From Nitrospiraceae bacterium (GTDB taxonomy: Bacteria; Nitrospirota; Thermodesulfovibrionia; UBA6902): a DNA stretch of 34,457 nucleotides. Where the stretch lies: assembly GCA_020356065.1 (NCBI GenBank), contig CP070632.1, forward strand, positions 1,800,340 to 1,834,796, written 5' to 3'. The notes under the pieces were generated by a model, which saw only the letters and a program-made list of their open reading frames with translations, searched no databases and was not told the DNA's origin. The first letter of the stretch is position 1. Every line of letters begins with the position of its first letter. Below, in pieces: positions 1 to 34,457 of this stretch. Both the position numbers and the translations under genes were made by a program.

Positions 1-504
1 CTCTTTCCCGGATTCTCATAGAGAAGCTTGTCTGATGCTGAAGAATATATCGTTAAGACTATATAAATCATTATCAAGGGAATAATTCGACTTATCAGCA
101 ATAATTTTAACATTTCTTCCAACAATAACGAAAATATATATATGTAACAATCATATCAAAGTTATGAATATTATATGCACGCACATGGTGAATTAATATT
201 TATATTTATTATTCAAGTGGTTGAAAAGACTACTGACAGACGTGATATAAATTGATGAGAAGGGAAAACGTCGCTCCTTCCATATGCTCTATCAGGTAAT
301 GCATTGTAATCCTCAAGAGATATTCGGCCTGAAATCATGTTTATCGTTCTGAAGCGATTGTATTTAGATCGTGTCTGCAGAATTAATAATTTATCAACAG
401 GTAGTGACATGAGAAGTTCACTAATTACCAATAAATCCATATAATATGTTTGTTATGAATATTCGCAGTGATGTATACATACAGGAAGAGCGCTGGACAA
501 GAAT
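1..504. other. AT-rich stretch, no recognised gene
   Basis: This leading stretch is AT-rich and stop-rich in most frames. I see no RNA gene, terminator or recognisable protein remnant in it. The only sizeable open frame is a 75-codon one on the minus strand (213-440), listed separately with low confidence. The promoter of the dehydrogenase starting at 505 must lie in the last hundred or so bases, but no clear -35/-10 pair stands out. Confidence 0.5.
213..440 (-). CDS. possible small hypothetical protein (75 aa)
   Basis: A 75-codon frame starting with ATG at 440. The product is soluble and has no signal peptide, membrane segment or motif I recognise. No Shine-Dalgarno sequence precedes the start, and the region is AT-rich enough to give such frames by chance. 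It runs divergently from the dehydrogenase at 505. It could be a genuine orphan, a decayed gene fragment or noise, and noise is slightly more likely. Confidence 0.2.
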   Translation of the reverse strand: MDLLVISELLMSLPVDKLLILQTRSKYNRFRTINMISGRISLEDYNALPDRAYGRSDVFPSHQFISRLSVVFSTT

Positions 505-1701
505 ATGCCAGTTTATAAGATAAAAGTTTTAAATAAAATAGCCCCTGAAGGACTTGAACTGCTCACACGTAACTATCTGGCTGATACAGACGTCCAGGAC
601 CCTGAAGGAATTCTGGTCCGGAGTGCAAACGTAGATACTGATGATTACCGGTCCCTGCTGGCAGTGGCCCGGGCAGGTGCCGGAGTTAATAATATTACGG
701 TGGAAAAGGCAACCGATAAGGGAATCTGTGTTTTCAATACCCCGGGAGCAAATGCAAATGCTGTTGCAGAACTGGTCTTTATCATGCTCGGGATCAGCGC
801 CAGAAATATTCATCTTGCTATCGATTTCTGCCGTGGTCTTACCGGTATGGATAACGATGAAGTCACGGCACAGGTGGAGTCCAGAAAATCCGAATTCCGG
901 GGATTTGAACTTGCAGGAAAGACTCTGGGCGTTCTCGGTCTTGGAAAAATAGGGGTACGTGTTGCAAACGGAGGGATACAGAGGCAGATGAATGTCATCG
1001 GTTTTGATCCTTTCCCTGCCATGGAGAACATTCACCAGCTCTCTCCTGAGGTACATCTGGCAAAAGGCTGGCGTGAAGTCTTAAGCCGCTCAAATGTTCT
1101 CAGTCTTCACATGCCATTCCATGACAAGCTTCACCACTTTATTAATGCCGATATACTGAAACGTCTTCCCAAAGGTGCGATGCTCATAAATTATGCCCGA
1201 GGCCCGCTCGTAGATGACGCAGCGGTCTTGCATGCTCTGGACAGTGAACAGCTCAGTTCCTATATCACTGATTTTCCCACTGCGAGCATGCTCCGTCATC
1301 CACGAGTTATATCATCGCCTCATCTTGGGGCCAGTACGGAAGAGTCTGAAGAGATGTGCGCCTGTATGGCGGTCCAGGAGCTTAAGGATTATCTTGAATA
1401 CGGGACCATTACAAACAGTGTTAATTTCCCCACGGTGGAATCAATTCCCTCAGACAGCGTCCACACCCGCCTGATCATGATCAATCGTGATGTACCGGGA
1501 ATGATAGGATTTGCTTCACAGAAAATCGGTGAGCACAACATCAATATTGCCAGTTATCTGAATGAAAGTAACGGTGTGATAGGATATAACATTATTGATC
1601 TTGAATCCCCCATTACCGGAAAAGTCATAAAAGAAATACAATCTCATAAGGATGTAATCCGGACACGGACTATTGATTTTGTAAACAGGAACGGGGACTA
1701 A
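505..1701 (+). CDS. serA: D-3-phosphoglycerate dehydrogenase-like 2-hydroxyacid dehydrogenase with ACT domain
   Basis: Short-form (398 aa) member of the D-isomer-specific 2-hydroxyacid dehydrogenase family. It is expected to oxidise 3-phosphoglycerate to 3-phosphohydroxypyruvate with NAD in the cytoplasm, the first step of serine synthesis. The substrate-binding half is followed by a Rossmann fold with GLGKIG at 145-150. Arg232 lies in YARGPLVDD and the catalytic-type His273 in PHLGAST. A C-terminal ACT domain (about 320-393) suggests serine feedback. The usual Asp-Val-Phe-x-x-Glu-Pro segment reads TDFPTASM here, so the canonical catalytic Glu is not at its expected place. A second, long-form serA lies at 28611, so this copy may be a paralogue with a different role. 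The start has no strong ribosome-binding site. Confidence 0.85.
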   Translation: MPVYKIKVLNKIAPEGLELLTRNYLADTDVQDPEGILVRSANVDTDDYRSLLAVARAGAGVNNITVEKATDKGICVFNTPGANANAVAELVFIMLGISARNIHLAIDFCRGLTGMDNDEVTAQVESRKSEFRGFELAGKTLGVLGLGKIGVRVANGGIQRQMNVIGFDPFPAMENIHQLSPEVHLAKGWREVLSRSNVLSLHMPFHDKLHHFINADILKRLPKGAMLINYARGPLVDDAAVLHALDSEQLSSYITDFPTASMLRHPRVISSPHLGASTEESEEMCACMAVQELKDYLEYGTITNSVNFPTVESIPSDSVHTRLIMINRDVPGMIGFASQKIGEHNINIASYLNESNGVIGYNIIDLESPITGKVIKEIQSHKDVIRTRTIDFVNRNGD

Positions 1702-1705
1702 AAAA

Positions 1706-1737
1706 GTTCAAACCGTTCAAATGTTCAGGAGTTCAAT
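1706..1737. repeat. octad repeat tract (GTTCAAAN-like)
   Basis: Four consecutive 8-nt units built on GTTCA (1706-1713, 1714-1721, 1722-1729, 1730-1737) begin five bases after the serA-like stop. They overlap the 3' end of the convergent cytochrome c'-like pseudogene. A similar tract lies at 25701. It belongs to the same class of periodic intergenic DNA as the heptad tracts elsewhere in the window. Confidence 0.6.
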
Positions 1738-2251
1738 CATAAATGACATAATATACCTCTTACCTTCCTTCTGCTTAAACCCCGGAAATCTCTCATCTGC
1801 AAATTTCAGATGACATTCAATGCAGGTACCGTTAAGCCTGTAAAATGAACTATTAACGGCTTCCGTATCCCTTTTTTTTGACGCACCAATCATATCTTCC
1901 GCCAGCAACTTATATTCCCGGTCAATTCTCAAATACTCAGCCGGTAACGATGTCAGGAAGTCATCCATCTCTGTCTTTGAAAGTTTGTTATATAATATAT
2001 CCGTTTGCCATGAAACGGGCAGTTTCAGCAATACTTTCCCAGTTTCCTGCCGGTATCGCTATTGACAGGTTTGTCATACCGTTCTGCACCGCATTCATTT
2101 CAGCAGAGAGAAGCCTCTGGAGTTTTTTTGAAAGCTCAAGGGAAGCCCTTTCAGCAGCATCCCCCTTCTCTGGAGAATCGCCATTAACAGCGCAGGTCAG
2201 AAAAATTAGAGATACAATTAAGGTAAACACAGAAACGATCAGTTTTCTCAT
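1717..2251 (-). pseudogene. frameshifted cytochrome c'-like monoheme protein
   Basis: Two overlapping frames make one protein. The first (2251 to 1988, 87 codons) starts with ATG after a strong AGGAGGG site. It has a signal peptide (residues 1-22) and helical sequence typical of cytochrome c' N-termini. The second (read from about 2010 to 1717) continues the helices and carries a heme c motif CIECH near the C-terminus, where cytochrome c' has it. The frames meet in an AT-rich run near 1990-2005, and skipping one base restores a protein of about 177 residues. As written, the translated product lacks the heme site. Causes could be a real mutation, a sequencing error in the AT run or, less likely, programmed +1 shifting. 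The intact protein would be a periplasmic c-type cytochrome. Confidence 0.75.
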
Positions 2252-2348
2252 CTCACGTCCCTCCTGATACTTTACACATCATAATAACTAGGATTACTTT
2301 TAACTGTCTGATTTGTGCTTATCTGTCATGCCAGATATTCTTTATCGG

Positions 2349-2418
2349 GCCTGCCTGCGGTAGGCAGGCATCCAAGTATTCTTTGGCACTGGATTCCCGA
2401 TTAAAAGACTTCGGGAAT
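2349..2418. repeat. REP-like double hairpin element
   Basis: Two inverted repeats lie close together between two minus-strand genes. GCCTGCCT (2349-2356) pairs with AGGCAGGC (2362-2369) across a 5-nt loop. ATTCCCGA (2393-2400) pairs with TCGGGAAT (2411-2418) across a 10-nt loop. There is no long T-run, so simple intrinsic termination is less likely than a dispersed palindromic or miniature element. Copy number cannot be judged from one window. Confidence 0.55.
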
Positions 2419-2431
2419 AACAACTTTAAAA

Positions 2432-2473
2432 TCAAACTTACCTCTTACTTCTCACTTCTATGTTCAAACCTCA
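2432..2473. repeat. heptad repeat tract at the xth 3' end
   Basis: Six 7-nt units in register. The clearest are TACCTCT, TACTTCT and CACTTCT at 2439-2459. The tract runs through the last three codons and stop of the exodeoxyribonuclease III gene. Its units match those of the dnaN-gyrB tract at 22671. Confidence 0.55.
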
Positions 2474-3234
2474 AACTCAGCCACTATCGGCGTATGATCA
2501 GACGGCTTTTCCCTGAGCCGCGGTTCCATATCAATCCATATATCAATTGACTTCCTTGCAAGAGGCTTCGTAGCCCAGATGTGATCAATTCGCCAGCCAA
2601 GGTTTCTTTTCACGCTGTTCTTTATCCTGTAATCCCAGAATGTATAATGCCCGGGACCGGGCTTATGTTTTCTGAATACATCTACGAAACCCCAATCCAT
2701 GATTTGTTTGACTGCAGCATGCTCATCAGGATGATATCCGACATGACCGTATAATTTCCCGGGATCATACACATCCGCAGGCTCAGGGGCAACATTAAAA
2801 TCACCTAACCATAACAGCGGCTTCCCCGGATCGTAATTTTTTTTAAGGAAAGTATGAAGCCTCTTAAACCAGTCAAGCTTTTCAACAAACTTTTCAGAAT
2901 CCGGATCAAAACCCTGGGGGACATATGAGTTGATAATCGGGATATTATGTACGGTAGCAGTAATAAGCCGGGACCCGTACGTCTCTTTTTTATCAAATCC
3001 GGTTCCCACATTGTCAAGCGGTATCCTGCTCAATATGGCTACGCCGTTATAGGACTTTTCCCCTTTAAAGGCCATGCTGTAGTTTATCTCCTGAAATGCC
3101 TTATACGGAACGTCCCTGTCCTGACATTTCAATTCCTGCAGGCAAAGGACGTCAGGTGATTCCTTTATTAACCAGTCAATGACTATGGATAGCCGGGCAC
3201 GAATTGAATTGACATTAAAACTCGCTATTTTCAT
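2464..3234 (-). CDS. xth: exodeoxyribonuclease III / AP endonuclease
   Basis: A 256-aa member of the exonuclease-endonuclease-phosphatase (ExoIII/APE1) family, the usual family length. It cleaves DNA 5' of abasic sites and removes 3' blocking groups in base-excision repair, using Mg2+. Visible active-site motifs are FNVNSIRAR (6-14), LQELK with metal ligand Glu34, NSYVPQG with Tyr104, LGDFN with Asp145 and Asn147, WRIDHIW (Asp217, His218) and the terminal SDHTP with the Asp246-His247 pair. All key residues are present, so it should be active. The gene starts with ATG at 3234 and is divergent from the cation exchanger at 3484. The last codons are part of a heptad-periodic tract. Confidence 0.95.
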   Translation of the reverse strand: MKIASFNVNSIRARLSIVIDWLIKESPDVLCLQELKCQDRDVPYKAFQEINYSMAFKGEKSYNGVAILSRIPLDNVGTGFDKKETYGSRLITATVHNIPIINSYVPQGFDPDSEKFVEKLDWFKRLHTFLKKNYDPGKPLLWLGDFNVAPEPADVYDPGKLYGHVGYHPDEHAAVKQIMDWGFVDVFRKHKPGPGHYTFWDYRIKNSVKRNLGWRIDHIWATKPLARKSIDIWIDMEPRLREKPSDHTPIVAEFEV

Positions 3235-3256
3235 ATTAAAAGTATCTTTAGTCTAC

Positions 3257-3284
3257 TCCCCCTCCCCCGCAAGGGGAGAGGGGA
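3257..3284. repeat. GC-rich stem-loop in the xth/exchanger divergent region
   Basis: CTCCCC (3262-3267) pairs with GGGGAG (3273-3278) around a CGCAA loop. TCCCC (3257-3261) pairs with GGGGA (3280-3284) after one bulged A. No T-run follows on either strand. The element stands out in AT-rich DNA and sits 23 bases upstream of the xth start, so it is either a dispersed palindrome or part of xth control. The rest of 3285-3483 is AT-rich and must contain the promoter of the gene at 3484. Confidence 0.5.
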
Positions 3285-3483
3285 TCTATAGGGAAAACTT
3301 TTATCCCCATACCAGACTAAGGGATTTAATAATATATTTTTTTAATCACACAATAAATTTTTTTCTGTATATTTTCTACTCGTCAAATTGACTACTTTGC
3401 CTGATTATGCAAATATGGTCCTATATTATAAAATCTCATTAAGTATACAATAATCTCAAGGGAACGAGAGGACTTACAATTTC

Positions 3484-4482
3484 ATGTTTTTATGGCTTGC
3501 ATTTATCATCTGTACTGCAGTAATTATCTACTCAGGCTCCCGACTCTCCAGATATGGAGACATAATAGCAGAAAAAACCGGACTGGGAGGAACTTGGGTC
3601 GGTCTCATCATGTTAGCGTCCATAACTTCATTACCCGAACTCATAACCGGATTAAGCTCTGTACTTGTGGTCAATGTTCCCAATATCGCAATCGGTGACA
3701 TACTGGGGAGTTGTGTATTTAATTTACTCATATATGCTGCCCTGGATGTCATTTACCGTCCTGTTCCCCTTTCAACCAAGGCAGATCAGGGCAATATCCT
3801 TTCAGCGGGTTCAGGCATCCTGCTCCTGTGTGTTGTAGCCATGAGTTTTGTGTTAGGTGAACATGCCGGTTCCCTGGGATGGATCGGAATGTACAGCATT
3901 GTTATCTGTGGAATATATTTAGCGGCAATCAGACTGGTATTTTTTTATGAGAAGAGGCAGATCTCTCTCTATATGAAGGACAGAGCTATCGAATTGAAAT
4001 ACAGGGATGTCTCCATGAAGACCGCTCTGCTGAATTACTGCATAAATGGATTAATCATCGTTGCTGCTGCTGTATTTCTGCCAAAGATAGGGGAAGGACT
4101 TGCCGTGAGTACCGGACTCGGCAAGACATTCGTTGGCAATATATTTATCGCCTTATCAACGTCCCTTCCGGAAGTTGTTGTATCAGTATCGGCAGTAAAG
4201 ATAAATGCCCTGAATCTTGCAATTGGTAATCTGTTGGGGAGTAATCTTTTTAATCTGTTCATTCTGGTCATCGATGATGTTTTCTTTATTCAGGGCCCTA
4301 TTCTTTCCCATGTCGAAAAAATTCATATTATTCCTGCCCTGTCTGCAATCACCATGACTGCACTGGTCATTATCGGCCTTATGTACCGGGCAAGTAAAAA
4401 GTCATTTGTTCTTGCATGGGATGCCCTGGGAATCATGTGTGTGTACATTCTGAATCTCGTGGCGCTGTATCTTCTCAAGTAA
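3484..4482 (+). CDS. Ca2+/Na+ antiporter, CaCA family (YrbG-like)
   Basis: A 332-aa polytopic inner-membrane protein with the internal duplication of calcium/cation antiporters. Alpha-1 covers residues 33-80 (GLGGTWVG, then ITSLPEL with ion-binding Glu52, then GDILGSCVFN). Alpha-2 covers 211-257 (GLGKTFVG, then STSLPE with Glu230, then GNLLGSNLFN). About ten hydrophobic segments flank a short cytoplasmic loop near 155-180. It should exchange Ca2+ (or another cation) for Na+ or H+; the exact ions cannot be read from sequence. The start at 3484 lies after GAGAGGA, which is rather distant. The gene converges on the helicase gene, with only six bases between their stops. Confidence 0.88.
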   Translation: MFLWLAFIICTAVIIYSGSRLSRYGDIIAEKTGLGGTWVGLIMLASITSLPELITGLSSVLVVNVPNIAIGDILGSCVFNLLIYAALDVIYRPVPLSTKADQGNILSAGSGILLLCVVAMSFVLGEHAGSLGWIGMYSIVICGIYLAAIRLVFFYEKRQISLYMKDRAIELKYRDVSMKTALLNYCINGLIIVAAAVFLPKIGEGLAVSTGLGKTFVGNIFIALSTSLPEVVVSVSAVKINALNLAIGNLLGSNLFNLFILVIDDVFFIQGPILSHVEKIHIIPALSAITMTALVIIGLMYRASKKSFVLAWDALGIMCVYILNLVALYLLK

Positions 4483-4488
4483 TCCTGT

Positions 4489-6465
4489 CTACTCTTCTAT
4501 TTCCCATTTTTCATACGAATCTTCCTGCAGTTCCTGGATAAAAATTGAGGGCCGTTTGACAATAGCCCCGTCATACCACCTGTTGTCCATCACAGGATAG
4601 CACAGGTAAAGTTCATCCTTTGCCCTGGTCAGGCCAACATAAAAAACCCTCCGCTCCTCTTCTTCTTTTTCAGGATCTCCCAGAGACCGTGCAGAAGGCA
4701 TGCTGCCGTCAGCAAGACCAATAATAAAAACCCTAGACCACTCAAGCCCCTTGGCCCTGTGTATTGTTGACAGCACAATGGTATCGCCCTTTTCATCAGG
4801 TTCGACGATGTCTTCTGACTGCACATTACTGAGAAGAGCGAGGTCACTGAGAAACTCCCGTGTTGAACTGAAGTTATTGGAGTAATTCGAGAGCTGTTCT
4901 ATGTCCTCTTTTCTGTCCTCGTAATTTTCGAAATTCCCCTGAAGGTATGCGTCATATCCATTGTTGAGTAACTGCCTGATTGAATCAGCAGGACTGTTCA
5001 GCACCCCCTCCTCTTCGAGCCCCTCAAAATTATTACGGAACATCTCCCAGTTTTCTCTCCCCCTTTTTGGAACCCTTTTCAGAATCTCTCCTGACATGAC
5101 CGTTTCAAGGGGATGTTCCTTTTCACTGATAGCCTTCCAGATATTTCTGGCGGTAACATTTCCAATGCCGGGAGTAAGTTTGAGTATTCTTGTCCATGAT
5201 ATTTCATCCATGGGATTAAGGATGGCCCGCAGATATGAGACAATGTCCTTTATATGGGCCTGTTCAAAGAAACGCAGACCTGACCTTACTTCATACGGTA
5301 TCCTCCTCCTGGTCAGTTCCATCTGCAGGTCCATTGACTGGTAATGCGATCTGTAAAGCACGGCAATCTCCTGCATGGGAACACCCTCATCCAAAAGATC
5401 AAGAATCCTCTGACAGATAAACTCTGCCTGCTGCGACAGGTTTTTCAAAGGCACCAGGGCAGGAGACGGGCCTGTCCTGTTTGTTGAATGCAGCTCTTTG
5501 GGGAACTGTCTTGAGTTATGGGCAATACTTGCATTCGCAACATACAGGATTTCATCCGTGCTCCTGTAATTCGTGGTCAATGTATATACAGTTGTGTCAG
5601 GATATCTATCGGGAAACTCAATGATGTTGTCAAAACAGGCACCCCTGAATGAATAGATGGCCTGGGAATCATCTCCCACAACCATCAGGTTCTTATGTTG
5701 CATTGCCATAAGATCAACGATTTCAGCCTGTATCCTGTTTGTGTCCTGGTATTCGTCAACAAGCACATGAAGAAATCTCTGAGAAAGTTTTTCTCTTATC
5801 TCAGGGACATCCAGAAGTATTTTCTTCCATAAAAAGAGGAGATCATCAAAGTCTGCAAGATTCATCTCCTTTTTCTTTGCGTCATACCTTACCTTAACAT
5901 GCTCTATCTCCTCTGCGTACATCATAAGATGAGAATGGTTCTCTGCAATTTCATCTGTCACCGGACGTTCTGTTCCTACTGAATGACTTATGGCATCCAT
6001 AAGCACATTGCCTTTTGGAAACATTTTGTCCTTTCTCAGTTTCAGTTCCGCTACACAGGACTCGATCAGCGCTTTTGAATCCTCACGATCAAGAATCGTA
6101 AAGTTTGAATTCAGGTCAATCGCACTGCCGTATCTCCGTAGGACCATATTGCCGATATGGTGAAATGTCCCGCCCCATACCCTGCGCGACTCCCCTTTTA
6201 TGAGGTGCTCAACCCTGTGCAGCATTTCCCTTGCCGCCTTATTGGTAAAGGTAAGAAGCATAATCCTTGACGGGTCTATCCCCTTGTCAATAAGATATGC
6301 CACCCTGTAGGTTACTACCCGTGTTTTTCCGGATCCGGCACCTGCGATGACCAGGGCAGCCCCGTCTCCTGATGTAACTGCAGCAAGCTGCTCAGCATTG
6401 AGATGAGCTGCATAGTCTATAGAGGGCTTGAATGAGAAAGTTGTTTTTAGGTGGTATTTTTTCAT
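4489..6465 (-). CDS. uvrD: ATP-dependent DNA helicase, UvrD/PcrA/Rep type
   Basis: A 658-aa superfamily 1A 3'-5' helicase, slightly shorter than typical UvrD (about 720). Motifs appear in order: Q-motif region (LNAEQ, 22-26), Walker A AGAGSGKT (41-48), TFTNKAA (72-78), Walker B DEYQDTN (237-243), motif III GDDSQAIYSFRGA (264-276), motif IV NYRST (299-303), then LSTIHRAKGLEW and VGLTRAKDELYL near the C-terminus. It would unwind DNA in excision and mismatch repair or clear replication forks. The C-terminal extension that binds RNA polymerase or UvrB in UvrD/PcrA is short, so rep or pcrA would be equally fair names. It is divergent from serS, with 92 bases for both promoters. Confidence 0.9.
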   Translation of the reverse strand: MKKYHLKTTFSFKPSIDYAAHLNAEQLAAVTSGDGAALVIAGAGSGKTRVVTYRVAYLIDKGIDPSRIMLLTFTNKAAREMLHRVEHLIKGESRRVWGGTFHHIGNMVLRRYGSAIDLNSNFTILDREDSKALIESCVAELKLRKDKMFPKGNVLMDAISHSVGTERPVTDEIAENHSHLMMYAEEIEHVKVRYDAKKKEMNLADFDDLLFLWKKILLDVPEIREKLSQRFLHVLVDEYQDTNRIQAEIVDLMAMQHKNLMVVGDDSQAIYSFRGACFDNIIEFPDRYPDTTVYTLTTNYRSTDEILYVANASIAHNSRQFPKELHSTNRTGPSPALVPLKNLSQQAEFICQRILDLLDEGVPMQEIAVLYRSHYQSMDLQMELTRRRIPYEVRSGLRFFEQAHIKDIVSYLRAILNPMDEISWTRILKLTPGIGNVTARNIWKAISEKEHPLETVMSGEILKRVPKRGRENWEMFRNNFEGLEEEGVLNSPADSIRQLLNNGYDAYLQGNFENYEDRKEDIEQLSNYSNNFSSTREFLSDLALLSNVQSEDIVEPDEKGDTIVLSTIHRAKGLEWSRVFIIGLADGSMPSARSLGDPEKEEEERRVFYVGLTRAKDELYLCYPVMDNRWYDGAIVKRPSIFIQELQEDSYEKWEIEE

Positions 6466-6551
6466 ATGTTACAGGTGCACTTTCACAGCAAGGTGTTGTA
6501 TTATATCAGATTAAATCCATTGAAAATTTCTTGTTGATGTGTTAATTCTAA

Positions 6552-7844
<1,293 letters not shown>

Positions 7845-7935
7845 CTGCCTGATGTATATAGTTTTATCTGAAGTGTTCTTGTTTTAAAAACTGGTTCTCT
7901 TCACGTTTAATTCACAATATTTATATATTGTACAT

Positions 7936-8021
7936 GGAGGAGTGGCCGAGTGGACGAAGGCGACGGTCTTGAAAACCGTAGATCGAAAGATCCGTGGGTT
8001 CGAATCCTACCTCCTCCGCCA
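7936..8021 (+). tRNA. tRNA-Ser (UGA)
   Basis: An 86-nt cloverleaf with acceptor arms GGAGGAG (7936-7942) and CTCCTCC (8011-8017), discriminator G and encoded CCA (8019-8021). The anticodon stem ACGGT/ACCGT encloses a loop with TGA at 7970-7972. The long variable arm (GATC, GAAA loop, GATC) is the class II hallmark of tRNA-Ser. TTCGAAT in the T loop is present. It lies directly downstream of the gene for its own synthetase. Confidence 0.97.
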
Positions 8022-8114
8022 CTGTTGTTTTTAATATGAGTTTGACTTGGCTTTTCTTTGTCTAACGGCTCATCACGAGCAGATTAAATTTAATAAGAGA
8101 AAGGAGGTGTAAAA

Positions 8115-8702
8115 GTGAAAAAATTTTTAATTGGTTTTATCGCGATTGCATTTGTAGCTGCATTGTTCGGTTTGACCGCTGTGAATGCTGAAGCTGCAGA
8201 GTATATCGGAGCAAAAAAGTGCAAGGCATGCCACATCAAGCAGTACAAGTCATGGGAACAGACTACCATGGCAGGCAGTTTTGAAAACCTGAAGGCAGGT
8301 GTGAAGGTGGCAGAGAAAAAGGCCGCAGGTATTGAGGACAAGGACTACACACATGACGCCGGCTGTCTTAAATGCCACACAACCGGTTACGGAAAACCCG
8401 GAGGGTTCACAAGCATTGAAGAGACACCGGAACTCGCAGGCGTTCAGTGTGAAAGCTGTCATGGACCCGGCAGTGTGTATAAAACAACCATGAAGACTAT
8501 CCAGAAAGAGAAAAAACCATACAAGTCCGAAGATCTGAAAGCAGAAGGGCTGATCATCCCCTCTGAAGATGAGGCGGGTTGTCTGGTATGCCATGGCGGC
8601 GACAGTCCCTTTACTGAGAAAGTTGACGCAAAGTACAAATGGGTTTTCAAGGAGAGACTCGAAAAAACACACGAGCACTTTCCTCTGAAATATAAGCAGT
8701 AA
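8115..8702 (+). CDS. periplasmic tetraheme cytochrome c (cytochrome c554-like), copy 1
   Basis: A 195-aa exported protein with a signal peptide (1-28, cleavage near NAEAA) and four CxxCH heme c motifs: CKACH (36-40), CLKCH (84-88), CESCH (112-116) and CLVCH (156-160). The pattern, with YIGAKKCKACH and a Gly-rich TTGYGKPGGF after heme 2, matches the cytochrome c554/multiheme family. It should carry electrons in the periplasm; the partner is not visible here. Extra histidines near the C-terminus (THEHFP) are candidate distal heme ligands. It starts with GTG at 8115 after a perfect AGGAGGT site. It has its own terminator, and a close paralogue follows. An isolated bc1 or hydroxylamine oxidase partner gene is absent from the window. 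Confidence 0.9.
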   Translation: MKKFLIGFIAIAFVAALFGLTAVNAEAAEYIGAKKCKACHIKQYKSWEQTTMAGSFENLKAGVKVAEKKAAGIEDKDYTHDAGCLKCHTTGYGKPGGFTSIEETPELAGVQCESCHGPGSVYKTTMKTIQKEKKPYKSEDLKAEGLIIPSEDEAGCLVCHGGDSPFTEKVDAKYKWVFKERLEKTHEHFPLKYKQ

Positions 8703-8725
8703 ATTTTTATAAGTATAACCATAAG

Positions 8726-8754
8726 AAGGAGCCTGGTATAGGCTCCTTTTTTTT
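8726..8754 (+). terminator. intrinsic terminator after cytochrome copy 1
   Basis: AAGGAGCC (8726-8733) pairs with GGCTCCTT (8741-8748) across a 7-nt loop, followed by an uninterrupted T-run to 8754. It separates the two cytochrome genes into independent transcripts or attenuates the second. Confidence 0.88.
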
Positions 8755-8816
8755 ATACTATGTTTCAGCGCAGGTATGAGAAAATATATAATTAATAAAA
8801 TGCGGAGGGAGAAAAA

Positions 8817-9395
8817 TTGAACAAATTTTTTACTGATGTACTTACTGCCACGTTCATGGCATTAATTTCAGTTGTTATTGTTGCGGATGTCAACGCAGCT
8901 GATTACATCGGTGCAAAAAAGTGCAAGGCATGCCATATCAGGCAGTATAAGGCATGGGAAAAGACTTCCATGTCAGACAGCTTTGAACATCTGAAAGCGG
9001 GCTCAAAGGAAAAAGAGAAGAAAAAGGCAGGTCTGGACCCCGGCAAAGATTATACTGCTGATCCTGGATGCCTGATATGCCACACAACAGGATATGGAAA
9101 ACCCGGAGGCTTTACGAACATAGAAGAGACTCCGAACTTGACCGGTGTTCAGTGTGAAAGCTGTCATGGACCGGGAGGCCAATACGTCAAGATAATGAAA
9201 AAGAACAAAAAATACAGGATTGAAGATGTCAGGGCTTCCGGACTTATCATACCCTCGGAAGATGAGAAGGGCTGCATGGAATGTCACGGTTCAGACAGTC
9301 CTTTTACAGAAGAAATTGATGCCCGGTACAAATGGGATTTCAGGGACAGACTTGAGAGAACCCATAAACATTTTCCTCTAAAATTCAAACATTAA
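8817..9395 (+). CDS. periplasmic tetraheme cytochrome c (cytochrome c554-like), copy 2
   Basis: A 192-aa paralogue of the preceding gene, with signal peptide (1-27) and four heme motifs CKACH, CLICH, CESCH and CMECH in the same spacing. From DYIGAKKC onward most residues match copy 1, including PGGF, IEETP, GLIIPSEDE and the terminal HFPLKF. The main differences are in the signal peptide and the Lys-rich stretches. It starts with TTG at 8817 after GGAGGGAG; no better start fits the signal peptide. The pair is a recent-looking tandem duplication with separate promoters, which suggests different expression conditions or a dosage effect. Confidence 0.9.
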   Translation: MNKFFTDVLTATFMALISVVIVADVNAADYIGAKKCKACHIRQYKAWEKTSMSDSFEHLKAGSKEKEKKKAGLDPGKDYTADPGCLICHTTGYGKPGGFTNIEETPNLTGVQCESCHGPGGQYVKIMKKNKKYRIEDVRASGLIIPSEDEKGCMECHGSDSPFTEEIDARYKWDFRDRLERTHKHFPLKFKH

Positions 9396-9690
9396 TTTTT
9401 TTAATAATCAATATGTTAGATGTAGAAAAGCGACCGGAATGTACATCAATTGATGCTAGGTTGCGCACATATATGCATTTATATTTCTAATAATCTTATT
9501 AACATCATAGACTTGACAATCACTTCATTTCCTATTAAATTACCGATAATATAATCAAGATTCAGATTTTCGTTTGTCTCATATAATCTATCAATTAGCA
9601 TTATTATAGTTAAATTTTTTATCGTAACCTTGTTTACGATAGATAACACTAATTCCTCGACATTGTCGGGAAAAACGAAAGGAGGATAAC
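9396..9690. other. AT-rich intergenic region
   Basis: About 295 bases without a supported gene. A minus-strand open frame (9724-9479) runs through it but overlaps the start of the exported protein at 9691 and has no ribosome-binding site, so I treat it as chance. The last 20 bases carry the strong AAAGGAGGA site of the next gene. A small palindrome CGACATTGTCG lies near 9657-9667 and could be an operator. Confidence 0.5.
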
Positions 9691-10020
9691 ATGAAGAAGA
9701 CAATTTGTTTAGCCGTATGTTCACTGTTCATGGTTGTCTTGATGGCAGGTGTTGTATTATCCGGTGAAGAGAGTGCAGCGGATAAGACGGCCGCAGAGCA
9801 GATGACAACTGTTTTAATTTCCGGGACAATCAATGACGCCAACCAGCTTGTGGACAACGATGGGCAGACGTTTGATGTTGCGGACAATGACGAAGGCAAG
9901 AAACTGCTTTCCCATGCAGGGCAGAAAGTCCAGGTAACCGGTACTGTCAGTGAAAGCGAAGGGAAAAAACAGATCACCGTAACAGCCTATGAAATAATGC
10001 CGGAAAAATCAGCTCATTAA
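9691..10020 (+). CDS. small exported protein with OB-fold-like domain
   Basis: A 109-aa protein with a clear signal peptide (1-24, cleavage near VLSGEE), so periplasmic. The mature part alternates short beta-strand stretches: VLISGTI, QTFDVAD, KVQVTGTV and KKQITVTAYEI. This is the pattern of small bacterial OB-fold proteins such as the YgiW/BOF-like or DUF5666-like groups, where GxKVxVxGxV is typical. No cysteines or catalytic residues are evident. It may bind a small ligand or metal, and function is unknown. ATG follows a strong AAAGGAGGA site and a terminator lies 26 bases after the stop, so it is monocistronic. Confidence 0.75.
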   Translation: MKKTICLAVCSLFMVVLMAGVVLSGEESAADKTAAEQMTTVLISGTINDANQLVDNDGQTFDVADNDEGKKLLSHAGQKVQVTGTVSESEGKKQITVTAYEIMPEKSAH

Positions 10021-10045
10021 TTAACTGAAGCATCCCGAAAAAAGG

Positions 10046-10074
10046 AGAGGGAATGAGCTCCCTCTTCTTTTTTT
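10046..10074 (+). terminator. intrinsic terminator after the OB-fold-like gene
   Basis: AGAGGGA (10046-10052) pairs with TCCCTCT (10059-10065), closing a 6-nt loop, then CTTTTTTT. It lies between two convergent genes and may serve both, though the T-run favours the plus strand. Confidence 0.82.
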
Positions 10075-10081
10075 ATACTCT

Positions 10082-11146
10082 TTAAGCCTGTATTAAAAGG
10101 TCACGAAATGCTTCAGGGTCATTCTGATACATTTTTATTGACTGTTTATACCCTAATTGTTGAATAATATCTATACCTTTTCTCAGGTGCCTGTATTTTT
10201 TGAACTCAGTTTTCGTAGCAAGATCCGATTCAATCAGGGACGCAGGCAGGTCACTCACATGTTTTTCTACCAGTGAAGGTAATAAGGTATATACGAGTCC
10301 CCCGACAATAGCCTCTTCAATGGCAACCCAGTCTTCGACAATATCTTCCATTTCAGTAACCGTTTTAACGTCGCTATTGAAAATCATGTTTTTGATTCCG
10401 GTTTCAGTATATGTTCTCAAAACTATATGGAGTGTTTCCTCAACTGGAGCAGTCAAGACAGTATAAGGATTTTTCGCATTGTTCTGCCATATTGTATGAT
10501 GATCTCTGGTTAATTCAATGGAACCATTTTTATTAATATGTACATAACTTGAATAAGAACCTATTTCATTCAGTAAAACCCGGCCGGACAGTTCTATTGC
10601 AATCTCTTTCTGGTCCCCGCTTGAAAATACATAGGTTGAGATATGTTCCTTTGCCAGGTCATGAACTATATAAGCGTTAACACCTGCTGTTTCTGATGCC
10701 TCAGGAATATTGGTTCCCAGTGTATGAATTTTTATGTATGGATTGTTAAACTCCGTAAGTCCCAAAACTTCATTGATCACATCATTACAGTAGCTTTCAA
10801 ATAATGCGATATATTCTTTTCTTGTCTCCGGTACATACAAAAGGCGGTGTGATATATGCTTCAACCTCCATTGAACTGAATCATCATCAAGATCTGCCTT
10901 GATTTTTTTTACTAACCCGGGGCGCTGATTGAAAAACTCCAGATTGGCTTTATGTAAATCATTGTCAAATGTTGTTTCAAAATCACTGAACACCGCAAAG
11001 GGCCCTTCCCTTTCTTCCAGCTTCATCAGTTCAATCAGGCGTGCATACTTTGTCGATGATTTATATGCAGGATCTATATCAGGCGCAAAAATGATTACCA
11101 TAACGAAACAAATAATGCATGTGTATATTGTCTTAGTTCTGATCAT
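10082..11146 (-). CDS. exported protein of unknown function (354 aa)
   Basis: The N-terminus (about 1-24) is a signal peptide or membrane anchor; the rest is soluble and alpha/beta in character. I do not recognise a family. One noticeable segment, PVEETLHIVLR followed by VAIEEAIVGGLVY about forty residues later, has the Glu-Glu-x-x-His and downstream Glu-Glu spacing seen in some zincin-like or inverted metal sites, but this is weak. No heme motifs or lipobox are present. It is convergent with the OB-fold-like gene and upstream of nothing obvious, so it is an orphan. The coding frame is long and uninterrupted, so it is very probably real. Confidence 0.75.
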   Translation of the reverse strand: MIRTKTIYTCIICFVMVIIFAPDIDPAYKSSTKYARLIELMKLEEREGPFAVFSDFETTFDNDLHKANLEFFNQRPGLVKKIKADLDDDSVQWRLKHISHRLLYVPETRKEYIALFESYCNDVINEVLGLTEFNNPYIKIHTLGTNIPEASETAGVNAYIVHDLAKEHISTYVFSSGDQKEIAIELSGRVLLNEIGSYSSYVHINKNGSIELTRDHHTIWQNNAKNPYTVLTAPVEETLHIVLRTYTETGIKNMIFNSDVKTVTEMEDIVEDWVAIEEAIVGGLVYTLLPSLVEKHVSDLPASLIESDLATKTEFKKYRHLRKGIDIIQQLGYKQSIKMYQNDPEAFRDLLIQA

Positions 11147-11248
11147 GCGTGTAATTAATTATTCGGCAGAATTCCCGCCTTACTTAATTGACAAATAAAG
11201 TATTTCGCGTCCAGACTTGATAGAAATTGAAATAATACAGACGAGTAA

Positions 11249-11434
11249 TGCGAATATTACAACAATCACAGATATCATGAATCGCTTAATAATGTGACAC
11301 CGAGAGACCGATATTACGGCACAGACAGTGAGATTTTGGAGAAAAGAAAGCTATCTAAACTCAAAACCATGCAAATCAGGAGAAAAATTAATAGAAGAAT
11401 GGCGATTCAAACCTTGACCGGAGGGATAAGTTAG
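11249..11434 (+). pseudogene. IS3-family transposase remnant (C-terminal end of OrfB)
   Basis: A 61-codon open stretch reads YYNNHRYHESLNNVTP, then RDRYYGTDSEILEKRKLSKL, ending with TAG at 11432-11434. The segment YNNHRYHESLNNVTP followed by a YYG..EIL.KRK tail is the characteristic C-terminal end of IS3-family DDE transposases, just past the catalytic Glu. The frame is closed upstream by TAA at 11246-11248. DNA to about 11200 gives only weak matches in other frames, so the rest of the element is gone. It abuts the 3' end of the truncated membrane-protein gene (stop at 11447). The remaining DNA from 11147 to 11248 shows nothing recognisable. Confidence 0.8.
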
Positions 11435-11446
11435 ACTAAACTGAAA

Positions 11447-11707
11447 TCACAAATCCATAGATAGGATATTTGTCCACAACCATTTGACGACATACATGTC
11501 TGAGGTTTCCGAAACAGTCTTTATGAAATAGACGATAATAAGCCCTGACAGAACGAGGACACACACCAACCCGGATAACAAAACAACTTTTCTCCTGGCT
11601 GCTGATTTTGATGCAGAGGATTGGACAATATTTTTCAGGTTCGGGGGTACTTCCCTTGTGGTCTGGGGCTGTTTTATTTTCGAGAGAAGATCAGCCAGAA
11701 GACTCAT
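11447..11707 (-). CDS. short single-pass membrane protein, probably a truncated gene
   Basis: An 86-aa product with a cytoplasmic basic N-terminus (MSLLADLLSKIKQP, then VPPNLKNIV), one transmembrane helix (about 41-63) and a short tail. This arrangement resembles the N-terminus of longer TPR-type membrane proteins that often accompany ExeA/GspA-like ATPases, and such an ATPase is encoded nearby (14276-13143). The tail after residue 66 loses the expected repeat region. The stop lies 12 bases from an IS3 relic, consistent with IS-mediated truncation. ATG at 11707 follows CAGGAA at good distance, so it may still be translated. The family link is inference. Confidence 0.5.
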   Translation of the reverse strand: MSLLADLLSKIKQPQTTREVPPNLKNIVQSSASKSAARRKVVLLSGLVCVLVLSGLIIVYFIKTVSETSDMYVVKWLWTNILSMDL

Positions 11708-11865
11708 CGTGTTCCTGTAGCAAACATATGTCTGGCAGTTCCCTGCCGATAAAATAACAGGCCTTTCATATCGCCTTCAATTATACAAGCATTAGATGCG
11801 AATAGGAAAGTCCATCCCTGTCAGCTTGCATCTTACATTACAAATCCGGTATTCTTTTCTCTGTT

Positions 11866-13077
11866 ATGACCACATTATTACCTGAAGAACAATTAAACGT
11901 TATAAAGCGCGGGACAGTAGAAATCATCCCTGAAAAAGAGCTGTTGAAGAAACTAGAACAGTCCTGTAAAACAAAAATCCCTTTAAAGATTAAAGTTGGA
12001 TTTGATCCTACTGCCCCGGACATTCACCTCGGACATACGGTGCTGCTGGAGAAAATGCGTCAGCTCCAGGACCTCGGTCATGAAATCATCCTCATTATCG
12101 GTGATCTCACCGGTATGATTGGGGACCCAACCGGGAGATCAGAGATAAGGAAACCTCTGACAAGAGATGACGTCCTTCATAATGCCGAGACATATAAGCA
12201 GCAGGTTTTTAAGATTCTTGATCAGAAGAAAACTGTTGTCAGGTTTAACAGTGAGTGGCTTGAAAAAATGACCTCCCTGGAAATCATTAAACTCCAGGCA
12301 AAACAGACCGTAGCCCGGATGCTGGAGCGGGAAGATTTCAAGCAGAGATTTAAAAACCAGAACCCTATTGGTATTCATGAATTCATGTACCCGCTTCTGC
12401 AGGGTCATGACTCTGTTGTCCTGGAATCTGACATGGAAATAGGGGGCAATGATCAGCGTTTTAATCTGCTCATGGGAAGGGAGCTGCAGCAGGATGCCGG
12501 ACAGGAGCCGCAGGTCCTTGTAATAATGCCTCTGCTTGAAGGGACGGACGGTATAAAAAAAATGTCAAAAAGCCTGGACAATTATATTGGTATTTCAGAA
12601 CCTGCAAAAGAGATATTCGGAAAGATTATGTCCATAAGTGATGGACTGATGCTGAAATACTATGAACTGCTCAGTCATATCAGTCTTGATGAGTTAAACA
12701 GGCTTAAAAAAGGTCTGAAGGACGGTACGGTGCATCCCAAAAAAGCAAAGGAAGACCTGGCCCTTGAAATCGCCGGACGGTACTGGGACAAAGATGCCGC
12801 ATTAAAGGCAAGGGAAGAGTTTGAAACCGTGTTCAGGGACAAGGGCATACCTGATGATATCCCTGTCTTTGCGGTTGATAAAGAGAAGGAGATCTGGCTG
12901 CCCAGGATCATGAAGGATGCAGGTCTTGCCAACAGTACAGGAGAAGCAATGCGGCTTATCAAGCAGGGCGGTGTATGCGTTAATAATGACAGGTGGACAG
13001 ACCCGGACAAGAAACTCATTGCCGGTCCGGAATATCTTTTAAAAGTGGGGAAGAGAAGGTTCTTAAAGCTGCAGTAA
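11866..13077 (+). CDS. tyrS: tyrosyl-tRNA synthetase (TyrZ-like)
   Basis: A 403-aa class I synthetase that attaches tyrosine to tRNA-Tyr. The HIGH-type signature is HLGH (54-57) in [12 protein letters not shown], and KMSKS is at 232-236. Tyrosine-pocket residues appear in [14 protein letters not shown] and in [15 protein letters not shown]. The latter differs from the GGSDQWGN of classic TyrS and fits the TyrZ subgroup. A C-terminal S4 RNA-binding domain spans about 343-401. There is no T-box leader: the upstream 158 bases to the divergent small membrane-protein gene show no such structure. The start is chosen by homology, as the ribosome-binding site is weak. Confidence 0.95.
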
Positions 13078-13142
13078 TTTTTTCAGTTATGTCCGGATGT
13101 CTGAAATGATACATAATTGTCCGGGTGAAGTAAGATTCCACC

Positions 13143-14276
13143 TTATACGCCAAGTAAATCAAGCAGGCACGGGACAAGGCCCGATGATGCAGACTGATGA
13201 CAGTAAAACATTATACTTGCTGCTAACGTAACCAGCGAGAAACCAAGCAGAATAAGCGGGCCTTTTAATCCTTTTCGTTTGCCTTCCTGATCAAAATAAA
13301 GAGGAGCGTAACTATTCATGGGCCGTATGTCAGTATGTTCATTTACATCAGGAAGTTTTATCTCCGGCTTCTGAACCTGAGCCGGGGCTTCTTCAACAGG
13401 CACCGGACTTTCAGACAACTGCTCTTTCTGTTTAGACTTCAGAGATACAATGTAGTGAAATACATCCGTCACCATGCCGATTTTCTGTGTTGCTTCATAT
13501 ACATCATGAGCGTCAACAAACTCTTTCTTCTTATTGAAAGCTACCTGGAGGGATCTGTCACACAGTGTGTTGATCATCCGGGGAGTTCCTGATGGCTTAA
13601 AGGCAATGGATATTGCTTTCCAGCCCGTTTCCTTAAAAATGTCAGGATGGCCGCCTGCTATCTGTAGGCGGTGTGATATATATTTTTGTATGCCCTCTGT
13701 ATCCAGTGTCCCTAATATCTCCAGCGCTGCAATGCGTTGCTTGAACGGTTCCATTTCAGGCTTGTTAATCTTGTCCATTATCTCTTCCTGGCCAAGAAGC
13801 AGCATCTGGATGAGTTTGGCTGATCCTTCCTCGAGGTTGTTCAGTAAACGAATGCCATTGAAGGTATCCTCTGACATCAGGTGTGATTCATCTATTATGA
13901 TCAGGCATTTGGTGCCATCAGATACTGTCTTTAAAAGCGCCTCCCTGATATCGCGGATAACAAATGTCCTTTCCGATGAAGAAAGCTTCAGCCCGAGTTC
14001 CTGCGCCAGGTACAGAAAAAGGTCCATGCTGTTTGCGGGCGGTTCAGCAATCCATACCAGCTTAAGGGTATCAGCAAAATCAGACTTTATCATCTGGCTT
14101 AGTGTTGTCTTGCCCGAGCCGATCGTTCCGGTAACAACCATTAATCCCCTGCCGGCCTTCAGAGAGTCCGTGATATGGCTGCGCACATTGTGATAATCGC
14201 CCTGATCAAAAAAGAAGGCCGGATCAGGCACATTTTCAAAAGGCAGTCTATTCAGACCAAAATGTTTCGTATACAT
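13143..14276 (-). CDS. ExeA/GspA/MshM-like AAA+ ATPase with C-terminal membrane anchor
   Basis: A 377-aa protein. The N-terminus MYTKHFGLNRLPFENVPDP is the signature start of the ExeA/MshM group. It is followed by Walker A GTIGSGKTT (50-58), Walker B CLIIIDESH (124-132) and the arginine-rich sensor region (TPRMINTLCDR, 231-241). A Pro/Glu-rich linker leads to one transmembrane helix (339-358) and a short periplasmic tail. Relatives assist assembly of secretins, type II secretion machines or type IV pili at the cell wall. Here the peptidoglycan-binding domain found in full ExeA is missing, but an OmpA-domain protein is encoded just upstream. The start codon lies five bases after that gene's stop, so translation is likely coupled. 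Confidence 0.85.
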   Translation of the reverse strand: MYTKHFGLNRLPFENVPDPAFFFDQGDYHNVRSHITDSLKAGRGLMVVTGTIGSGKTTLSQMIKSDFADTLKLVWIAEPPANSMDLFLYLAQELGLKLSSSERTFVIRDIREALLKTVSDGTKCLIIIDESHLMSEDTFNGIRLLNNLEEGSAKLIQMLLLGQEEIMDKINKPEMEPFKQRIAALEILGTLDTEGIQKYISHRLQIAGGHPDIFKETGWKAISIAFKPSGTPRMINTLCDRSLQVAFNKKKEFVDAHDVYEATQKIGMVTDVFHYIVSLKSKQKEQLSESPVPVEEAPAQVQKPEIKLPDVNEHTDIRPMNSYAPLYFDQEGKRKGLKGPLILLGFSLVTLAASIMFYCHQSASSGLVPCLLDLLGV

Positions 14277-14281
14277 ATCCC

Positions 14282-14959
14282 TTACAGATCCTTTTTACCC
14301 GGAATAAGCTTTACCTCAACTCTCCTGTTTTTTTCCCTGCCTTCAGGCGTGTCATTTAATGCAATCGGACGGGAATCGCCGTATCCAATGACGGATATAC
14401 GTTCATCGGATATTCCATTTTCAACAAGTATGCGGGCAATCGCCTTTGCCCTGATAAAAGAGAGGTCCATATTTTCCTGGTACTGGAGCCCTCCAGAAGC
14501 TTTTATCGGCTGATTATCCGTATGACCCTCGATAACTACATGATCATCAGGAGCTGATGCAATAGATTTGACCAGTTCATTAACAGAGCCAATAAAACTA
14601 TCATTTACAACAACCTGTCCCGAACGGAACGTGCCTCCGCCAAACACTGCAATAACTTTTTCCTTCCGGTCTATGCTGTATTGCCGGGTAACGGTGACTG
14701 AATCTATTGCTTCTCCGGCAAGTTTTTTCTCTAATGCTGAAATTTCAGCCCTAAGTTTTTCAACCTCAATATTCCCTGTTGCCTGTTCTCTTAAAAACTG
14801 CTCTGATTTATCCTGTGAAGCAGGTGCCGGCTCTTGTGATTCAGGCTGCTGCCTGTCTTTATAACTGAAGTCATAACCAGGTGTCTCCAGCGCCCTTAAC
14901 GTTATGATGCCAGATAAAATAAGAAATATCACTGAAAGAACAATGATAAATAATCTCAT
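14282..14959 (-). CDS. OmpA/MotB-family peptidoglycan-binding protein with N-terminal anchor
   Basis: A 225-aa protein with one N-terminal membrane helix (about 4-24), a Pro/Gln-rich spacer, a short coiled-coil stretch (about 65-82) and a C-terminal OmpA domain (about 105-220). Domain motifs include VVIEGHTDNQPI, the conserved helix NMDLSFIRAKAIARIL, and the closing GREKNRRVEVKL, whose Asp and Arg contact diaminopimelate in peptidoglycan. It should tether an inner-membrane complex to the cell wall. It is the first gene of a two-gene unit with the ExeA-like ATPase, supplying in trans the wall-binding role that ExeA proteins often carry themselves. A small inverted repeat (14985-15000) lies in its upstream region. 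Confidence 0.87.
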   Translation of the reverse strand: MRLFIIVLSVIFLILSGIITLRALETPGYDFSYKDRQQPESQEPAPASQDKSEQFLREQATGNIEVEKLRAEISALEKKLAGEAIDSVTVTRQYSIDRKEKVIAVFGGGTFRSGQVVVNDSFIGSVNELVKSIASAPDDHVVIEGHTDNQPIKASGGLQYQENMDLSFIRAKAIARILVENGISDERISVIGYGDSRPIALNDTPEGREKNRRVEVKLIPGKKDL

Positions 14960-14984
14960 AATATACTATTCGAAATAATGTGGT

Positions 14985-15000
14985 GATACCTTTAGGTATC
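14985..15000. promoter_or_regulatory. inverted repeat upstream of the OmpA-like gene
   Basis: GATACC, TTTA, GGTATC: a perfect 6-bp stem with a 4-nt loop, 26 bases upstream of the OmpA-like start and without a T-run. It could be an operator or an RNA hairpin. The surrounding 14960-15194 shows nothing else recognisable. Confidence 0.35.
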
Positions 15001-15194
15001 GTAAAGGATTAATTGTTGTATTTCCATCAGTTCAAGAGTTTGCTTTTCCATACATCATTGGTTGACTGACTCCCCCCGTCCTGTTTATGTTTAAAGGCTT
15101 CAGTGTTCCCATGTATGCATGTTCCACTTTTGTACAATTGCCATCATTAATCGACTGAAGTATTATTTCGAACGACCGGGATGGAACCAGTATT

Positions 15195-16622
15195 TCATTT
15201 GCGGCCGAAGTCATCATCATAACGCACAATGTCATCTTCTTCCAGATAATGACCCATCTGCACTTCAATGATATGAAGAGGTATCCTGCCGGGGTTTTCG
15301 AGGCGGTGGCGGTTTGCCTTGGGTACAAAGGTTGACTCGTTTTCCTTCAGTATAATAACCTGGTCACCATTGGTAATTTTAGCTGTACCCTGGGCAACGA
15401 TCCAGTGTTCACTCCGGTGATAATGCATCTGCAGAGAGAGTTTTGCCCCTGGATACACTACGATCCTCTTGATCTTGCTCATGCTGCTTTCTTCAAGAAT
15501 GGTGTATGTACCCCACGGACGGTATACCGTCAAGTGTGATTTATATTCTTTTCTCCCCTGCTTTTTAAGGTCCTGTACAATAGCTTTTACATTTTTGCTC
15601 TTCTCAAGATCTGAAACAAACACCGTGTCAGGAGTTTCTACAATAACGATATTTTCAAGATCATTGGCAACGACAAGTCTGTTATCACCACGAATAAAAC
15701 ATCCCCTGGTATTCTGAAGGATGACATCACCTTCCGTAACATTATCGTCTTCCTCTTTTGGAAGAAAATCATAAAGGGACTTCCATGATCCAATGTCGCT
15801 CCATCCGAAATCAACCGGGAGAACAACGCCCCTTTTTGTGTGCTCCATGATTGCATAGTCAATGGATTTATCAGGCAGTTTCTCATAGTTTTTCAGGGTC
15901 ACGTTGTTTTTCGAGACCATGTTCTGCATGCTCTTAAGCATGGCAGGTTCATGCGTTCTGTATTCCCTGAGTATGATGGACGCCTTAAATGCAAACATGC
16001 CGCTGTTCCAGAAAAAGTTGCCGGCCCTGAGATATGTTTCCGCAGTCTTCTCGTCCGGTTTTTCTATAAACCTTTTGATTGTTCGGGCACCGCCTTTTAT
16101 TTTTTTTGCTCCTTCGATATATCCATAGCCTGTCTCCGGATAATCAGGTTTTACACCAAATGTGACAATGTACTCTGCATTGGCAAGGGTAATGGTTGTC
16201 TTCAGGTTTTTCTGAAACTTCTCAACATCGCTTATGACATGGTCAGAAGGGAAGATTAAAATTATTACATCTTTTTCTTTTTTAAGAATCTCAAGAACCG
16301 CCAGTAATATGGCAGGCGCAGTGTTCCGGCCGCATGGTTCGCTGATCACCTTGTCATCCGACGATATATGCAGTGCCTCGAGGTGACGGCCTATCTCAAA
16401 AAAGTGGTCTTCTCCGCAGACGATCCTCACATCATCAGGCCGCAGAACAGGAGACAGCCTTTTAATCGTGTTCTGAATTAATGAGTCGTCTCCGACAAGA
16501 TTGACCAGCTGTTTCGGGAACAGCTCACGTGAGATGGGCCAAAGCCTGGATCCGGATCCTCCTGCAAGGAGTACAGGATAAACAGGCAGTTCCTTTTTTA
16601 CGGTACGTTTTTTAACAGGCAT
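15195..16622 (-). CDS. manC: bifunctional mannose-1-phosphate guanylyltransferase / mannose-6-phosphate isomerase
   Basis: A 475-aa type II (ManC/AlgA/CpsB) enzyme. The N-terminal nucleotidyltransferase half has the signature GGSGSRLWPISRELFPKQL (21-39), FIEKPD for the sugar pocket and FGWSDIGSW. The C-terminal cupin half (about 368-475) is the type II phosphomannose isomerase domain with RPWGTY, the metal-binding HYHRSEHW (400-407) and EVQMG. Together they convert fructose-6-P to mannose-6-P and mannose-1-P plus GTP to GDP-mannose (a separate phosphomannomutase is needed). GDP-mannose feeds O-antigen, capsule or exopolysaccharide. No glycosyltransferase genes are adjacent. Length is normal and both active sites look intact. 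Confidence 0.95.
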   Translation of the reverse strand: MPVKKRTVKKELPVYPVLLAGGSGSRLWPISRELFPKQLVNLVGDDSLIQNTIKRLSPVLRPDDVRIVCGEDHFFEIGRHLEALHISSDDKVISEPCGRNTAPAILLAVLEILKKEKDVIILIFPSDHVISDVEKFQKNLKTTITLANAEYIVTFGVKPDYPETGYGYIEGAKKIKGGARTIKRFIEKPDEKTAETYLRAGNFFWNSGMFAFKASIILREYRTHEPAMLKSMQNMVSKNNVTLKNYEKLPDKSIDYAIMEHTKRGVVLPVDFGWSDIGSWKSLYDFLPKEEDDNVTEGDVILQNTRGCFIRGDNRLVVANDLENIVIVETPDTVFVSDLEKSKNVKAIVQDLKKQGRKEYKSHLTVYRPWGTYTILEESSMSKIKRIVVYPGAKLSLQMHYHRSEHWIVAQGTAKITNGDQVIILKENESTFVPKANRHRLENPGRIPLHIIEVQMGHYLEEDDIVRYDDDFGRK

Positions 16623-16822
16623 AGGGTCTATTCAATATGTGATCTATCTGTCATTATAATGGTTTATAAAATACCAGGTCAATTATGTCTACGGTTTAAC
16701 TCATACATGTCTTGAGCAAAACGGATATGCAGTGAAGATAGTTTTCCAGTACCCGTTTTAATCGAGAACGCAACATGAGAAAAATGCAGGATTAGAGGCT
16801 GAAGGAAACCATGTACACGTAT

Positions 16823-17131
16823 TTAATGCTGAATATCTTTCCAGCAGTCTTCATTCTCAATATTAGTTAACACGATCTGGTACATGTCCCTCTCAGCTGA
16901 GTTTCCGTCGTGGCTCAGGTTTTCTAAAATGTCCCGGGGCAGGTCTATCATGCACATTTTATTCTTCTTTATAAGCTGGAACCTGTACGACCGTGAACTG
17001 AAGAAATAGAATATACGGTAAATTATGATTGTATTGTCTATCTCTTTTATCTTCCGGGCAAGAATATGATAGGAAGGCACATCTTTTTCCTCAACAACCG
17101 GATCATCAGGATCATTTACAAGTTCATCCAT
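16823..17131 (-). CDS. small hypothetical protein (102 aa)
   Basis: I choose the ATG ending at 17131 because GGAGGTG lies six bases before it; an ATG 36 bases upstream has no such site. The product begins MDELVNDPDDPVVEEKDVP, is acidic at first and then mixed, with no signal peptide. The segment IYRIFYFFSSRSYRFQLIKKNKMCMIDLP looks like paired beta strands, and the last third is helical. It resembles small regulators or antitoxin-like proteins only in size, so function is unknown. It lies between gyrA and manC on the same strand; 16623-16822 upstream of manC holds nothing I recognise. Confidence 0.7.
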   Translation of the reverse strand: MDELVNDPDDPVVEEKDVPSYHILARKIKEIDNTIIIYRIFYFFSSRSYRFQLIKKNKMCMIDLPRDILENLSHDGNSAERDMYQIVLTNIENEDCWKDIQH

Positions 17132-17226
17132 AACACCTCCACCCATGAATAGTGAGACGTCATACACCGATATAAACGCCTGAACATTGTTTTCACACTG
17201 TTTATGTACAGTATACCCTATCTTCG

Positions 17227-19677
17227 TTATTCTTTAAACAGATCACCGTTTACTCCGTTTTCCATGTCGTCCTTTTCAACAACACGGGCTACGCTCACGA
17301 CCTTATCACTTTCTGCAAGGTCTATAAGCCTGACTCCCTGAGTTGCCCTGCCGATAAGAGAAATGCTCTTTGCCCTCGTGCGTATTACCTTGCCGCTGCT
17401 GGCGATGATGATGATCTCGTCATCATTGGTTACCTGTAGCACTCCTACAACCTTACCGTTTTTGGGGGTGACTTTTATGGTAAATACGCCCTTGCCGCCC
17501 CGACTCTGTGTCCTGTACTCCTCGGCTTTGGTCCGTTTTCCATATCCCTTTTCCGTTACCGTAAGAAGGGTCGTGTCATGATCCAGAATATCGACAGAGA
17601 CAACTTCATCGTCCTGTTTGAGCTTTATGCCCCGCACTCCCTGTGCCACACGTCCCATAGCCCTTACATTGCTTTCGTTAAACCGTATGGATGAACCGCT
17701 CCGCGTGCTCAGATTGATGTCTTTATTACCATCGGTCAAGCGCACGCCAATAAGCTCATCCCCGTCTTCCAGTTTGATCGCGTTAATTCCTGTTGAACGC
17801 GGATGGCTGTAAGCTGTCAGCGCTGTCTTTTTGACCACACCATTTTTTGTGGCCATAAACAGAAACTGATCATCTTTAAATTCCTTTATCGGAAATACCG
17901 CTGTTATTCTCTCCCGGGGCGATATATGAAGCAGGTTAACAATGGCCTTCCCCTTTGCCGCCCTGCCCATCTCAGGGATCTGATAAATCTTGAGCCAATA
18001 TATCCTTCCGAGGTTGCTGAAGAACAGGACTGTCTCATGGGTTGATGCAGTAAACAGGGTCTCAACAAAATCCTCCTCCCTTGTTTCCATGCCCATGGAC
18101 CCCTTGCCTCCCCGTCTCTGGCTTCTGTAGAGGTCAAGTGCATTTCTTTTAATAAAGCCGTGATGGGAGATCGTCACTACCATCTCCTCTTCCTGGATCA
18201 GGTCTTCTATGGTGATTTCTTCGGCTTCTATTGTTATTTCCGTGCGCCTTTTATCAGCATATTTCTTCCTGATCTCCGCGAGTTCCTCTTTGATAATATC
18301 ATCCACCAGCGCAGGACTGGCCAGTATTTTTTTCAGCCTTTTTATCTCTTTTATAATGTCTTTGTAATCCTGGATTATCTTGTCCCGCTCAAGCCCGGTG
18401 AGTCTCTGCAGTCTCATGTCCAGGATTGCCTTGGCCTGGATCTCTGTAAGCGGGAATTTGCTCATCAATCCTTGCAGCGCCTCTTCAGGGCTTGTGGACG
18501 CCCGGATGAGCTTGATAATCGCATCCAGGTTGTCAAGGGCTATTTTCAGGCCTTCCAGTATATGGGCCTTTTCCTCGGCCTTTCTCAGCTCAAATTTTGT
18601 CTTTCTGACTATGACATCACGCCGGTGATTGAGAAATAATGAAAGTATCTGCTGAAGGTTTAAAACCTTTGGCTGTCCATTTACAATGGCAAGCATATTA
18701 ATGCCAAAGGTGGATTCCATGGGTGTATGCTTGTAAAGCTGATTAATGATGACCTGGGCTATTTCTCCCCGCTTTAATTCAAGCACGACTCTGATACCAT
18801 GCCTGTCAGATTCATCTCTGAGATCTGAAAGTCCCTCGATCTTCTTATGTCTGACAAGTTCGGCAATTTTTTCTATGAGTCTGGCTTTGTTCACCTGATA
18901 CGGCAGTTCCAGGACAACGATACGCTGTCCTTTCTTATGCTCTTCAATGTCAACCTTGGCCCTCATTCTGACAATGCCCCTGCCCGTGGTATAGCCGTCA
19001 TGGATTCCCTTTTTCCCATGGATTGTGCTGCCTGTGGGAAAGTCAGGGCCCTTGATCTTTTTCATCAGTTGTTTGATCGTGACCTCAGGCTCATCAATCA
19101 TCATGACAAGCCCGTCAATAACTTCTCCAAGATTATGCGGCGGAATATTGGTCGCCATACCAACGGCGATCCCTGATGCACCGTTAATAAGGAGATTGGG
19201 TACTTTTGCCGGCAGTACGATCGGCTCCAGCGTGGTCTCATCAAAGTTCGCCACAAAGTCCACGGTCTCCTTATCAATGTCCTGGAGAAGTTCTTCAGCT
19301 ATCCTGGTCATTCGAGCTTCGGTATAACGGTAGGCCGCTGCCGGGTCTCCATCTATGGAGCCGAAGTTGCCCTGACCGTCTACCAGCATATAGCGCATGT
19401 TAAAATCCTGTGCAAGCCGTACCATTGCATCATACACGGCGGAATCCCCGTGGGGATGGTATTTCTTCAGCACTTCCCCGACAACACCGGCGCTCTTGGA
19501 ATATTTTTTGCCCGGAGTCAGGCCCTCCCGAAGCATTGCGTAGAGTATGCGCCGCTGTACCGGTTTAAGCCCGTCCTTTACATCAGGTAATGCCCTTCCC
19601 ACGATTACGCTCATCGCATAATCAAGGTAGGAGGTCTTCATCTCTTCTTCAATATTTATCGCAAGCCTTGCCATCAT
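17227..19677 (-). CDS. gyrA: DNA gyrase subunit A
   Basis: An 816-aa type IIA topoisomerase subunit that breaks and rejoins DNA in the A2B2 gyrase to introduce negative supercoils. The catalytic tyrosine is Tyr118 in AAYRYTEAR. The quinolone-resistance region reads [14 protein letters not shown] with Ser79 and Asp83, the quinolone-sensitive residues. The GyrA box QRRGGKG, required for DNA wrapping and diagnostic against ParC, is at [12 protein letters not shown]; the six-bladed C-terminal repeats follow. AAGGAG lies two bases from the first ATG and five from the second (19674), so the second Met may be the true start. It follows gyrB across a 580-bp gap that contains a decayed gene. Confidence 0.97.
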
Positions 19678-19909
19678 AACTCCTTAAAATCAGATACCTA
19701 TATAGATATGTTCAGCAGCAGATAATGATAAGTTTTAACAACCTAAAATTATAACATTTTCACAGATAAATATCACCAATGTTAGCTTAATCAGACAGAA
19801 TATAACTTCCTGGAAATAAAGAGAAAGTGAACGCTTATTCAAGAAGCCCGGATGAACCGTGATGTAATGATGAAAAACCCCGCGGCAAGACTCATTGTTT
19901 TCGCCATTG

Positions 19910-20244
19910 TCATGCCTGTCCCTCAGTAGATACTCTGTTGTAAAACGTGTGATATACGTCCTGATCAATGGGTGCCCGCTCACCGTGTACCTGCTTTTGG
20001 ATCTCCCCAGTGGGTAACTCGTAGCCATTCATTAAAGACAATCGTTAATGCGGAGCAAACCGGATATTCTTGCGCTGCGCCTTGGAAAGATTTGTGAACG
20101 CAGAGTCTGTTGGGAGATGTGGTCTTACATCTTCATCAAGATTGTTTCCCCCAAAATCGTGATCATCCCAGACCCGTCAGTTCGGCAGCCCGATCTCTCA
20201 CCGTTTTCAACAAGGGTTTTGTAATCTCTATCTGCAAACCAATT
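19910..20244 (-). pseudogene. decayed PhoD-like alkaline phosphatase fragment between gyrB and gyrA
   Basis: Reading the minus strand from 20244 gives NWFADRDYKTLVENGERSG. After a one-base shift near 20172 it gives WDDHDFGGNNLDEDV (20170-20126) and then FTNLSKAQRK up to a stop at 20045. WDDHDFG(x)N preceded by an ADRDYKxL helix is the metal-binding core of PhoD-type phosphodiesterase/alkaline phosphatases. Further downstream (20029-19910) a 39-codon open stretch, starting NGYELPTGEIQKQVHGERAP, has coding character but is unassigned. Frames are broken by shifts and stops, so no product is expected. The relic begins about 13 bases after the gyrB stop. Positions 19678-19909 hold no further recognisable feature. 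Confidence 0.7.
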
Positions 20245-20256
20245 CAATATACTGCA

Positions 20257-22650
<2,394 letters not shown>

Positions 22651-22670
22651 TCAATTCCTTTCTATAACTG

Positions 22671-22747
22671 ACAAGTAAGAACTAAGAAGTAAAAAGTGAG
22701 AGGTAAAAAAATTAACTTCTTACTTCCTGGTTTTAACTTCTCACTTT
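22671..22747. repeat. heptad repeat tract forming a hairpin between dnaN and gyrB
   Basis: Eleven 7-nt units in register: first purine-rich (AGAACTA, AGAAGTA, AAAAGTG, AGAGGTA from 22678), then pyrimidine-rich (TAACTTC, TTACTTC, CTGGTTT, TAACTTC, TCACTTT to 22747). Positions 22692-22704 pair almost fully with 22735-22748, so the minus-strand transcript could form a stem with a 30-nt loop just after the dnaN stop. It may end or slow transcription, or be a dispersed repeat. Confidence 0.7.
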
Positions 22748-22748
22748 T

Positions 22749-23858
22749 CTATGTTCTCATGGGCATAACAACGCACGTGTAGTCTGTGTTGTCCGGTTCC
22801 CCTAACAGGGTAGGGCTTAACGGCTCCTGAAGCCTGATAATGACCTGTTCTCCATCCATGGCCTGGAGGATATCCATAAGATAACGGGCATTGTACCCTA
22901 TGGTAAGCTGGTCTCCCTTGTACTGGGCCGCGACATCTTCTCTGGCCTCGCCGATATCAGGATTCATGGATATCAATGTTATCTTTCCCTCTTCCAGGTC
23001 AAACCGTACCGCATTTGTTCTTTCCCTGCTCATGATCGAGGTCCTTCTCAGGGCCTTGAGCAGGGACAGCTTGTCAACAATAACCTCTTTTTCATTGTCT
23101 TTGGGAATAACCTGTTCATAATTCGGGTATGTACCTTCTATCAGTCTGGAGGTAAGCACAATATCATCGGTACTGAAAAACAGGTGGTTTTTGTCTATAT
23201 AGATGGTAATATTGTCGTCTCTTGATTCGGCAAGTTTCTTCAGTTCCATTGCGGCCTTTTTGGGAAGAATCAGTTTTTTCTCTTCACGGATCTGTCCCTC
23301 GATGTTTGCGGATATGACCGAAAGCCTGTGGCCGTCAGTACCGACCATTCTCAGTTCAATATTCTTTTTCACCGGGCTGAAATGCATAAGAAGACCGTTC
23401 AGCGTATATCGTGTATCGCTCTCTCCTGTAGCGTAGATTGTTTTTTCTATCATGTTTTTCAGGGTCTCAGCCTTGATCGTTACCTCATCTGTTTTACTTA
23501 CCTCTGGCAGTGTCGGAAAATCCTCTTCAGGAAGCCCCATTAATTTAAACGTACTCTTTCCTGATGACACCTTGATCCAGTTGTTATCCTGTGATTCCAG
23601 CAGTATTTCACCCTCTACTTCCCTGGCGATTTCAAACAGTTTCTTGGCCGGGATGCAGAGACTCCCCGTATCCAGGATCTCAGCCTTGAGAGGTCCCTTA
23701 AGCGCAATATCAAGATCTGTCGCCATAAGCGATGCTGACTTCTTTACTTTCAACAGGAAATGGCTGAGTATGGGCATCGTGGTCTTTTTGTCTACAATGC
23801 CCTGAACACTTTGTAATGAACTCTGTATGTCTTCCTTCTGAATCTTCAGCTTCATCAT
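22749..23858 (-). CDS. dnaN: DNA polymerase III beta subunit (sliding clamp)
   Basis: A 369-aa clamp that encircles DNA as a homodimer and holds the polymerase on its template. Three clamp folds are visible in order. Signature pieces are MPILSHFLL (28-36), FKLMGLPEEDFPTLP, the segment TDGHRLSV in the middle domain, and the C-terminal VVMPMR that forms part of the protein-binding groove. Two ATG codons stand at the start; GGAGG is only two bases from the first and five from the second (ATG ending at 23855), so the second is the better-spaced start. It follows dnaA by 108 bases, as in many bacteria. Confidence 0.97.
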   Translation of the reverse strand: MMKLKIQKEDIQSSLQSVQGIVDKKTTMPILSHFLLKVKKSASLMATDLDIALKGPLKAEILDTGSLCIPAKKLFEIAREVEGEILLESQDNNWIKVSSGKSTFKLMGLPEEDFPTLPEVSKTDEVTIKAETLKNMIEKTIYATGESDTRYTLNGLLMHFSPVKKNIELRMVGTDGHRLSVISANIEGQIREEKKLILPKKAAMELKKLAESRDDNITIYIDKNHLFFSTDDIVLTSRLIEGTYPNYEQVIPKDNEKEVIVDKLSLLKALRRTSIMSRERTNAVRFDLEEGKITLISMNPDIGEAREDVAAQYKGDQLTIGYNARYLMDILQAMDGEQVIIRLQEPLSPTLLGEPDNTDYTCVVMPMRT

Positions 23859-23947
23859 GTCCTCCCTGATTACACCTGTTTTAAAATAATTGCACAGATG
23901 AGGTGATTATACATATGCGACAATGCTATCTGTGTAATCCTGTCTTG

Positions 23948-23956
23948 TCATCCACA
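23948..23956. promoter_or_regulatory. DnaA-box-like site between dnaA and dnaN
   Basis: TCATCCACA differs at one position from the consensus TTATCCACA. It lies in the 108-bp dnaA-dnaN gap, a place where origin boxes occur in some bacteria. A single near-match is weak evidence. Confidence 0.4.
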
Positions 23957-23966
23957 TGATCATCAG

Positions 23967-25304
23967 TTAATAACTTTTGATCTTCTTTATGAGATAATCT
24001 ATTTTTTTGGCAAATTCCTCATCATTTTTTCTTCGTTCTTCAATCAGTTTGCAGGCGTGAATCACCGTTGAATGGTCCTTCCCTCCAAAGTTCTTCCCAA
24101 TTTCACTAAGTGACGTGTCGGTGAGGGTCTTGCTCAGATACATGGCTACCTGCCTAGGGAAGGCAATATCACGTGTCCTCTTCTTCGCTTTTATGTCCTG
24201 AACCTTCAGCCTGAAATATTCACAGACCATTTTCTGGATATAATCAACGGTGAGCGCCTTTTCCTCATCATGAATAAGGTCTTTTAAAACATTCTTTGCC
24301 ATGTCGATCGTTATGGCCTGGCCCGTAAGTGATGCGTGTGCACCAAGCCGTATCATGCAGGCTTCCAGGTCCCGGATATTGGATTTGATCTTGCTCGCTA
24401 AAAAGAAGCTGACATCTTCGGGAAGTTCAATATGCTCCATTTCGGATTTCTTTCCAAGTATGGCCATCTTGGTTTCAACATCAGGTATCTGGATATCAGC
24501 AATGAGACCCATCCCAAACCGTGACCGCAGTCTCTCAGTGATGGGAGAAATGTCTTTCGGCAGCCTGTCACTGGAAAACACTATCTGTTTATGCGTGTCG
24601 TACAGGGCATTGAATGTATGAAACAGTTCTTCCTGGGTGCCGCTTTTGCCCGCAATAAACTGAATGTCATCTATGATCAAGACATCAAGGTTTCTGTACT
24701 TGGATTTGAATTCATCCATCTTATCATTACGCATCGAATATACAAATTCATTGGTAAACTGCTCGGCCGGCGCGTACAGTATTTTTACGTTCGGATTTTT
24801 GTCTATTATGGTGTTGCCTATCGCATTCATCAGGTGTGTTTTTCCAAGACCAACGCCTCCATAAATGAAGAGAGGGTTATACGCCTTGCCCGGTGCATCA
24901 GCAATCGCCCGTGACGCAGCATGAGCAAACTGGTTGCTTGCTCCCACAACAAAAATATCAAAGGTAAATTTAGGGTTAAGAAATATGCCCCGGCTGGCAA
25001 GTTTTGCCCTACGGTCTTCCTGCCGATTTTCAATTTTTTTTATGGCAGGGTCTTTCTTCTTATCCACAACACTGAATTTGACAGAAATTTCTTCATTTAA
25101 AAAATGTGCGATTGTTTCCGAAATAAGTCCGGGGTAGTGGTCCTCAATCCATTCCTTGAAAAATTTATTGGGCACTTCAAGCACGACCTGACCGTTTTTC
25201 AGTTGAACCGGTTTTAATGGTTTAAACCACAGATCAAATGTTTGATTGCCTACTTTAGACCCAATAATTTCTATCGCATTTGACCAGACTTCTTCTATTT
25301 TCAT
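23967..25304 (-). CDS. dnaA: chromosomal replication initiator DnaA
   Basis: A 445-aa initiator that binds DnaA boxes and melts the origin. Domain I (1-80) is the helicase/partner-binding part. The short domain II linker (about 81-105) is Lys/Arg-rich. The AAA+ domain III has Walker A GGVGLGKTH (149-157), Walker B LIIDDIQF (209-216) and SRFGMGL (261-267) with the arginine of box VII. Domain IV ends with the DNA-binding signature DHSTVIHA (410-417). All key residues are intact. It reads away from the adjacent origin-like DNA (25305-25536) and is followed by dnaN. Confidence 0.98.
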   Translation of the reverse strand: MKIEEVWSNAIEIIGSKVGNQTFDLWFKPLKPVQLKNGQVVLEVPNKFFKEWIEDHYPGLISETIAHFLNEEISVKFSVVDKKKDPAIKKIENRQEDRRAKLASRGIFLNPKFTFDIFVVGASNQFAHAASRAIADAPGKAYNPLFIYGGVGLGKTHLMNAIGNTIIDKNPNVKILYAPAEQFTNEFVYSMRNDKMDEFKSKYRNLDVLIIDDIQFIAGKSGTQEELFHTFNALYDTHKQIVFSSDRLPKDISPITERLRSRFGMGLIADIQIPDVETKMAILGKKSEMEHIELPEDVSFFLASKIKSNIRDLEACMIRLGAHASLTGQAITIDMAKNVLKDLIHDEEKALTVDYIQKMVCEYFRLKVQDIKAKKRTRDIAFPRQVAMYLSKTLTDTSLSEIGKNFGGKDHSTVIHACKLIEERRKNDEEFAKKIDYLIKKIKSY

Positions 25305-25536
25305 CTTTTCTTTCTTATTGATTAATAAGACTTTTTTGAGATGACCACTATAGTTACTAACAATTGTTTATAATCTGTTGATAACCCCCCCAGAAAGAGA
25401 GTGAGTTATTATATATCATATGATTTGTCATAGGCAAGCTTTTTTAGTCCATAAAGAAAAAAAATCTTTTCAATATAAATTTATTTTGTGCTATAGTATG
25501 ATAACTTTTTAACTTTAAAAGATAAATTGAGGATTT
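25305..25536. other. oriC: probable origin of replication (oriC)
   Basis: The 232-bp gap upstream of dnaA contains two DnaA-box-like sites on the minus strand: TTATAAACA (25373-25365) and TTATCAACA (25384-25376). Their starts are exactly 11 bp apart, one helical turn, followed by a run of C. The second site is one mismatch from TTATCCACA. Right of them (25400-25520) lies a strongly AT-rich stretch that could serve as the unwinding element. Gene orientation changes here, leftward on one side and mainly rightward on the other, which supports an origin. The number of good boxes is small, so part of the origin may extend into the dnaA-dnaN gap. Confidence 0.65.
25467..25497 (+). promoter_or_regulatory. 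candidate promoter for the small Cys-rich gene
   Basis: An extended -10 (TG, one base, TATAGT at 25492-25497) lies 18-19 bases after TTTCA-type -35 sequence (25467-25473) and about 40 bases before the ATG at 25537. The region is AT-rich, so chance matches are possible. Confidence 0.35.
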
Positions 25537-25671
25537 ATGGCCTGCAAACCAAAATCAACATGTGGTCCATCTTCAAATGCAGTTAAGTGTGCATCCAAAA
25601 CAAGAGAAGGAAAAAAATGTAAAAATAATGCCACGGGAAGATCAAAGTACTGTGCTGCTCATAAAAAATAA
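25537..25671 (+). CDS. 44-aa Cys-rich protein (DUF5763-like zinc-binding)
   Basis: A short gene with ATG after TTGAGGA. The product has Cys at 3, 9, 18, 28 and 39 and His at 42. The block VKCASKTREGKKCKN, then GRSKYCAAH, matches the pattern of small DUF5763-like proteins (C-A-x-T-x-x-G-x-x-C-x...G-x-x-x-C-x-x-H). It probably folds round one zinc ion (C18, C28, C39, H42). The protein is strongly basic (many Lys), so nucleic-acid binding is plausible, but no function is known. It is the first gene right of the proposed origin, divergent from dnaA, and may belong to the origin-proximal regulon simply by position. Confidence 0.75.
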   Translation: MACKPKSTCGPSSNAVKCASKTREGKKCKNNATGRSKYCAAHKK

Positions 25672-25700
25672 GTAACGCTTGGAAAAAGCATTAAAAAAAG

Positions 25701-25732
25701 GGTTCAAGGTTTCGAGGATTCAGGTGTTAAAT
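25701..25732. repeat. octad repeat tract after the Cys-rich gene
   Basis: Four 8-nt units (GGTTCAAG, GTTTCGAG, GATTCAGG, TGTTAAAT) in register, resembling the tract at 1706. They lie in the intergenic stretch 25672-25856, which otherwise shows only AT-rich sequence. Confidence 0.45.
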
Positions 25733-25856
25733 AATTTTGTGAGCATCATAATACCTGCTGTATTCAGAATAATGTTTAGCCAGAGCCAGTATAAACTATC
25801 TCTTTCAGGAGCACCAATCCTGGACCCTTTTTAAATTTATGAATAATAAATAACAT

Positions 25857-26957
25857 TCATGACAGGAGTAGTTTCCCATTTTGAAGCAAAACTCTTTTTT
25901 TCCCACACCTTGAAATCAAAATGACCGTCGGTTTAAAAAAAACAAAGTCCTGATGAAACGAGGTACTGATGTTTCCCCCAAAAGAGCTGTTGTCACCAAA
26001 TGCTATATGTACGGTGCCGAGGATTTTTTCAGATTCCAGAATATTGTCAGGTCTACGGGCTTTATCATTCGTGCCGATGCCTAATTCCGCAATATTCCGG
26101 TTTTCTTTTTTCTCAGCTAATTTTGTTTCAAGATCCTGTACATATGTTTCCCGTCCTTGAAGCTGTGTAACCATTCCTTTTTCCACCGTCGCTATTACTG
26201 GACTTTTTAATTTTCGTGTCGGCGCCCACTCAAGGACCAGCGTTCCACGTGCTGTTCCTTCAAGGGGCGCAAGATAGACTTCGCCTGCCGGCAGATTACT
26301 GAACTGACCGGGTTTTGCAATCATGCCTGTGTCAGGGAGTGCTTTTCTCCCCTGCGTGGAAAACGATATGGATGTGCCGTTAGGACATTCTATCTCAATC
26401 CTGTTGAATTTGTTCACTATCCTTGCCACTTTAACGGTCCTCTCATACATGTTCTTCCAATCTACTGTCATGGCTCCGCTGAGCATCTGTTTATCGAACA
26501 AGGGCATGCTTGCATATCTGGCACCACAGATTCCGTTTAACATGTCACGAAACCTTGTATGACTTGTTGAATAATAGGGTATGGCAATAACAGCGTTTAC
26601 AGCATCTTTTTTATGTTTTTTTATGATTTTCTCAACGTTCATCAATCCTGTGCTGCTTATTTTTTTCCGCAGCAGGGGATTTAAAAATTTATTTTTTCTT
26701 AATTCATGTACGGCAGATGCACCGAAAGCCTCAATCCATATATTTTCCGGAGGTTCTGTTCCATGGCATCCGGTTGGAACACTTTCAACATACCGAATAT
26801 GATCTGTATATTGCTGCCCTGCTTTATAAATGAGCTTTCCAATTTTCCTCAGGTCGTTATATAAGGCGTCTGTAAAAATGAGCACACGTTCTGTTTTTTT
26901 GATACCCAGATTTACATAAAAGATATTTTTAATGGTTTTACCTGATATGTCTGTCAT
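25857..26957 (-). CDS. M29-family aminopeptidase-like protein
   Basis: A 366-aa protein resembling thermophilic aminopeptidase T (family M29, PF02073). The substrate/metal region shows FSNLPAGEVYLAPLEGTA. Further on are the ELGIG stretch (NIAELGIGTN) and the segment GTVHIAFGDNSSFGG followed by SFHQDFV, where family members place metal-binding Glu, His and Asp. These motifs are in the usual order, so it probably binds two metals and removes N-terminal residues from peptides. The N-terminal half is more divergent and includes unusual Lys-rich segments, so the substrate may differ. There is no signal peptide; it is cytoplasmic. It is the only minus-strand gene right of the proposed origin, and has no close partner. 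Confidence 0.8.
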   Translation of the reverse strand: MTDISGKTIKNIFYVNLGIKKTERVLIFTDALYNDLRKIGKLIYKAGQQYTDHIRYVESVPTGCHGTEPPENIWIEAFGASAVHELRKNKFLNPLLRKKISSTGLMNVEKIIKKHKKDAVNAVIAIPYYSTSHTRFRDMLNGICGARYASMPLFDKQMLSGAMTVDWKNMYERTVKVARIVNKFNRIEIECPNGTSISFSTQGRKALPDTGMIAKPGQFSNLPAGEVYLAPLEGTARGTLVLEWAPTRKLKSPVIATVEKGMVTQLQGRETYVQDLETKLAEKKENRNIAELGIGTNDKARRPDNILESEKILGTVHIAFGDNSSFGGNISTSFHQDFVFFKPTVILISRCGKKRVLLQNGKLLLS

Positions 26958-27422
26958 TGATGGTTTTTATTTTCCTTTAATATCTGTTATCAGTATTTAT
27001 ATTTAAATATAAGAATAATAAAAGCAATAGCATTGTTGACGTTGTGCATTACCCGTTTAACGTATCTGAAAATACACACGAATTCATGGTGCATACATTG
27101 TGAATTCAGGGTTGGGGAAACTTGACAAATACAGGTTGAAATGATAGTCTTCAACGTTGGAAATTGATCCATGCTGCTTGCCGGATTCTCAGTATCTCAT
27201 GTTAATAATTTATAGATAAGTCATCTAAGCTATCAGAAGAACTGTCTCCATATTCATTAACATGCTGTGCATAAGATACACGGGGAGTGTACATTTGATT
27301 TGAATCCTGAAAGAGGTTTAAAAAGTTATTAACATTTATTACGACGCATCCAACAGATTCTGTACAGCAATTAATGAATAAACAGCAGGATAAGACATAC
27401 GGGAAGGATACATAAAACATTC
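26958..27422. other. 465-bp intergenic region, no supported gene
   Basis: AT-rich DNA between the divergent aminopeptidase and serC genes. Two minus-strand frames (27172-26990 and 27420-27202) have no ribosome-binding sites; the second has a hydrophobic, Cys-rich start that could pass for a lipoprotein signal but is weak. An inverted repeat GAATTCA (27080-27086) and TGAATTC (27101-27107) lies near the middle. TTGACA at 27122 lacks a convincing -10. Promoters for both flanking genes should lie here. Confidence 0.5.
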
Positions 27423-28505
27423 ATGTCAAGAATATACAATTTCAGCGCCGGACCTGCCATGCTGCCGGAAGACGTCATGAAACAGGCAGCCATGGAGATG
27501 ACCGACTGGCACGGCAGCGGAATGTCAGTGATGGAGATGAGCCACAGGGGGAAGGAATTTGTATCTATCGCCCAGAAAGCTGAGTCTGATCTGAGAGAAC
27601 TCATGTCTATACCGGATCATTATACAGTGCTCTTTTTGCAGGGCGGGGCCTCCAGTCAGTTTGCCATGGTACCGATGAACCTGTTAAAAGGAAAAAAAAG
27701 AGCTGACTACATTAATACAGGCGCCTGGTCCAAAAAAGCCATTGCCGAGGCAGAACATTACTGCCAGGTCAATGTGGCTGCTTCCGGTGCATCAGATAAC
27801 TTTACATCAATACCTGAAGAGTCTGAATGGTCACTCAGTGCAGATGCAGCATATGTACATTACACGCCAAACGAAACCATCGGAGGGGTTGAATTCCACT
27901 GGATACCGGATACCGGCACGGTCCCTCTTGTTGCGGATATGTCATCAACGATTCTGTCGCGTCCGATAGATGTAAGCAGATATGGGGTTATCTATGCGGG
28001 AGCCCAGAAAAATATCGGACCTGCGGGGCTAACAATTGTAATTATACGCGAAGACCTTATTGGCAATGAGATGGCAGCTACCCCTACCATGTTCAAATAC
28101 TCGGCCATGGCAAAGGCCGGATCCATGTATAATACCCCCCCTACATATAGCTGGTACATGGCCGGGCTTGTATTTGAATGGATCAGGAAACGCGGCGGTC
28201 TTGAAAAAATGGCTGAAACAAATAAAAACAAGGCAGACAAATTATATGCCGCAATAGATAATTCAAAATTTTATAATAATCCGGTTGACATGAAATGCAG
28301 ATCATGGATGAATGTCCCTTTTACACTGGCAAAACCTGATCTGGACAGCATATTTCTTGAACAGGCAAAAGCAGCGGGTCTTGTGACGCTGAAAGGACAT
28401 CGCTCGGTAGGAGGTATGCGGGCAAGCATTTATAATGCAATGCCGGCAGAAGGAGTGGATGCCCTGATATCGTTTATGGAGACATTCGAGAGGGAGAATG
28501 CTTAA
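27423..28505 (+). CDS. serC: phosphoserine aminotransferase
   Basis: A 360-aa PLP-dependent class V aminotransferase that converts 3-phosphohydroxypyruvate plus glutamate to phosphoserine and 2-oxoglutarate (also used in pyridoxine synthesis). The start YNFSAGPAMLP (5-15) is the family hallmark. The PLP lysine is Lys196 in YAGAQKNIGPAG, Asp172 in VADMSS contacts the cofactor, and the substrate-side arginines lie in MSHRGKEF and GHRSVGGMRASIYNA. Length is standard. It is followed by serA, with a heptad tract between, then purA, all on the same strand. The product of SerA is the substrate of SerC, so the pair covers two consecutive steps. Confidence 0.97.
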   Translation: MSRIYNFSAGPAMLPEDVMKQAAMEMTDWHGSGMSVMEMSHRGKEFVSIAQKAESDLRELMSIPDHYTVLFLQGGASSQFAMVPMNLLKGKKRADYINTGAWSKKAIAEAEHYCQVNVAASGASDNFTSIPEESEWSLSADAAYVHYTPNETIGGVEFHWIPDTGTVPLVADMSSTILSRPIDVSRYGVIYAGAQKNIGPAGLTIVIIREDLIGNEMAATPTMFKYSAMAKAGSMYNTPPTYSWYMAGLVFEWIRKRGGLEKMAETNKNKADKLYAAIDNSKFYNNPVDMKCRSWMNVPFTLAKPDLDSIFLEQAKAAGLVTLKGHRSVGGMRASIYNAMPAEGVDALISFMETFERENA

Positions 28506-28516
28506 CAGCTGTTAAG
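28501..28516. promoter_or_regulatory. 16-bp perfect palindrome at the serC stop codon
   Basis: CTTAACAGCTGTTAAG is an uninterrupted palindrome. It includes the serC stop (TAA, 28503-28505) and ends at the first base of the heptad tract. There is no T-run, so a protein-binding site or a recombination/insertion border is as likely as a terminator. Confidence 0.55.
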
Positions 28517-28599
28517 TGACAGGTAAAGGGTAACGAGTAACGAATATTGGGCAATTAATAATTGATAACAAGTAACAGATTACTGATCACTGATTACTT
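28516..28599. repeat. 84-bp heptad repeat tract between serC and serA
   Basis: Twelve 7-nt units fill exactly 84 bases. They begin GTGACAG, GTAAAGG and two perfect copies of GTAACGA (28530-28543). They end GTAACAG, ATTACTG, ATCACTG and ATTACTT. The first part is GTAAC-like and the last three are the complementary type, so the tract is an inverted array that could fold. It leaves 11 bases before the serA start, so it forms most of the serA 5' leader and there is no Shine-Dalgarno site. Confidence 0.8.
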
Positions 28600-28610
28600 A
28601 CAGCCGTCGT

Positions 28611-30203
28611 ATGAATAACATGAAAGTACTTGTAAGTGACAACATATCTCCAAAAGGGGTCAAGATTCTCGAAAAGGCAGGCCTTAAGGTGGACGTGAAA
28701 ACAGGCATGACTCCGGCCGAGCTGAAAAAAGAGATAGGAAAATATGATGCTCTGGTCATCAGAAGTGCCACAAAAGTTACGTCTGAAATACTCGGGGCTG
28801 CAAAAAAACTGAAAGTCATCGGCAGGGCAGGATCCGGTCTCGATAATGTGGATAAGGTAGAGGCAACGAAACGCGGCATCGTTGTCATGAATACTCCGGG
28901 CGGCAACACGGTTACCACGGCAGAGCATACCATAGCGCTCATAGTTGCGATGGCGCGTCAGGTGCCCCAGGCAACCGCATCAATGAAACAGGGCAAGTGG
29001 GAAAAAAAGAAGTTTATGGGAGTGGAACTTTTTGGCAAGACCCTTGGCATTGTGGGAATAGGCAACATAGGCTCCCATGTTGCAAAAGTGGCTCAGGGTA
29101 TGGGAATGCATATTCTTGCCTATGATCCCTATCTCAGTGAGGAGAAGGCACGGTCCCTTGGTGTTGAGGTCGTTACCCTGGACAGGCTCTTTAAAAAGTC
29201 CGATATCATAACGTTACATATTCCTCTTACTGATGAAACAAGAAACCTGATAAGTACAGAAACTATTGCGAAGATGAAAAAGGGCGTGAGAATCGTAAAC
29301 GCCTCACGGGGCGGGGTCGTGGATGAAGCGGCATTATACAGGGCCCTTACATCCGGCAGGGTGGCTGCTGCGGCACTGGATGTATTTGAGTCTGAACCTC
29401 CATCTGCGTCGCCTCTCATACAGCTGGACAATTTTATATGCACGCCCCATTTAGGCGCGTCAACGGCAGATGCACAGGAAAATGTTGCCGTTGCCGTTGC
29501 AAACCAGCTTGCTGATTTTCTCGTCAGGGGAACAGTCAGAAATGCTGTCAATGTCCCGTCTGTATCAGCAGACGCACTGCCTGTGCTGGAGCCGTATATT
29601 AACCTTGCGGAAAAACTGGGGAGTTTTCTTTCGCAGGGCCTTGATGGAGGGATAGACAAGATCATCATAGAGTATAAAGGAGAGGTAGCAGCCCTTCTCC
29701 TGGAACCTGTTACGGTAGCAGCGCTGAAAGGAGTCCTCACTCCCATACTTGAGGAGACGGTCAACTTCATCAATGCCCCGGCCATAGCAAAGGATAGGGG
29801 TATTGAGGTAAAGGAGATCACCACAGATGATGCAGGGGACTACCACAGCATGCTCGTTATCAAAATACAGTCAGGTAAAAAGGAATACAGTGTGTCAGGC
29901 ATCCTTCATGGAAAAAAAGAGCCCCGTATCATAGAGGTCAATGATTTCGTGGTAGAGGTTGTACCTGAAGGCGAGCTGCTTGTTATTGCCAATAACGACA
30001 AACCCGGGGTAATCGGCAATATAGGAACCGTGCTTGCCAGACACAGGATCAATATTGCGCGTATGCACTTTGGCAGGGAGAAGCAGGGAGGCAGGGCGAT
30101 CTCGGTGGTAAGTGTTGACACGACAGTTTCAAAAGAGATTCTCTCTGAGCTCAGGAAACTTCCAAACGTCCTTTCATTAAAACAGATACGTCTGCCCAAT
30201 TAA
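28611..30203 (+). CDS. serA: D-3-phosphoglycerate dehydrogenase (long form)
   Basis: A 530-aa long-type enzyme for the first step of serine synthesis. The nucleotide-binding motif GIGNIG is at 149-154. The catalytic triad is complete: Arg233 in NASRGGVVDE, Glu262 in DVFESEPP and His280 in PHLGAST. After the dehydrogenase come the allosteric-substrate-binding domain (about 315-450) and a C-terminal ACT domain (about 455-530; NDKPGVIGNIGTVL), typical of serine-inhibited forms. ATG at 28611 has another ATG three codons on (28620), and neither has a Shine-Dalgarno site because a repeat tract precedes them. It lies in the serC-serA-purA run and is the more credible main enzyme of the two homologues in the window. 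Confidence 0.97.
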   Translation: MNNMKVLVSDNISPKGVKILEKAGLKVDVKTGMTPAELKKEIGKYDALVIRSATKVTSEILGAAKKLKVIGRAGSGLDNVDKVEATKRGIVVMNTPGGNTVTTAEHTIALIVAMARQVPQATASMKQGKWEKKKFMGVELFGKTLGIVGIGNIGSHVAKVAQGMGMHILAYDPYLSEEKARSLGVEVVTLDRLFKKSDIITLHIPLTDETRNLISTETIAKMKKGVRIVNASRGGVVDEAALYRALTSGRVAAAALDVFESEPPSASPLIQLDNFICTPHLGASTADAQENVAVAVANQLADFLVRGTVRNAVNVPSVSADALPVLEPYINLAEKLGSFLSQGLDGGIDKIIIEYKGEVAALLLEPVTVAALKGVLTPILEETVNFINAPAIAKDRGIEVKEITTDDAGDYHSMLVIKIQSGKKEYSVSGILHGKKEPRIIEVNDFVVEVVPEGELLVIANNDKPGVIGNIGTVLARHRINIARMHFGREKQGGRAISVVSVDTTVSKEILSELRKLPNVLSLKQIRLPN

Positions 30204-31565
<1,362 letters not shown>

Positions 31566-31662
31566 AATCTCCGGCTCCGTTTATTCACCAGCTCCGGACT
31601 CTTTATTCAACAATAATATCTCAACAGTTTCATGTAACTCTTCCTGTTTTTATCTCCCGCTT

Positions 31663-31678
31663 CTCATACTATTATGAG
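31663..31678. promoter_or_regulatory. small inverted repeat upstream of the diguanylate cyclase
   Basis: CTCATA (31663-31668) pairs with TATGAG (31673-31678) across a 4-nt loop, ten bases before the ATG at 31689. It may be an operator. The preceding bases (31620-31660) show loose 7-nt periodicity but less regularly than the clear tracts. Confidence 0.3.
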
Positions 31679-31688
31679 CTAAAGAATA

Positions 31689-33710
31689 ATGGAAAAAAGC
31701 CGAGCCATATACATATGTAGGCAGTATGTTCATACATGGCAGGAACCAGAGGTGGCAGGGAAACTGAACATGAAGTTGAAGAAATCATTAATACGATTTG
31801 TAAATTTTATGACATTTACCGATATCCCTATCGGTAAAAAGCTCATGATATTTTCCGGCGGCGGCATCGCGTGGTTCGTCATTATTGCGGCCATAGGTTT
31901 AGGGGCGGTCACGTATGTAAATGATTCTTCCCGGGCCCTGACCCATCAGGTTGTTCCCCAGATAAAGACCAGCCAGAAACTGATCATCAACATGAGAGGT
32001 GCAAACGTCTCTGTTCATAATATTGTGATTCACGATGACCCTGACGTTGTGAACATGAACCACAAGAGGGCCGGATTTCTCCTCAACAATATTGAATCTA
32101 CACTGACGTCCCTTCTGCAGGGCGGGAAGATCGAGGACTATTCTGATCTCAGCGGTGAGTTAATAGAAGAGTTTCAGGTAGAGCCGATAACAGATCAGAT
32201 CCGGGCGCAGACATACATTAACAGCGTGCTGGAAAAGAACCATAAACTCAGAAACATATTAAAGGAAATGGCAGAGCTTAAATTACTGAAAATATCTCAT
32301 GGCGGGCAGACCCCTGAAGAGAGAGAGCTGTTTATGAACAGGCTTGCCGAGTATGATACCCTGACAGTCCAGGCGGTCATGGCACTTGGAAAACTCACAT
32401 CAAGCATATCTGCGCTGCAGAATCATTATACCGGCAACATCGATACCGTTCTTAAACAGTCCATGGCGGTTTTCGTATTCATCGGGGTATTGGCAGTAAT
32501 ACTGGTTATCATATTCAGTTATTTACTTAAAAATTCGATTACCAGTCCGTTAAAGGCAATTACCGACCAGATTAAAGGACTGTCCGAAGGAGAAGTAGAC
32601 CTGACAAAGCAGATCGCTGTTGGATCGAAAGATGAAATAGCTGACCTGTCTGAAAGTTTCAATGCGCTGATGAACACGATTCATGACATGAACACATTTA
32701 AGAAAGTGATCGAGGAAGATGACACACTGGCGGATGTATACGTCAGGATGGCAGAGGTCTTCTGTGAACAGCTGGGACTTGATGATCCGGTAATTTTTGA
32801 GATTGCAAACAGGAATAACATGAAATTAATAGAAACCCCCTACACAAAAAGTGAAATAAGCTGTAACAAGGGCATTCTCGTTGACAGCAACCTGTGCCGT
32901 GCAAGGAAAACAGGCCACACCATATCCTCGATAAGCCATGATAAAATATGCAAACAGTATTTAATGGGCCCGGAGAAATTTCATGTCTGCCTCCCGGTTA
33001 TCGTCGGAGGAACGACAGGCGGGGTTATCCAGTTTCAGTTTGAAAAATCCCTGAAAAAAGAGTATGAAAAGCAGACCCCTATCATTGACGTCGCATGCAT
33101 TCAGAAGCAGGTACTCAAGGCAGAGCAGTATATCAGGGAATCGTCCTCGGTTATTGAAACAAAACGGCTGACAAGCGCGCTCAGGGAATCTTCCATCAGG
33201 GACCAGATGACAGGCCTGTACAACAGGAGGTTCCTCGAGGAATACGTAAATACGCTGGTGGCCGGCGTTGCGAGAAATGAGGGGCAGCTGGGACTGCTGA
33301 TGTGCGACCTGGACTACTTCAAAGAGGTGAACGACAAGTATGGTCATGATGCGGGAGATGCGGTGTTGAAGGAGACAGCCAGTGTCATTGTAAGAAGTGC
33401 TCGTGCGGTGGATCTGGTCATACGGTTTGGTGGAGAGGAATTCCTCGTCATTGTAAACAAGGCCAAACCCGGTGATGTTGATATGATCACCGAAAGAATA
33501 AGACGGAACATCGAGGCGACCAAGGTAAAGACTTCAGGGGGAATAATACAGAAGACAATCAGTATCGGGTTCTGTGAATTCCCGAGAGATACGCAGAACT
33601 TCTGGGAAGCGATCAAGTATGCTGACATAGCCATGTACAAGGCAAAAGAGGCCGGGAGAAACAGGGTACTGCAGTTCAAGAAAGATATGTGGACTGCCAA
33701 TGCCTATTAA
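31689..33710 (+). CDS. membrane diguanylate cyclase: 4-helix sensor, HAMP, Cys-rich GAF-like, GGDEF
   Basis: A 673-aa inner-membrane enzyme that makes cyclic di-GMP from two GTP. Order: TM1 (55-75), a periplasmic four-helix sensor (about 80-255), TM2 (258-280), HAMP (281-333), a GAF-like region (about 345-450) and GGDEF (about 505-665). The active-site motif is GGEEF (581-585). The inhibitory I-site RAVD (572-575) stands five residues before it, so product feedback is expected. No EAL domain follows. The GAF-like region has an unusual cysteine set: Cys392, Cys403, Cys421, Cys434 and His410. The first 27 residues may be excess; ATG for residue 28 (MKLKKSL) is an alternative start. No partner phosphodiesterase lies nearby. 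Confidence 0.9.
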   Translation: MEKSRAIYICRQYVHTWQEPEVAGKLNMKLKKSLIRFVNFMTFTDIPIGKKLMIFSGGGIAWFVIIAAIGLGAVTYVNDSSRALTHQVVPQIKTSQKLIINMRGANVSVHNIVIHDDPDVVNMNHKRAGFLLNNIESTLTSLLQGGKIEDYSDLSGELIEEFQVEPITDQIRAQTYINSVLEKNHKLRNILKEMAELKLLKISHGGQTPEERELFMNRLAEYDTLTVQAVMALGKLTSSISALQNHYTGNIDTVLKQSMAVFVFIGVLAVILVIIFSYLLKNSITSPLKAITDQIKGLSEGEVDLTKQIAVGSKDEIADLSESFNALMNTIHDMNTFKKVIEEDDTLADVYVRMAEVFCEQLGLDDPVIFEIANRNNMKLIETPYTKSEISCNKGILVDSNLCRARKTGHTISSISHDKICKQYLMGPEKFHVCLPVIVGGTTGGVIQFQFEKSLKKEYEKQTPIIDVACIQKQVLKAEQYIRESSSVIETKRLTSALRESSIRDQMTGLYNRRFLEEYVNTLVAGVARNEGQLGLLMCDLDYFKEVNDKYGHDAGDAVLKETASVIVRSARAVDLVIRFGGEEFLVIVNKAKPGDVDMITERIRRNIEATKVKTSGGIIQKTISIGFCEFPRDTQNFWEAIKYADIAMYKAKEAGRNRVLQFKKDMWTANAY

Positions 33711-33715
33711 ATGAG

Positions 33716-33792
33716 CATTCAGCTTTCAGCATAACACTACTTATCCCATTATCCTTTACTCCTGACTACTATCTCCTAATTATCGTATCCGG
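33716..33792. repeat. heptad repeat tract before tRNA-Lys
   Basis: About eleven 7-nt units from CATTCAG and CTTTCAG (33716-33729) through TCCCATT, ATCCTTT, ACTCCTG, ACTACTA and TCTCCTA to 33792. The repeats are looser than at 28516. The tract starts five bases after the cyclase stop. Confidence 0.45.
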
Positions 33793-33840
33793 TCTGTTTT
33801 TTTGTTTTGTAATTTTGTTATACTAACAAGCTCGAATATC

Positions 33841-33916
33841 GGGCCGCTAGCTCAGTTGGTAGAGCAACGCCCTTTTAAGGCGTGGGTCGAAGGTTCGAAT
33901 CCTTCGCGGCTCACCA
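33841..33916 (+). tRNA. tRNA-Lys (UUU)
   Basis: A 76-nt cloverleaf with acceptor GGGCCGC/GCGGCTC (one G-T pair), D arm GCTC/GAGC, anticodon stem ACGCC/GGCGT with loop CTTTTAA (TTT at 33874-33876), T arm GAAGG/CCTTC with TTCGAAT, discriminator A and encoded CCA (33914-33916). Confidence 0.97.
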
Positions 33917-33927
33917 TTTACGACAGA

Positions 33928-33962
33928 GTAAAGGGTATAGGGAAAAGGGGGCAGGGAAAGGC
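33928..33962 (+). repeat. left heptad tract / inverted-repeat arm flanking the four-helix-bundle gene
   Basis: Five 7-nt units: GTAAAGG, GTATAGG, GAAAAGG, GGGCAGG and GAAAGGC. AGGGAAAAGGG (33939-33949) and AGGGAAAGG (33953-33961) are the exact complements of 34393-34403 and 34381-34389. The tract ends one base before the GTG start and contains the only plausible ribosome-binding sequence. Confidence 0.8.
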
Positions 33963-34349
33963 GTGGAGCTCGGGTATAGAAAGAGCATTGCCTGGCAGAA
34001 AAACCAGCGGGCAATAGTCAGAACAGCTCAGCTTATTAAACAGCTGCCCGAAGAAATACCCTGTAAAAAAATAGCCGGTCAGTTGTTTTCATCGATGTCA
34101 TCGATAGGAGCCAACATAGCTGAAGGCTACAGTGACTATCAGGGGAATGAGTACCAGCGATATCTGAAAATATCGTTGCGTTCAGCCTTTGAAACAGACC
34201 ATTGGCTGGTGACATTACAATCTCTATGCAATGGTGATGGAAAAAAGGACTTGCAATTATTGGAGGAGATCAATAGTCTAAATTTAGAGACAATCAAGAT
34301 TCTTTTTAAGACGATAGAGAGCATAAAAAAAGAGACGCAGGGCGGATAG
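33963..34349 (+). CDS. four-helix bundle protein (23S rRNA IVS family)
   Basis: A 128-aa member of the family encoded in 23S rRNA intervening sequences and elsewhere (TIGR02436/PF05635). Family features are the WQK helix near the start, IPCKKIAGQLFSSMSSIGANIAEGY with the near-invariant ANIAEGY, then EYQRYLKISLRSAFETDHWL. These fit four helices, and relatives assemble as pentamers. The nucleic-acid role is unproven. I choose GTG at 33963 because the longer frame back to 33882 would overlap tRNA-Lys, and AGGGAAAGG lies just upstream. The gene sits between tRNA-Lys and tRNA-Glu, enclosed by inverted heptad tracts, a layout like IVS elements but outside rRNA. Confidence 0.85.
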   Translation: MELGYRKSIAWQKNQRAIVRTAQLIKQLPEEIPCKKIAGQLFSSMSSIGANIAEGYSDYQGNEYQRYLKISLRSAFETDHWLVTLQSLCNGDGKKDLQLLEEINSLNLETIKILFKTIESIKKETQGG

Positions 34350-34350
34350 A

Positions 34351-34406
34351 GGTGAGATTGGATAAGGGTGTTTGTTTTTCCCTTTCCCTTAACCCTTTTC
34401 CCTGCG
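34351..34406 (+). repeat. right heptad tract / inverted-repeat arm flanking the four-helix-bundle gene
   Basis: Eight 7-nt units ending TCCCTTT, CCCTTAA, CCCTTTT and CCCTGCG. CCTTTCCCT (34381-34389) and CCCTTTTCCCT (34393-34403) pair in register with the left arm, three unpaired bases lying between the two blocks on each side. The tract ends six bases before tRNA-Glu. Confidence 0.8.
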
Positions 34407-34412
34407 AAGCCA

Positions 34413-34457
34413 GTCCCCATCGTCTAGTCTGGCCTAGGACACCGGCCTTTCACGCCG
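34413..34457 (+). tRNA. tRNA-Glu (UUC), cut by the window end
   Basis: The sequence from GTCCCCA through the D arm to the anticodon loop CTTTCAC is present; TTC is at 34449-34451. The 3' part lies outside the window. The start and anticodon arm CCGGC/GCCG agree with bacterial tRNA-Glu. Confidence 0.9.

Follow-up and report, generated by a model that had tools for sequence, protein, structure and literature searches.

The locus examined here raises the question of whether a diguanylate cyclase uses four closely spaced cysteines of its cytoplasmic sensor module to hold a cofactor, and which cofactor this would be. Cyclic di-GMP has a part in the choice of bacteria between a sessile and a motile life. 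An initial annotation of the window (the whole stretch of 34,457 nucleotides that was analysed) proposed that a GAF-like module between the HAMP and GGDEF domains may bind an Fe-S cluster, heme or zinc, which would make c-di-GMP synthesis responsive to redox state or metal.

Domain layout and fold of the cyclase

The coordinates of the gene, its domains and the residues under study are given in Table 1. The two transmembrane segments were placed at about residues 50-73 and 258-280 by direct inspection of the sequence. A Pfam match to a four-helix-bundle sensor family at residues 47-136 fell below the cut-off (16.7 vs 27 bits). At E≤1 Pfam lists 5 families for the window protein; CZB, which we take to be a zinc-binding domain as in DgcZ, is absent from this list, from which HMMER filters can drop weak matches. 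The GAF module opens with a conserved entry motif, FKKVIEED, and ends in a long exit helix leading to the GGDEF domain. The cyclase motif GGEEF lies at residues 581-585 and the I-site RxxD at residues 572-575. The GGEEF columns, the R and D of the I-site and the last Asp of GHxxGD are all invariant in a 68-row alignment (A2), and an invariant Asp at that position is presumably typical of c-di-GMP enzymes, not of hybrid (Hypr) ones. Judged by these motifs, the protein should be a membrane-anchored diguanylate cyclase with a cytoplasmic GAF module, and c-di-GMP is the expected product.

Table 1. Coordinates of the cyclase gene, its domains and selected codons in the window. Fractions give conservation among 83 distinct modules, followed where given by the 170-row set or the next band of 44 relatives (see text).
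Feature	Position	Strand	Remark
Diguanylate cyclase gene, 673 aa	31689..33710	+	TM - periplasmic loop - TM - HAMP - four-Cys GAF - GGDEF
HAMP, residues 280-332	32526..32684	+	Pfam PF00672, 36.3 bits (cut-off 25)
GAF-fold module, residues about 337-498	32697..33182	+	Predicted from AlphaFold2 model and PDB match
GGDEF, residues 503-659	33195..33665	+	PF00990, E 1.4e-45, 155.4 bits (cut-off 23.8)
Cys392 codon	32862..32864	+	Kept 83/83; 157/170
Cys403 codon	32895..32897	+	Kept 83/83; 167/170
His410 codon	32916..32918	+	Kept 75/83; 10/44 in next band; not family-wide
Cys421 codon	32949..32951	+	Kept 83/83; 167/170
His432 codon	32982..32984	+	Kept 80/83; next band His 22 / Tyr 22 of 44
Cys434 codon	32988..32990	+	Kept 83/83; 170/170; beta strand in model

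At full length, the best match (86% identity) comes from a genome of the same genus. The nearest relatives come from MAG records that bear the titles Thermodesulfovibrionia or Nitrospirae. A search of the cyclase's own genome with the window's module at E≤10 returned one copy, and a second, weak profile match proved to be a histidine kinase (L153). Genes read from their sequences as serA-like and purA-like lie directly upstream of the cyclase (28611-31565). Elsewhere in the window gyrA, gyrB, dnaN and dnaA follow one another on the minus strand (17227-25304), an arrangement often seen at a replication origin. Downstream, a tRNA-Lys gene (33841-33916) is followed by a gene of the 23S rRNA intervening-sequence-protein family (region 33841-34349). 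The listed GTG start of the latter, at 33882, falls inside the tRNA, so its true start is probably further downstream.

An AlphaFold2 model of the GAF module (m1b24b8316cbb), built from a 71-row alignment (A1), had a pLDDT of 88.7 and a pTM of 0.85. Foldseek returned 142 matches at E≤0.001, and the 50 listed were mostly GAF-containing or phytochrome chains. The best PDB match by VIA-align 2 was the GAF chain 3ci6_B (Z 14.4, rmsd 3.5, 151 aligned). A sequence search of the PDB gave no significant match, the best being a PDE10A chain at E 0.19. A GAF_2 match at E≤1 was obtained for 19/71 members of the alignment (best E 1.1e-5). As modelled, the module is a GAF fold, and the initial description of it as GAF-like held up despite the absence of any Pfam GAF match for the window protein at E≤1. 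In the model, C392 and C403 are next to short helices, and C421 occupies a coil preceding the beta strand that carries C434 (strand 100-109 of the model). A joint model of HAMP, GAF and GGDEF (mef732d0ee759) reached a pLDDT of 85.7 with a pTM of 0.54, so the packing of GAF against GGDEF is unsure.

Conservation of the cysteine set

The initial annotation had located C392, C403, H410, C421 and C434 between HAMP and GGDEF within about 45 residues. Re-reading the ORF found all five there, the cysteines falling within 43 residues. Such a cluster is not unusual for this single protein: when it was shuffled 20,000 times, 1,629 of the shuffled sequences (8%) had at least four cysteines in some 45-residue stretch. 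Since this test on one protein was not significant, conservation was relied on instead.

For the search of relatives, 30 loci each were read from the phylum search and from the Sulfurospirillum-order search, a part of the places matched. A further 20 regions were picked from the list of the phylum search (L155 repeats L134), and 20 more from the weak part of the Sulfurospirillum-order list. The first comparison used 83 distinct modules, counting the window and leaving out self copies (L001, L004), the partial L105 and identical rows. All four cysteines were present in every one of the 83. The other cysteines were poorly kept, C359 in 1/83 (the window itself) and C470 in 11/83. Conservation of this kind in translated homologues shows that the four-cysteine set is not a matter of chance.

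A wider set of 152 relatives, from which the partial L105 and L146, the self copy and identical rows had been removed, was sorted by profile E-value. All four cysteines were found in 98/98 relatives below 1e-50 and in 44/44 between 1e-50 and 1e-25. Among the weakest 10, C392 was kept in 7/10 and C403, C421 and C434 in 10/10 each. The 44 members of the second band are diverged enough that Ser414 remains in 36, Gly441 in 26, His432 in 22 and His410 in 10. His410, which the initial annotation had counted with the cysteines, is thus a feature of near relatives (Table 1).

Cysteines occur in three of the six peptide patterns of the contig scan, and all four belong to the profile; the relatives were therefore re-detected with a profile in which the cysteines had been masked. 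Within the loci already in the set, the masked profile recovered 221 frames vs 227, none of them new. The resulting set of 170 rows counts the window, takes in the 20 weak Sulfurospirillum-order regions, and leaves out the partial L105, one partial frame of L219, self copies and identical rows. Its mean identity is 35% (3,000 sampled pairs). All four cysteines were present in 157/170 rows; C392 alone was missing in 10, C392, C403 and C421 together were missing in 3, and C434 was present in all 170. Identity reaches 95% or more at K338, I341, E342, D344, C403, C421, C434 and P436, and is 92% at C392. An alignment of homologues, which the initial annotation had put forward as a check on its cysteines, bears the cysteines out.

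The same comparison bears on heme. GAF domains of DosS and DosT are described as heme-binding (PMC4601167, PMC8063818), and a heme in the GAF module was among the cofactors originally suggested. However, no two cysteines of the window protein are three residues apart, so it contains no CxxCH, His410 is not a family feature, His432 is replaced by Tyr in half of the second band, and what is conserved is a set of four cysteines. We regard heme as very improbable.

A second possibility is that the module binds a small molecule or gas, such as a nitrogen oxide, sulfide or a nucleotide, with the cysteines shaping the pocket or reacting with the ligand. GAF domains are general ligand pockets, and positions 404 and 407 (Lys or Arg in 83/83 each; Arg404 in 44/44 of the next band) and Ser414 (83/83) could hold an anion near the cysteines. 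The two basic positions do not count against such a ligand, but Ser414 drifts where the four cysteines do not. We give a small-ligand pocket a slim chance.

A metal-free thiol switch would control the cyclase by reversible disulfide or persulfide formation within the GAF pocket, involving at least two of the four cysteines; there is a precedent for it, but we judge it unlikely. The methionine sulfoxide reductase fRMsr belongs to the GAF superfamily, and its bacterial and yeast forms are described as making intrachain disulfides in catalysis (PMC6211008). Its chains are among the structural matches of the module (1vhm_B, Z 13.9; 3mmh_A, 13.6; 3ksf_A, 13.4), and hhalign sets C66, C76 and C100 of E. 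coli MsrC opposite C392, C403 and C421. The profile match itself is not significant, with an hhalign probability of 3.4% for a 4-sequence fRMsr alignment. When the cysteines were masked, the pairing of C392 and C403 was lost, C421 shifted by two residues and only the C434 strand kept its register. Homology of the three cysteines to those of fRMsr was dropped because the C392 and C403 pairing disappeared in this way. A simple disulfide, moreover, would not need four invariant cysteines.

Sister lineages and kinase GAF domains

The window's subfamily was defined as the 99 rows with a profile E below 1e-50. The spacing C-x10-C-x17-C-x12-C is found in 98/99 of these, and one row has x13 in the last loop. 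A fifth cysteine, at position 400, forms C400-x2-C403 in 63/99 subfamily rows and is absent from the window. Outside the subfamily, 58/71 rows have the four cysteines, with a first loop of 5-11 residues and a last loop of 10-17. The middle spacing, C403-x17-C421, is fixed in 99/99 subfamily rows and in 58/58 four-cysteine rows outside.

A tree was built from 167 rows without residues 385-434, leaving out 3/170 rows with short or interrupted C-termini. The clade that contains the window's row is supported and comprises 100 rows, each with the four cysteines. The labels in this clade are Nitrospirota, Thermodesulfobacteriota, Campylobacterota, Pseudomonadota and Myxococcota. Mislabelling of some MAGs is possible: L094, titled Proteobacteria, sits among Sulfurospirillum.

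Upstream of the GAF module, a CxxCH motif occurs in 0/98 subfamily relatives vs 60/71 other rows (169 rows, the window apart). In 60/60 cases it lies between the transmembrane segments, 21-41 residues before the last one. It is likely that this motif marks a putative periplasmic c-type heme in the sister rows. No Pfam domain was found around it in the three rows tested (L206, L181, L223).

The three rows without C392, C403 and C421 (L220, L222, L223) form one supported clade and keep the upstream CxxCH. The sequence C421-x2-C424 is present in 7/10 rows lacking C392 alone vs 5/157 four-cysteine rows. This suggests an apparent exchange of one ligand for another, an exchange that would speak for a four-thiolate site; on the tree the swap corresponds to at most two groups and 3 independent pairs, and so carries no statistical weight. 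Taken at face value, the losses look like losses of a single site, and the clade of L220, L222 and L223 may offer natural controls that are without the putative cofactor site.

The output domain is retained in the relatives. A cyclase motif was found in 148/152 (GGEEF 140, GGEEI 7, GGEEL 1), and the remaining 4 comprise two cut by the end of the sequence, one interrupted and one degenerate. The I-site is present in 141/148 motif-bearing relatives. A simple hydropathy count gave two transmembrane segments in 146/152. In 11/152 the transmembrane segments start only 25-54 residues apart while GAF and GGDEF are kept; this leaves almost no periplasmic domain, so the GAF-GGDEF core stands without a periplasmic sensor. 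At one locus, L205 and L219 (G565:C23:13293-15282) are adjoining family members on opposite strands, one with a degenerate cyclase motif, YSGDTF.

In the phylum sample, 48/245 genomes had a match at E≤0.01, 35 of these below 1e-25. At E≤1e-5, matches were found in 78/149 genomes of the order of Sulfurospirillum cavolei, 11/141 of the order to which the genome of Geobacter sp. AOG1 belongs and 8/150 of the order of an Azonexus MAG. Family members carry the labels Nitrospirota, Sulfurospirillum, Geobacter, Desulfobulbaceae, Magnetococcales and Azonexus. Sulfurospirillum cavolei UCH003, Geobacter sp. AOG1 and Geomobilimonas luticola JCM 17780 are strain-named records, which makes the reading proposed below testable. 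Among the neighbour genes at 71 loci, none was common across phyla; no such shared neighbour pointed to Fe-S, oxygen or NO, which counts against the Fe-S reading proposed below. Neighbour clusters were seen within groups only: purA-like genes at 8 loci, serA-like at 6 and nadA-like at 11 (names read from sequences). The purA-like gene precedes the cyclase in L034-L038, and the serA-like gene is also present in L036-L038.

The initial annotation had called the organism cytochrome-rich. This fits the CxxCH pattern in its DNA, which occurs 951 times on the two strands vs 184 for the reversed pattern. No match to the cytochrome bd oxidase family PF01654 was found in the genome; this is compatible with an anaerobe and proves nothing.

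Following up weak matches of the searches yielded 10 histidine-kinase GAF domains, in 9 frames, in which C-x7-C-x-C is followed further on by HYC. The pattern that selected these 10 domains already demands the cysteines, which makes their presence a given, and the masked comparison serves as the control. In hhalign, whose E-values are for single comparisons, the kinase GAF domains matched the window family with a probability of 96.8, and of 93.5 with the cysteines masked, over 144 columns. Unmasked, C403 fell on the third kinase cysteine, C434 on that of HYC and C392 one residue before the first. With masking, C434 fell exactly on the HYC cysteine, C392 and C403 came to lie one residue off kinase cysteines, and C421 was two residues away from a position occupied by cysteine in some of the kinases only (L146, L149). 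By this profile comparison the window family is shown to be homologous to a class of kinase GAF domains with an overlapping cysteine set.

One member of this class is encoded in the window's own genome. L153 (G000:C1:140900-145400) is a PAS-GAF histidine kinase with Pfam matches to GAF_2, HisKA and HATPase_c. Its GAF domain has C-x7-C-x-C and a later HYC, belongs to the sister class of the cyclase GAF, and is a second candidate Fe-S GAF in the genome. The cyclase L058 of the window family has C-x8-C-x-C-x17-C-x12-C, a pattern between that of the window and that of the S. aureus histidine kinase AirS.

The proposed site and its known counterparts

The N-terminal sensor region of AirS, which we take to be a GAF domain, was compared by its reported motif. 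AirS is described as holding a [2Fe-2S] cluster through Cys-X7-Cys-X-Cys-X17-Cys in this region; the cluster is degraded by H2O2 and nitrosylated by nitrosoglutathione, with inhibition of the kinase in either case (PMC4601167). In the window family the cysteines are spaced C-x10-C-x17-C, in which the x17 agrees, and the extra Cys400 of many subfamily rows adds to the likeness. The AirS motif is not matched letter for letter, as the window has no cysteine at 400 or 401 and has an invariant C434 besides.

Because the cysteines are conserved, the module is predicted to have a GAF fold, and the cysteine set and its spacing resemble those of AirS, the suggestion of an Fe-S or zinc site that makes the cyclase redox- or metal-responsive appears well motivated. 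A structural or regulatory zinc site of four cysteines seems rather unlikely. Four invariant cysteines would suit zinc equally well, and C400-x2-C403 supplies a CxxC in many subfamily rows, but there is no CxxC among the four conserved cysteines, the Fe-S kinase AirS is the better sequence parallel, and the putative periplasmic c-heme of the sister rows suggests a redox theme.

We give close to an even chance to a four-thiolate site of C392, C403, C421 and C434, most likely Fe-S, that gates c-di-GMP synthesis. For such a site we infer that the four thiolates meet, that they hold a metal, that the metal is an Fe-S cluster and that it controls the cyclase. The GAF site would hold an iron-sulfur cluster sensitive to redox state, O2 or NO, and oxidation, nitrosylation or loss of the cluster would alter the GAF domain. 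This change would pass through the long exit helix to the pairing of two GGDEF domains. The c-di-GMP output would then track the cytoplasmic redox state, while HAMP would bring in a separate periplasmic signal.

Somewhat more tentatively, the family may be a widespread one of Fe-S-regulated cyclases, in bacteria that are largely anaerobic and microaerophilic, in which the cytoplasmic GAF cluster would translate O2, NO or redox state directly into c-di-GMP output; in a sister branch, a periplasmic c-heme on the same chain would make a two-sided redox sensor. Were the site to be Fe-S, redox or oxygen state would be linked straight to the lifestyle choice in iron- and sulfur-cycling bacteria.

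A search of titles and abstracts, with subscription journals largely outside its coverage, found no description of an Fe-S or four-thiolate diguanylate cyclase. The terms "Fe-S" and "iron-sulfur" are absent from the main text of a 2022 census of c-di-GMP sensors (PMC8846402). The fold, the output and, in kinases, the kind of input are known; their combination was not found described in the literature searched.

Several known systems resemble the proposed one in part. Control of c-di-GMP synthesis by redox state or O2 is described for AxDGC2, protoglobin cyclases and HmsD, which rely on FAD-PAS, heme or a periplasmic disulfide partner (PMC8846402). fRMsr/MsrC has the GAF fold and redox cysteines in common with the window module but is a free-standing enzyme with no output domain. 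Other GAF signalling proteins, as described in their reports, have iron centres, and none of them is a diguanylate cyclase. CSK/Hik2 is a GAF protein with a [3Fe-4S] cluster, for which one tested Cys ligand lies in the GAF domain (PMC6949291). VnfA and AnfA are GAF proteins with known or presumed Fe-S clusters (PMC7294313); in AnfA of A. vinelandii the N-terminal Cys motif is at residues 21-26 and the GAF domain at 33-193, unlike the ligand set of the window. NorR is a GAF protein with a mononuclear iron (PMC4601167), held by one Cys together with Arg and Asp, unlike the four cysteines here. As these accounts of CSK, VnfA/AnfA and NorR show, there are several ways for a GAF protein to hold iron. 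AirS comes closest in its cysteines, and differs in that its output is a kinase whereas that of the window protein is a GGDEF domain.

Follow-up and report, generated by a model that had tools for sequence, protein, structure and literature searches.

To our knowledge, no function is known for PF05635/TIGR02436, a large protein family that owes its name to an oddity of 23S rRNA. In Coxiella burnetii, the intervening sequence (IVS) in helix 45 of 23S rRNA has a 28-bp stem and is excised by RNase III; tandem GACAGAT heptads, whose number varies between strains, precede its open reading frame (ORF), and the first of them is where RNase III cleaves the stem (PMC4990558). CPR bacteria carry IVP-encoding insertions within their 16S and 23S rRNA genes (PMC11270868), PF05635 genes have been noted in cas loci (PMC3936711), and the homology of the family to Avd, the accessory protein of diversity-generating retroelements, has been noted as well (PMC10053308).

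Degenerate heptanucleotide repeats have a literature of their own. In the P6b stem of the Nostoc tRNA-Leu intron they pair into a hairpin (PMC3488679), and Beggiatoaceae carry TAACTGA heptamers (PMC4679880). These are degenerate 7-bp tandem tracts like those described below, and the accessible parts of both accounts report no PF05635 gene alongside. In the open-access literature, we found no report that links heptad arms to PF05635 genes lying outside rRNA, and none that describes heptad-armed cassettes within tRNA operons or at the gene junctions of mRNA operons.

The window analysed here is a stretch of 34,457 nucleotides from a Nitrospiraceae genome (G000). Near its end, and with all features on the forward strand, a PF05635/TIGR02436 gene fills the loop of a hairpin between two tRNA genes. 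They are tRNA-Lys and tRNA-Glu, as the first-pass annotation had it: tRNA-Lys(TTT), the upstream host gene (33841–33916; ARAGORN and Rfam), and tRNA-Glu(TTC), which starts at 34413. Only the 5' part of the latter (34413–34457) is present, because a run of N, a scaffold gap of the assembly, starts exactly after the window end and inside the gene; in the sister genome it is intact (L059). Downstream of tRNA-Lys, the left junction TTTACGACAGAGTAAAGGGTAT (33917–33938), whose initial five bases, TTTAC, also open the cassette-free spacer TTTACTGCA in a relative (G002), leads into the 5' arm, the purine-rich heptad tract AGGGAAAAGGGGGCAGGGAAAGG (33939–33961). The gene occupies 33963–34349, assuming a GTG start and with the stop codon at 34347–34349, and reads in the same direction as both tRNAs. 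It is followed by the 3' arm, the complementary pyrimidine-rich heptad tract CCTTTCCCTTAACCCTTTTCCCT (34381–34403), and by the right junction GCGAAGCCA (34404–34412).

Both arms are seven-base-periodic, and the in-register inverted repeat of 11 and 9 bp that had been read around the gene proved exact. The outer stem joins AGGGAAAAGGG (33939–33949) to CCCTTTTCCCT (34393–34403) over 11 bp, GGC (33950–33952) lies unpaired opposite TAA (34390–34392), and the inner stem joins AGGGAAAGG (33953–33961) to CCTTTCCCT (34381–34389) over 9 bp. The end of the 5' arm may double as the ribosome-binding site of the gene. Rfam matches in the window were to tRNAs only, without a conserved group I or II intron RNA, and the cassette, filled by the PF05635 ORF alone, lacks a transposase ORF. 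Other seven-periodic tracts of the window lie at 22673–22706, 28578–28598 and 33714–33732, the last just upstream of tRNA-Lys, where the sister genome has a related tract.

The pairing of the arms far exceeds chance. Their alignment score of 17 compares with 7.9 (sd 1.4) in dinucleotide shuffles, none of 2000 of which reached 17, and in comparisons with 45 further seven-periodic tracts from this genome the 5' arm scored 11 at best; the own-genome controls were 400 kb of sampled stretches plus the flanks of fetched loci. The arms are thus more complementary than heptad tracts elsewhere in this genome. In the predicted fold of the interval RNA the arms pair with each other (z −3.9), and with only a short linker between them they reach −38 kcal/mol (z −5.0). 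In such short-linker folds, the arms of the cassette in the sister species (G001) reach −50 (z −6.3), likewise with a three-by-three internal loop, and those of a cassette between tRNA-Val and tRNA-Asp (G039) −30.5 (z −9.8).

That the enclosed gene encodes a four-helix bundle is borne out by profile matches and by structure prediction. It matches PF05635, '23S rRNA-intervening sequence protein' (7.4e-16), and TIGR02436, 'four helix bundle protein' (2.2e-16), and a model of the protein built with 20 relatives is a four-helix bundle with a pLDDT of 89. The best structural matches of this model are the solved S23/IVP proteins 2rld and 2gsc (E 1e-4 to 1e-3), which have five chains each. It also has the same four-helix fold as the Avd structures 4dwl and 8ub8 (TM 0.71–0.81), and this Avd-like fold makes it plausible that the protein binds RNA. 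The proteins of the window and the sister species are 70% identical, with synonymous sites saturated. Among 11 family pairs tested, eight gave dN/dS ratios of 0.06–0.17, two were saturated and one was too similar; by these ratios, PF05635 proteins are under purifying selection where it is measurable, whereas the Coxiella ORF has been reported as expendable (PMC4990558).

The proposed likeness to an IVS, a stem with a PF05635 gene inside, extends down to the heptads published for Coxiella (PMC4990558). Like 23S rRNA IVSs, the cassette has a PF05635/S23p ORF in sense with its host genes and enclosed by complementary arms; like the Coxiella IVS, it has tandem heptamers in the stem upstream of the ORF, a purine-rich Shine-Dalgarno-like stretch before the ORF and a size of about 0.43–0.48 kb. 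Yet it lies between tRNA genes, and its relatives at mRNA operon junctions, not in helix 9, 25 or 45 of 23S rRNA. The CPR insertions likewise bring PF05635 ORFs into non-coding RNA genes, but theirs are inside rRNA genes. Excision has been shown for the Coxiella IVS and is assumed here by analogy only; on the same comparison, we infer that the element works like an IVS, although its location fails the definition of a 23S rRNA IVS.

In searching relatives for the tRNA pair without the cassette, we found it in G002, of the same genus, where only TTTACTGCA separates tRNA-Lys from tRNA-Glu (the contig ends shortly after), and in many other genomes: in 14 of 22 complete pairs the spacer is shorter than 30 nt, mostly 1–5. 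Since the two tRNA genes are adjacent (about 0–9 nt) in G002 and many relatives, this comparison of sequences shows that the cassette was inserted into a spacer no longer than about 9 nt. A clear target-site duplication was not seen at its ends; CAG possibly occurs at both, compared with the empty TTTACTGCAG of G002. In the sister species, also a member of this genus, the cassette occupies the same position, and its arms differ from those of the window in sequence and length but still pair, so that gene and pairing are both kept in a close relative.

A third homologous cassette, that of G039, from another family of the same order, has an uninterrupted 18-bp stem and lies between tRNA-Val and tRNA-Asp, where the spacer of relatives, 1–163 nt, could not hold the gene. 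When a profile of these three genes was run against 230 genomes of the class, the three scored 200–232 bits and the next match 76. The suggestion that the element uses tRNA operons as sites thus holds for this subfamily but not in general, the usual site being the junction of co-directional operon genes. We dropped tRNA genes as the preferred site, as among the family genes examined only this subfamily is found there. The exact arm motif AARGGRAAARGG is not in excess in the own genome, with 20 occurrences against 20 in a reversed control. The own genome has six PF05635 matches in all. One of them lies between ABC-transporter-like genes (L004, G000:C1:2781826-2785116); its arms still pair, whereas its gene, interrupted in frame by a single TGA and a single TAA, is decaying.

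The armed arrangement is general. PF05635 matches were found in 35 of 37 genomes of the bacterial family, and inverted arms with a score of at least 18 enclose 64 of 102 PF05635 genes (63%) but only 25 of 850 other genes at the same loci (2.9%; odds ratio 56, Fisher p 1e-51); mismatched flanks were armed in 2.1%. When the proteins are grouped at 50% identity and each cluster counts once, arms occur in at least one member of 21 of 30 clusters. We set the threshold of 18 after a first look at 31 loci, which are included in this family set. Independent of that look is a second scan, in which each species was represented by a single genome; of its 80 loci, which come from Bacteroidota, Planctomycetota, Desulfobacterota, SAR324, Acidobacteriota, Clostridia, Chloroflexota and other groups, 61% were armed, compared with 5.9% of cross-pairs. 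Further loci of the class were armed in 10 of 15 cases, one of the 15 (L282) repeating an earlier locus. About 39% of PF05635 genes have no arms at threshold 18.

Only arm periods of 7 and 8 are enriched, plus 14 as twice seven. Periods 7 and 8 account for 46% and 20% of arms in the family set and for 24% and 29% across phyla, all others for 0–4%, and the 5' arm is purine-rich in 54 of 64 and 45 of 49 cases, respectively. Sequence comparison over about 200 relatives thus shows most PF05635 genes, in this lineage and beyond, to be enclosed by 7- or 8-bp-periodic arms. At five loci (L124, L161, L168, L184, L196), an entire heptad hairpin or a longer repeat, and not just a single arm, stands on either side of the PF05635 gene, the two copies being direct.

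Between co-directional neighbors, the PF05635 gene has the sense orientation at 59 of 61 loci of the family set (binomial p 1.6e-15) and in 68 of 68 across phyla, together 127 of 129. We discarded the purine-rich 5' arm as an orientation signal: the polarity of a hairpin is the same on both strands, and therefore only the direction of the ORF is informative. Several junctions exist in occupied and empty form, gene names here being our reading of the encoded proteins. The hisA-hisF junction is occupied in G001 and G016, whereas in G000 the stop codon directly adjoins the start codon. For cas4-cas1, G036 has the occupied form and G012 the empty one; for yebC-ruvC, these are found in G032 and G027, respectively, the empty form having a TAATG overlap. 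At such junctions the cassette falls between stop and start, and an arm can provide the upstream stop codon.

One pair of loci, L177 (G027) and L178 (G036), has an arm-gene-arm unit that is 87% identical over 544 nt in unrelated surroundings, the identity stopping within the arms. Other homologous PF05635 genes sit in different places and have different arms; three more pairs considered as moved units share mainly the gene and not the arms. We also rejected L127 and L128 (G026, G022) as a moved pair, as they occupy the same site, among the remnants of one integrase-like (tyrosine recombinase) gene; their cassettes are 91% identical, and different parts of the integrase-like gene are missing on either side, giving different breakpoints. 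Recent transposition within a genome was not seen, no family pair in the same genome exceeding 55% identity. The mobility proposed at the outset thus has good, if indirect, support in the comparison of sequences, from empty sites in several operons and from the displaced unit.

We consider it probable that the cassette is an rRNA-type IVS element between tandem tRNA-Lys and tRNA-Glu genes, together with the following account of its working. It would be transcribed with its host tRNA operon, and RNase III would cut the stem as it does in the Coxiella IVS. Cleavage would release the two tRNA precursors, whose ends could then mature normally, and would leave the cassette RNA as a possible template for the protein, with the 5' arm supplying the ribosome-binding site. 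The protein, presumably a pentamer like its solved relatives and structurally related to Avd, would bind the cassette RNA and help to maintain or spread it. Heptad hairpins that lack the gene but lie in the same spacers would be non-autonomous or deletion derivatives, and arm complementarity would be renewed by heptad slippage and hairpin-templated copying. The sense bias could reflect selection for expression from the host operon instead of the mode of insertion.

In diversity-generating retroelements, Avd goes with a reverse transcriptase, but we found no such gene (PF00078) in G000, G001 or, these two included, in 19 of 37 genomes. A reverse-transcriptase partner is therefore not needed for the cassette to be present, and we dropped it as a requirement; an RNA-copying route in G000 and G001 would need another enzyme.

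Hairpins without a gene are a feature of these genomes in their own right. In 1.13 Mb of sampled sequence we counted 267 seven-periodic and 90 eight-periodic tracts, against 2–27 for periods 5, 6, 9, 10 and 11. Hairpins arise from 84 of the 7/8-periodic tracts, 50 of them away from a PF05635 gene. Gene-less heptad hairpins occur in several Lys-Glu and many Val-Asp spacers of relatives, the heptad differing each time; a strict automatic rule accepts two and six of these, respectively. Within about 12 kb of a cassette, 51% of hairpins score at least 15 against its motif, compared with 6.7% elsewhere in the same genome and 3.6% in other genomes, and this sharing of the cassette motif suggests that heptad hairpins spread locally. 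At shared sites, the match is 23.0 between a cassette's own arms, 20.2 between orthologous arms and 18.6 between cross-pairs. As own arms match better than orthologous ones, arms tend to evolve in concert, as expected from copying across the stem; upkeep of hairpins by template switching is documented (PMC8794818). At L187 (about 1205–1265; G027), a ruvC-like coding sequence contains a gene-less heptad hairpin of ∼60 nt that seems to keep the reading frame; a relative in L108 is without it.

The abundance of gene-less 7/8-bp hairpins, also in the same tRNA spacers, the greater likeness of own than of orthologous arms and the recorded template switching would all fit heptad hairpins being a self-renewing mutational feature, driven by slippage and template switching, with arms devoid of RNA function and an ordinary PF05635 gene lying within or captured. 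We regard this as rather unlikely, since arms around other genes of these loci are 20 times rarer, so that chance capture fails to explain the link with one protein family; L177 and L178, moreover, moved as arm-gene-arm.

The empty sites and the displaced unit would also suit a cassette mobile at the DNA level, with the arms as terminal inverted repeats, a putative transposase acting in trans and the sense bias as survival where an operon expresses the gene; gene-less hairpins resembling the arms of a cassette within ∼12 kb would then be MITE-like. Yet the arms of different copies have little sequence in common beyond the period, unlike transposon ends, the insertion is without a clear target-site duplication, and a sense to antisense ratio of 127:2 is extreme for DNA transposition, for which reasons we think this origin unlikely. 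That two congeneric species have the gene at one site, and that the family is under purifying selection, would agree with an immobile, vertically inherited regulatory or toxin-antitoxin-like gene of the tRNA operon with a terminator or attenuator hairpin, but we consider this very improbable, as the gene is absent from the Lys-Glu spacer of G002 and many relatives, its own relatives sit in his, cas, hem and ruv operons with arms of the same type, and no toxin-antitoxin partner was seen beside it.

Returning to the IVS-type element, a wider proposal is possible, which we put forward tentatively and would not call probable: PF05635 genes and heptad or octad hairpins may jointly make up a single class of selfish operon elements that act at the RNA level, widespread but so far unrecognised, both gene-bearing and gene-less, with arms renewed across the stem, of which the 23S IVSs were the first members to be noticed and which would explain many bacterial heptanucleotide repeats. 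If most PF05635 members are sense hairpin cassettes at operon junctions, the family would gain a common anatomy, 23S IVSs would become a special case of such cassettes, and the degenerate heptanucleotide repeats of bacteria would acquire a candidate linked protein. The copy in the tRNA operon offers a clean test case for cleavage, tRNA maturation and protein-RNA binding on a transcript of ∼0.65 kb.

As a minor observation, two PF05635 cassettes with unusually long arms, L031 (G036:C330) and L140 (G035:C192), have a reverse-transcriptase gene at a distance of 0.3–2 kb, and a cas1-like gene adjoins L031 as well.
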